Source: Antitrichia curtipendula
Taxonomy: Eukaryota; Streptophyta; Bryopsida; Hypnales; Leucodontaceae
NCBI GenBank assembly: GCA_951230915.1
Contig: OX579636.1
Location: 32,361,567-32,425,566, forward strand
Reading direction: 5' to 3'
Length of the DNA stretch: 64,000 bases
Shown in pieces: positions 1 through 64,000 of this stretch. The translations under genes were made by a program, and so were the position numbers. The notes below the pieces were generated by a model. The model was not told the DNA's origin. It saw only the letters and a list, made by a program, of their open reading frames with translations, and did no database searches. Position 1 is the stretch's first letter. Every line of letters starts with the position of its first letter.

Positions 1-339
1 GAGGAATCTAAACCAAGTGGTTTCGCATTTTTCCAAACATTTTTGAATTACTTATAAATTTCCAAACAAGTTGGATCATAGGTCCCTACTTATAATCCTA
101 GGTCTTTTATAAATGGTTTGCTTGCAATTCTAATGAAAGATGAGGAAAGAAAAACAAATGATTGGCTCTTGCAGTTGATAATGTTTTTTTCCTTGATTCA
201 TTCAATGACTATACATGTCAATTTCAAAACCAACTCATGTCCATCTCACAGCCATTTGTAGGGTCCATTCTTAATGCCTGTTCCATTTCAGAGCCTCCTA
301 CCTTAGTATAAGTTATCCAGCAGCTTTCACTTCAATTCT

Positions 340-1291
340 TTAACCCCTAAAGGACCAAATACCGTTTTTTGACAACATAGTGTTTTGGAGCAGCTCACCA
401 CAAATGGAATTTTTATTTTTTTTCTTTGAAATTTTCACACAAGATGTGCCCGAGGAGTAGCTTTAGGGCCCAACAATTTTCATAACTTTTGACCACATGG
501 TTAAAAAGTTATGGTATGATATGTAGTTTTCATTGTTTGGCGGGCAGCCCGGGCAGCAAAAAAAACTTATTTAAAAATCATTTTCTAGAGAAATAAAAAT
601 TTGAAATTGGTTCTCTAGATTTATGTGCACAAGGAAAGCTTTTAATCATTCCACTTTGATTTATGAGATGAAAGTTATGAGGAATTTTAGTTGTGGGTAG
701 TTTGCGGGTAGTTATAGAATCTCTACTCTAAAATAAACTTTGAAGTCCTTTATTTAACTTAATTTTCAATATTTTTGGAAATAAATATAAACACAAGGTG
801 TAGATTGTTTATTACAACATTACAATCGTTTGGATTGGCATTTTTCAATTCCATAATTAAATCCTTAACAATTTAGTGTTTTGAATCATTTTCTACTTCT
901 TTCTACTTACTATTTTTTCCCTATATGTTGTACAATTCTAAATGATCTGAAATTTTTCAAGCATGTAGCTAACTTGCTTTGAAGAATGAATCCAAAGAGT
1001 TACCACCATTTTGGACATTTTTTCATACAAATGTGACCATGTGAAGTGCAGCTGCCCGGTTTTTCGCAGGGACAAAAAAAGGGGTTTTGTCACTTCAAAT
1101 GCTAATATCTTGCAATCTACACGGTGGAAGTTTCTGAAATTTTTTCCACATCTTCTCAAACTATTTTACTACAAGATCCTACGGTTACATGTGTCCAAAA
1201 ATGTTTTTTTCCAAAATTTGGTACTTGTACTAGAAATGGCAGTTTGGGAGCGTTTTTTGTGAAAACATAGTCAAAAACCTTTAAGGGTTAA
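340..1291. repeat. Family A TIR element (copy 1)
   Basis: The ends are TTAACCCCTAAAGGACC on the left and the inverse of TTAACCCTTAAAGG on the right, followed inward by GACAACATAGTGTTTTGGAGC-like sequence on one side and its counterpart on the other. No transposase. The minus- and plus-strand open frames inside it mirror each other because of the inverted structure. Confidence 0.7.
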
Positions 1292-1579
1292 TATATTCTG
1301 ACGCGTGTATATATAGTTATTGATGGGATGTGGAATATATCACATCAATTCATCCCTTGGATGCAATGATGTGGAATATTTCAAATCATTCTATCGCGGG
1401 GTAGGCAGGAGTACCAACTGGTAGTGAATGTTATGTAGCCCACGTACACAAGTAAACGAGCTTCAATTTGCTGACAATTTGCAACACATGGATTATTAGT
1501 TACTGATGGATGTGGAATATTCCACACCATTTAGTTCAAAGGAAGACAATCCTTTTCATTGCTACTAAAATTTATGAAC
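1292..1579. repeat. Segment with three GATGTGGAATAT palindromes
   Basis: GGATGTGGAATATATCACAT, ATGATGTGGAATATTTCAAA and GATGTGGAATATTCCACAC occur within 220 bp. This is the same family as the single copy near 25.48 kb. No gene. Confidence 0.6.
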
Positions 1580-2005
1580 ATGGTAGAACCACCCATAGTC
1601 TACCACTTAAGCAATTATGTGTATGTCCTGGAGCAATAGAAGTCAATGTGAATTTACAACCTTGTAAGAAGATAGAAATGATGGGCATTGCCAAGTTTTC
1701 ATGATTTTTTTCCTTAAATTGAATTTTCTATGAATTTTGGAAGTCAAAAGTTAGCCTCAATCCATACCCAAGATATAGAGTCTTCCAATTTCGACCATCC
1801 ATAACTACTTTCCCACTTACTGCTCCCTACTTTCTTGCTCACTAAATCATGACATGTGTCATGACTTTATAGTGCCCAGCTTCCAAAAGAAAAAAAAATC
1901 ACATTCCAAATTATGGTTGGAATCTATACCAGCCTTGGTTGGAAATAGCTGCACCCTACAAGGTAGTTATTGATGGCCAATTGGTAATGGGTGGTTCTAC
2001 CATAG
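1580..2005. mobile_element. MITE, TIR GGTAGAACCACC, copy 1
   Basis: About 425 bp bounded by ATGGTAGAACCACCCAT on the left and ATGGGTGGTTCTACCAT on the right. The interior matches the inverse of the element at 3.23-3.67 kb over nearly its full length. No coding potential. Confidence 0.8.
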
Positions 2006-2573
2006 TATCAAAATATGTCACAAAGAAGAAGTTAAAATAAGAGAAAGTGATTGTACCCCAAATCAACCACTTATAAGCCATCGGTCACCTCCACCTCCAC
2101 AATACTCCCTTCATCTTGAAATAAATGTATGGTACATAGACTAATTTCCCACTAAATACCACGATTTTATTTTGAGATTACTAGAAGGATTACTATAAAT
2201 AAAACAGCTCACTACCCAAAATGGCCCTCAACTCCACTTGTCCTTCTAATGCTCATCATTTTGGATATCCTCCGTGGTCAGTTTTCCTTTCAAAATTAGG
2301 GATCAACATTCATGAGGTGTCGATTTTGAGTGTGGTTATGTTATCCAATCTTGAGTCTCTTGACCATGTCCCGCTTTCGAGAGAATCCGGCCAATCCAGC
2401 CACCCATCTTCAGTTGACCCTGGTCTGGTAATTTTGAAGACAATGCTCATCAGGGGCTTTTTTTTTGCACCCGTGTCCCCCCTGTTGGCTTCACTGCAGA
2501 GGCCAGTTTTGGGAGGGATGAAGCCAGAGTGGTCAAATTTCTAGCAGGCTGGCAAAATCTTGCCAAAAAAAAA

Positions 2574-2840
2574 AAGCCCTAAGATAGGAGGTCCATAAAC
2601 CGCTCATCTAAGAGCTAAATCTGAATTTTGGGGAGGTAAAACTTCTTAAAATATTTTTCAGTAAATTTTCCTTGAAAGGCAAGAGAAATTGGCATCTAAC
2701 CCAAGTTGTTTCATATTTTTTGAAGCTTTGTAGATTTAGTTATGAATCTCTGAAGTAGCAGAAAAGTGCATTTTTGTGGGCTCTAAAACCGACCACCTCC
2801 TCAAATGCACACCACTTGTACATTGGAAAGTGCAAAATGT
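2574..2840. repeat. Family B dispersed repeat (copy 1)
   Basis: Shares GATAGGAGGTCCATAA, TTGGGGAGGTAAAACTTCTT, TTCAGTAAATTTTCCTTGAA and the TGTACATT end with the inverted copy at 35.11-35.40 kb, and more weakly with 43.16-43.46 kb. Non-coding. Confidence 0.7.
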
Positions 2841-2889
2841 ACTTATAGAGCCTGATTGGTTTTAGAACCTGCTCCATTTTAGAACCTGT

Positions 2890-3115
2890 TACCTTAGTGC
2901 TCATCTGGAGCAACAATTTCCGTTGCGAGTTGCGACCATAATTGTGGCAATTGTCAGAAAACTTAAATGTTGCAACAGAAGACAAGTGAGAGCACCACAA
3001 ATTACATCATCATCAGTCCATCACCATTGTGCTCAGAGCGTCACCAGCCTTACATTTAACGACACCCACCATGGTCACCTTCTATTTGCTGTCAAAAGCT
3101 GGTGGTGGCATGTTG
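2890..3115. repeat. Family D repeat (copy 1)
   Basis: GAGCAACAATTTCCGTTGCG, then CATCACCATTGTGCTCAGAG and TGTCAAAAGCTGGTGGTG match the reverse complement of 8.88-9.05 kb. Non-coding as far as I can tell. Confidence 0.6.
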
Positions 3116-3232
3116 CAGAGGAAATCCGAAACTGGTGTCAATATTGCCAAAGTTTGAAATACAAGCTCAATAGTGCTTTAGATTATTCCATGTACATTCT
3201 TTCAATCACTCAATCACTCACTCAATGAACTG

Positions 3233-3667
3233 TTACGGTAGAACCACCCATTACCAACCAGCCATCAGTACTCCAACCTGTAGGGTGCAGCTATGTTCGA
3301 CCAAGGCTGGTACATATTCCAACCATAGTTTGGATTGTGATTTTTTCTCTTTTGGAAGCTTGGCACTATAAAGTCATAACACATGTCATAATTTTAGTGA
3401 GTATGAAATTAGGGAGCAATGAGTGAAAAAGTAGTTATAGAATGGTCGAAATTGTAAGATTCTATATCTTGGGTATAGGTTGAGGTCAAACTTTTTGCTT
3501 CCAAAAGTCATAGTATATTCAATTTAAGGAAAAAAAAATCATGAAAACTTGGCAATGTCCATCATTTCTATCTTCCTACAAGGCTGTAAATTCACATTGT
3601 CTTCTACTGCTCTACAACATATGCGGAATTGCTTAAGTAGTCGACTATTGGTGGTTCTATCATAATG
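3233..3667. mobile_element. MITE, TIR GGTAGAACCACC, copy 2 (inverted)
   Basis: Bounded by ACGGTAGAACCACCCATTA and TATTGGTGGTTCTATCAT. It is the reverse complement of the element at 1.58-2.0 kb with moderate divergence. The pair forms a large inverted repeat about 1.2 kb apart that could fold into a long hairpin. Confidence 0.8.
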
Positions 3668-3899
3668 CAATTACTGCAACTTGAGCTCATTGACATTGTG
3701 ACAAACTGTCACAATGAGTTCAAAAAATAAAATAAAATAGAATTGATTTCATCCCCCCGGTAAGCTCAAAAAAGAATTTAAATTAAACTAATTTTTTATA
3801 CCTCCCTAGTGAGCCAAAAAAGAAATTCAATTCAATTAGTTTTTTTTGTACTTCCCCCTCATTCCACCCCTTTATAATTTTCAGGTGGAGGTGGGGGTG

Positions 3900-4020
3900 G
3901 CATTTGATATGGGATATATCCCTTACATGTATCCATATCTTGTATCCATATTGTATCTACATCCATACCCTATTGGTATCTATACTGTATCCATATATGT
4001 ACCATATCCATATCCGTAAT
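3900..4020. repeat. ATCCATA-rich minisatellite
   Basis: Irregular repetition of (T)ATCCATAT and TGTATCCATA units over about 120 bp. Confidence 0.8.
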
Positions 4021-4243
4021 CAAAGTTGTTTTTCAAGATCACCGACCTTGGGAGGGGGAGGATTTTTATTTTATTTTATTTTAAATCAACGGCTCTCAAT
4101 TTTTTTAAAGGGGGGGAAGGAAATGGACATGCTCGTGGACATGATACATCTTTTCGTTACATTGTTTCAATCACTCAATCATCATCTGAGCCTACTCCAA
4201 TACAAACGTGATAATATTTTAGATCTTATGATTGTGCAAAGAT

Positions 4244-4783
4244 TTAACCTCTAAAATTCCACGGCCTTTTTTCCATCAAAAAACACTCAAAATTGCCATT
4301 TCTATTACAAAGGGAAAAAACTTTAAAATTTTTTTTTTTTGTATATCTAACCATAGAATCTTGCACCAAACTAGTATAAAAGTGCATGGAAGAAATCTCA
4401 AAAACTTTGAAAATGTATATTTGCATTTAAAGTGAAGAAAATAAGTTTTTTTTAAAGAAGATGTTAGATTGCTTGGAAAACAAGATTGTCCATAATTTTC
4501 TCATTATTAGTTCAAATAGAATGATTCAAAGCTTCAGATATAGACAAAAATGTAATATTTGAGAAAAGATTTAAAAAATAAAGTTGCTTTTTGGACTTAG
4601 GATGGCATAAATTTTGCTCCTAGACATCGATTGAAAAAAATTTATATTTCCACAATTGAAAGCTAATCTAATTTTGTATCTTCAAGAAAAATTTCAAAAA
4701 AAATCATGTTAAAAATTGAGATTATACAAGCCTACCCAAAATTCCAAGAGTCCCCCATAGGGACTTTGGGACTTTAGGGTTAA
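4244..4783. repeat. Family A TIR element (copy 2)
   Basis: Starts TTAACCTCTAAAATTCCACG, then ACACTCAAAATTGCC; ends GGGACTTTAGGGTTAA. Internal blocks match the copies at 5.2, 7.3, 32.4, 45.4 and 46.6 kb. Non-coding. Confidence 0.75.
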
Positions 4784-5205
4784 CCGCCCATGCAAATTGG
4801 TAGCAAAAATCAATCAATCATTAACATGTAAGATGTTTTTAGCTTTGGATTTTATAGTGGATCTCAAATACATGTGAGACCTAATTGCAATTATAATAGT
4901 TCAAGAATAGTTTAATCCCTAAATGTCCCAAAGCCTTTTTTGAGCTTCTTGAAATTTACTTTAAATTGGACAAAAAAACAATAATTTTATAAATTTTATA
5001 AGTTTGTTTCTATTATAATCGTACAAATTCAAACTAGAAATGTTAAAGATCCTATTGAAAAAGAAATCACATCAATATCACTTATAGATTGAAAGATTAT
5101 AATGTTTGATTATGAGGGTGTTAAAGCTATGAAAGTGATTTGAAGTCTTTCAATCCTCTTTTTACATGTCAAATCTAGAAAGTTGGTTAACAAAAAAATA
5201 TGAGG

Positions 5206-5797
5206 TTAACCCCTAAAACCCCGAGGGTGTTTTCTGCCAAAAAACACTCAAAACTACCACTTCTGTTGTATTCACTTAAGGAAATCAATTTTTTGTTTTT
5301 TTGGAAATTTAACCATAATATCTTGTACTTAACTTGTCTGAGATCATGTATTAAAAATTTCATCAAATTTGACTGTACGGATTGGAAGATATTAGCATTC
5401 AAAGTTGAACAAAAAGTTTTTTTTCAAGAAGATGCTTAAATTGCCTGAAAAACTAAGATTGTCCATAACTTTCTTATCCCTAGTCCAAATAGAATGAATC
5501 AAAGCTTCACGTATAGGTAAGAACATAATCTTTTAGGGAAAAAACTCAAAAAAAATTATTTTGACTTTTTGGAATTTTTTTTGGGCTGCCCGCCAATATC
5601 TATTTCTTGCTCATTGTGCCATAACTTTTTCATCCGGCATCCGATTGAAACAAAAATTATATATCCACAAAGCTCTTGCAAAGCTACACAACCTCAAAAA
5701 ATCTCAAAAAAATTCACTTCAAATTGAGACAATAGGAACCTATCCGGACCCAAATTGTCCCCCGAGGGGACAAACGGGGTTTTATGGGTTTTAGGGC
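5206..5797. repeat. Family A TIR element (copy 3)
   Basis: Starts TTAACCCCTAAAACCCCGAG and ends with CCCCGAGGGGACAAACGGGG, then TTTTAGGG. Lies about 420 bp after copy 2 in the same orientation. Confidence 0.75.
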
Positions 5798-7311
5798 ATA
5801 ATATGCATAACCTCAATCAATGTATGGCTTCTCAAAATCTACTCTACTATTTTCTTAAGTGAATTTCTAACGTGGTTTTTTCTCTAAGACCTAGTGTATT
5901 TGAGGTTCATTTCCAAGAGTCATCAACACTTTAAATTAAATATTTGCAGTAGACACGGTTGCACAAAATCTTGAAACATCATAGTTATTGCAAATACAAA
6001 CTACTAAAAATAATAACTTGGTTAGGTTTTATTTAACTTCAAAGTTTCTTCATCACCACAATTTGATGCCTTGGGCATTTAAGGGTTAAATTAATATAAT
6101 TCTGCAATATTTCAAATAGTTACCTAAGTGCAATAGTTCAATAGCAATTTAGATGTTTTAAATATTACAATGTGCTGACCACCTAGGTGAATTTGTTGCA
6201 GCAAAAGTTCAATGATTTAGTAGAAGATTTTAATTTAACAATCTTTCAACTGCATATATAAGTTGTTTGGCAGTATTAGTAATGTAAACTCAATGATCTA
6301 AAAGATTTATTTATTTATTTATTTTAGAGTGTTTTAAATGTGTATGTTATTTAATTGGCAATATTAGTAAAAATCAATGATGTACAAGATGTTTTTAATA
6401 TTATAGTGTTTCAACTGCATGTTTACATATGGCAACTGTCTTTTAATCTTATAGTATTAGTAAAAACTCAATGATATAGTAGATGTTTTTTGTGTTACAA
6501 TGTTTGAATTTTGTGTCTTTGCATGTATGTTGGCTGGCAATTGATCTTAATTTTATATTGTTTCAACTATATGTGTAAGTTGGCTGCCAAATGTTTTTAA
6601 TATTACAATGTTTCAATTAAGTATATAAATTAATTAGCAATATTAGTTCAACTATAAATATTAATTTGTTTTATTTTATAGATTTCCAAAAATTCATAGA
6701 TTTTAAAAAACTAATTTATTTTGAAGATATGAATTTTTTTTAAATTTCAACATCTTACAAAATCTTTGAATGGCAAAACTATGAGATATTTTTTTGACTA
6801 TGGACTATCATTACTTATTTCTCCTACATGCCTCTCTCTTGACAATGAACATGGAATTATTGCCAACATGGGTCTTATATTATACGAGTTGCAAATTACA
6901 CAATTCAAAACAATGTTTCAAAACATTGTGGATAAGTTTAGCTAGAAAAACAATGGTCTAGATCTTATGTGGAACACTAATAAGGTAGTTACAGTAGAAT
7001 TTCCCTAAAGCAATAAGTCCGAGACCGTTTGACAAGATCACATTAGAGAGGTTCAGTGCATTAGAGAGGGTTCCCATTGCACAAGAAGTTGCCGCAACAG
7101 TACAAGTGATACATCTTTAGAACAAGAAGCTTATTCAAAAGAATATTTGACCATTTTTTAACAATATCTAGGTCCACCACTATTTTCTTAGTGCGACCAC
7201 TTTTTCTATTCATAAAGCCAGGACCGTTCAAACCTATTGCTTTACAAAGGTTTATTGACTTATAGATGTATATTTTGAATTTTTTGTGAAGATAGAAAAT
7301 CACATTAGCTT
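5798..7311. other. AT-rich DNA, no gene seen
   Basis: Irregular repetition of phrases such as TTAGTAAAAACTCAATGAT, TTACAATGTTTCAA and TAAGTTGGCTGGCAA suggests a very decayed local duplication (6.1-6.7 kb). A short (TTTA)n run lies near 6308. No coding signal. Confidence 0.5.
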
Positions 7312-8115
7312 TCCCTAAATATAATTTTTATTTCAATTGATGCTTGAAAGCAAAAATTATAGTACAAAAAGCCCAAATTTTAGTTTAATGGGCAAAAAAA
7401 CCCTCAAAAAATTTAAAAACAAAATTAAATGATTTTCTTTCATAAAGATTGTATTTTTAGTTACATGGGAAGCTTGACTTAATTTCATACGGATTTGTTC
7501 TGCAAAAGTTATGGACAATCTTATTTTTCGAGCAATTAGAGCATCTTCTTGAAAAAATATCTGATAGGATTCATTTCCGAACTCAATTTTCACATTTTTT
7601 CAACAAAACAAGTTCCACAAGGTTAAGATTTCTTGTTAGAACAATCTTACCACTGAAATTAGTGTGTTTCAATTCCACCTTAGAGCTATTGACAATTTGA
7701 TTTTCCCTTCTATCTTGAACCTACTTCTATTCAACAATTTTTTAATGAGTGGAAACTAAGTATTTTCTTAAAACTTCTTTTTCCCATACTCTGAACTCAA
7801 TTCTTCATCATGTAAGATTAGATATTCAAAATCAATAGAGCCAAAAATTTAAGTTAAAAAGGTTCAAAGCCCCAAAATGTAGTTGAGTAATGTACAAAAA
7901 ATATTGTTTCCTTTACTTTAAATGCAAATATCTTGCAATCTACATGGTCAAAGTTTTGAAATTACTTCCTTACTTTTTTACACTAGTCTAGTACAAGATC
8001 CTATGCTTAGATATGCGGAAAAAAAAACATTAAATTTTTTTTTTGCTCTTGGCTATAGAAATGGCAGTTTTAAGTGGTTTAGATGGAAAAAAGGCCTTGG
8101 GACTTTAGGGTTAAG
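7312..8115. repeat. Family A element (copy 4, inverted, left end unclear)
   Basis: The right end reads GGCAGTTTTAAGTGG, then AAAAAAGGCCTTGGGACTTT and AGGGTTAA, the inverse of the start of copy 2. The left part matches the inverse of the middle of copy 3 up to about 7312, beyond which similarity is lost. Confidence 0.65.
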
Positions 8116-9640
8116 ATAAATGAACCATTTCTGCTAGCTACCTAATTTTGTCGTTCTACTTTTGTGTCCAATTCCATCCCAAAACTCATTGAAATCCATT
8201 CATTTTCTACCCAAATTACAGCATTAATGCTAGGAAGGGTAACGTAGCAATCCTTTAACAATGAACACTTAATCCCTAAGCGCCCAGCCCATGTTCACAA
8301 AAATCCAAACCCTTCTATACTCATTCCAATTAAACTATCACCTAAGAAAAGATCCACAATATTTGACCGTACTAATTGGTGGTAGAGACATGTACGGAGA
8401 TAGAGGGAAAAGGACGCGTCCTTTGATCGTACCATTGAAAAGATTATAAGAGTCAAATATGGACATCTTTCAAAAATGGAGAAGCCATATTTTGTCCCTT
8501 GGGGCCCTCAAGGGTTACGTATCACTGAATACATGGGAGAGCAATTATGGGTTGTTTAGAGGATGTTCATGACTCCACTTTATGAGCGTTTTGCAATTTT
8601 AGGGGAGACCACTTCAGAAAATTCACATAAATTACAATTTTAATTGGAAAATTATAATTCCACTCGGGTTTGCTTTGTGAAAGAAGCGCACACCTTTGGA
8701 AACTATGTGCCCCTCTTGAGTTGGCCCCAAATCTTCAGATTGCTAATCAGGGTGGTAATACGCTTGTCTCCCTTAGGTCGAGATTATCAATCTTTCCGCG
8801 TGCCTGTCTCTGGCGTTTTCTCGCATTCCTTATTAGGGCATGTGCAATTTTGCTTTCCTTTCGTCGTTCGTGTTTTCCTCACACCAGGCAGCTTTTGGCA
8901 GCAGCAAGAGATGCTCATGGTGGATTCGTTTATTGCTGGTGACGCCCTGTGGGATATTTAGTGATGGTGATGCGATGGTGTTCTGTCTTCTGTCGCCACA
9001 ATTAAGCTTACTGTCGCAACGGAAATTATTGCTCCGGATGAACACTGTTTGCAAAATTTACCAGATCTGAAGGTGGGTGGACGGATGGGCCCTCTTCTCA
9101 CTTGCGCTGCAAGAGAAAGCGTGAGATGGTCAAGAGACTTGAGACTTAGAAGACTTTGGGGTTGATCCCGATTCGATTCTCCCCGCGAGTTTTTTCCTTT
9201 TGAGCACAGCCCTCCACGTTTGTTGTGGACGAAAGCCTGTTGTCAGGCCACCTGGGCACGGAAGCCCGCAATGATGCTTCCCCACCTGCTGTGAAGTGCT
9301 CCTATCAATGCGAAACTGACTGAAGCCCTCGTACTCACTGCAAGCGTACCTTACTTTCCATCACTCCGTTTTCAAATGATTTCGATCTTCTCTTCCTCAA
9401 CTCTCCTTCACTTGGCTCTGTCTCAGCCAGTGCACTCCATCCACTCTTTTGAGTGACAAGTGGTTTTTTCTGTGAGAGCGCTCCTGGGAAGGGATTGGTG
9501 AGTCTTGTTTGGAGGTTTGTTCAGTTGGTTGTATTTAGTAATGCAACGTTCAAATTTCTTCGGGGACTGATATTCTGTTCTTTCGGGGCATGGACAGATT
9601 ATTTTTTTCCTGCAAGGTGTGGGTCTGGAGGGAATTTGAG
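8116..9640. other. Upstream region of the SEC14-like gene
   Basis: GC content rises from about 8.65 kb onward and the sequence becomes promoter/5'-UTR-like near 9.3-9.6 kb. Apart from the family D copy, nothing is recognised. The overlapping open frames at 8.64-9.07 kb are repeat-derived. Confidence 0.45.
8880..9055. repeat. Family D repeat (copy 2, inverted), upstream of the SEC14-like gene
   Basis: GCAACGGAAATTATTGCTCC and the preceding CTGTCGCCACAATTAAGC segment match the inverse of 2.89-3.11 kb. It lies about 600 bp before the SEC14-like start codon, so part of that promoter region is repeat-derived. Overlapping open frames here are not credible genes. Confidence 0.6.
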
Positions 9641-9645
9641 CGGAG

Positions 9646-11645
9646 ATGAAGCGTTTTATGTCGTCGAAAGGAGGGCAGGATGAGCCGAATTCCTACGAGG
9701 AAGAGGAAGCTAGGGTACTCTTGAACTCACCTACTGTCACTCTCTGTTTCTCAGCTTCAGACCAAGCAGGGAGCTTCTTACAAGGAAAACCAACATTAAA
9801 AGCCTTGGATATTGAAGCCTGGCAGGCATAGACATAATGTTGAAGGAGCCTATGTACGTTACATCACTTGGAGATGGCAGCATGCATTGCGTTCTCGTGG
9901 CATTTATTTGTTGTGATCTCGCAGGTGTTTTGAGTCTGATGGGAATTCTTTTGATATGCCAGGTGAATGATTTGAGGACAGCCTTGGGGCCTCTCAGTGG
10001 ACGTGCATTGCAGTATGCAAACGATGGTTGCCTCAGGCGGTACCTTCGTGCTCGCAATTGGAGTGTCAAGAAAGCAGAGAAGATGATGCGAGACTCTATT
10101 GCTTGGAGAGCAACTTATAAACCGGAGGAACTCCGCTGGGTTTGTGCCCCACATTGCCATTTCTGTGATTTTTTCATTGGAGCTGCTGATTTTACTGTGA
10201 ATGTGGCATTCAGTATGGCAACTTCATGGCACACATTACGGGGACGAGAGCTGCTGAGCCCCCCCGCCCCCCTGAAATGTACACTTCGGGCACATTTCTC
10301 TCCAGAGTACATTCACTGGGTGTCCCCTTCTTCCCTGAGCAGCGCTCTACCTGTGGTATAATGCGTGACGCTGTTGTTTTTGAGTTTCAATAACATGCTG
10401 ATTGTTGCAGGAAGACGTTGCTGCTGAATCGGAGACGGGCAAAGTGTACAGAGCGGATTGTGTAGATAAACAGGGACATTCAGTCCTGCAGTTGTGCCCT
10501 GGGACACAGGTGAAGCATCTGGCGATGTTGACTCTGAATTTGGTTTACACTCGAGAGTTTACTGTGGGGGTTGGTTTAGCAAATGGAGATTGTGTTATTA
10601 TTAGGGTAGTTTCTGTGAGCTTGCCACTCGGAAAGCGTGGCATTGTGTTCGTTGGATGCATGTCAGGGTGTGCATTGAGAGCATGGCATTGTCTCATTGG
10701 ATTCATGTTAGTGTGTTCATTGAAAGCATTGCATTTGTCTTAATTGATGTTTTGTCTGCGTATTCATTGAAATTGCTTTCCTGCGTAGAATACGACATCG
10801 CGGGACGGTCAGATCAAACAGCTGGTGTATATGATGGAGAATGCCGTTTTAAACCTACCAGATGGGCAAGAGCAGATGGTCTGGTTAATTAATTTCAAAG
10901 GGTGGAGTATGAGTAAGGCCATTCCTGTCAGAACTGTTCAGGAAATTGCCCACGTCTTGCAGAACCATTATCCCGAGCGACTGGGCTTTGCGATCATGTA
11001 CGACCCTCCTCGCTTCTTTGAAACTTTTTGGCTGGTGAGTTTCTTTCTACTTGATCGCTTGTGCCTGCTGTAGTGTGTTTATTTAGAGCAATTAGGAGTG
11101 CGTAGTTTAAGGTCTTCGCTCTAAACACCCTAAACCACCAGTCCTAGGGCGTAAGGCCGCAGTTTGAGGTCTTTGTGTAAGAAGCTGTTCTCAGGTGTTC
11201 CAAGTTTCATGGTTGGTTTCTCCACTTGAAGTCCTTGCAATTCTGTTGTCTGAATGTGAATTGTCTTGGGGTATCTGAAATCGTTTGTGCGAGAGCTGCC
11301 GATAATGATGGTGCAATATGAATTATAGAACTGAAATGTATGAAGTACCTACTCGACAGGGTGGTAATCTTCACAGTTCTTGAATGCTACGTTAACTTGG
11401 CATTTTGTAAACAGATCGTGAAGCCATTTTTGGATATCAAAACAGCAAAGAAAGTGAAGTTTGTGCACAGTAGCGACCCTGCGTCAATGAAGCTTGTCAA
11501 CGATCTGTTTGATTCTAGCACGTTGGAGAAATTGCTAAGAGAGGATCACTTCAACCTGGGAGAGGTCTCCAAACAGATGCGTCAAGATGATGCCAAGTTT
11601 GGTTTGCGGAGAAAGTTGGCAGATGAACGTCAAGGGGGTGCCTGA
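9646..11645 (+). CDS. CRAL-TRIO (SEC14-like) lipid-transfer protein
   Basis: Five exons: 9646-9714, 9963-10139, 10411-10509, 10789-11034 and 11415-11645. All junctions are GT/AG and phase 0, giving 273 residues. Residues 24-82 form the CRAL-TRIO N-terminal helical region (YLRARNWSVKKAEKMMRDS, then YKPEELRW). Residues 83-230 form the lipid-binding CRAL-TRIO fold (ETGKVYRADCVDKQGHSVL, EQMVWLINFKGWS, HVLQNHYPERLGFAIMYDPP, then KKVKFVHSSDP). Family members bind phosphoinositides or other hydrophobic ligands and move them between membranes, and are usually soluble. Closest in wording to the short plant SEC14-like proteins that have only this domain. The start is the first ATG of an acidic lead-in (NSYEEEEA); the next Met is four codons on. 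The gene looks intact. Upstream is a repeat-derived segment, downstream a local repeat cluster. The family is secure; the ligand is unknown. Confidence 0.9.
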
Positions 11646-12109
11646 CTTCAAGACTGTTGATCCGATTCTTCCAATTCGTCGCCAACTGCCGATTGATCCA
11701 CTTCATTCAGTTTCACATTTACGAGGTTTTGGTTTGAGAACCTCTGTGGTCCATCTGTATATATATATGTAACAATTTCGCATTTAAATGTATTTTTCAA
11801 TTTTTCAATTCTCTTTCTGGCATTCCATCATATATTCCTCACTTGTAAGCCTGCAAATTTTTGTTACAAATCTCTACCTCCTACTTGGTCAAGTCAGTGA
11901 TGTGTGCTATTTGTACCCATGAATCCTCTAATCTAGTAAATGTCAAAATAGTGGTGACATGTCAAGTTCTGATTTCGTCAGTAGAGAGATGAATTATAAT
12001 ATAAATAGTGGTGTTCAGACGATGTGTCTCGGAGTTATTCCGGGCCTCCTGAGACCATTCTGAGAGCTTGCCCGTCGATCTGGCCGAGTTGGTGTAAGAG
12101 CATCTCCAC

Positions 12110-13645
12110 TCTTTCACTAGGGTTGTCAAACCTTCTCCGAAGAATACAGGTAGTCACACCTTCATTTTCCTCCCATTCTCTGGAGAATGAAGACGTGGTG
12201 GCTCCCTTGACTTTACGTTTGTGCTCCGTAAGAGAATATTGTTAGCTTGCGAAATCTTCTGCACGTTGATTAGCGGTAGTCACACCTTCTTCCCAAGGCA
12301 AGGCAGATGAGAATATTGTTAGCTTCTGAAATCTTCTGCACGTTGATTAGCGGTAGTCACACCTTTTTCCCAAGGCAGATGGAGAATGGAGAATGACAAG
12401 TTTGTGAGGGTTTGGAGGAGCCTATGGGGAGCTACGGTGGGTGAAGAAGGTGTGACACCCTTAAAAGTTGTTTGGAGAATGAGAGTGGGGAATTGGAGAC
12501 CAACATTTGACATGGAGCGTAGGATGAACATGAAGGTGGTTGACAACGCAAGATGGAAACTATGCTTAAATGAACAAGTTTTCATCATTCCATTATTTCA
12601 CTATTCCATTCCATTCCATTTCATTATTCACCTCCGGAGGTGAAGACTAGGAGTGTGGAAGATATAACTAGTTAAGAATATTCTATCGCGGAGGGCCAAC
12701 ATGAAGCCAACCCTAAGCCGCCACATCTCCATTCTCCATTCTCCAAGTGCGGAGTGAAGAAGGTGTGACTACCTCTAATTTGCATTTGGAGCAAAAACAA
12801 TGGGTCCATGGAAGCTTTCGCAAGTTGCTAAAGAAGTTGTGTGAATGAAAAAAATTGTGGAGTGAAAAGGGGAGCCAAGAGGAGCACTTCTCCATGAAGA
12901 AGGTGCGACACCCCTTTTGTGTTTTGTGTTGTGTGGAGAAGGAGAACGGAGAATGCGATTATGGTGCAGGCAGTAGCTTTGTGGTACCTTGCAACTTTGT
13001 GGTACCTTGCAGGGCTTTTGAAGGCATTGCTAGCATTTGAGTGTACAATTTTCTCACCAATCAACCTTCCATAGCTGAAAACTTTTTGACAAAACAGAGT
13101 GAGTATTGTTTGCGTTTCAGTGATGACAGTACAAATGCAATAATGCTGTATTCTTGCACTGAAGATGATGACACTCACAGGTGCAACTCTTCGGTAAGAG
13201 AAAAATTTCAGTCGACAGTATCAAATGTTTGCAACATCGGTACTGCTGTGAGTATCGCATGGCCTTCACAATTGATTTCTCTTCAATTTCTCCTTTCGAA
13301 TTTTTACAATTTCATAAATCTGAAGTGTTTGGGGCAGACTTCTTTAACAAGAAAGAATTACAAGAGAAATGTTTTTAATGCACTGCAAAGTGTTATGAAT
13401 TGCAATTCAGAGACAGAGCCTAAGCTCTCAGCAACGACGAGGGCGAAATAGGTAGCAAAGGGGTGAAACTAGTGAAAGCGAGATGAAAACTTTGTGTGTG
13501 AAAAGTTCTTCACATTCATTCTTCACCTCAAGAGAAGAAGGATCCCCATTCTCAATCTTCAGAGAATAGGCCCTCTGCAAGTCAAGGAGAAGGTGTCGCA
13601 TGTCCATTTTATGAAGATTGAGAATGGGGAGAAGAAGGTGTGACA
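12110..13645. repeat. Scattered AAGGTGTGAC motif cluster
   Basis: The 14-mer GAAGAAGGTGTGAC or close variants, in both orientations, appears near 12153, 12277, 12354, 12442, 12756, 12893, 13588 and 13629. It is often next to GGAGAATGGAGAATG-like sequence. This looks like remains of several short elements that share a terminus. No credible gene; open frames here are short and lack family features. Confidence 0.6.
12232..12382. repeat. 77-bp direct duplication
   Basis: Two adjacent copies (12232-12308 and 12309-12382) share GAGAATATTGTTAGCTT, then ATCTTCTGCACGTTGATTAG and CGGTAGTCACACCTT, with few differences. Confidence 0.92.
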
Positions 13646-14829
13646 ATCCCTATAAGATAAGCCAACTCATTTTTGCTAGTTGCTTAATTTCGTCATCCAA
13701 CTTTTGGCCCCAATTCCATCCAAAAATTCATCCAAATCTGTTCATTTTTTTGACATTTTTTAATTTTCCTTCCTTCCTACTCTTTAGAATTTGATTATAA
13801 AGATTTTTTTTTCTCTTTAGTTGTCATGTTCTCATTTTATTTCTCGTGTGGTTCTTTCAAAAGAATCTAAGGTAAATTTCTTTGTGAGAAGAGCAAGCTC
13901 CATTTGAAAAAAATCCACTATTTGTTATAATTCCATGTCTAATATTTTTCTAACCTAATAATAACACTGATCCAACTTTAGGTTTGATGTAATATCTATA
14001 ATCTTGTATACAAATTTCTTCACCTCCTTTTGGTATTCTATATGGATATTCTATAAATAAAAATAAATAAGTGTAAAATTTTAGATTTTAAATAAGTATT
14101 ATTGTGAAAAGAATGAATTAAATATAAATGTAAATTATTTATAAAAAAATCATATTTACAAATGTTGAAGTTGTGTATCATAAAAAAGAAATTAAAATTG
14201 AACACTTAATATCAAAGTTGAAATTTAAAAATATCAAAAAATTTAATTTAAAAATAATATATATTATCTTTAGTAAACCACATAATGAATTCCAAATTAT
14301 AAATAAAATGCATGATGAAATTTCCCCCTTCCAACTAGGCAAGTGTGTCACATAGGCAATGTGTTGTACATTACAAGAAGTTTGAGCCCCAAAGAGAATC
14401 ATCAATTCCATGACATTGGGGAACGTTGGGCAAAAAAAATTAAATTAAAAAATTCAGCAAACGGCATAGCTTGGATGACACAGGAAAATTTTAATAAATA
14501 ATTGAAAAAAAGAATAAAAATCTTTTTTAATTTTTAATTTAAAAAAACATAAAACAATACATAATTCAAAAATCTTATGTGCCACATTAAATTGTGATTA
14601 TTTTTATTAAAAAAAATCTTTTAATGTTTTTTTAAATTTTGTTTATTTATTATTTAATTATTAAATAATTTGTCCAACACTGCCCTGGTTCACAACTTGG
14701 AGAACCTATTCTCAATGGCCTTTTTAAGGCCTGAAATTTTTCCTAATATTTGATTGCAACTAGTGCACCAATGTGAATGTTGTAGTGCAGATGTGGTAAA
14801 GATTTTGAAATTCCTTTTAAAACTTTAAG
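13646..14829. other. AT-rich DNA, nothing recognised
   Basis: Very AT-rich with many short A/T runs. No open frame of interest and no clear element ends. Confidence 0.5.
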
Positions 14830-16180
14830 TGCTGGGACTCTCTACTCTTATTGTTTTTTATCTTTGAAATTTTCACACAACTTTTCCTTCACAGTCTTGG
14901 CTTATGGTACAAGGCCATTCAGTTTCACGAGGCTCTAGGATTTGATTGTGTGGCAGCATCTAGATCCGCCTACTGACCTTTTTACCCCAGGTCCTCAACA
15001 ATTATCATTTGATGATGGCGCCCATAGAACAATAATCAGCCCGACTTCTAATCAGCTTGCTACCATGCCCATCTCTAGGACCCCTGAGACCCACACAAGG
15101 TATATACATAGAGTAAGGGTCCTTGAAATCCAAAAAAGTCGCAATCATTTCCCTGGGTTATTCTATGTTGGAATTACTCGTACTCTAGTATACGATCCAG
15201 GGCGTTGGTCATGGAACAACAGGAGGCCCCTACTTTCATATACCACATCATGTGGCCGGTTCCTTCTCACTCAACATCGTCAACCCAAACGAACAATTTC
15301 ATCCAAGTGGCCAAGTATCTTAGCCCCCACCTTCGAGTCCAACTGGCGAGATTTATGGCTCAAGGAGCGCTCTCAGAAGGAAGCTGCTTTTATATGGTCT
15401 GTCTGGCACAACGTTGTTGCGGTTCACTCTCGGAGGGCCAAAATTAACCTGGGTCTGGATGTCTCCTGCAATTGTTGCTCTACCGGGGCTGATGAAACAC
15501 CCATCCATAGATTTTATCATTGTCCTAAAGCCTGAGAAGTTTGGAACTATGCCCAATCTATTATGCATCACCTATTGAATGACCAACCAGTGATGGGCCT
15601 TCACATGAGATTCAAACCGACTCTCTATATCTTTGGCTCTTCGCTACCCCGTCAGTTTCATGACTTCAGAATCACTTGGTCCCTCTTGCAAGGTTCCGGG
15701 CTTTGGTTAATCTGGATTGCTAGGAATCAGAAGGTGTTTGCACATACACTCTGGCCGCGTGGCCTCCTCCAACAAGCGCTCTGAGATTCTCTCCTGGACT
15801 CAGGTAGAGCGGCGTGTCTTAAAGCCCTTAGGTTGTCTAAGCTCAATCCTCACCATGCGCCTTCCATTTGGTTCAAATTTGATAACATTTGGCTCCACTC
15901 CAAGTTGTTAGCCTTGAGGGAGGGCAACATTATTAGGTGGCAAGGGTGTGGTCCTCCTAGATGTAGTTTTTTCTAGGATTTCCGCTCCCTCTTTTTCTTG
16001 TTTCCTTTTGCTCTTATTCTCTTCATTTGTCCAGCCTCCTAGCTTGGCTGTCTTGTGTTGTGGTGTTTTTCCCATTTATTAAAAAATAAATAAAAAAAAA
16101 AATTCACTCAACAAGTGCCCAAGAAGTAGCTTTAAGGCCCAAATTTTTTCGTAACTTTTGACTACATTTATATAAATATA
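14830..16180. repeat. Family A element fragment split by the LINE
   Basis: The sequence left of the LINE (TCTTTGAAATTTTCACACAA) and right of it (AAGTGCCCAAGAAGTAGC, then AAGGCCCAAATTTT) joins to match the interior of the family A element at 420-500. The LINE therefore landed inside an older family A copy. Outer ends of this copy are not clear. Confidence 0.65.
14882..16102 (+). mobile_element. 5'-truncated LINE (non-LTR retrotransposon), decayed
   Basis: The fragment encodes the C-terminal end of a LINE ORF2, including the reverse-transcriptase zinc-binding region: WRDLWLKERSQKEAAFIWSV, then a cysteine cluster (SCNCCSTGADETPIHRFYHCP) and LIWIARNQKVF. A TGA interrupts the frame at 15533 and a frameshift lies near 15780; the frame ends at TAG 15974-15976. 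An A-rich tail (about 16079-16102) closes the element. Near-identical 10-bp duplications flank it: TTCACACAAC at 14872-14881 and TTCACTCAAC at 16103-16112. Element, tail and duplication mark a target-primed insertion of only the 3' 1.2 kb. Confidence 0.85.
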
Positions 16181-19100
16181 ATTTTCCTTAAAAGAATACT
16201 ATATCTCCCTTAAATTAAATAACCATGGATCAGTGGAGATCAATTAAATGTATTTGGATGGTGCTTTCAAGTAAGTGATTTTAACAACAAACAACAAAGA
16301 AGAATTGTACACAGTAAGTGTTGTTGTTGCAACCAAAATAAGAAGATGGAAAGATAGGTCTCCAAAACTTAAAATTGTTTATTATAAATAATTTCAAATG
16401 CCCCATGTGGCATGAAAAATAAATGAATTTGTACATTTGACAAGGCTTTTATGCAAATACAAAGTACAAGTAGTACTACAACTAGTTTAAAATTTGAATG
16501 CAATGCTACTTCAGATAGTTGAAAGGCAAAGCTCCATGAACAAAATCTTCAAATTTAATTAAAATTTATCCCCCATTTTGATGGTATAGCAAATCACCTC
16601 CTTTAAAGAAAACCAACTATAGTTTTCACACATTTCCAATAACACCGTTATTTGTTTGCAATTTCCAAAACTAGGGACTTTCTATTCTTATTGTTTTTTT
16701 TAAATATTCTTTTAAATTGCCAATATATTTGTGTTTTAATTTTAAACCTAACATAGGATTTAAAAAAATAAAATTAGGTGGTGGTCTAAAAGGACATGGG
16801 TTCAAATTCCATTGTTGACATTTTTTACTTTTACAATCTCCCTTTGATAGTCTTATTAAAAGGTGAAAGAATATTCCAATGCATCTAGGTATGTATTATT
16901 TGGATATTGTATGAATAATGAGATTTTGAATATTTTGACTTTTATCTTAGAAGGGCATGACCCATATTAGTGTAGTCAAACAAAAATCATTAGATTCATG
17001 GATGCATTTTTTTATTTCTATAATATTTTTGAAAGTTATTCATTGAACACTTTTAGTCCTCAACGTCCTTTTTGGATTAAATTCTAAGTTTTTAAAGAGT
17101 CTAATTCGGAATTTTTGAAAAATTGGACAGACTCTTCTAAATTCAAATCTTGAAATTTTTGTATGACGTTTTTAAAATAGCTTTTAATCATCATGCTCTA
17201 CATGTGAAGTTTTGTTTTATGTATTTCATTAAATATTGCAAAGTTATAAAAACTTATGTGATTTCAATGTCAAAGCGAACAACTAAAAATATACATTTCT
17301 ATGAAATTAAACTTTTTATATGATTAAACTAATCAATACCTACACCAAAATATCTATACCACTATACCATCTTATTTCAATTAATGAAGTTAAAGTTAAG
17401 AGGAATTTTATTTTTCAGGCAATGAAGAAAAAAAAGTAGCTATATTTTATAAGTTATTTTTTGAACTCAATTAGAAGAATTTTCAAATAAATTATTAAAA
17501 CATTGGATATGTATTGCTTACTAGAATATTTTCACCATCATTTGGGATTTACAAATCTTAATTTCATTTAGAAAGTGTCACTTTGAAAAATTAATGTGAA
17601 GAATTCTTCACCAAAAGAATTTGGGATTATTTTGGAAAACTTGTAGAAGTATTTGAAGGCAATGGACACTAAAATGAATATTTTTCAAACAATTAACAAT
17701 TTCTTTAATTCTACAAAAGTTGATCTATGATTGTATAGTTGAAGCTCAAAATCCTCAATTTTACATCCTCCATTTTGTTGCTCTTTATGTATGTCATGAA
17801 ATCTTCAGATTTTGGGATGAGAATTTCAAATTACCATGAATTTTTGAAGGAAAAGTGAAGAAAATTCATATCAAATTCCAAACATGCTTGAAAAAATTAA
17901 GAAATTTGAAGAATATAAGTAAATTATAATATAAAACATTATCTTATACTGAATTTTTTTGTCAATCTATATTCAAGAACATGATCATTAATTTTCAGTT
18001 TCAAACTTCAATAAAATGTTCCTTTTAAGAAAATTTCAAAATATTCAAACAAGGGAGATACTAGATTTTTGAACTTCTACTTTTTTATTTTTGTTGAAAA
18101 GCAAAAGTGATTGTTTTGAATGTCAAAATCTAGCTTTAAAGAAAAGAAGTTCAAGATATTGAAATACACTTTATTTGTATATCGTTTTTTAATAAGCTAT
18201 CCCTAGCAAAATCAAAAGACAACTCATTTGACTTGAACTTTATTCAATGATGTAAATATAACAGAATATAGTTGGTGGCACCCCCAAAATGGATGAAAAT
18301 GATCCATTTTTGAATATGAAAGAGATTGTTTAACCATCCAAAGGACATTTTTAGTCCCTCATAGGGTTAAGGAGATCCATTGCTAAGCTTGCTAGATTAG
18401 TTCAAAAGTCCCATCAAATTCTCACATGAATCATTAGGGGGAAAATGAACCCAAGAAGGGGTTGCTTTTGTAATGCAAAAGTTTGTGTAGGAAAGAGCCT
18501 TCTCAACTCACCAATTCGGCCCAAAATTGCATGATGGATTCAAAAATTTGTCATGATTATCCAATCCATCTCCATGATTTCATAAATCACACACCTCCAA
18601 CAAGTATCTACATGCCAAGTGGCCACCACCAACCTTTAGTATTCCTACGTGGTAATTGTAATGATGATGTGGCCACCTCCATACTCACTTAAATTGATAC
18701 TAAAATTAATAGAAAAAATCCAAAGCCTCTCAATGGGTTCAATTACCCCCTAATGGATTTCATAAATGTTCACTTTCTTTATACAAGAGTAGGAATAGCA
18801 CCCAATTGCCTACCATTTTCTGTGAATAGATAAGCCTATTAAATATACTTATTTTTAAGTCATTGTTTAGTTTGACCAACTTGATTTAGTTTTCGATTTG
18901 ATAAATCAATTTTTAGCTATACTGCACATAAAGAAGGCCAACTTTATAATGAGGAATTCAATAAATGACAAACAAAGCTCTCGACAAAGCTACAATAGTG
19001 AGCCTACAAAAATGCTTTGTAGATGTATATAAAGACATTTTTTTAAAGATTGAATATTCTATTGTGTAGAATATTAGCACATCACATGGCCAAATTAGGC

Positions 19101-19739
19101 CAAATAAAGTTTAGTAATATTTCCATAGAGTAATTTGACTCAAGAATATATTAGAATGAAAAGCCATCTAAGAGGATGGGTGGCCAAGTCACTTGACTTC
19201 TTTATAAGTAACGTAAGCACATCCATTGCATTTATAACACCTTCTGTTTTTTAACACCTAAAAACTGAATTTGAATAAACAATTGCACTATAAGAGAAAG
19301 GAGTGTTTTAAGTACAATCCTAGTAGTGTAGTCCTATAATTTATGACCGTTTAGCAGATTTTAATAAACTTTTACTGAAAGCACATGTATTTCTAGAATT
19401 TATTTTTACTAAAAATCTCCTAAAAGGTTATAAATTACAGGACTAAACTTAAAATATCCCTTTCTCTTGTAGTGTTGCTTAACTTAAAACCTTAGTAATT
19501 TTTCAAAAGCAATCAATGAGAAGGGATCAACTAATGAAGGTTCAGACATTTTTGTGCTTTAAAGGTTCAATTTGAGGTGAATCTTGTGTTATGTGTAAGG
19601 TAGTTTATTCTAAAAGCGACTATTTGAGCATAGAGGTACATTTTTTTTTTCAACGTACGAAGAGTGTACATTTGAGGAGGTGGTTGCTTTTAGTGTCCCC
19701 TATGCCTTTGCCACAATCAAATTAAGAATACAAATAATT
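16181..19739. other. AT-rich intergenic DNA, nothing recognised
   Basis: About 3.5 kb with no credible open frame. Likely decayed transposon sequence. A GGGTTCAAATTCC box near 16798 looks like a tRNA or SINE B box but has no matching A box. Confidence 0.5.
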
Positions 19740-20240
19740 TTCTAATATTTTACTTTAGAAAAACTTTGAAATTCAATAAATTTAACACTATAGTGTGATA
19801 GGTTGCAAATTTGGTACAAATAGAATGCTTTATAAAATGTAAGGGCTTTGTTTTGAGGTGTTTGGACATGCAATGTGAAATATATGTATTTTCCAAAATA
19901 AATAAATAAATAATTAATTTTAATTAAAAAAATCTGATCTTTCACATCAAAGGTCCAAACGCTACAAAAATGGCACAATTATAAAACTCTATGTACAAAG
20001 GAGTGAAAGGGTTTTGTTTTTTGGCCATTGTACATGTGATGTGAAAGTTATGTTTTTTCAAAAATAAAAAATTAATTAATTTAGTTTACTAATTTAAAAA
20101 AAATCATAACTTTTACATCATAGGTCCAAACACTACAAAACTGGGCATGAATAGAAAGCACTATGTACAAAGAGTGCAGAGGCTTTGTTTCGTGGCCTTT
20201 TGACATGTGGCGTGAAAGTTATGTTTTTTACAAAACAAAA
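19740..20240. repeat. Diverged repeats of about 170 bp
   Basis: Three irregular units, each with GTGAAAGTTATGTTTTTT-like and inverse AAAATCATAACTTTTACATC-like arms around GGTCCAAACACTACAAAA and CTATGTACAAAG. Each unit can fold. The related block at 20330-20525 begins just after it. Confidence 0.7.
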
Positions 20241-20303
20241 GATAATAAAAAAATTTCAACCCGTTTCGACCCGTTTCGACCTGTTTCATGACGGTTTGAT
20301 GCA

Positions 20304-20329
20304 AAAAAAAAAAAAAAAAAAAAAAAAAT
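20304..20329. repeat. Poly(A) run
   Basis: An uninterrupted run of about 26 A just before the family C repeat, possibly a retro-insertion tail. Confidence 0.85.
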
Positions 20330-20525
20330 TTAAATCAAATTTTTAGTTCATAAAAAACTTTAAAATTCAATAACTTTCACACCGTTTGTCCAAACACCAC
20401 AAAACAAAGTCCGTGCATCCCCTCCTTGTCAAGAGCTTTAGAGCGGTACCAAGAACGCCGCCAGACGCTTCTCTATTTGTTAGATCTCAGCATATCAAAC
20501 AAAACAAAACAAACAACCTAATTTA
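20330..20525. repeat. Family C repeat in the sterol reductase 5' region (copy 1)
   Basis: Matches 33535-33720 in the same orientation: ATAACTTTCACACCGTTTG, then CACCACAAAACAAAG, GTGCATCC and AACAAAACAAACAACCTAA. It ends about 220 bp before the start codon of the C-14 sterol reductase. Confidence 0.75.
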
Positions 20526-20747
20526 AGGTATTCAAAAACTTCAAATGTTTCATCCAATCCAATTTGTTCTCACGATGTTCCTCCTCCTTCAGGCCTTCTT
20601 CAATCAGCCTCTGATCATCAACTTCGTTCCATGTGCTTAAGTTTGCAATGCTGCGTCGGTCTCGCACTCTGCCTGCGCGCAAATGAGGAGCTGGCGCGGC
20701 TCAGAAAAATCGTTGCTAACTGAGCTCTCCTGTCTACAATCTCCACC

Positions 20748-23700
20748 ATGGCCAGCACTGTAAGTTACAGGACTCCTGGATCATTTCCCCTCTTGATTTG
20801 ACCGCCGATTGCGACTCCTGTCGTCATTTTGGTTGCAACCCCTTTCGTGGCTTCTCCAGTGTGCTGGTGTGTGTGTTGAGAGAATATGAATGATCGAGGG
20901 TGGCAGAAGGAGTGGTGGACGACTTACATTCATCTGTTGGGATTGCATTGCAGACATCGCGATCGATTCACAGCCTCTTGCAGACGGAATTGATGCCCGC
21001 ATTGGTATGTAAGAGTTACCTACATTCATTCCCGTTTCCTACATTTGGGGGTTTGGATTAGGGTTTATTTGGTCCGGAAGTGGATTGCATTTTTAGAATT
21101 TTCATGGAGTGATGGAATGTTGCGCTAGGGTTTAGGCGTCTTCCTCGTCTTCTTCCCAATTGGACTGAAACCGTGTGAAAATTTTCTGTCATTCGCAGCG
21201 GGAGCTCTTCATGGAAGATGCCAAGACGGTATGTTGCTATTCTGTGATCATTTGTTGTGTTAGCGTGATCGATTCCCTTAACTAATCTATAATTGTTTTT
21301 GGGTTGATTTTGATGTATCCTTGGTATTGTTGCTGGATTGTGACCTTGGGCTGTGTGGGCAGTGGGGCGTGTTGATGGGTATTTTGGTGGGCTATCTTGC
21401 GGTGCTGGTGATTTTGGGAGCTGTCCTGCCGGGTCGCACGATTGCTGGCGCGGTTTTGGCGGACAAGAGCAGGCTTTATTACAAATGCAATGGTGATAAT
21501 TCTTTTGTATCTCTCCATGTGCAAATATAGTCAAGGATATGGCTTTTGTCTATGCTAATAAGAGAAGAGTAAATTAATCTTCTTGCAAAATATTCAAAGC
21601 TTGATGTGACTACCTCTAGAGGCATGAAATTGACATGTCTTCGGTGATCGTGGGTTCAGGTTTGGCATCACTGGTGGTGTTGCTTGGCGGACTTTGTGTT
21701 GGGATCAACTATGGCTACTTCTCAGCTACGGTATGTCTATCCTCAATCCAACACTTAGTGTTCCTATCAGCAAGCATAGTGTATAAGTCGATCCTTTTTT
21801 TCACACTATCTTTTGTTTTCTAGAGAGTTCAGGGCCTAGATGGTCAAAGCTTGTATTGTTACGCAAATGGGAGCTTTCTTGTGCAGCTGTTGATATCATT
21901 TTGCCCAGAATGCTTATGTTTTTCCGGGTGCCTATTAATCTGGAAATTTTTGGTCCAGGTCATTGCACATTATGGTTTGCAAATGTGCATCACCACGCTT
22001 GGGCTCTGTCTTGCGGTGAGTATATTGTGGGATTTCAAGAAGAAATCATGCCCTGCATTTTAGAACAGTGAAAATATGTTTTGGAAGTTACCATATATGA
22101 CGATTAGCATTTAAGAATGGATTTTCTGGTTTTTGTTCAGGTTCTTAGGGGTTATTGACTCGTGTCAAAATGAAGTAGAGCAGGAAATTGTCATCTGAAA
22201 AGTAGGGAAACTGATGTCTTGGTTGCTGACACTTATTGGGAGGAATCAGATGTCCGTGTGGCTGTACTTGAGGGGATGTTTGTCAAAATCAAAGTCAGCA
22301 TCTTTTAAATCCCATGTGACCGGCAACGTACTTCACGATTGGTATGGTTTCTCAAATTTTAAGGCTCTCACGTCAGATTTTGGACAAGCCATAGCAAACC
22401 TACTTTGGATATCGTTTTTTGACCAGTTTTCTCCCTGGAGTACCGTATCTTGACGAGGATTGACTTTTTGTGGTATTCCGAACTCAGCTGATGACATTCA
22501 TCCTTGCCATGAGATCTTGACCCTGGTATACTATATTGTCGTGCAGGTGGTTTGGAGTACAGTTGAACCCAGACTTATTCGGCCTTGACCTTAAGTAAGG
22601 TTTCGCGCTATTATATTGGGCTTTGAACATATGATCATCTTATAGTGAGCACACTGTGTTTCTGAATCCACTTAAAACCCCAATCTTGTTTTTCTTTGCT
22701 GGTTTACAGGTTCTTCTGGATTCGAGCAGGCATGATGGGTTGGTTTCTGATTAATTTGTCAGTGGCTGCCAAGCAGTACATTGACCAGGGCTCCTTATCT
22801 TTATCAATGGCTTTATTTCAAACATTTTGTGCGGTATGATTCCATTGTCCCTGCTCGGTCTGATATTTTATGCTGGTTCCCAATTCATCCAATAATTGGT
22901 CTAATGTTTCCTATTCTGGCAGATTTACGTGCTTGACTATTTTTGGCATGAGGAGTACATGACATCAACGTGAGTGTTCTAATCTTGATTCTTGCGTAGA
23001 ATAGCTTATGAGGTGAAATCGTCATTTTAAAGTTTTAGATTATGAGTATGCTGTTGGATCTCTGTGTCCTTGCACAAAACTCAGATTTTACATAGAGAGA
23101 CTCAATGTTTCTGTCGTCATACTGTAACCTATTACAGTAGTGATTTAACGTGTGGGAGGAATCTGTCTCACGTCAGTAGCGAATTCAATGGAATGTGATC
23201 TGCAGGTGGGATATTATAGCTGAGAGATTTGGGTTTATGCTCGTCTTTGGTGACTTGGTCTTCATTCCTTTTACCTTCAGTATCCAGGTATTACTAAGTT
23301 CTTCAATGATTTATTAGATGATTTTTAACACTTTGTTTCAGAGTATCTCGTGAAAGAGTATGATATAAATACTGTATCTGTAGCTTTATGTGTGGATTGG
23401 TCGCTTGATTGAAATACGTACCGTCCTACATTATTGTCTTGGACGTTGGCCTATGTAACGAGACATGCTCAAACAGGGCTGGTGGTTGCTGTCACACTCC
23501 GTGGATTTAACTCCGGCAGCTGCAGTAATGAACGTCTTGGTCTTCGTCATCGGGTATGGGCACGTACTGTGTAGTTAATCTTGGTTTTCTGTCCAGTCAG
23601 TGTTAGCCTGTGCTCGTGTTAGACAGTGAGTTTTGATCGTGCAGTTGGAGGGAAGAGAAGTGAAGAACTGTTCTCATAGAGCTTTGCAAATTGCACGTTG

Positions 23701-24621
23701 GAATGTTTCGGAGCAGGTTTGCAGTTTTCAGAGGGGCAAATACGCAGAAGCACAGGTTCAAACAAGACCCTAAGGTCTTAATCTGGGGTCAGCCCGCAAA
23801 AACTATCGGAGGACGGCTTCTTATATCTGGTTTCTGGTGTGTGATTCCTTGTTATTATTTCAGATTGGAATGTATAGAATTGCACTCTGTTGGGCTTAGC
23901 CTTTACACTCAAACTTCTTTAAGCTTTCCATTTGTGGTCTCAACTTCATCACCATGACATAGTTTGAATATGCGACAAGTGTGCATTAGTCAACGGTAGT
24001 GTGTCAAGTATTGCACGATATTTTAGAATGTCATTTTACATGTCATAATAATGAGGTTGGTTGTACTTCGGAGGGTGGTGGAAACTGAGATAAGCTTATG
24101 GATGTTCTAGAGTAGCACAGTTTTGAGGTATCGCATTGACACAACAACTATCTCTGTATCTGCAGGGGCATCGCACGACACAGCAACTATCTTGGAGACA
24201 TATTGTTGGCTTTCTCCTTTAGTTTACCTTGTGGCATAAGGTACGTGCATCTTCTCTCATATGATTTGGTTGCGATGATTGCATTTTCTAGTAGAGAAAT
24301 TGTCCACCGCATCGATGCAAACCTTTCCATGTATTTTTTGGGGGTACATTACCTTGTGGACCTGGCACTCGTGGTCATGACCATGGCACCGTAATGTCTA
24401 TCGGGAGTTTATCACAACTGATCCCTTTTTCCATTTATGCTCACTGTGTTGTGATGTGTGCATACAGCTCACCTGTGCCATACTTCTATCCAACGTATCT
24501 TTTCATTCTTTTACTTTGGAGAGAGCGAAGGGATGAAGCCAAGTGTTCGACCAAGTATAAGGAAATTTGGCAGCAGTATTGCAAGGCAGTCCCGTGGAGA
24601 ATCTTCCCATACATCTACTAG
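20748..24621 (+). CDS. FK: Delta(14)-sterol reductase (FACKEL/ERG24 family)
   Basis: Fifteen exons in consistent phase: 20748-20759, 20954-21004, 21199-21228, 21363-21492, 21660-21730, 21959-22015, 22250-22341, 22547-22594, 22710-22833, 22923-22969, 23206-23287, 23477-23553, 23717-23836, 24166-24240, 24468-24621. They total 1170 bp, or 389 residues, slightly longer than the roughly 370 of angiosperm FACKEL. The enzyme reduces the C14=C15 double bond of sterol intermediates with NADPH in the ER membrane. Diagnostic stretches are VTGNVLHDWWFGVQLNP, FFWIRAGMMGW, HEEYMTSTWDIIAERFGFML, FSIQGWW, GIARHSNYLGD, LPCGISSPVPYFYP and the end WRIFPYIY. SSPVPYFYP and WRERRDE favour the C-14 reductase over the 7-dehydrocholesterol reductase branch. 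Several hydrophobic segments fit a multi-pass protein. The start ACCATGGCC is a good context; the first three coding exons are tiny (12, 51 and 30 bp). No damage seen. Confidence 0.95.
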
Positions 24622-24806
24622 TGATCTGTGTGAGAACGTTTCCATACATACTGCAAGAAACATCTTGTAGTGAATTTCTGTGGAGTCACACTTCTTAGAT
24701 TTGTATTGTAGCGGACATGGGGAATTGGACTCCTGCGCACAATAACTGATAGTGATGGACTAAGGTTTTGTCTGTCCTAAATTTGTTGAAAATTGTGCTG
24801 TAACAT

Positions 24807-24862
24807 GTTTTTTGGTATTGAATGTCTCAAAAAAAAAAAAAAAAGTTTTTTGGTATTGAATG
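24807..24862. mobile_element. Minimal poly(A) retro-insertion with 18-bp target duplication
   Basis: GTTTTTTGGTATTGAATG occurs at 24807-24824 and again at 24845-24862. Between them is only TCTC plus 16 A (24825-24844). An exact 18-bp duplication around a bare poly(A) is what an extremely 5'-truncated LINE-type insertion leaves. It lies in the 3' flank, probably the 3' UTR, of the sterol reductase. Confidence 0.8.
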
Positions 24863-25439
24863 CTATATGATTACAGGAAGATTCTTGTGTGGAAGAACAG
24901 CCATGAAAATTTTCGAATAAGCATTTAGAGCATGATTCCAGACTTCCAGTTACTGATGGGATTCCAGATACTCTTGGCACAAAAAATTTGGACACTGCGA
25001 AATTTCTAACAATTGACCCTCATGAGTACTAGAGTTTGCATTTTAGGCAAGAATCTAAAGTGGTAGGTTTTAGAAAGGGGTTACAATCACATGCTCTGGA
25101 ATTTCTCTTTAGTCTAGGTTGCATTTAAATTACTAAATTTCATTGATTGTATTGATGTCCAGTTAATCAATCTGTCCTGTTTGGTTGCCATCTACACTTG
25201 ACAAGGGCGACTTCTCACAATGGAAGTATATGTTTCACTTCAGCCCACGTGAAGCAGCCCCAAGAAAGATTGTAAGTTTCAGGCCTACAGAATATGCTTC
25301 ACTGATGTCAAACTTTCAATTTAGCTTGTTAAAACGGATTTTTTTCGACTAAACTATGAGCTCTTCTGACTTCTTTGCATTGCATTGCATTCATTCTGGT
25401 GTCTAAGTGTCTTGCAGGTTCATAACATTCACTAGCAAT

Positions 25440-25720
25440 GAGTTAGGCTGCCTTTGCTCCGACGGAATGATGTGGAATATTTCACATCATTTCGTTGGTT
25501 TTGGAGCATTGCAACGGTACAGTACCCACCACCCAACTTTACATTCCAAGAGCATTCAATTTACATAAACAATGCACATACTTCCAATTTCGAATTGCCA
25601 CCACATGTGCAAAAATGAGTCCAAATCAATGCATTGAAAAGATAATCATGTCTTCTTTACTGATGTATATAACATTTGTAAAATATTTGTGAAATGTTAT
25701 ATAAATATAGTATTTTATGA
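25440..25720. repeat. Segment with palindrome ATGTGGAATATTTCACAT
   Basis: A palindrome with core TGTGGAATATTTCACA lies at about 25467-25491. Related palindromes occur at about 1328-1346, 1365-1391 and 1509-1529 at the other end of the window. They may be element termini. The rest of this stretch shows no gene. Confidence 0.55.
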
Positions 25721-27579
25721 CAAATTGTTTGCCATCTAGTGCTACCACCATTAGCTTTGATTACAAGCTTCATATGGTAAGACATGCTAGCAAAGAGAAT
25801 TTCAATCATCTCTAGAGACACTTCTTCCTATACTTTTTGAATGTTTTTGACTAATTTTAATTTGTTTTGCAGTTGCACCTCATTTTGAATGGTGTTTTTC
25901 ACAATCTTTTATAATTTTTTGATAGGGTTTAAGTCAAGAGTGTTTGCAAGCCATAAAAGCTTTTTCATGCCATGGCTTCCCTCCAATCACTTGACTCCTT
26001 GTAAGGATGCATCAGAGTGCCAACTTCCATGAGTATTAGTGTCTCAAGGTGATCGTGGAGAAAGTAGGAGCTACTCAATTGACTTTCGTAAACTACATCA
26101 ACAAAGTCCCTACCTCCCAGTCTATCGGGTATCATTATAATGAGAGGACACTTTTCAAATTGGTGAATGCACCCATACCATCACTAATGAACAACCATAA
26201 TTAAAAGATGACATTAAACAATCCAAAGAGAAACATTTGTGTAACTTTTGCCATACTTTCATTTACCTCAATTTTATTTTGGTTTCAAATGAAGCCTATT
26301 TGTCTGTCTATATCACATTTTTTCTAATCATGTCTAGTCTTCATAGCTAAAAAGCACTCCTTATAACACCACTAAAGTCACATGTTACAATCATGAACAC
26401 CTACATTTTAACACAATCTATTTCTATCTCTACAAGTGCACCTATTCACCAAAACACACACAAAATATCCACAAGCTACTTCATTGCATGGCCAAGCATG
26501 TCTTGCACTAAGAAGAGCATTGAGAGGAACATTGATGTTGCTCCACAACATAGGAATTGCAAACATGACTTGAACAACAATCAAAGCAATTCAATTTTTT
26601 CAAGATAGGTGGCTTGAATTAGCATCTAGAAAACACATTCCATGTAGTTAATTGGTTCTTCAACATTCAAGTGGTAGTTTCATGAAGTTTGGAGATTGAT
26701 CTAAAGTAGGAGATAGGATCAATCAAAGTTGCACTTCGTTTTGATTTTGGAGCTGTGTTTCTTTTGTACTATTCTTAGTTATACTGGGGTTTCCTTTACA
26801 ATTAACTCTATTGTGCAAAATTCTCTGAATGGCACCATAGGGTGTCCCTAATATGGGTGCTGGGTAGTGTACACTTCTAGTTTGCACGTTGGGTACAGAT
26901 AAATGGGGACCATAACAGGGCCTTACACCTCAATAGTCATAATTGAATCATTGCTTTTACAAAATCATCAATTTGAATGAGTGTCTGCATCACTTATTTA
27001 GGGGATCCAACCAATGAAGACGCTGCTCCTGTTGCTTATTTCATATAAATATTGACTTTTGAGTAAACTGGCTATCATGGTACTTCAAGTAACCACAAAA
27101 AAAGTCATACTGCAGCTCTGTGTCCTAAGAACTTGAACATACTGATGACTTTTCATGGCATTTCAAACTAACCCTGACAACCCACGGAGCTCAAACTGCG
27201 TAATGAAATCCAGTTTTCTGCAAGAGTATCATAGCGAGAAATCATTCATGTACATGTCACAGCAGTGATGTAATTTGCATAATCACCATAAATCCTGCAA
27301 AACTAATCACAGACTCTGGCTGCACATTCAACTACTTATGATTCTTGTTGCCATGTACCAAGAAATTGAGCAATTGATTTCTGAATCCGTGCAGATCACG
27401 CCCATTCTGAAGAAAAAAATCCCGTTGAAATCAACAAGCCGTGATACATTTATACGGTACACCAGCAAGAGAGGCTCAATTTACCTCATGTGCTATTTTA
27501 TTCAACCCGGACATTCATCAAAGTAGACACAGTTCTGGGCATGGAAACATACAGCGAGCCCAACAAGGTGAGCCTCGTC
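25721..27579. other. Space between the convergent sterol reductase and invertase genes
   Basis: No gene recognised. It must contain the 3' ends of both transcripts near its edges. Short open frames (25.50-25.69, 26.39-26.61, 27.28-27.53 kb) have no features of real proteins. Confidence 0.5.
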
Positions 27580-30127
27580 CTAGAAATCCTTGAGGTCAAC
27601 GCTGGCCATGTCCCAAGCAGTCACGGCCTTGACCGTCACGCTCTCGCTGCCGTTATTGAAGAGAAACGCGCGGGCCGCGCCTTTGACAGCCCACTCCGGG
27701 TACACACGGGAGGTGATGACGGTGCGCCCGCCTTGCGCGAAGCTCTCCACAATCGAATGGTCCACCAAAAGACGTATGGACAACACATTGTCGCTCTCGT
27801 GGATTCTCACGTAGCTCCCATACGTGGTCTTGTCCACGTCTTGTTGCAATGATGACAAGCTCTGGTCGGCGCAAAAGAGCGTCTTCCAATTCGCATGCTG
27901 GCCATCATGAACCAGATAAAAGAAGATGGACGTCCGCTCTTGAAGATCCTGGGTGGCGAGCACGTGAACGCCAAACGGGCCGTAGCTGTGTGCCCCGACG
28001 CCGTGGCCAGCCACAACGGCACTGCATTGCAATTGGCCATCCTCCGCCAAGAGCTCGTTGGCTTGCTCCAAACCCTCGCTCCGGTTGGGCAAGGCAAAGT
28101 GCACCTCAATGTCCAATTGCGCACCATTCGCACCCACGAGTTCCACCGTGGATCCCGTTCCAAGCACGACGTTCTTCTGGGTCACGGCTTTCTGACGCAA
28201 GGCGTCAACCTCCGCAATGGGCCACTGGATCAAATTGGTGGTTGCAAGAGGGTCCAACCAGATATGCCTTGGCATACATTGCACGGACGACCACCCCTTT
28301 TCAATATCGTCCAGCACGGAGCTACTCTCATTTGCCCAACCCCACAATATCCTCCTCCCCGAATTCTGGTCGAAAAACGTCTTACTCGCATAAAATTTCC
28401 CATAGTCATAACGCAAACCGAGTCCAGTGTCCAGGCTAGCATCGTCCGCAGTGTAGTCATCTGTGATGTCATTGTACGTCCCCACGGAATAATAATCATG
28501 CTTCTTCAAATCCAAACTCACCTGCAACACAGAAAATTAAGGGCTCCACGAATTACACATGACGTCTCACAAACCTTCAACACTGATTGGATGCATAATG
28601 GGGCAAGCATAGAAATCAACCATAAAGTGAGGAGTCATCGCATCAACACAAGCTACTGACATATGCAATGAAGGGATAGAGAATTTGAGTAGATTCTGAT
28701 CATGTAAGAATGTTTGTTGCTAGCTACTTCAAAGTTGAACCGTAGTCAATCGTTAACATCAAGTAAGCTACAACATTCTCTAGTGCAGTGACACGATGAA
28801 ATCAAAAAAGAAGCAAGCTTGCAAATCATCTTCTAGTGCCTGGTAGCTGAAAAGCTGCTCTAAGAAACTAAGGAAACCGCTCGTAACTGCACAGACTATG
28901 AAACTAAAAATCAACCTTTTCTTTTCATTTCGAAAGGGAACTTCTTTGGTAGACTTGTGAGGCTTAGTTCTAGCTTACAAGTAGCAAAAGTGGAACTTAA
29001 TATCAGGGAAGGCAATTTAAGGCTTACTGATCAGTCACAGCGGAATCAATTGAAATTCCAGCAAAGGAAGCAAACCCAAAGCAACGAAACCAAAACTACG
29101 AACACACCTTCAAGAAATCTTTCTAGATCAAAGAGCTTCATGTAGCATGGATTCACTCTAGAGGGGTGTAGCTCTCGTAGCACTCATGATTCTCAGTGAA
29201 GGCAAAGGCTCATTATTCATCAGTTACAGCGCAATTAATTGAAATTCCAGTCAAGCAAACAAACGCAAAAGCAAGAGAACAAAACCAAAATCTCACTCGT
29301 GAACGCACCTTCAAGACATGTTTCACTTTGGGCCCCCTGACCGAAGTCTCCAGCCCTTTCCTCCCGGTGACCGTCACCGGATAAAAATCCGGACACTCCC
29401 ACATCCCCGTCCCATGAATCTTCTGGATCCCCTTTCCAGCATACGTCCACTTGTTGAAGTCTTTGCTCGTGAACAGCAACGCCGTCCCCGTCAACTGATC
29501 CTCCCCTTCCACGGCTCCCACGACTATCTTCCACAACCCATTCTGCCCCTTCCACGCCGTCGTCGGATCCCTGAACTGACTGCTATTCAGCCCATTCGGC
29601 GTGATCGCAATCGGGTTATGCGGCGACTTATCCCACTCGCGTAACAAAGGATCTTCGGGATCCTCGGGGACCGCCATGGACTGTATCTGTGTGGAAGCGT
29701 TCGACCACCCCGTGTAGAGAATCACGGGGACTCCGGAAGGGAGGAAACTAACGGACCCTGACCAGACGCCTTTGATGTCGTACCAGTGGTCGCCCTTGAG
29801 AGCCGTGTGGAGGAAACGCCAGTGGACGAGATCGGTGGAGACGGCGTGGCCCCAGGTGATGTTGCCCCACACGGCGGCGTTGCGGTTGTACTGGTAGAAG
29901 AAGTGATACCAGCCTTTGTAGAAGAGAGGGCCGTTGGGGTCGTTCATCCAGTTCTTGCGGGGCTGGAAGTGGTAGGCGGTGCGGTAAGGCTGGTATGTGG
30001 TGTTGGCATTGACAGTGCTAGCGTGCGAGACGCCGACGTAGGAAGTGTGGGAAGCGGAAGAAGGGGTGGTGGTGGTGAAGAACGCCAGCACCAAGGTCGC
30101 CAACAGGACGCGCCAGGAGTAGGCCAT
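27580..30127 (-). CDS. Cell-wall-type acid invertase (GH32 beta-fructofuranosidase)
   Basis: Two exons on the minus strand: 30127-29309 (273 codons) and 28521-27580 (313 codons plus stop), with a 787-bp GT-AG intron, phase 0; 586 residues. It hydrolyses sucrose to glucose and fructose in the apoplast. Residues 1-26 look like a signal peptide (VLLATLVLAFFTTTT, then SSAS). Then MNDPNG at 61-66 (nucleophile Asp63), FRDPTTAW at 185-192 (transition-state Asp) and WECPD at 243-247 (acid/base Glu244). Proline in WECPD is typical of cell-wall rather than vacuolar invertases, and no long vacuolar-type N-terminal propeptide is present. Exon 2 carries YDYGKFYASKTF, the RRILWGWANESSSVLDD stretch and the C-terminal beta-sandwich. 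Coding DNA is GC-rich against AT-rich flanks. An in-frame Met lies 23 codons upstream, but the start at 30127 puts the signal peptide first. Convergent with the sterol reductase gene. Confidence 0.93.
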
Positions 30128-32396
30128 TGCCGATCGATTAGTATTGCCTGCCCAAAACCCTGTTTTTGCAATAGAATTTAGAGGGATCCAATTCATTTAA
30201 TTAGAGTTTGACATTCTAGAAGAACGAAATTAGGAAATGTGCACAGCTTAATTGGGTTGATCCCATCTCGACGGCATTTAGGGGTTGGATTCCTAGAACA
30301 AGCAGAAGAGCCTATGGTTTGCGCATGTTAGAAGTTGTCTAGGCTAGGGTGGAAAAAAATAAATCCGCAAGTTTGAGCGTGTTGGATTGCTCCTGGTTGC
30401 GAAGCTAAAGGTAGCATGTGGAGGTCGAGTTTTCCTGTTTTCTGCGCGACCACTAGCTAACTTCTGGTTGTATCAATCGGGTTGAATCATCCAGATAGGA
30501 GGGTTTGAGTTCTTTTGGGGATTCCGAGAACATGCCGAAAGACATGCCTAAAAGTAGACCACATTAATTTGGAGCAGCAAATCTAGCAATGAATACCGAA
30601 GAACCAATATTCAAGCAACCAATTGTCGATGATTATGGAGCACCGAATCATGTAGGGGAACCTATGCTAGAACATGTCGGGAAAGAAATTAAGGTACCGA
30701 AAATTGACGGGCTAGCCCTCGTTTCTGACATCTACAAGAATATAAGAGGTGGTTGAGAGAGACTGAACAGGGGCGAGACATACACAATAGCCGGGAGGAA
30801 ATTCGTCCTCCTACACAAGACTGACTTCAGTTGGAATTTGATGACCCGTCTTCGAAATCTAGCGATTGTGTGAATTGCGCATGTTTATGCACATAGTCAG
30901 GGTGACGACGAAAACAGGGCCGGACCTTCTGTTCCAATTCCTCTAAAGCGGTCTCAGCCTCTCAAGACCCCGCGACGACGATCCACAATGAAAGATTCCG
31001 TGCGATATATACACATCCAAAAAAATGACAGCAAAATACTGCGTCGATGCTTTTATATTCTATTCTAAACGTAAAAGAAAACTTAAAAGTCGGGTTCTAG
31101 AAGACGAAACACACTGCCGCGAAAAGCAGAGACAAATTGAATCAATCACCCAGCAAAAAGAAAAAGTTAGGGCATGGGAATCTGCTGCATGCGATCATAG
31201 AATTTTCACACTCAGTTCTCCATGCCCAGTCCCACAGTCAGAATGAATTCCGACGGGCGCGCATCGATCCTAAAAAGCTAAAAACCAATTCCAAGAATCG
31301 TCCATACCCAGTCCTAGGAAATTAATGAACTTCGCATGTGCAAACTGGAGAGCATCCTACAGAGAAATGAATCAATCCCGGGAATGGAATCGAACTAGCG
31401 ATCGAGTAGCAAACAAGCTAGCTAGCAGTACAACTCGGTCCGAGCGCCAAACAGCGAAAAACAGTACCACCAAACCGAAATCAATGCCTGTCAGAGCTGA
31501 CGCGGGAGCTGACGGAGGTGATCGATACAAAACATACCTGGGTGACGCGCAACCCAGCAAGCGACGAGGCACCAAGCTAGCTTGCAAGCAAGCTGCGGAC
31601 AATCCCCCAGGCCGACTACTAGTTTCTGCACAAGGCCAGATATGACCTCGTGGGAGAAAGCTAGCTCGCTCGAGTGCCTGCGCCAGCGCGCACCGAGTCG
31701 TCCTCGCCGACTGACACACGGGAGTAATTGTGCTCGTAAACCGAGCAGGGGAAGGATATATATTCCTCTTAGACCCGACTGCCAAGGCAATCCATATGTA
31801 CAAGCCCACGTACTACCAAAGCATGCGTCAAGGCATCAAGGCATCCAAGTCCTGCTCAGTCACTCACCTGAAATTCTCCACCATGTCTTATCCATTGTTA
31901 AATTTCATGGAGAATAGAATACAATATGCATTAATTAATTTGTCTGCTAATGCATCCGCGTCTACAGTAGTTAGCTCAATCCCGGGTGCTATCTCAGCTC
32001 GTACGTGGAAACTCCTGCTGCAAACGACAAGTACCGGAACTGAGAGCTAAGACAGTAAAGTAGACTCCCAGTCAGTCTGGACAGATAGAAATGCAGACAA
32101 GCTTGATCATGTCAGAGACAGAGAGACGACTCTAGTGGATGCGCAGCACTGCAGTTCAACGTGGGGAGGGATCCGGAACCACCTGGCAAAGTGTAATTGT
32201 TGCGTGGGTCGCTGTGTGCACCAGCCTTTCTTCGTCGTGCGCGGGTCAGTCAACGTCGTCGTCGTTGCTTTGGCACCCAATTCTTTGACGACAGGCTTGC
32301 AGTTCAATTATCAAGGTGTATAACCGGCATGTGGGGTAACTCTACAGGTACTTGTAAATACAGAAACTTGTAACTGTAAGTGGGACCAAGTATGAA
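30128..32396. other. Invertase upstream region
   Basis: Moderate GC, largely unique sequence with GCTAGC-rich patches (31.41-31.7 kb). TATA-like GGATATATATTCC (minus strand, near 31755) and CGATATATACACA (near 31005) could belong to the invertase promoter, perhaps with a 5'-UTR intron. No coding sequence is supported. Confidence 0.4.
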
Positions 32397-33309
32397 TAGT
32401 CCCTAAAGGCCCAAGGCCATTATTCTGTAAAAAAAAATAACCCACTCAAAACCGCCATTTCTGCTGCGTTCACCTAAGAAAAAAAAAAAATAATAATATC
32501 CTTTCAAGAATCTAAAGGTACAATCTTTGTAATTTACTTGTTTGAGATCATGCAGTAAAAAGTTCATAAAGTTTGATTGCACAAATTGAGAGATATTAGC
32601 ATTCAAAGAATTTGGGAATTTTTTTTTTTGGAACTCTAGCTTGCAATTTGTGATGACTTTGACTACTATTTGTGGAAAAAATTTGCACTATGGAATTTGG
32701 ATTTTTATTTTATTTTTAAATTTGTTAGATGATTAAGTAGAAAGTCTAGGAAAAAGATTTAAAACAAACAAACACTTCATTTTCATTCTTTAAGAAATTA
32801 TTGTTAAGTAGAAGTAGATCTAAGATTGAAAGAAAAACTAAATCATTAATAGCTCTAAGATGGGATTGAAACACAATAATCTTTGTGGTGAGATTGTTTT
32901 GGAAAGCAAACTTAACCTTGTCAAACAATTTTTTTTGAAAAATTGTGAAAGTTGCACTTAAAAGTGACTTATAAGTTATTTTTTTCAAAAAGATGCTTAG
33001 ATTGCCCAATAAACAAGATTGTTCATAATTTTCACATTTCTAATCCAAAAATATGATATATAAAAAATAAAAAAAATAATTTCAAATTTTTGTAGACTTC
33101 TATATCTATCTACCAAATGAAAATTTGGGCTTTTGTACTGTAACTTTTGCTCCTGGGCACCAATTGAATTAAAAAAAAAATTTATACGCTAATAATTTTT
33201 TCTATCTTACAAGAAAGTTTCAAAAAATTTCATTAAAAATCGAGGTCATAGACATCTGCACCTAAATCCATTTTGTCCTCCAAGGGGACAATGGGCCTTT
33301 AGGGATTAA
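32397..33309. repeat. Family A TIR element (copy 5)
   Basis: Starts GTCCCTAAAGGCCCAAGGCC and contains ACCCACTCAAAACCGCCATT; ends CAAGGGGACAATGGGCCTTT, then AGGGATTAA. About 910 bp, non-coding. Confidence 0.75.
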
Positions 33310-33534
33310 TTCAAACCAACCCAAACTAAGAATTGGACTTATTTTTCTCTCTTATCTTTGTATCATACCACTGCTACTACCAAGAAAGGCACTTGGGGTG
33401 AATGATGTTAACTTTCTAGCCTAAAGATAGGAAGTTTATCTTTAAAAATAAAAATAATTAATTGATTTTCTCTATTATACCTATTAGTGTGTCCTACGTT
33501 GTTGCCATAATAAAAATAAAAATAAAAGTAATTT

Positions 33535-33720
33535 TTCTAATTTTTTAATTCATAAAAACTTCAAATTTCATAACTTTCACACTTTAAGTTGGAACACCAC
33601 AAAACAAAGCTTGTGCATCCCTCCTCGCTGAGGGCTTTCCGACATGGTCCAAAGATGCACCTGGGGATGCCTGGTCCAAGAGATCTCAATGTAACAAACA
33701 AAACAAATCAAACAAACAAC
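33535..33720. repeat. Family C repeat (copy 2)
   Basis: Direct copy of the block upstream of the sterol reductase, with CATAACTTTCACACTTTAAG, ACACCACAAAACAAAGC and CAAACAAACAACCTAACTT. Confidence 0.75.
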
Positions 33721-34199
33721 CTAACTTGATGTCTAGATGGATTATTATTGATTCATGTAGAGCATCCTTTCTTTTTTCCTTTATAGATATAAGGTAACAA
33801 TACGTAATTGTAACATGTTTGTAAAATTATCTCATCTAGAGTCTTGCCTAAAATGCATAGCTCCCCATTGCTAAGAGCCTAGGGTCAATTTTAGGAGTTG
33901 AACCCAAAATCAACACATTTCTAATAGCATCAAGTATGTTTTGATGGAAAAGGGTTTATTAAATGTCTCAAAGTAGCTACACAATGTGTATATAAGAGCA
34001 ACCTATTGGACAATTGAAGAATTCTTTTGAGACCACCAATGGGAACTGAAGTCATTTGGTGTTTTAAGGGTGACCGTTTAAGGGGAGTCTAGTGGCACTC
34101 ATTTCAACACTTTTAAAAATTCATAGTTTATTCATATAGAGTCCAAAAAATATAGTCAAAGGCAATATGAAATACCCTTGCAACTATCAACAAGTTTCA
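33721..34199. other. No gene seen
   Basis: AT-rich DNA between repeat copies; nothing recognised. Confidence 0.4.
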
Positions 34200-34660
34200 A
34201 CAAGTGCTTTATTAACATGGATCATTGCAAGAAACACTTGCCGTTTTTGACTCAATTCAGACTGAGAAAAATTTATCTCTAGAAGTTATGCACAAAAAAG
34301 GAGCAATGGAAAATACTAAGAAAATAGATAAATAGTAAAAAATAGTAAAAGATTCAAAAAATTCAAATATAAAATTCCATTTTTCTAACTTGAAGGTCTT
34401 CTTTATCAACAATTTTTATCTTTGGGATTAAAAAATGGGGTCCTCCTCACTTGCACAAAGGTAGTGCACTTTGAGCACATGTGGAAGCTTGAAAGTTTAT
34501 TATTTTTAGAAAATTTCTTTGTAGGCTTGTGCGACTTCAATAGAAGTCTTTCTATCCCAATTTTTACCTTCAAATTTGCATTTTTGGATCAAAAATAATA
34601 CTAAAATCCCCCAAATGGCCAAGGTAGACATCCGAGTGAAGGCAAATTAAAAATAGTAAA
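34200..34660. repeat. Partial copy of the TTAA-bounded element
   Basis: CATTGCAAGAAACACTTGCC near 34225 resembles the terminus of the 37.98-38.82 kb element. The stretch at 34560-34640 (ATTTTTGGATCAAAAATA, then CCCCCAAATGGCCAAGG and GTAGACATCC) is the inverse of its interior. Confidence 0.5.
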
Positions 34661-35109
34661 CGACCCATATTAGTAATATCAGTAATAGGATTATGCTCAA
34701 ACCCGTAGTCCAAAGCATTTAGATATTGTTGAATTATTACATGGTTTTAATTGGATCTTCTTCATCAAATATTATTGAAATGATGGAATTCACTTTTTAC
34801 AAATTCACTACTTGCTCAGGAGTACTTACCTTACGAGATATTAACCCTTAAAGGACAAACTATTGATTGAGAAATTCATTCTTTTGAATACTGTGGGAAT
34901 CATTGACTTAAAAAAAATACAAAAGCACTTGTTGGAAGTCAAACTATTGTTGAAGATCTCTCCTTTATCACAACATAATTTTGAGGATGAACAATTGCAT
35001 TTTTGTCCTACACAAAAGGATTCTTTGTCATTCATTGGACACAAAACGTCCGCGGCGATGTTTGAGATAGGAGGTTCTAAAAGCACACATGCTCTTAAAT
35101 CGCCCACCT

Positions 35110-35400
35110 TCTGAAATGTACACTATTTGTACATGTTACTTTTCTGTAGCCTTCAGCAATGTACATTTTAGGAGGTGGATGATTTTAGAGCCTTATACCA
35201 CTTCAACTTCAAAATTTTGTAATTAATTCCACAAAGCTTTAAAAAATATGAAACAACTTGGGATAGATGCCAAATCCACTTGTCTTTCATCAAAAATTTA
35301 CTGAAAAATATTTTGAGAAGCTTCACCTCCCCAAAATTCAGTTTTAGCCCTTAGGTGGATGACTTATGGACCTCCTACCTTACGGGTTAAACTCTTGGTC
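35110..35400. repeat. Family B dispersed repeat (copy 2, inverted)
   Basis: Reverse complement of the repeat at 2.57-2.84 kb, with TTTTGAGAAGCTTCACCTCC, then CCTCCTACCTTACGGGTTAA at its outer end. Confidence 0.7.
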
Positions 35401-37978
35401 ACTGTCATTTGAACATACATTAATGATGGATCCATTTGTAAGATAATTGCATCTAAAATGAATTGCTCTTCAAAACTAACCCCTTTTTTTTGAAGGGAAA
35501 CTGAATAGGGAAGATACCAAAAATGAAGCGCATGACAAGGACAAATGTAAGGTGAATTTTGAATGGTGTGAAGCTCTATTTATAGAATTGTGGAGGTGGC
35601 AACCTTAGAAGTGGACAATTTTGGGTATTATCTCTGTTGCTTTAACTTCTTCTCTTACTAGTGTCATTCTTCATGTGCATCAATTGCATTTTGGCATCAC
35701 CTACATGACAATTATGGCCTCCTTCACCAGGTTGCACCTTTGAAAATTTTGTAACTAATTCTCAGTGCGTCCCAAAATCATGGAACCACTTTCATTTTGA
35801 TTCATAGTCCTTCACCAATGTGCAAAAATTGTTGTTCATTTTCTAGAGCATGTTGTCACCCCACGGAGCTTATTCTTGTGATTTTAGGTGTGATTAGGTG
35901 ATTTAGGTGTGTAGTTACCTTAAGTTCACGCAAAACCCTTGCTTGCTTTACAGGAGGTTTGACCAGAAACTTGCGTGGCTTGGAAGTTAAGAGTGTCTGA
36001 TGCGGCTGCTCGTGCGGACGACTTCCGATTTCCATTAATGCGGACTCTGTCCTTCTTCCGCCTTTTGTTTGTGTATGTGTCCCTGCCTTTCCATACGGTT
36101 CTTCAATTTCTGGCCCAATTTACAGGTGGGGCACCGGATAAGTGGGGTGGGATCCTCTTGTATGCACTCCACGTGTGTTTGCAGTGCAAAAGGTGTAACA
36201 GATTCTCATTTTAATACTATTATTTCTACTTTTCTTTTTTATATACGATTCCTTTCTTCCACTTGGGCTGTTAGTTGCAACTGAACCGGCATCAGCAGTA
36301 AGGTATCGTCCGAACGCACCGAAGGTACCTTGCGCTTGAGATAGGGCAGATTCAAACAGCCCTGGCTTTGATGGCTTGATAGGGGGATTGATATCAAGTG
36401 TTTCAAGTAGCACGTTCAACCAATCGAATCATGCAGGTCATGACATTTGTCTCTTTGGGTTCGGGGAATTTCCCTATTCCGCCAAATTGAGTTGCGCGTT
36501 GGGGGTATTTGAGTCTCACTCATGAATGGCACTAAGATCCAATCCAACTTCTTAGACCGCATGTGAAACGCTAGTGTACTCAGTCTGCTGCGGTGGGCGG
36601 CAAGGTTGGATTGCAGTGTACGTCAGATGCCCCGATTGTTTTGAGACGCAATTGGAAAGAAGGCCACTGACGGTGCCCGCCAGTGATGATGGTGGAATTC
36701 CATGAGTCGTCGATTTCGTTACGAAAGTAGTCTGTTTTTTTATTTTTGATCTTGTTTTGGTTTTTTGTTTGTTTTGTTTTGTTTTTTTGTTTTGTTGAAA
36801 CTGAAATGGGTCCACAGTGTCCTTGGCATAATGAAAAGGGAGCGTTGTACGATACAAAGAGGTCAAATGCCCCATGCAAGGTTGAAGAAGCGAGTCTATC
36901 GGGAAGGTGCTGAGGATCCAAGCATACCATCATGATTCGATTGGTGTGCTGGATCTTAAGTCTCCTTTTTCCGCAGTGCAGCTGCAGCAGCAGCTTGGAA
37001 GATGTCTGAAGGGAAGTGCATTAGAGCATCGCCACCACGCCTCGGCAACGCCACTCCAGGCCTGCTGCAAACAAAAAACGGCTCCACAGTCCATGCTAGC
37101 ACCCCATCGCGGTACATGTTGTGCCGTCTTCTTCATCACTCCCACATTTGTTTGGCAATGGAGGGCCTTTGTAAGGTAGAAGTACCTATTCCTAATAACT
37201 TAAGCATTTCAGCCTACTACGATATGGGAAATTTGTTGAGAAACTGAGCTCAAATGTGTGCAAACATAAGGATGAGGAAAAATGTAAAAAGAAAAAGAAA
37301 AATGATTTTTTTTTTCCACGAATGAATATTTTAATCAATAAAATGTAGATTTTTCATTGGGACCCATTTTGGTCTCATAGACTCACCTATTGTGGTTAGC
37401 TTTGGCATTTTGCCCTAAGCAGAGAGGGAAAAGAGATGAGTGGACAGGAAGGTACAAATAGAGAATCTTTTCAATGAATAGTGCATCTAACTATTGTCCA
37501 CAATAGATCAGCCTAAAAAGTTATGACAAGGGGATGTCTAAAACAGGTACTTCTACCTGAGTGGGCAGTTTTACACTCATGCTAACTTGGTCAACTTTGA
37601 CTATGACTTTTTGTAAAAGACGTGGAGGTTAGTGAGAGGTGTAAGAAGAAATGAAAGAACTTCAGTGAGTACTTTAAAGGGTAGTTGGTGTGGAGCACTG
37701 GATCTTGAGTGCACTGCCACATCTCACGAGGCAACAAGTACCTCGGCACTTCTTCATGTCATGGTCAAATGGAATGCTACTAGTGGCGATGCTCTTAGTA
37801 CAATGTGGGTGGGGATCAAATTTCATCAACCTACATGTAAACATTGTGTTGCTATGAATGGTATAACAGTGCATCCTTTTAATAATTTGGAGACAAAAAT
37901 TTGTTGGAAAGATCCTTGGAAGAACATAAATCATTTATTGCAAGGTTGAATTCAATGTCTACATTACAATACAACAAT
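35401..37978. other. Unrecognised, partly GC-richer stretch
   Basis: 35.9-37.2 kb is less AT-rich than its surroundings and includes a low-complexity TTTTG run (36.73-36.80 kb). Several short open frames overlap on both strands, but none resembles a known protein or has splice-supported continuations. It may be a decayed gene or captured sequence. Confidence 0.35.
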
Positions 37979-38816
37979 TTAAAGGTAGTTGCAAGAAACA
38001 CTTGTCTTATTATTTGTCCCCTTGTCCTTGGACAGGTACTTTTTGGCTCATAACTTTTGCATACTTTGTCCGGTTGGCATGAAATTTGGAGTGAAGGTAG
38101 TTACAAAACTTCAAATATTCTGTACATTTTTTAATTAAATTTTTTTTATTTTACTATTTTAAAACTGCCCCTGATTGGGTGTCTACCTTGAACATTTTGG
38201 GAGGTTTTAGTCCTATTTTTGACCCAAAAATGCGAATTGGAAGCCACAAATTGGACATGAGGGAGGTTTAGGGTCCTTTCAAGGATTGACGAGGAAATTG
38301 TAAAAAAAAGAATACTAGAGTTACTCACAGGGGCTCAATGTGACCATCCTTTGCACAAAAGTCCTAGAGAAGGAAAAAAAATTCTAAAGGAAATTTTTGG
38401 TGCAATGAGAAGCTTTTGTTGTCAATAAAAATGGCTTTTAGGGGGGACATTTTCTGAATTTTTTTCCCATTTTTTAAAAATGAAAAGGGACACAGACCCT
38501 TTTTCTGCAATTTTCTAGCATTTTCGGACGACAATACCTTCGATAGTACCCTGCAACAATCCACAAGACTACTGAGTACTTGTAAGTGCTCCGCAATGGA
38601 ACCTCATTCTCGTACGCCACCTCGCTTTAATGCGCTTATTGTTGTATCCGCCACCTATCAAAATCGCAATCCGACTGAAAATTGAAACCGACAATGGAGA
38701 TTGCCGTTGCAGCACGTCAACGCAGTACTTGTAGTATCGATAGTACTGCCAATCCTATGCCCCGAAAACGCGTTTTTGGCCAAAAATCATGAAGTGTTTT
38801 TTGCAACTACCCTTAA
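37979..38816. mobile_element. TIR element bounded by TTAA
   Basis: TTAA at 37979 is followed by AGGTAGTTGCAAGAAACACTT; the right end is the inverse, GGGTAGTTGCAAAAAACACTT, then TTAA at 38813-38816. A TTAA target duplication recalls piggyBac-type elements, but the termini do not start with the usual CC. No transposase. An inner part matches the inverse of 34.55-34.64 kb. Confidence 0.65.
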
Positions 38817-40032
38817 GTGAAAATAATAGTTTTTATTGTCCAAAATTTCCATACTTTTCATTTCTCAAGTATTTACACTTATCCACAAGGATTTGTAATG
38901 ATTAAATCTTGTACTTGAAATAATGGATCTTTTAAAAAAAAATAATAATTTGATAATAAATTGTTGATTTATTCAAATAACAAATTTAAACAACCAATTT
39001 TTAAAGTTATACATATTGGGCCCTCAACATTAATAATATATGCATTTATTTTTGTTTGGACATAATCAATATTTGGATTGATTTTTATATTAAAAAGGAT
39101 TTTTAAATATTTTGAATTTTGAATATTATACAAAATATAAAAGTGTTCAAATTTTAGTAGAAAATTCATTACTTTATCATGTAATTATGTAATTACATGA
39201 TTTTCTTGGAATCAAATCCTGGGGAGGGCACTCCCTGCGTTTTAGCAACCCACGTGCGGCGAAAAAAGTAATACATATTATACATCTTAAAATTAAATTT
39301 TTTTTCTAAAAAAAAGATTATGGATAGATTTTGCTACTTTAAAAGTTTATGTTTTGAATTATTGGTATTTTTTTATGCTAATAGTAATTAGTTATAAATT
39401 TTTTTAAGAAAAAAGATACATTGTAAAGCTGAAAATAACTTTCACCCCTCTATATTATATAAGAAAAAAAAATTTGAAAAATTAAAAAAAAAATTCTATA
39501 GAGTAGCTTTCTATTGAAAGCTTATTTTGGTTGAATATTGATGCAATAGTCACCTTCATGTGAGCTCTATAAATATTTTAGTTGGAGAACATGCCATTTT
39601 AGTTCATTTTTCAACCCTTTCTAGACAATATATCTTATGTTATTTGGAATTGAAATTTTTGTCAATAGGAACCTTTAGTCATTGTTAAACAAACCTCAAA
39701 ATTTTAGGATGAAATTCACTACAACAAAACCAGTGTTTTATGACTGCAAAATATGACTGCAATGAGTCATAAAATCGAAAAATATGACTGGTCGCAGAAA
39801 TCACTGTAGATGACTGCAACATGACTGACATGAGTCATTACCGACGAGTCGCTTCGGACATTAGTCATATTGGCAGTCATATTTTTTGGGGGGTATAATT
39901 ATCCATAATTAGCCGTATTTTGCCAACAAGGCGTATACTTTGACTATCTTTGAGGGCTTGATTTTTTTTTGAGTTGTCCGGGCAAACAAAAATAAATCCT
40001 ACGTGGCATGTGACTCCATATAGTCATTTTTT

Positions 40033-40378
40033 TGGCTGATGTGGAATATGACTGCAGTCAGTCATATTTTGGTTGACGTGGAATATGATTGCGGTCAATC
40101 ATATTTTGGCTGACGTGGAATATGACTGCAATCAATCATATTTTATCTAATATGGCATATGACTGCAATCAATCATATTTTATCTAATATGACATATGAC
40201 TGCGATCAGTTATATTTTGGTTGACGTGAAATATGATTGCGGTCAGTCATATTTTGGCTAATGTGGCATATGATTGCGGTCAGTCATATTTTTTGTAGAT
40301 GTGGAATATGACTTTTGTGAGTCATATTTTACTAATGTGAAATATGAATCTTATGAGTCATATTTTGGTTGATGTGGT
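40033..40378. repeat. About 45-bp subterminal repeats in the CACTA element
   Basis: Seven to eight imperfect units of about 45 bp, each holding ATATGA(C/T)TGC followed by an inverted TCATATTTT and a linker like GG(T/C)TGACGTGG. Each unit can fold on itself. They are likely transposase-binding repeats. Confidence 0.8.
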
Positions 40379-40418
40379 AGTTCATATGGATGTCATTGGT
40401 AGTTTATGACTAATTACA

Positions 40419-40522
40419 GTCATATTTTGGAAAATACAAAGTCATATTTTGGAAAATACAAAGTCATATTTTGGAAAATACAAAGTCATATTTTGGAAAA
40501 TACAAAGTCATATTTGGAAAAG
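40419..40522. repeat. 22-bp tandem repeat, four units plus a partial
   Basis: The unit is GTCATATTTTGGAAAATACA plus AA. Four perfect copies (40419-40506) are followed by a shortened one. The lack of divergence between copies points to recent expansion. Confidence 0.95.
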
Positions 40523-41043
40523 ACTCTATGTAGTTAAAAATGAATACATATGACTTTTGAGATATATAAGAGATAATCATATTAGAAAGGGAGAATGTAA
40601 GAAGGAAAACAACTCTCTTCATTGACATTTATTAGTCACCAATACAAAACATATATACCACAATGAATCATTTACAAAATCCAATAAGGCCTATATTCCT
40701 TACAAAAATATGAAGATGACTCTATTGGGTTGCAAGTAGCCTCCAATGATTTTGTTTCAACTTTTGGTGCCTGCATAAACAATTAAAGAAATGGGAGGTT
40801 AATTTTAGTGAATAAACAACAAAGTTCAACCTTCAAAGGCTTACAACAACATAAAATATGTAGCTCAAGTTTAGGGTAGGGAAAATAAGAATGGTGATGG
40901 AGAAAACAAGAAGAAAAAATAGAGAAGTACTAAGAGAAAACAACAAGCAAGAGTTAAGATGCAACAAAAACAAGAAGCAACAATTGAGACACAACAAAAA
41001 ACAACAAACAAGAGTTAAGATGCAACAAGAAACAACAAGAAAC

Positions 41044-41232
41044 AACTAAGACACAACAAGAAACAACTAAGACACAACAAGAAACAACTAAGACACAACA
41101 AGAAACAACTAAGACACAACAAGAAACAACTAAGACACAACAAGAAACAACTAAGACACAACAAGAAACAACTAAGACACAACAAGAAACAACTAAGACA
41201 CAACAAGAAACAACTAAGACACAACAAGAAAC
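41044..41232. repeat. 21-bp tandem repeat, nine units
   Basis: Nine almost perfect copies of a 21-bp unit containing ACAACTAAGACACAACAAG lie in a longer purine/CAA-rich segment (about 40860-41500) of degenerate versions. Because 21 is divisible by three, every frame stays open, which creates spurious low-complexity open frames. Confidence 0.95.
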
Positions 41233-41514
41233 AACAAGAAACAAGAGTTAAGATGCAACAAAAAGACACAAGAAGCAAGAATTAAAAAGCAACAAGAAGA
41301 AACAAAAAACAAGAACTAAGAAAAAGAAAGAGCTAAAATGCTAGAGAAAGAAAGAGTTTAGATGCAACAAGAAACAAGAAGCATGATTAGAACTAAAAAG
41401 CAACAAGAAATAAGAGTTAAGATGCAACGAAAGACAACAACTAAGAAGCAAAAAATAAGAAGCAATAACAAGTATGAACTAAGAGACAATAAAAGGCAAG
41501 GAAAAAAGGCCAAA

Positions 41515-41700
41515 AGAAGTGGCGGCTAGGGTTTCAAGACCCTAAAAAGTGGCGGCTAGGGTTTTAAAACCCTAAAAAAGTGGTGGCTAGGGTTTCAAAA
41601 CCCTAAAAAGTGGCGGCTAGGGTTTCAAAATTCTAAAAAAGTGGCGGCTAGGTTTCAAAATCCTAAAAAATAGGTGAGTAGGATTTCAAAATCTTAAACA
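41515..41700. repeat. About 32-bp tandem array with a telomere-like motif in each unit
   Basis: Five to six units of about 31-33 bp, consensus AAAAGTGGCGGCTAGGGTTT followed by CAAAACCCT. The end of each unit gives AAAACCCTAAAA, a telo-box-like match to the plant telomere repeat; the last two units have decayed. Confidence 0.88.
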
Positions 41701-42135
41701 ATGGCTTGTCTAATTTTTTTTTGAATTGCCCGTATTTTTCTTGGGTTGCCCAAAACAAAAAAAATGTCACTACTATGGAAATATGACTGACAATATGACT
41801 TAGTGTTCCCCAAACATGTTCCCTATGTTCCCTATGAAATACTTTGGTGTTCCTAATGGTTGTATAGTGTATATTTTGTGAAGTAGAAGGTTCAAAAATC
41901 ACTGACAGCCATATTTTGCAGTCATATTTTTCCTCAAGGTGTTGACCTTCAAGAATATGACTACAACCAGTCGTCAGTCATCCTCAGTCATATTTTTGCA
42001 GTCATAAAATATTCGTTTTTTTGTAGTGATTATAGTTTATTCAAAAGTAAATAGGGGGTCAAAAACTCACTCCGTCACACGTGGGTACCTCAAATGTAGT
42101 GAGAGTGACCTCCCCTAGAATCAAATTCATTGATA

Positions 42136-43154
42136 TTCATTTGGTAATATGCACTTATACTACCATTGTGAAAGGTGACAAGCTGATATCTCAATTTTAA
42201 TTGGAAATTTGGAACTTTAGCAAAGAAATTATGTTGTTTTATGAAAGAAATCATGCCAATCTTAACCTAGAGTGAAATACTAGTAGAAAAGGACTAAACA
42301 GTGGTTGCAAAAAAGACTAAATGATTTTGGTAGCATTTTGCACAATACTCTTTATTTTTTGGAGGAGTACTTTAAAATCAGAAAAAAAAAAATTTAAAAT
42401 TTAAAATATGTCAAATGTATATACCTTTAAAAAGAAAGTACCCTAGGAAGAAAAAGCACAAAAAAAATTCTAAGCAGGAGAATTAGAAAAGTGAAAAATC
42501 TCAAAAAAATAGATATAATGACATTTTTATTTTTTTTAAATAGGCATTTTTTTATTTAAATAAATAAAAAATAAGAAAGATAATTTTTAATGAAATTAAA
42601 AAATTTTCATTTGGGAGAACTATATGATGAAGAGATTTCACCAAAATAATGGTCTCAAAACCATTTTCAATGTTTAGATGTGCACACGTAAGGAGGCCTA
42701 CTGGAACGCATGTAGAGGACATTAAATTTTTTTTTTAAATTTTTTTTGGGTATGCACGTGCTCATTTAGTGTAGAAATAGCCCACAAAAATTTAAAGTCT
42801 ACATCATTATTTTTGGATACTGGATAGTACTAAAAAATCCTAAACTACAAAGTGTGACAAATTAGCTAAATTGAAATTTAATTATAAAAAGTCTTTTCAA
42901 CTTTTTTGAAATATAAAGAATTTTATTACTTCCAAATCATTGACCTTCAATGAAAATTTCAAGTACATCGGCTTCATTTTCCAAAACTTATAGCTAGTGA
43001 CAACTTTGTCGCTCCAATTGTGATACAAAATGGGATAGATTTTTCTTTCAATCATCTTAAATTAACTATAATTAATGGATTAAAATTTATAAATTATAAT
43101 TAAAAAATATTAAAGTAGATTGACATCATTTGATCCCTTTTTTGGTTTCTTTGA
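42136..43154. other. AT-rich DNA, nothing recognised
   Basis: Many A/T runs, no open frames, no clear repeats with the rest of the window. Confidence 0.45.
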
Positions 43155-43460
43155 GAGTGAATTGAGTTGATAGGGGCCTAGGAGGTGAGCTTCTTTAAAA
43201 TAATTTTTAGTAAAATTTCCTCAAAGATAAATGGAATTATCATCTAACCCAAGACATTCCATATTTTTTTTAATCTTTGTAGAGTTAATTATTAGTTTTG
43301 AAGTTAAAACCACATAGATCACTAAAAGAGTATGCCCTCTGTTCCTCTATTACATTCAATGTTGGCACTAACTAACAAATACAATTGATACATTGAAGAA
43401 AGCAAAATGTACCTTTATATTGGAAAATGCTTTTAGAAATTAGTCACTTTATCAACATCC
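43155..43460. repeat. Family B dispersed repeat (copy 3)
   Basis: GGGGCCTAGGAGGTGAGCTT, then TTTTTAGTAAAATTTCCTC and CATCTAACCCAAGACATTCC match the family B sequence. More decayed than the other two copies. Confidence 0.6.
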
Positions 43461-44187
43461 AACCTTAGTGCCATGTCATGCACAAATCCATTCTGACAAC
43501 ATCATATTGTGACAACATCTGACAAACATAAATAAACAACAATCATAATGATGCAACAATAATTTTATAAGTAAATGAGCACTATCATTGTTCTATCCAA
43601 ATACATAAATAAGATGAAATTCACCTCCAATCAAAATCAATGTGACAAACAAGATGGGAATACACCTTGTACAAAACTCCATTGAGTGGTTGGCAAGACA
43701 ATGTACAATTTTCAATGCAACTCAAGGCTTCACAATGGCTAGAATACTAACCTCTGGCATCACCTAATAGCTTTGGACTTACAATGTCCATTATGAATAA
43801 ATGGAACCACACTAGGTGGCCTATGACATGTGTTACAACGACTAAGTGACTCTGAAAGCAATAACATAAATGCAAAAAATACCTACATTACTAATAATAC
43901 TTGACATTGACAATATCTATAGCAACAAAAAGGAAAAATATATGCTCACATATGACGCATACATAGATGTAATAAATAGCATAGCAATTCCACAAACCAC
44001 ACATTTCATTCTAGCTAAAATATGAGACCGACTAGCATCAATTTGACCCTCAATGTATGGCAATTGACATGGTGCTCAATTACACATGTAGTCTTTTTAG
44101 ACCATTCCATTACAATTCTTTAAGAGTAACACTCTTGATCAAAGCACCTCATACATTTATAGAATAATATTTCCCATTGTCACATTA

Positions 44188-44596
44188 ACCTTTTAAGGAC
44201 CGGTCGACCATTCTGTGGTCGATTTGGGTCCTTTTTGGTTTGTAAAGAGAGCATGTCAATGAATTTGATGACGTGGCAAAGGGGACGGGTGTGGGGAACT
44301 GGGAAGTGAAGAGTTCAAGACAATAACTAGGCCTTTGAGGTGGCATGTGGCCACAGGGTTGAAAAAACCAAGACAACAAGGGTTGAAATTATACCAAGAT
44401 TTGCTAAAAATTCCTGCTTTACAATGCACCTTCAACAAAAATTTCAATGCTAAATCCTATGTCATGTGCAACACTTCCATCCGTACGGTTAGATCTCCGA
44501 TAGCCACTTACATTCAAAAATTTTAAAATTGCTCCCAATTGGCCATACAAAAGATTGCCCACCCCCCAAATCAACCACGGTCCTTAATGGGTTAAG
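44188..44596. mobile_element. MITE-like element, about 410 bp
   Basis: Left end TTAACCTTTTAAGGACCGGT; right end CACGGTCCTTAATGGGTTAA. The termini are inverted, with GTGGTCGATTTGGG on the left matched by CCCAAATCAACCAC on the right. Non-coding. Confidence 0.7.
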
Positions 44597-44959
44597 TGTT
44601 GTAAGTTCTACCTCTTGCAAGTAGACATAATTCCTTGGGCAAAAAACAATATACCTATAGCCTATAGCCTCTTCTGCAAATAATGACATGATGCAAGGTG
44701 TCTCTATTGTGCACAATAGAGAGGGTCTCCAATGCCATTGGCATCACCCTTAGATTGTTCGATACAAGTCCGCTCTTTCTTCATAGACACATGCCCATGT
44801 GACTGTCTAGATCATCTATGTTAAACACCACAATATCAACATCTTGCTTGATGGCCATCTATAAAATTGAATGTTGTCTATGCAAAAAATAATAAGGTGA
44901 AAAATAAGCTAGAGACGCTTGCTTACTAAATTGATATCTTATGGTTTTCTATAACAACT

Positions 44960-45340
44960 GCAAGTTCCAATTTTCTTGATGCCCCTTCTTCAAACTATAC
45001 TTCTAAAGCCCTCTCTTGATAGTTGTACTATTTGCTCCACCAAACCATTTGCCTTGATGTAATGCGGTGATTGATCATCACTTGCTCATAGTTTTAAGGC
45101 TTGAAACTCATCAAGAAACTTACATCTTTGGTCTATCAACACCTCAACTAAACTCTTAAAGCAACTCAACATTTGATTCAAAAATGAATAAGTTGCTCTT
45201 TTGTTGAACTTGTCTAAGAAGGCCATAAGCTCAATTTACTTCAAAAAGTGCTCAATCATGATTAATATATATTTGTTGTAGACTTGTGGTGCTATGTCAT
45301 TGGAAATGATCTTGCAAAGTTTGAATTCCATTTATAACCC
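44960..45340 (-). pseudogene. Ty3/gypsy integrase relic
   Basis: Read on the minus strand, short conserved strings of a gypsy integrase survive: MIEHFLK, IELMAF, then VEVLIDQRCKFLDEFQAL and HYIKANGLVEQIVQLSREG, broken by stops. The matching pol parts lie at 47.5-48.2 kb. The fragment is non-functional. Confidence 0.7.
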
Positions 45341-45362
45341 AATCCAATGATTGGAACTAGTT

Positions 45363-46296
45363 TTAACTCCTAAAAGATGAAGGCCTCTTTTCTGCCCCAA
45401 AACACTCAAAACTGCCATTTCTATAGCAAAGAGTACAAAAATTTGAATTTTTTTTTCCATATCTAACTTTAGGATCTTATACCTAATTAGTATGAGAATA
45501 TGTATAAAAAATTTCAGAATTTTATATTGCACAGATTGCAAGATATCTTTGTTTAAAGTGAAAAAAAAAAAGTTTTTCAGCACATTGCAGGACTAGATTT
45601 TTTTACTTTTAACATTTTTAACTTAAATTTTTTGCACTACAGAGTTTTGAGCTTTAAATATTTATAATGGAAAATTGAGTTGAGAGTCTAGGAAAAAAGA
45701 CAAAATTCAAAAAACTTAATGTTCATTCATCAAAAAATTGTTAAGTAGAAGTAGGTACGAGACAAAAGGAAAATCTAAAATATTAATATCTTTTAGATGG
45801 ATTTAAATGCACTAATCCCAATGGTGAGATTGTTCTAAAAAGAAAACTAAGCCACGTATGACTTCTGTTTTTGAAAAATTGCAAAAATTGCATTCAAAAA
45901 TGAATCCTACAAGTTATTTTTTTCAAGAAGATGCTCTAATTGCTCAAAAAACAAGATTGTCCATAACTTTCTCATAACAAATCCAAATGAAATGAATAAA
46001 AGCTTACCAGATATAAACAAATATAATCTATGAAAATAAAATTAAAATAAAATTAAATCAAATTTTTGCAAATCTTTTTTTGCTGGCCACTCTCCCCTGT
46101 TTTGAGCTTTTGGGGGCATAACTTTTGTTCTTGGGCAACGATTGAAAAAAAATTATATTCCCCAAAAGATATTCAATTTTTCTATCTTCAAAAAAAATTT
46201 CAAAAAAGCAAGACAAAAATTTAGCCCATAGGTACCTGCCCAAAATCTCATTTGTCCCCCAATCCTCCAAAGTGTCCCCAATCCTCTAGGGGTTAA
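45363..46296. repeat. Family A TIR element (copy 6), inserted in gypsy pol
   Basis: Starts TTAACTCCTAAAAGATGAAG and ends with TCCTCTAGGGGTTAA. It is inverted relative to copy 7 and, with it, separates the gypsy integrase relic from the reverse-transcriptase relic. Confidence 0.75.
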
Positions 46297-46568
46297 TTGA
46301 GGCATTGGGGTTTTAATGTTATTTGCATTTGATCACACATTGTGCAATTGCATACCAATTGTTAAGCTTTCATTTGCATGCCTCTCCACGAATAGTACAT
46401 TTACAACAAGCTATGAGTCCTTGACACTCCAAACTCCAAAGTGTCCCTAATCCTTGTGCACATGTAAAATTAGCTTCATCCTTTCATGAGGCACTAGAAG
46501 CACCTTCTTCACACCATCCAAATATATTCAAAGCGAGTGAGCCCCTTTTCGTACAAACTTCTTACTTT

Positions 46569-47486
46569 ATCCCGTAAAGGCCCGTTTATCCCCTCGGGGG
46601 ACAATTTGGGTCCGGGTAGGTTCTTGTGACCTCAATTTGTAGAGAATTTTTTTGGAATTTTTTGAGGTTGTGCGATTCTGCGAGAGCTTTGTGGATATAT
46701 AATTTTTATTTCAATTGGTGCCCGAGAGAAAAAGTTATGCCAAAAATAGGGTTTGGCGGGTAGCACAAAAAAATCACAAAAAGTCAAAATAAATTTTTTA
46801 AATATTTTTTTCAAAATCTATGTCTTTTTGTCTACATTTGAAGCTTTGATTCATTCTATTTGGACTAATAATGAAAAAGTTATGGACAATCTTAGTTTTT
46901 CAGGCAATCTAAGCATCTTCTTGAAAAAATAACTTTTAGGATTCATTTTTGAATGCAATTTTTACAATTTTCAGAATAAAATTGTTAGACAAGGTTGAAT
47001 TTGCTTCCTAGAACAATCTCACCGATTATGGTATTTCAATTTTGTCTTAGAGCTATTAACGATTTAGTTATTCCTTCAATCTTGAACCTACTTCTACTTA
47101 ACAATTTTTTAATGAGTAAAAATTTAGTGTTTTTTTCTTGAATTTTTTTTCCTAGATTCTCAACTGAAGTATTCAATATATAAACTTAGAAAATCAAAAT
47201 CAACAATACAAAAAATTTGAGTTAAATAGGTTCAAAGCCCCAAAATCTAGTCAAGTAAGGTGCAAAAAAACTTGTTTTCTTCACTTTGAATGCAAATATC
47301 TTGCAATCTATTTGGTAAAAGTTTCTGAAATTTCTTGCACACATTCTCATACTAGTCTAGTATAAGATCCTATGGTTAGATATGCAAAAAAAAAAAAAAA
47401 ATTTATATTTTTTTGCTCTTTGCAATAGAAGTGGCAGTTTTGAGTGTGTTTTGATGGAGAAAAGGCCTCGGGGCTTTAGGGGTTAT
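46569..47486. repeat. Family A TIR element (copy 7), inverted partner of copy 6
   Basis: Starts CCCGTAAAGGCCCGTTTATC and ends AAAAGGCCTCGGGGCTTTAG, then GGGTTAT. About 920 bp, close in length to copy 6, and about 270 bp away in the opposite orientation. Confidence 0.75.
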
Positions 47487-47487
47487 T

Positions 47488-48200
47488 GCAGGTCTTTCTC
47501 CTTGGCGGATAAAAATATCCTTAGCACCCTCAAACTCTTCACCACCCTCCACATCCATTGTAGCCAGAATGACTTTTTTGGTGATGTCTCTAGTTATTGC
47601 CATCATACTCAAAAATTTAGTATAATGTCACCTGATAATGTATTATCCACCTCTTCCACGTACCATCTAGACTCCAAAGAGTCCACTTGAATCTCAATTG
47701 AGTTGCAGTTCAAGTCATCACCATCCATATTCACTAAACTTGCACAGTGCATGACCTTGAAGTTGTATACCATTAGCATAAGAACCCATTGCCCATTGTG
47801 TAAGCTTCTTTGTAAGCTTGTTAGATCCCATCAAGGTTGACCATTCCTTGTCAACGTGGTCAATGGTTTTGCAATTGTACTAAACTTCATCACAACTTTT
47901 TGATAATAATTATACAACCCCAAGAACGAGAATAATCTACTTACTTAACCAACTAGTTATCAGTCAATAATTAACAATAATCTGCAATAGCCTTAAAATA
48001 GACATCATCACCTCAACTTTCCTAGCCACTACATCTAAGCCTTTGGAACATATAATGTGGCCCAAATACTTCAAATGGTCATAATAAAACTTGCATTTAC
48101 TTGGATGCAGTTTCAATCCGTGAAGCTTTAGTCCAGCAAACATTTCCTTCAAGTGTGCTTGATGTTGCTTCTAATGTTGTGATGCGGGCCACTAGTTGAA
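47488..48200 (-). pseudogene. Ty3/gypsy reverse transcriptase / RNase H relic
   Basis: The minus strand reads HLKEMFAGLKLHGLKL then HPSKCKFYY..LKYLGHII..KGLDV, the end of the gypsy reverse-transcriptase palm. It continues through KPLTTL to a shortened RNase H end (WVLMLMVYNFKVMHCASLVN). Stops and deletions break the frame. Together with the integrase relic at 45 kb it is one pol region, separated by two family A insertions. No LTRs were identified. Confidence 0.75.
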
Positions 48201-49641
48201 GTAAACATCTTTGTATGTTAAAAGATGTATTTAGTGTTGAGAGTTCTTATTAGTTGTTGATTGATAAGTAGTTGGCGAATTAATAGTTGATATTATGATT
48301 TGGAGAGGTTAGAGTTTGCTAATGGCTAGCCTCCCAGGTTTATGGTTGGCTACTTAAAAATAAGGGCTAGTACCTTGTTTTTCTTGACTCTTGAAGGGCT
48401 ACGAAGTGGGATGCATTTAAGTGTTAAGTTGTATGTTTGTTGATGATTCATTATTGAAGGAAGCATTGATTTGAGGAGTTTGTGTTTGTATTTTGATAAA
48501 GTATTGGATCAAGGAAAAAATTTGGGTCTAAGTTTTTAGATAGTTGATTTATTATGAAACAAATTTTAGATCTAGATTTATTATAGAAAATGATATATGA
48601 GGCTTCATAGTGGAGGTGTTTAGAATCTAAGGTAACCAAAAAGGGTGTATTTAGAAGCTTCAATCTTATTGAATTTTTTTAAAAGTGATTATGAAACTTG
48701 GAAATTATTACTTTTAAACTTATTGACTACATTGTCTCAAAAACTTAGCTACAATGAATATGAGACCTACTAGTTATGCACAAAATACAATTAGAATATG
48801 GAGGCCATGACTTGGCACATAATTAGTAGCAGGAAAATGTCCTTTAAAGTTGAACAATATCTTAAATTTGAGTGTAAATTAGAATATGAACATTTGACCT
48901 GCTAATCTAAATTGTAGAGAAGTTTCAAGACATTTGAAGTGACTCACATCATTTATACTAGGTCAAAGCTAGCTATGGTCTAGTTTATTGTGAAAATTAT
49001 ATGATAGGTATTTGGGAAAAGGAAATTTGTAATAGGTTTACGATTATTTAGGGAGGTTAAGAGTATAAATAAATTATATGCAAAGCGTTTCATTAGCAAA
49101 GGCCTTATGCTATTTCAAACCTATTCATACAATTTTATGACAATGCAACCATTTTCACAGCACTACACGTGAGAATTTACGGAGGCAATTTATACAATGC
49201 AAATGATGGTTGTGACCAAAATAAATGAGCCCTCTCACCAAACCATAAAACATGCATAATATGACACAAAATGGTTTTGTTCACCAAATCCCATGGCTTC
49301 CTAGTTGATTCTCATTTTTCTCGAGTTTTGGATTTTCACCCAACTAGGGTCCATTCCTACATTCAAAATTGCTTTATATCATGTATAGTTTTTTTTAGCT
49401 TGGAGGGCACTTGGAACTCCAACAGTCAAAAACACTCTAAAAAACATTCCAGAAATTTATTTTTAAGTTAATTAATTGTATTTTTCTACTACATTCACAA
49501 TTATCTATATAATGGCATCTTTTCAAAGCTTTGGGGGGCATATTATATATTTTGTATATGATTTGCCTCTAGATTTTTATATTTTGGGGGATATTTTGAT
49601 GACCACGAACAATTAAATGGTCCCTATTTTTACCTAATTCC
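48201..49641. other. Unrecognised DNA upstream of the gypsy relic
   Basis: Could contain decayed gag or LTR sequence of the gypsy element, but no motif can be identified. No gene supported. Confidence 0.35.
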
Positions 49642-51150
49642 TTAACCCCTAAAATTTTTTGACTATGTTTTAAAAAAAAAAATGCTCCAAAATTGCCATT
49701 TTTAATACAAGTACCAAATTTTAGAAAAAACAACAATTTGGGGGTGAAAGCATGCTACAGCCTACCACTTTTGATGTCATGGTGTCACATTTGAGGAACT
49801 AATTTATTTTAAGTGTACATAAATGAAGAGAATTACATGCATAAATTTGGTGTGATGATTGACATTACAAACGTATTCTAGGGTCCAAGCGCATTTTTCA
49901 ATTTGTACTCAATACCTAGTTTTATTCACTAATATACATGTTTTATTTTATTTTTTATTTTTATTTTAATATTTTTAATTGGTTGGAGGAAGAAACTAGC
50001 AAGATTTTACAGGCGGGCCTAATTTTTTTATTATTTAATTCCTTCTACAAGATATATTGTGGAATTGAACAATAAAATGAATTAAACAATATGATAAATA
50101 AAAACAAACAAAATTCTTGAAAAATTAACTTCGAGACAAATTAAACAATATAAAAATTTGGCCCACCTGTAGAATCTTGTTAGCTTTCTTCACCAAGGAT
50201 CCAAAGTGTAAAAAACTTTATTTATATTTTTTTATTAAATGTGCCAAAGCAGGTAGGCCTAGCATAATTTTCCCTTTTGGACAAATGTAACCATAGGATC
50301 TTCATTTGAGAAGATGTGGAAAAAATTTCAGAAAATTCCACTGCATAGATTGCAAGATATCAGTGTTTGAAGTGACAAAAATCCTTTTTTTGCCCCTGCG
50401 AAAATATAGGCAGTTGCACTTCACAAGGTCAGAGCTTTATGAAAAAATTCCAAAATGGTTGTAAGTCTTTGGATTCATTCTTCAAGGCAAGTTGTTTACA
50501 TGCTTGAAAATGTTTAGATCATTTGGAATTGTACAACATACATGAAAAAAATAGTAAGTAGAAAGAGGAAGAGAACAATTCAAAATACCAATTGTTAACC
50601 ATTTATTTATGGAATAGAAAAATGCCAATTCCAACGGTTGTAATGTTATAATAAACAATCCAAACCTTATTTTTTAACTTTTTTCAAAAATATTAAAAAT
50701 TGAGTAAAATAAAGGACTTCAAAATTTATTCTAGAATAGAGATTTCATAACTACTTGTAAACTATCCACAACTAAAACTCCTTATAACTTTCATCTCATT
50801 AATTTTAATAGAATGATTCAAATTTTTCCATATATATAGAAATCTAAAAAAACAATTTCAAATTTTTATTTTTCAAAAAAAGTGATTTTTAAAGAAGTTT
50901 TTTTTGCTGCCTAAGTTGCTTGCCGAGCAATGAAAACTACATTTCATTCAATAACTTTTTGACCATGTATTCAAAAGTGATAAAAATTGTTGTGCCTTAA
51001 AACTACTCTTTGGGCACATGTACATTATGTGAAAATTTTGAAGAAAAAAATAAAGATTCCTTTAGTAGTGAGCTACCTAAAATTGTTATGTTGTTAGAAA
51101 ACGCTTTTAGATTTGGTCCTGTAGGGATTTAGGGGTTCTTTAGGGGTTAA
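49642..51150. repeat. Family A TIR element (copy 8), carrying an inserted MITE
   Basis: Starts TTAACCCCTAAAATTTTTTG and ends TTCTTTAGGGGTTAA. It matches copy 1 in inverse, except for an extra block at about 49732-50273. Confidence 0.75.
49732..50273. mobile_element. MITE-like insertion inside family A copy 8
   Basis: This block is absent from the matching position of copy 1. Its ends are imperfect inverted repeats (CATGCTACAGCCTACC near 49752 against the inverse of GGTAGGCCTAGCAT near 50250). Internal inverted blocks (ACAGGCGGGCCTAA near 50010, TTTGGCCCACCTGTAGAATC near 50160) add a second hairpin. Non-coding. Confidence 0.6.
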
Positions 51151-52572
51151 AGACAAAGACACAACACGTGAACAAAACACATCATTTACTCCACAAAATT
51201 TCAAGAACTTACCATACATTGTTGCTGTTACTTTGCTATATGTTTTATACATGGAATCCATAGTTCATAAACCTAGGTTCAAGCAAAGAGAAAAAACAAA
51301 AACATAAGAGTGCAACAAAGAGAACTAAGCACAAAATACAACACAGATAGAAAGCAAAAACTCATACTTGTATATATGTTTTATACGATGGAATCTTGAA
51401 ATCATAGATTCAAATAAGCAAAGACAAAAAACAAATACAAAACAATGCAACAAAGAGAACTAAACATAGAATAGACTAGAGACAAACCTAAACACTAAAC
51501 AAAAGAAAAACAAAAATGAAAAGACATGAAGTAGAAACTAGCAACATTAACATTCATAAACAATTGTGGTCAACGACATCAACAACAATTTCAATCACTA
51601 GAACCCAATGACATTTTGATATACTTAGCTATAGAAAAGGTTCCTATACAAGGAAGTTAGTGAAGCCCCCCCAAAAGTAAAAGCAAATTAGATTCTACAT
51701 GTAAAGAAGACTATAGCTAAAAAAAATGAAAAACTAAAATTAAACCAACTTGTCCAGAAGATAGACATGTGCAAAGTCCCCGTCAAAACAAACAAACAAA
51801 ACTGAAGTGCAAACCCTTAAGCATGTATGATGCACCCATGACAATATTCATCCAATACAATTGTAAATATATAAAGTTCATGGTTGCCTTCAACATGTTG
51901 CCTATACTACATAGGAATGCACAACTTTTGCATATACTACATCAACAATTAGGAAAAAAATGCACCAAGCTAAGAGGCTAAATAACCCGTTCAAACTTGT
52001 TACTTGCGGGCTAAAAGGATCACCTACAAAAGTGAAGAGCTTGCCAATTTGATCCATGTTCGACAAAAACCTCAGAAGGTACCCAATCACAACACAAAAT
52101 CTCCTGGAGCTCCTCCAATTTGCCAACGCTTAGATTTGAAAGGGAGGAAATGTGGAGATGATTCGATATCAATGCCTAAAACTGCCACAATTTTGAGAAA
52201 AAACCCACGTTGTGGTCAAATTGGTCTAGCACAAACGCATTGCCATTGAATCTGCACATATAGGACCCTACACCCTAAATTGAAGGAAAAGAATCCTCGT
52301 CTTAAATCAATAGTTCAAAAAATAAAAATAAAAATAAAAATCTTAAATCTTCACTCTAATGCAAAGATCAACCCATATGTGAACAAATGTCTACATAGCT
52401 TACTTGTAACTAAAGCACATACCTCATAGAAAATCCTAAACTAAAGACCTAGATATATATCTGCAGCTTATGGAAAAAAACCTAAACCAAAATGTGAGCA
52501 TTCATGGGAGAATGCCACATTTAACTACTTCTGGACTTTAGCGGGAATTCTGGACTTTGTGAAGGTTTAGGG
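51151..52572. other. No gene seen
   Basis: A-rich sequence with two diverged copies of a phrase around AAACAAAAAC, then AACAAAGAGAACTAA (51.3 and 51.45 kb). Open frames at 51.77-52.25 kb have no recognisable features. Confidence 0.4.
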
Positions 52573-55008
52573 CATCGTAGGATATCCTGATCTTATGTAA
52601 ACTGAGGCCACAATGCCTTTTGATGGAGGCTTAAACTGCCTTAGGATGTGGAGTCATCGGGAGATTGTTGATGCAGTGGAATTGTATCCCTTTTGGATTT
52701 AAAGTGTAGGAACAAATTGATGCATTCGTATTTAGGGTTGGCTTTAAATATGCGACATTACAGATCGGGAGATGTCACGACATATTTTGCAGAGCATTAC
52801 CCAAGAAGAAAGATGTGATGAGGCAAAACATTCATGCAGTTACGGACATTTGATAAGTTGTAATAACAGTGAAATACAAAAGGTGGATTCACCAATTCAT
52901 AATCATCTTTTACTTTTGGGTGAAACGAATAGGGCAAACCCACTACTTGAAAACACAATACAAAACAGCCAAAGCAATGACTTTGCACAACCCAAGTGAT
53001 AACAAGCGAAAAGGACTTTATAATCATTTGGATGCAACAAATACGTGCCATTCAAATCAAATGGGTGCCAATCAAATAAGTGCCACTAGTTCCATGTGAA
53101 CTTATGCTTATTTTTGGGCCCACGACCAATCAAAGCGCGGTCCTATAACGTGCGCACATTGCCAATCTGAAGTATCTACATCATCCCTCACATGCAACGC
53201 CGGTTGAAGTAAATGCGGACGTGCCCAATTCAGAGGATCGAGAACAAGCATTACGACAGTGTCATTCAAGAGTACCCTGCGCGTCCGAGGATTACTTGAA
53301 AGAGTCCTCAGTAGTGCATGACGCCGCGGATATAGTTGGTTCTTGCGTGGATTGTCGGATCCAGAAAAGAAAAGGAACCTTGAAAGAATCTCCAGCGGTA
53401 GAATACGTCGAAGGAGAACAGCTAATGTCGAAGGTTGCACTGCCGCCCACAAGCCACAGTGAGTTTCTTCAACAAGATATCGCAGAAGATCGTGGAAGCT
53501 AGCCCGTATTTGTATATTCTGTGGAAGATCCTCCACACCGCCCTTAACGCAGAGATCCCCAGTCAGTACAAGGAGCATCGCCTTCTACAAAGACCAAGTA
53601 CATCTCAGCACATAGAAATGATGTAAAGACAGAAGAGGACGTCGAATGATCGTGAGATATCACGATCAATATGCATTACTACAGAACTGCGTACCGAATA
53701 GAACTGGCGGATTAGAAAAGAGAACATCAAGTGAAAATCTCATTTGCAGATGAGCTTAGGAAAGTTAATATTACGTGTAGAATGTGACTGCAGTCCAAAA
53801 ATGCAAGACTTGTGAGGCATGCAGATAAATGATTCTTTTAAACACAGAAAGTGGAATTAGGCATAAATAATATGAGATCCAAAAATTAATACAAAAGAAA
53901 AGAAGGATCTGCATTACATTGCAGCGAAAGAATTGCAAAGTTCAAAGTATCCATTAGAGGCAAAGTCACACGACCATGAGATCTCTCGATCAAGCCATAG
54001 AGACAAGATTACGTAAACAAATTCAACTCAAGACTTCAACGGTTTTAGGGTGAAGTCTTGCTGACAATAGGAGGAACACGCCCAACAAATTGCAGAAGCA
54101 CAACTACAACTATCATCCCCTATTACATAAACCAAAACGGAGGACATTACGGGGACGAAAGACGCACAACTGTTTGTACTATCGGACATGTACATGGTGA
54201 TCCATTAAATTCCTTGGACGGCAAGAGGGAAGATCGTGCGATCTCCTGATTGAACTAAGCAGTTGAACATTATGAGGCCCACACTAATAAAATCTACTGA
54301 AGATACCGCTTCCCAGCATTCCCCCATCTTTGCGAGACATGATGGGACCTTACCATCGTCTTCAGACGTGATGGAGATTGCTGGAGTGTAGGTCCCCCAC
54401 TCTGCTCCTTCACTTAGTCTTCATGTTTCTCTTTGCTCCATTCTCTTCATTTATCTCTTTACTTGCTTTAATTTCTTAATGCCATATGTCATGGCTTCAA
54501 TCTTGCTTACCATTCTAAATGCAATGATCCATCAGTTGTTTCGGAGAAACAGAAATAAAATACTTCAGAGTTAAATACAATTTCATTATCCCCAGCAACA
54601 TGATATGCGATTTAACAAAAAGAAGAAGAGAGACTGACATTGTGCACAATGAGTACGACAACACATGTCAGTTAAAATCGCCCCTACAGTCCATCGTGAG
54701 ATCTCACGACAGGAAATGAACTTGCATACTATACAAACACATCTTAGTATATTCACGCACGACGATAATTATGGAGGTCAAAATTATCCAATTGAAATCA
54801 TAACTCTAACTCACAAATGGATTTCACATATAACCATACAATAATATTTACAATGTGCCTTACAAAATGAGTAAAATTTAAAATGACTCTTAAGAAATGG
54901 GAAAGTCAAGTATTTAAAAAATGCATTTACAAAATTCACAGTGAGTTCAAGAGTATTAAACAATAAATAATGAAGTATGATAGAATGAGATCGTGATATC
55001 TCCGGATC
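52573..55008. repeat. Palindrome cluster, 3' flank of the ParB/methyltransferase-like gene
   Basis: Eight 20-bp copies of the degenerate palindrome with consensus CATCGTGGGATCCCACGATG begin at 52573, 52654 (weak), 52763, 53648, 53972, 54232, 54692 and 54989. The best is at 54692, with a perfect 16-bp core TCGTGAGATCTCACGA; the 53648 copy has perfect 8-bp arms GATCGTGA/TCACGATC. No copy needs a gap to align, and the sequence between copies is not repeated, so this is not an ordinary tandem array. No convincing gene lies in this stretch apart from the doubtful HAD-like fragment at 53.1-53.6 kb. Confidence 0.8.
53108..53578 (-). pseudogene. Possible second, degenerate NIF/HAD-like fragment
   Basis: An open frame of 156 codons lies downstream of the large ParB/methyltransferase-like gene on the same strand. 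It contains LLVLTGDLCVKGGV, then FHDLLRYLVEETHCGLWAAVQ, STLAVLLRRILP, RFLFFSGSD, ALLRTLSSN, RRVLLNDTVVMLVLDPLNW. The order and spacing (initial strand-loop, GLWAA in place of the W-S-S strand, a late LL.ND... strand) resemble the NIF/FCP1 domain found at 55.0-55.7 kb. The nucleophile motif is scrambled (TGDLCV), so it would be inactive. It may be a decayed duplicate of that domain or an unrelated open frame; the call is tentative. Confidence 0.3.
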
Positions 55009-55037
55009 CAGTCCCACGCAGAAGATATAGACGACAT

Positions 55038-55699
55038 CTAAGTTACACCCTTCAATATGTCACACCCTGGTCTGGTCAACGGGATCTCCGGATGCTGACC
55101 ATGAGGAAGCGGGTGGGCTCTAACATACGCTGGGACAGCTTCCTGTGACTTGAAAAGTTGGTTGAGATAAGGAAACAGCTTCCCCATTAAGTAATCATCT
55201 CTCATGTCACCATCCCAAGTTGTGGGGAAGATGGCGCTATGACAGTCATTCTGGAGGTTCTTTAATGGGTCGTCATCGATGAGTAGAAGATTTTCCTGTG
55301 TCGGCAAATTCAGCTTACGGGTGAAGTGTGACAGATCCTTTAGAAAGTAAGGCCTGTCCGGACAACGACGGTCTCTGTAAGACGAGAGTGTGCAGTCCTC
55401 CTGCATGAGAACAGGCACATCCTTCGGCTTCACAACCGCCCCGGACAGCATCTGGTTCAAAGCGAATGTCACATTTTGTTTTGTCATACTGCTCTAGAAT
55501 GCGAGCTTAACAGTCCTATGCACCCAGTCCAGGAAGTGTGGGCAACTCGGTCGCACAGCATAGCGACGTCTATTACGATCATTGAAAGTCTTGTGAACTA
55601 GAACTCCATTCAGGTCAAAGATCACAAAATACGGCCGCGGTTCTACCTTATTCAACGGCTTCCGCACCTCTTCACGAGAGACTTCGGTGACTCGACAAC
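55038..55699 (-). pseudogene. C-terminal NIF/FCP1-type HAD domain exon, one nonsense codon
   Basis: The exon starts after the acceptor TTTTCAGCAG and continues phase 1 from the preceding exon. It reads YFVIFDLNGVLVHKT, then RPSCPHFLDWVHRTVKLAF, a TAG at 55494-55496, SSMTKQNVTFALNQML, RPYFLKDLSHFTRKL, LLLIDDDPLKNLQND and a short tail to the stop at 55038. This is the layout of NLI-interacting-factor/FCP1-like phosphatases. The first aspartate of DxDx(T/V) is present and the second is Asn (DLNG), a form I associate with plant HAD-like proteins of uncertain activity. The TAG replaces the Trp of the usual F/W-W-S-S motif, by a single G-to-A change. Conservation on both sides of the stop suggests recent loss, a sequencing error, or truncation of the expressed protein. 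Confidence 0.6.
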
Positions 55700-56494
55700 C
55701 TGCTGAAAATCCGACAAACAGCGTGTTAGAGTCGAGTTAAGAATCCGTTCTCAAGTATAAGCATTATAAAAATTGGTTAACTTCTTACCTAGAATCCGGG
55801 GTCGGATGTATTTTTGGGGAGACCCTTCTTTGCTCTTGTCGACACCCTGAAATGCTTTCTTGCCCTCATCACCGTCCCGTTGCCGATTTCCTATCTTGTC
55901 CTGAACCATTGGCCCTTTTCCCCTCTCGTCGCCGCGATTTTCCTCTTTCCCCCTATCGTCGCCAAAAATTGGCCCCTTCCCCTCTTCCATGTCGTCGTTG
56001 CTCTCTTGCTCTTCCTCATCGCCTTCCTCGTTGAATAGTTGATCCATTGGATCCCCTCCTTCCAGTCCTGCAAGCGGCCCATTCTGAAATGCCCAGTTAA
56101 ACAATGGTTTGTACAGGAATCGGTGCACTTGCCTTACGGCTTGTGTATGCTGTTTCTTCTTTTGAAGGTCAATAGGATCCTTAGGGTCGATGATTCCGAA
56201 CGCAATTAAATCATGACTCGGAGATTCAGCAAGTGATTTGACCGCATCCACGACGCACAATTTCATTATGTCTGCGGCCTCATATGGTAAGGCCTCCAGC
56301 ACTTCTTCGTTAATTCCCTCACCGTTTCCAGGAGCCACTTCACTTGACACCTCCAGTGCAACAGTGGAGGCGACAGAAGCAATATCCACAGTCACCTTCG
56401 CTCTAAATCTCGGACTCATGGGTACCAAGTCAACGAGGGTGTCCTCCTGTTCGTCCACCGTTATTCCCATGAGTAGGAGACCTCACGAAGCGAC

Positions 56495-57624
56495 CATCGT
56501 GATATCCCCCGATATAGAAGTTCCTAACCCTACCAGATGTCCGTCAATATCCTCGCCTGCTGCTTGATCAACCTGCGCCATGACGACCTCCGTTTCCTGG
56601 ACGATCAGGGGATCCCACGATGCCTGTGTGCCCGCCCCAACCCCCTTATCACGGTTTCCAGAGCCTGGTGTAGGGGCATCTGTCGCGGGAACCTCCAATT
56701 CAAGTCTGCTGGCATCAATCCCCGTGAGGTCTCCACCAAGAGTAAGCTCTGGGCACCCTTCAGTTGATTGGCGGCCGGTGCTTTCATCTGAGCTTTCTAG
56801 ACCCTTCATTATGTCCAACACAGTCCTTGTGTTCATCGTGGGATCCCCTGATGGACCTGGAATTCTTCTGACCTCCGTCTGATTCATCCCTTGGGCAGGT
56901 TCTATCCCATCGGGCAAATTCCTGATAACTCCATCGCCGCTAGTTGTCTGCGGCACCTCCTCGTCGGGAACGCCTAAATCGACAGTCTCAAGAGTTGACG
57001 GCGGGCAAGCACATGTCAAAAGTATGCCTGCCGCGTGTGATGCTTCGGGATTCACAATCCCAGTTGACATCTGCGGATCTTGTTCCCCCTCGGCGACGTC
57101 CCTGTTCGGATTCGCTTTGGGACTGACCACCTTCCGCGTCTGTACTGCGGCTGCACTACCTTGCCGTCGTCGCTTCGCAGCCTTCTTCCCAGCAGTATTT
57201 CTTCCACAGCCAAGATACTTGGCCAGATTACTTCCAGTCTTCCTTCTGGATGTCCTTGGGTTCTCGAGCGGAGACCCTGTAACCTCATTGCCTGTTGAAC
57301 AGTCGGACAGGAAATGCACTTGTCGTCCAGCTCCTTCCGGCTGAGGAGCTTTCTGTGGCTACTTGGCTACATCTCCCAACCGACTTGGTGCTGGCGGTTC
57401 AGAATGATGCTCCTGTTGCTCGACCATATTGCTTGGACCTGTTGGAGGCGACTGAACATTGGGGTCAGTGACGTTTATGTCCTCCGACCGTCCTGCAGGA
57501 GTTCTTGAAGGTGCATCTTCCTCTTGCGTCGAATCCAAAAACAAATCACTTGGACATTTAGAATCCCAATCAAACACCAGAAATCACTAATGTGAGCTTC
57601 CCAAGATCAGGGGATCTCACGATG
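56495..57624. repeat. Palindrome copies in the linker region of the gene
   Basis: Four copies begin at 56495 (CATCGTGATATCCCCCGATA), 56603, 56834 and 57605. The 57605 copy lies in the predicted intron between the third and fourth exons. The other three lie in what reads as an open frame, where they encode short Asp/Pro-containing strings such as SGDITM and SGDPTM. The copy at 56495 sits next to the TGA at 56483. Either short unrecognised introns contain these copies or they are tolerated in a disordered linker. Confidence 0.75.
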
Positions 57625-58039
57625 GTTCAGCAATTAACGCACATTAACCTTGTTGTGATCAATCAACCTTGTTCCTGTACGTTGCTGGGATTTGTCGATG
57701 ACCTCATTTACTATATTGTCCTCATGCTTGTCATGGGAATCTAGAGGATTGGATGGGTTGATTTCGTCATTATCAGCCTCCATGTCCGGTTGATCCTCGG
57801 CCTCGCCGATGCCTTCTGGAACTGGAGGAGCTGCCGCGGGTGCTTCCTTGTCGTCCCAAATCTGTTTGGCGACGACCTCACTTGCCATCACAGCTTCAGC
57901 GGAATGCACTACCTCCAGCACTTGAACACCTCCTAAATTCTGAAATACACCAATCAGTTGTTAGTGTGCCTGGAACTGGCAGGACCAAAACATTGCGTTG
58001 CTCGAAATGAAAGGAAGATTGTGGAGCCCAAGACCTTAC

Positions 58040-59401
58040 CAATCCCAGGTAGGTGAACTCGGGACCGCCGTTGACATTCACGAGGACAAGGTCGGTGTAT
58101 GCGAGTCCTTTGAATATCTCCTCCGCCGTCTTGATCTTTAGGTACGGCACATGCGGTCGTCGCCAATACGGGTGGACATCCTTCATGTCTTGCGATCTGT
58201 AAGTCTGCTTCAGATCAGTTAGTCCAGGGAAGTAGGCTTTGAAGGAACTGTGCTTGGTTCTGTGAGGGATGTGCTCGAAGATGAAGACGAGAAACACGTT
58301 GAACCCCTCCCCGGCCGGTGACATAGGGAAGAAGTCGTCCGGCCTAGCCATGTAAGTCACAACGTGCCAGTCCCACAACCTTGCTCTCATCTGCTCATCT
58401 CTTTTCTCAAGATAACCCGTAATAGTGTGGAATCCCTCAGCATCTGTGATGAAGACGGCGCCAGCCTGCGGTAAGACAGTCTTGTCCTTAGGGTCGTAGA
58501 ACTCCAAAGCATTGAAGAGTCTGTTCAGTTTTCCAAACTCCAACATCTTCGTACGGGATCCATAGGGTGCCTCCTCAAACATGAACCAGATGTAAAGGTG
58601 ACGCTTCTTCTTTCCCCGCCATGCCTTGACGTCTAGGGCCGACAAAGTTTTGCTGATATCCCAGATTCTCTCGTCCATCATTTTGCACAGATAGTGCTTC
58701 GAGAAATCCTGTACATGCGCCTGTGTCACTTCATCCTCCACAGCGGACTTGAAGAACGACTCCCATATATTAATGACGAATTCGAGGAGGTCCTTTGGGT
58801 CAAACGTCTTGTTCAATCCCTTTGTCCTGCCTTCCAGCCACTTCTTCCCAGCAGGGACTTCCATGGCCTTGTTCACCCACAAATCTAATTCGTCGCTTCC
58901 GATGTCCTTCTCGGTTGCGAAGTTCTCCCAAGTGGATTCCGGATATGGTACATACTCCATCTTCCTCATGGGCAACAATTGATTCTTGTAGTGTGCCAAG
59001 AGCTTGTTCTTCATGGCCCTCACCAGCCTCAATCTTGCACCAGCGGTATTGAGAGGGATGATTTTGAAATTTTGCTGGCCACTCTTCTGACTTGTCATCC
59101 TCGAACTCTTTACACAGAGGATGTTGGCTTCCACTTGATCCGCAAGGTAGTTTATGTCCTCTGATCGAAGTCCATAGAGCGTCTTGAAGTGGTTCTGCGT
59201 TAGGGGTTTTTGCTCCTGCTTCCCGCATACATCGACCAGGCCCGTTCCATCGGGAAGATATCCTTTCATGAATTTCTCCTCAATGTCGATCCACCTCTTT
59301 ACGTCGGCGTCGTCCTCCAGGAAGAGCATGGGTATTCGCAGTTCCGACATATCAACAGTCTTAACACCCACAAAGATTGTCACCAAGCACGGATGAAATG
59401 C
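58040..59401 (-). CDS. Exon with degenerate beta-class DNA methyltransferase-like domain
   Basis: The exon runs from the acceptor TGTTGTGTAG to the donor GTAAGGTCT and is 454 codons long with no stop. N-terminal parts (IPMLFLEDDADVKRWIDIEE, then LTQNHFKTLYGLRSEDI) are unrecognised. From about residue 270 the layout follows N4/N6 amino-methyltransferases of the beta class (motif IV, target region, motif X, motif I). YIWFMFEEAPYGSR stands for the (D/S)PPY region near 58570; AVFITDAEGFHTI follows; the HPYWRRP element is near 58165; DLVLVNVNGGPEFT begins motif I near 58070. The expected catalytic D/S-P-P-Y is E-A-P-Y, and the motif I aspartate and glycines are partly lost. The protein may therefore be a non-catalytic DNA reader. 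This is by-eye motif reading; a remote profile match would be needed for certainty. Confidence 0.5.
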
Positions 59402-59462
59402 CTACACAACAGAGTCAAAGTGAGTACCCAATGATCAGGTTTACACCATGAATGGAATATGA

Positions 59463-59838
59463 AGTCGTGAGATCCGACGATCATCGATAGTTACAGTAAA
59501 ATAAATCGGCATAGCGTCAGTTGTGTGGGATAGACTAGAAAACCATCAGGAGAATATTACAATGACGGCATTGTGAAGGAAATGGAAGTAGAACACAAAC
59601 ATGGACATCGTGGGATCACATGATTGATATTCCGATAGTTGATCCGAAAAGTCAAGAACAGGAATCCACAATACAATTCCTAGAAATGAAGCCAGAAACC
59701 AAATCACACAGACCTTATTTCTGTCCACAGAGGATTTGAGAATGCTTTGCCGGAGCAATGGTGGAACCCACAGTGATTTCATTACAATTTCGTCTGCTTA
59801 TGTTTGTAAGTACAAGTCGATCATGGGATCCCACGATG
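59463..59838. repeat. Three intronic palindrome copies
   Basis: Copies begin at 59463, 59606 and 59819, all within the 494-bp intron (59402-59895) between the ParB-like and methyltransferase-like exons. The third, GATCATGGGATCCCACGATG, differs from the consensus only at the first and fifth positions. None lies in either flanking exon. Confidence 0.8.
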
Positions 59839-59895
59839 ACTACTAAGTGTTCCATTGAGATGTAGAGTCAACATAAATATAAATTGGAATCTTAC

Positions 59896-61219
59896 ATTAT
59901 ATTCTTGCGTGTGAGTTCTCCCCATTATGGCGGGCTGCGGACTTCCCATACTGCGCCATTTCGTTCTTGCGTACAAGAGCTGCTTGGTGAAATTCATCTC
60001 CTTCTGTTCACCAGCGAGATTCTGGTTCAGTGCCCGCGAGAAGTGCAGTAGGTCTCCGTGGTTGACCTTGGGTGTCCAGACTGGAATGATGTAGAACGTA
60101 GACGCGAGCTTTTTGTCGACCTCGGGAATTTCCTTAGCATCAATCAGGTTCTTGAAGGCCTTGACAGTGTGCTGTCCCCCAATAATGAAGTATTGCGTCT
60201 TCGGGTCTTCAAAGATTTCTGGTTTTGGTGGTGTCTTCTCGTAGTGCGTCACCATGCCATTTGGACCGTATGGGCCAACTTTAAGTGGGAGGACTATAAT
60301 CACTCTGCTCTTTGAGTCATACTCTAGCGTGATACATGCCTTCCTCGTGATTCTGTCCAGCCGTTTAGGATCGATGGCCCTGTATACGAGCAGTGCTTTT
60401 GATGCCTCGTGCAGGCACTTCATGTTCACGCGGATCAGCTCTTCATTTTTGTCACAAAGGGCTTTTCTTCCCCATTTGTAGAGGCCACTGAAGGATTTCT
60501 CGTACAATGTCTTCATTGCCATCATTTGCTCCGGTCGCATCTTCTTGATCTCTGCTTCCCCTAGAGCGACAACCTCGTGCAGCAAAAGCGGAGTCTCAGC
60601 TTTCTTCCTCTTTCCGGCTGAACCCTGTCCGACATCATCGTCATCGCCTGGAGCTCCAACCACTGACTTCCTCTTCTTGGTCTTCTTGGCCGGTGACGGC
60701 GTGGGAGCATCCTCTTCGACTGCCTTGGAGGCAGCACTCGATTCAGCCAAATATTCCTGAATGATATCCCATTGATTCTTCATTTCTTGAGGCTTCCAAG
60801 AAGGCTTCGCGAGGTCCTTGCACATCAAATGCGCCTTGGCTGTCATGGTCTCACAGAGTCCCATGTTCATCGTCTCGTAGTCGAGGATGAAGCCGTAGGT
60901 AATGGACTCAGTGGATAGGGGTACCTTCTCTTCTATGACAAGAAGCGCTGTTTTGTTGTCAAGTCCTTGCACTTCCACGACCTTGAGACCGCCTGTTCCA
61001 TGTCCCTTGCCGTTGTTCAGGATAGAGGGAAGAATCAAAGCTGATCCATCACTCTCAACCTTCCAGACCAGGCCCCATTCCGTAACGCTTTGGTCACATC
61101 GGAATATAGCTCCAGGTTTATGTGGACCCTTGTACTTGAAGTCGCGGATCCAGGAGTTGACAAAGTGACTAAGCTTCCTCGGTGAACACTCTTCCGGACC
61201 GTCATCGAATTGATGTTCT
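59896..61219 (-). CDS. Exon with ParB-like domain
   Basis: This exon opens after an AG acceptor near 61220 and ends at AAT before the donor GTAAGATT (59895-59888), leaving 441 whole codons with no stop. The first part (SHFVNSWIRDF, then FRCDQSVTEWGLVWKVESD) is unrecognised. A serine/lysine-rich stretch with AKKTKKRK and GKRKK looks like a nuclear-localisation signal in a disordered linker. The C-terminal third has the ParB-like core: a beta strand (ACITLEYD), a long insertion, YFIIGGQHTVKAFKNLI at about 60190-60140, FYIIPVW, and HFSRALNQNL. In ParB/Srx-fold proteins the G-x-H/R-R-x-x-A loop binds a nucleotide; here Thr replaces the usual Arg. The exon joins the next in phase 0 across a 494-bp intron that holds three copies of the palindrome. 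Confidence 0.6.
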
Positions 61220-61312
61220 CTGCAGCATTGTAGACAGTGATGTTAGTGAGGGAGATGGAAAATCAATAGTCTTGCAATGCTAATTCTCTCTATATGCTTG
61301 TATTACAAGCAC

Positions 61313-61992
61313 GATCGTGGGATATCACGATTGTTGATTTTATGACATTTCCTTGAGACGTAAGACATCTGTGATTCATTCTAGTTAGCAGTCGTTATGA
61401 CGCCTACTCCTTGCTTTGGGACAAAATAGAACGGGATATCGCCTAACTAACTGGACGGTGGAGTGTAGGGCTATCACGAGAGCTTCTAGATCGTAGGATA
61501 TCACGATGGCATAGACATCGTAGGAAATCACGATGACCTCTGAAGTATGTCGGTCATGCTTTTGGGATAGTTCACGGCCGCCTTCTATTAATGATTTTCA
61601 CAGGGTATTGTCTACATCGATCATGAGATCCCACGATGAGTAATCTTTGAGGCCTATTCACCTGTTCGTCTGTGTTCGATGAGGCGGCACACAATGATGC
61701 ATCGTGATGTCCCACGATGTCGGATTTCGTTCCTTCCTCATTTGTACTTGAGGTTTGGTTCGCATTTCCTTGGAGTCTCTACGACATTCATCGGGGGATC
61801 CCACGATGTGGAGTATTCTACTCCAGCGAGAACGGTCCTTGGGACATAATTAGGCTCTTCCATGAGCCTTAATCGTGGGATCCCACGATGGACAGTCTTC
61901 TAATATCTTGAAATTATAACCTATCGTGATATCTCACAATGATTTTCAGTGCCAACTGACTAAGAAATGGCGCATCGTGGGATCCCACGATG
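61313..61992. repeat. Dense palindrome array upstream of the ParB-like exon
   Basis: Nine copies in 680 bp begin at 61313, 61489, 61516, 61619, 61700, 61789, 61871, 61922 and 61973. The last is a perfect 20-bp palindrome, CATCGTGGGATCCCACGATG. Start-to-start spacing is 176, 27, 103, 81, 89, 82, 51 and 51 bp. The DNA between copies is unique. This is the densest part of the cluster and lies just 5' of the first recognised exon, in an intron or promoter region. The pattern resembles a set of binding sites for a dimeric DNA-binding protein. Confidence 0.85.
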
Positions 61993-62714
61993 CACGGGTT
62001 TAGGGGTTCAAAGCACGGTAATAAGGTGGGATACTTATTACTGTGTATTGTTCTACTGATTTGCACTACCGTAACTCTCGACAGGGTTTGTAACAAAGAG
62101 TAAAGAGAGTGCAGAGTACCCTAAATCACAGGACAACAACAACAGCCTTCACCCTAGTTTTAATTGCACTGTTCTAAAGCTTCGCATTGCATGCACGTAA
62201 AGGAAATGAGGTTTGCATTTAGAAACTTACGGGGCGTTCCAATCTACTTGACCTATTGTATGCAAAGCTGAAGTCCCTGCCATCGTACCGACAGCTTGCC
62301 CGAGTCCGGAATGCAATACAACTGTACAAAATTCGACGGATGCCAAAAAAAAGTCATACAATCCAATCAGTACAACAGAATGTGAAGACTAGTTTCGACA
62401 ACAAAACAATATTTTCCAGATGCATTGGACTATCTTACTGCCATTCAAGCCTGATCACATTCAGCACAAAACTAGAAATTGCAACCTTGAACGACGACAC
62501 ATTCAGGCCAATTGAAACCGAAAAGTCACGATACTAGGAAATTAATGCAGAACATGCCTAGTATCGATTTCAAAACAAGCAATGCCATGACTGTCTTACT
62601 ACATGCATCATTCGAGAACTGAGAACATTCAAAATAATAATGTAAATGGGGGATTTCAGTCGGGAAGGGATGCAAGCTGGAAAGTGGAAAGGATAATTAG
62701 GAGCTCGAGTATAA
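61993..62714. other. Region between the palindrome array and the putative 62.7-63.1 kb exons
   Basis: No palindromes and no recognisable coding sequence. It may be an intron or promoter of either minus-strand gene. Confidence 0.35.
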
Positions 62715-63106
62715 TTATGAAGACTGTCTAACGCCGCGCACTTGAATCGGTAGTTCTCTCCCTCTAGAAATGAAGCCAGTCTGTACAAATGGAAATAAAA
62801 AACTCAAACAATGAACGTCGGCGGAAGAATGTCCAGGAAACTCACCTCTGGAGTCAAGTTCGCGCACACTTTCGCCACAACAAATCCGGTGCGCAGCACA
62901 CGAAACGTCTCCTTCGGCAAATGCTTGGCCGCCAACTTCCACCACCTTGCACGCCCGTCTTCACTAGCAAATGCTGGGTCGCCAAAACGAGGAATCTCAC
63001 GCGTTCGTCTCCACCAGCGACAGCTCCCACCCACAGACTGGAAACGGAATTCGATCGCCTCCCTCCCCTCCGTAAATGACGACGCCCCATGCGCAACCGC
63101 CTTCAA
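62715..63106 (-). CDS. Putative small gene, two exons, unrecognised product
   Basis: An 87-codon open exon begins with ATG at 63106 and ends at a good donor, AGAG|GTGAGTTTCC (exon end 62846). A matching AG acceptor (TTTGTACAG) leads to a short exon, 62780-62715, ending in a stop; 108 residues. The protein is basic and contains IPRFGDPAFASEDGRARWWK, then AAKHLPKETFRVL. I recognise no family. The phase does not join it simply to the ParB-like exon at 61.2 kb, though it could be that gene's 5' end through an exon I did not find. It is GC-rich compared with the surroundings. Confidence 0.28.
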
Positions 63107-63134
63107 TGCTCCGCCAACAACTCCTGGACACTCA

Positions 63135-63222
63135 CGGCGTCAAACACAATCAAACTCGCGGCGTCAAGCACAATCAAACTCGCCCCGTCAAGCACAATTG
63201 AAATCGCGGCGTCAAACACTCA
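63135..63222. repeat. 24-bp tandem repeat, about 3.7 units
   Basis: Units start CGGCGTCAAACACAATCAAA and end CTCG. The second and third carry small changes and the fourth is partial. It lies within the possible divergent promoter region at 63.1-63.8 kb. Confidence 0.9.
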
Positions 63223-63389
63223 TGAATCGGTCAAGTTTGCGCACACTCCGCAGCGGAACACAAGCTCTGCAGGGAATACAAAAGGGAACTCTCCAGCTGC
63301 ACACGACATCGGGTGAAGGGGGAGAGCACTCGATATCGTGTGCACTGGGGAAGGAAAACCCAGCTCCCCCTGTCGACGTGGCGCTATCA

Positions 63390-63496
63390 GGGGAACACTG
63401 GAGCTGCAAATTCCGCTGTCCCTCAATTCAGCGGAATTGAAGGACAGCAGAATTGGATTGGTAGAGGGACAGCGGAACACTGGAGCTGCAAATTTC
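63390..63496. repeat. Short direct repeat of about 23 bp
   Basis: GGAACACTGGAGCTGCAAAT occurs at about 63392 and again at about 63474. The intervening DNA contains overlapping inverted pieces (CCGCTGTCCC, GGACAGCGG). Confidence 0.8.
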
Positions 63497-63834
63497 CACT
63501 TACAAAGTCAAGAGCCCCACGCCCTCCCTCCTTGTGGTCGGAGCAGCGCGGAATTCGAGAGTTCATTCCACTTCCAAAGTGTAAAACCGCACGTACTCCA
63601 CGTCTTGATTGCGGCTCGGCAATCTAGAACGCATCCAACCAACATTTGAAAAAAATGAACGCTTGAAAATTTGAAAACTCACGGCGAGAATCCACAGCTC
63701 TTGAATTCCAGTGCAGGTGTTTTATAACCCGAAACGAACCTTCAGCTTCTCCTTTTCACTTGCACACGTGAACAAGTGGAGCACGCTGCGGAATAGTGGA
63801 GTCGGTGTCTACCGGTGTAGGCAACGAGATTGGA

Positions 63835-63875
63835 ATGGAGGCAGACGATGCTTTGACCGGGCCATTATTCACGAG
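63835..63875 (+). CDS. Putative first coding exon of a gene running off the right edge
   Basis: An ATG at 63835 opens MEADDALTGPLFTR and stops at a strong donor, GAG|GTAAGC (63876). A TATA-like TTTATAA lies near 63720, about 115 bp upstream, with GC-rich 5'-UTR-like sequence between. The rest of the gene is outside the window, so no product can be named. Its upstream region (63.1-63.8 kb) would be shared with the minus-strand exon starting at 63106. Confidence 0.35.
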
Positions 63876-64000
63876 GTAAGCAATGCATTCCTATCAACTA
63901 CAGTGGAATTTCGAGCCTGAGTGTTTCATCAGTCGAATGCATGCCACTGCAATTTCGTGAAACTCTTCAAGCGCGTGTAGATTCATAGTGCAGAAGAGTC

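Follow-up and report, generated by a model that had tools for sequence, protein, structure and literature searches.

Minus-strand gene with a NIF-type domain in a large multi-copy DNA transposon of Antitrichia curtipendula: a possible self-recognising accessory gene

What kind of gene lies between positions 55,038 and 61,219 of the 64,000-nucleotide stretch of Antitrichia curtipendula DNA analysed here (the window), and how did it come to be there? The initial annotation had proposed a bacterial ParB-methyltransferase that was taken up as a plant host gene, gained introns and a C-terminal HAD domain, and lost its catalytic residues. The peptides on which this proposal was built were found on the minus strand where it had placed them, and its splice-consistent reading held, with GT..AG borders and phase kept at the predicted junctions 59896/59401 and 58040/57939. 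Exon 1, present in 10/10 copies including the window (donor GT in seven, AT in three), joins exon 2 in phase (62231 to 61219), and phase also fits from exon 4 to 5 (57649/57520) and from exon 5 to 6 (55789/55699). At these last junctions the exon 4 donor (57648) was picked by phase, with 57642 fitting too, and the exon 5 acceptor was picked by phase from several AG dinucleotides. Coordinates are collected in the table below.

Features of the window copy, ordered by position
Feature	Position	Strand	Basis or remark
Target-site duplication TCTC, right side	52508..52511		left copy beyond window
Transposon part inside window	52512..64000	-	aligns with 9 other copies at 94-97% identity; terminal repeats; target-site duplication
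Terminal inverted repeat, element 3' end	52512..52543	-	same end as copy C2b
Palindromes 3' of gene	52574..55007		52574, 52764, 53649, 53973, 54233, 54693, 54990
Exon 6	55038..55699	-	NIF/FCP-type HAD domain (PF03031), phase; one in-frame stop in window copy
Exon 5 (linker)	55789..57520	-	phase fit; two in-frame stops in window copy
Palindromes	56496..57623		56496, 56604, 56835 in linker exon; 57606 in intron
Exon 4	57649..57939	-	NLGGVQVLEVV...; phase fit
Exon 3	58040..59401	-	open frame; relatives P0001-P0003, L052-L062; fold comparison
Palindromes, intron 2	59464..59837		59464, 59607, 59820
Exon 2	59896..61219	-	open frame; GGQHTVKA; proposed ParB-like, unproven
Palindromes, intron 1 cluster	61314..61991		nine: 61314, 61490, 61517, 61620, 61701, 61790, 61872, 61923, 61974
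Exon 1	62231..62283	-	MAGTSALHTIGQVDWNAP; phase fit; ATG at 62283
Missing segment	63394..63474		~4.1 kb of other copies, with tandem-repeat block, absent here

Exon 2 is open over 441 codons in the window copy and exon 3, whose end carries a VN(V/I)NGG motif, over 454; among the nine other copies, exon 2 is without stops in six and exon 3 in two. Between copies, dN/dS was 0.42 for exon 2 and 0.36 for exon 3 (nine rows, excluding copy C3c and ignoring stop codons), and exon 3 is stop-free in 35 of 86 scored relatives at 41–45% identity, indicating that this reading is not due to chance. The further claim that the C-terminal HAD domain belongs to the same reading was borne out for phase, which is kept across 57520–55038, but not for an open fusion, since in the window copy the frame is interrupted by stops at 57361–57359, 56485–56483 and 55496–55494. 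The NIF exon is without stop in 5/7 copies where it was read, and the window copy is probably dead.

The gene proved to be a cargo gene of a large, multi-copy DNA transposon, not a single captured bacterial gene. Terminal inverted repeats of 32 bp match at both ends of copy C2b, the same ends recur in the other copies read, and 4-bp target duplications (TTAA, TTGT, AATT, CCAT, TCTC, TTTT and AGTT) flank 7/7 copies with both ends read, a count that leaves out C2a (one end found), C1a and C3c. The window copy measures 17.3 kb, against 21.18 kb for C2b, and runs past the window to ~69808 (C4:32431374). Exon 2 matched 95 scored places in the genome, from 533 candidates: 44 at 88% identity or more (window included) and 50 at 46–57%. 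The element is mobile and multi-copy, with diverged subfamilies. It also holds a divergent DUF7869 gene (E 6.5e-36), found in 4/4 copies examined and broken in C3a, which is the likely transposase; a check for DDE-type transposases gave a weak DDE_Tnp_ISL3 match (E 0.089) beside it. The open-access literature yielded no paper containing 'DUF7869', and none on such elements appeared among the titles and abstract openings listed, with Repbase and subscription journals outside this scope. Sola elements share target duplications of 4 bp; those of Sola2 are AT-rich (PMC3627910), whereas those found here are not all so (CCAT, TCTC).

As to the protein, NIF is the only domain above its family cut-off, which in Pfam is 21.8 bits. 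Within the window, PF03031 scored 24.2 bits (E 2.9e-5; above) for the C-terminal piece and 17.8 bits (E 0.0028; below) for the N-terminal piece, and it reached 38.2 bits (E 1.5e-9) in C2b. Catalytic motif I of NIF/FCP1-like HAD phosphatases is usually DxDx(T/V); the seven copies read, of ten, all have DLNGVLV, outside that consensus. For beta-class N4/N6 methyltransferases, the motif IV consensus is (D/N/S)PP(Y/F/W). A DPPY-like motif IV is absent in 15/15 aligned sequences, window included, which argues against an active N4/N6 enzyme. The position reads EAPY or EASY in nine of the element's own copies, and the initial annotation had taken EAPY for a degenerate DPPY that had lost catalysis. 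The absence of DPPY was confirmed, but we rejected the degenerate-motif reading because these residues are not conserved across the aligned sequences.

A methyltransferase fold in exon 3 is suggested by a structural model, itself poor, that aligns best to N6/N4 methyltransferases. Sequence searches of the window gene for a methyltransferase gave no match in Pfam, PHROGs, NCBIfam or the PDB, nor did hhalign give a profile match with 4 and then 15 effective rows. Pairwise shuffles reached at best z 2.35 of 24 comparisons, and z 2.39 of 24 in a second set, and when the exon-3 model was compared by fold with viral models, nothing matched at E <= 0.001. The putative ParB domain in exon 2 is unproven: the exons had no Pfam match to ParBc, PHROG 1033 matched weakly at residues 337–369 (E 0.13), and comparison by model and by pairwise score gave nothing, the pairwise scores being at chance. 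Scans of IMG/VR found no relative. In the relative P0003, an ASH2L-like winged helix scored below the Pfam threshold (E 0.006). In a second element family, family B, the X-I-II region is recognisable and is the only part resembling methyltransferases; its motif-IV part stayed at z <= 2.8 of 12 comparisons and its ParB-like part at chance. The interpretation originally proposed is partly supported: the profile searches upheld NIF, those against ParBc and methyltransferase families gave no match, and a methyltransferase fold is suggested by the poor model only.

Like bacterial and phage ParB-methyltransferases (for example L039 and L040), the gene may have a ParB-like part followed by a methyltransferase-like one, an order that is clearer in family B, and it does carry the NIF domain expected if a captured host gene had gained introns and a HAD domain. 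Unlike those proteins, the window gene is without detectable sequence similarity to them and without DPPY, and it has an extra NIF domain and introns. As it sits within terminal inverted repeats and target duplications, in dozens of copies, capture of a bacterial gene as a host gene was discarded as the immediate explanation and is considered extremely doubtful.

What the element does carry in abundance is a palindrome. Forms of TCNNGRGATCYCNNGA occur in most studied loci, mainly outside the main exons. The window copy holds 23 (TCGTGRGATCYCACGA), compared with 0.62 expected in shuffles; 20/23 are non-coding and none lies in exons 2–4, and the full copy C2b holds 39. Eleven distant loci, drawn from relatives without stops so that their being open is no evidence in itself, had 31 sites in 19.1 kb outside exon 3 (a region including parts of exons 2 and 4) versus 7.3 when shuffled. 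This count is partly circular, as four of the counted loci (the window and three of these 11) had served to fit the generic pattern. Exon 3 itself, 15.0 kb in all, held another 7 sites. Upstream stretches, fetched later for 8 of the 11 loci, had 6–10 sites in 7/8 loci versus 0.9–1.3 shuffled, counted over the whole 3 kb with part of exon 2 inside in 7/8; upstream sites of subfamily L059/L068, one of the eight tested, were not above chance.

The inner dinucleotide of the palindrome varies by subfamily and is shared by separate parts of the same locus. With the test cut at base 2300, leaving most of exon 2 out, the variant most frequent around exon 3 was also the most frequent upstream in 6/8 loci (permutation, 2 of 10,000), although the sister subfamilies L057/L060 and L052/L056/L062 are not independent in this test; the upstream variant of L062 was mispredicted from the sites around its exon 3. 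Such agreement between separate regions, together with the occurrence of single dispersed sites and their absence from exons 2–4, argues against a reading in which the palindromes are just a tandem or foldback repeat in decay, carried along by the element and matched to no protein. That improbable reading draws on the close copies, among which the sites show no extra conservation: overall their rate of change is not below that of adjacent non-coding DNA, being higher in introns 1 and 2 and lower 3' of the gene. It also draws on a short element, its terminal repeats related to those here, in which the same palindrome forms satellite-like 28-bp tandem arrays.

Many variants keep a GATC core. An active methyltransferase marking its own element at the palindromes, on adenine or N4-cytosine, would fit this, the fold comparison of exon 3 and the X-I-II region of family B. 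Several window sites (GATATC) and most L065 sites (GAAC and others) lack GATC, however, and with no profile match and a DPPY-like motif IV in none of the 15 sequences we consider this highly improbable.

Overall, we favour, at about even confidence, a model where the gene is a self-recognising accessory (non-transposase) gene of a large family of transposons with terminal inverted repeats, and where anti-silencing of the VANC kind is its most likely effect. The protein would bind, as a dimer, the palindrome variant that its own subfamily carries; its methyltransferase-like and possibly ParB-like parts would serve DNA recognition instead of catalysis, and its NIF/HAD part may act on or recruit something at chromatin. 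Most likely, it would lift silencing from the element that encodes it, in the way VANC proteins do for VANDAL transposons, and so let the candidate DUF7869 transposase be made.

Support for this model comes from the terminal repeats and target duplications, the DUF7869 gene, the copy number, the dN/dS values, the excess and agreement of the palindromes, and the short elements that carry the same palindrome. Counting against it are the rate of change of the sites among close copies, the exceptions L059/L068 and L062, the non-independence of the sister subfamilies, and the sites near both ends of C2b. It is also supported by analogy: the sites are repeated in non-coding DNA and their variants differ by subfamily, as with VANC motifs. 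These motifs are subfamily-specific and lie in non-coding regions and introns of VANDAL (MULE) elements in Arabidopsis (PMC5735166, PMC10398659). Both systems would thus pair an accessory gene of a DNA transposon with a short motif, often in tandem arrays, that recurs in non-coding DNA including introns and differs between related subfamilies. They differ in that the motif here is a 16–18-bp palindrome, the transposase candidate is DUF7869 and the target duplications are 4 bp. The VANC-type domain is DUF1985, and a Pfam scan of the window exons found none. The role proposed here also recalls fungal TET/JBP-carrying transposons, DNA transposons with a protein thought to counter DNA-methylation silencing (PMC12730594); those proteins are 5-methylcytosine enzymes, whereas here the amino-methyltransferase motif IV is absent.

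The sites could instead serve transposition, with the accessory protein or the transposase binding them to assemble a complex and playing no part in silencing; TnpA of En/Spm is an example of a protein that binds element sites in this way. Sites do occur throughout the element, including within ~100 bases of both ends of C2b (positions 54 and 21098 of 21181), and they persist in short elements whose ends are the same or related, as arrays or, in a 241-bp MITE with the same ends, as a single site. Recognition of the ends, however, would not require the densest cluster, which lies within intron 1 and well away from either end; we hold this alternative to be unlikely.

More tentatively than the accessory-gene model itself, we propose self-recognition across a large superfamily: a dead, ParB/methyltransferase-derived DNA-binder fused to a pseudo-phosphatase and unrelated to VANC, with the inner two bases of the palindrome acting as a subfamily code. 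If such a code exists, many element lineages could coexist in one genome without cross-activation. Should the protein indeed read the palindrome, a single genome would supply many natural protein–site pairs, from whose sequences the rules of specificity change could be derived and then checked in vitro. It would also suggest that sequence-specific self-recognition by transposons has arisen more than once, from unrelated proteins, and would allow direct testing of how lineages of transposons evade silencing without activating their neighbours. The superfamily probably comprises hundreds of loci in this one 400-Mb genome.

The peptides and splice junctions of the initial annotation, which had proposed a minus-strand gene fusing a ParB-like part, a degenerate methyltransferase and a NIF-type phosphatase, were borne out: the peptides are present in the window and the exons are predicted to join in phase. 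An additional exon 1 lies upstream of a ~1-kb intron, and phase is compatible across all six exons. In the window copy, exons 1–4 are open frames and three stops fall in the linker and NIF exons. The NIF stretch of C2b, a full-length genomic copy, has 173 open residues before a stop and matches PF03031 (E 1.5e-9); the window NIF exon matches in two pieces (E 0.0028 and 2.9e-5), and the exon lacks a stop in five of the seven copies where it was read. Close to the end of exon 3, VN(V/I)NGG is kept in all 13 sequences reaching that point. In P0003, a protein relative of exon 3, residues 132-179 matched an ASH2L-like winged helix in Pfam below threshold (E 0.006).

The setting of this gene is a transposon. 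In the 400-Mb genome (window on C4, 32361567-32425566), nine of 11 other stretches fetched around a palindrome repeated in the element contained a copy aligning to the window at 94–97%, and the remaining two held palindrome arrays only. The repeated unit of C2b spans 21,181 bases bounded by 32-bp inverted repeats, and a 4-bp duplication was found in all seven copies with both ends read (C2b TTAA; C3b TTGT; C5a AATT; C1b CCAT; window TCTC; C4a TTTT; C3a AGTT); copies C2a (single end found), C1a and C3c are outside this count. The window copy lacks about 4.1 kb, a part in which C2b, C3a, C3b and others carry a ~175-180-bp tandem-repeat block with a repeat number varying by copy. On the opposite strand, divergent from the accessory gene and towards the far end of the element, lies a DUF7869 gene (E 6.5e-36), a putative transposase, which was present in all four copies examined and is broken in C3a.

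Coordinates of features in the window and in fetched loci (L numbers)
Feature	Position	Strand	Remark
Exon 1	62283-62231	minus	additional exon
Exon 2	61219-59896	minus	
Exon 3	59401-58040	minus	
Exon 4	57939-57649	minus	
Exon 5	57520-55789	minus	linker
Exon 6	55699-55038	minus	NIF/HAD
End of window copy	52512		
Start of window copy	near 69808		beyond the window
Segment absent from window copy	between 63394 and 63474		
Tandem-repeat arrays	40022-40377, 40970-41329, 41513-41705		beyond the element
Short palindrome-array element	L003:~1287-1918; L020:~4623-5422; L023:~5135-5766		
241-bp MITE	L014:~1658-1898		nested within full copy C3a
Family B element	L020:1-4255	minus	ParB-like DGNHRLQA exon and recognisable amino-methyltransferase X-I-II region; also in L023, L003

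When exon 2 was searched against the genome, 533 first-look candidates emerged, 95 of them scored: 44 at 88–100% identity (window itself counted), one at 70% and 50 at 46–57%. With P0001, a 39%-identical exon 3 relative from another public source, 454 candidates were obtained, and the 86 scored were all 41–45% identical, 35 being stop-free. As exons 2 and 3 adjoin at several loci, the exon layout is conserved. For exon 2, dN/dS among close copies was 0.42, and for exon 3 it was 0.36 (nine rows, C3c left out). With C3c included, 193/253 changes from the majority in exon 2 and 212/303 in exon 3 were C to T or G to A, the pattern expected of decaying methylated repeats.

Allowing up to five mismatches, the palindrome ATCGTGGGATCCCACGAT occurs at 25 sites in the window. 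The element portion (11.5 kb) accounts for 23 of them and the remaining 52.5 kb for two; dinucleotide-shuffled versions of the element portion averaged 0.62 sites (maximum 4). Of the 23, the linker exon contains three and exons 2–4 contain none; the other twenty are non-coding. The full copy C2b has 39, and exact palindromes number 70 genome-wide compared with 0 for the reversed control. Among close copies, overall slower change at palindromes than in their surroundings was not found (differences per base 0.031 versus 0.027 in intron 1, 0.051 versus 0.035 in intron 2 and 0.020 versus 0.027 3' of the gene). In P0001, the open frame continues beyond exon 3 and at residues 471-498 reads SWDPSMDR, the expected product of TCGTGGGATCCCTCGATGGATCG-like DNA; judging from this protein reading, the palindrome is probably present in that relative too.

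For 11 diverged relatives of the gene, picked from stop-free loci, we fetched 3.1 kb around exon 3. Several carry palindromes of the same plan outside exon 3 with different inner bases (TCCGGAGATCTCCGGA-like in L062, TCGGGAGATTTCCCGA in L060, TCTGGAGATCTCCAGA in L056); no repeat of this plan was found outside exon 3 in the stretches of L052, L053 and L059. In the 19.1 kb lying outside exon 3, the generic form TCNNGRGATNYCNNGA (≤2 mismatches) was found 31 times, compared with 7.3 in shuffles (maximum 14) and 4–12 for five alternative patterns sharing its form; within exon 3 there were seven in 15.0 kb. Because the generic pattern was derived from the counted loci, we extended eight of the 11 stretches by a further 3 kb in the upstream direction and counted there. 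Seven of these had 6–10 palindromes and L068 had two (shuffle means 0.9–1.3, maximum 4–5). In six of the eight (L060, L057, L052, L061, L054 and L056), the same inner dinucleotide was the most frequent both near exon 3 and upstream; in L062 it was CG near exon 3 and TG upstream. The similarity of profiles near exon 3 and upstream was equalled by 2/10,000 permutations of the pairing, an optimistic p-value because some loci are sisters. Upstream, L059 had no palindromes; the L059/L068 subfamily is a divergent branch of the gene family in which palindromes of this plan do not exceed chance, and it may use another motif.

Sections of two papers on VANC proteins and VANDAL elements (PMC5735166, PMC10398659) describe an accessory gene, a short motif scattered through introns and other non-coding parts of that gene's element, change of the motif between subfamilies, and tandem arrays, all of which the window family shares. 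By this likeness, the accessory protein would bind DNA sequence-specifically and would protect or open the element that encodes it; we infer both binding and anti-silencing. The main rival is a role in assembly of the transposition complex, which would also fit the presence of some palindromes close to the ends of the element and within short elements. One short element (TSD CAAT) is filled with 28-bp tandem palindrome arrays and has terminal repeats related to those of the window family, and a 241-bp MITE with the window family's terminal repeats has one palindrome (TSD TGGT).

The short array element sits nested in a second repeated unit, family B, and is common to its three copies L003, L020 and L023 (95–97%), in which the ends of family B were not found. 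The minus-strand gene of family B reads ...WDGNHRLQAW..., ...VDLIIAEYPDG... and ...KPWRGAKEKSQ...VADMTTSTGSSIIAAHSSNRHILALESD..., the last part scoring z 3.6–9.5 against 11 of 12 phage methyltransferases and 0.6 against the twelfth (14 other phage proteins z ≤1.9; reversed query z ≤2.9). Its sole Pfam match was N6_N4_Mtase, below cut-off (E 0.045). The motif-IV part was unsupported by the phage methyltransferase comparison (z at most 2.8), and the ParB-like part was at chance in pairwise comparison. No sequence similarity was found between the family B gene and the window gene, and family B supports the layout of the latter indirectly. The palindrome of family B is a different one, GCCGTTAACGGC, which is absent from the window family's copy C2b and occurs in 97-bp tandem repeats at 7 and 8 sites, versus 0.05–0.1 when shuffled.
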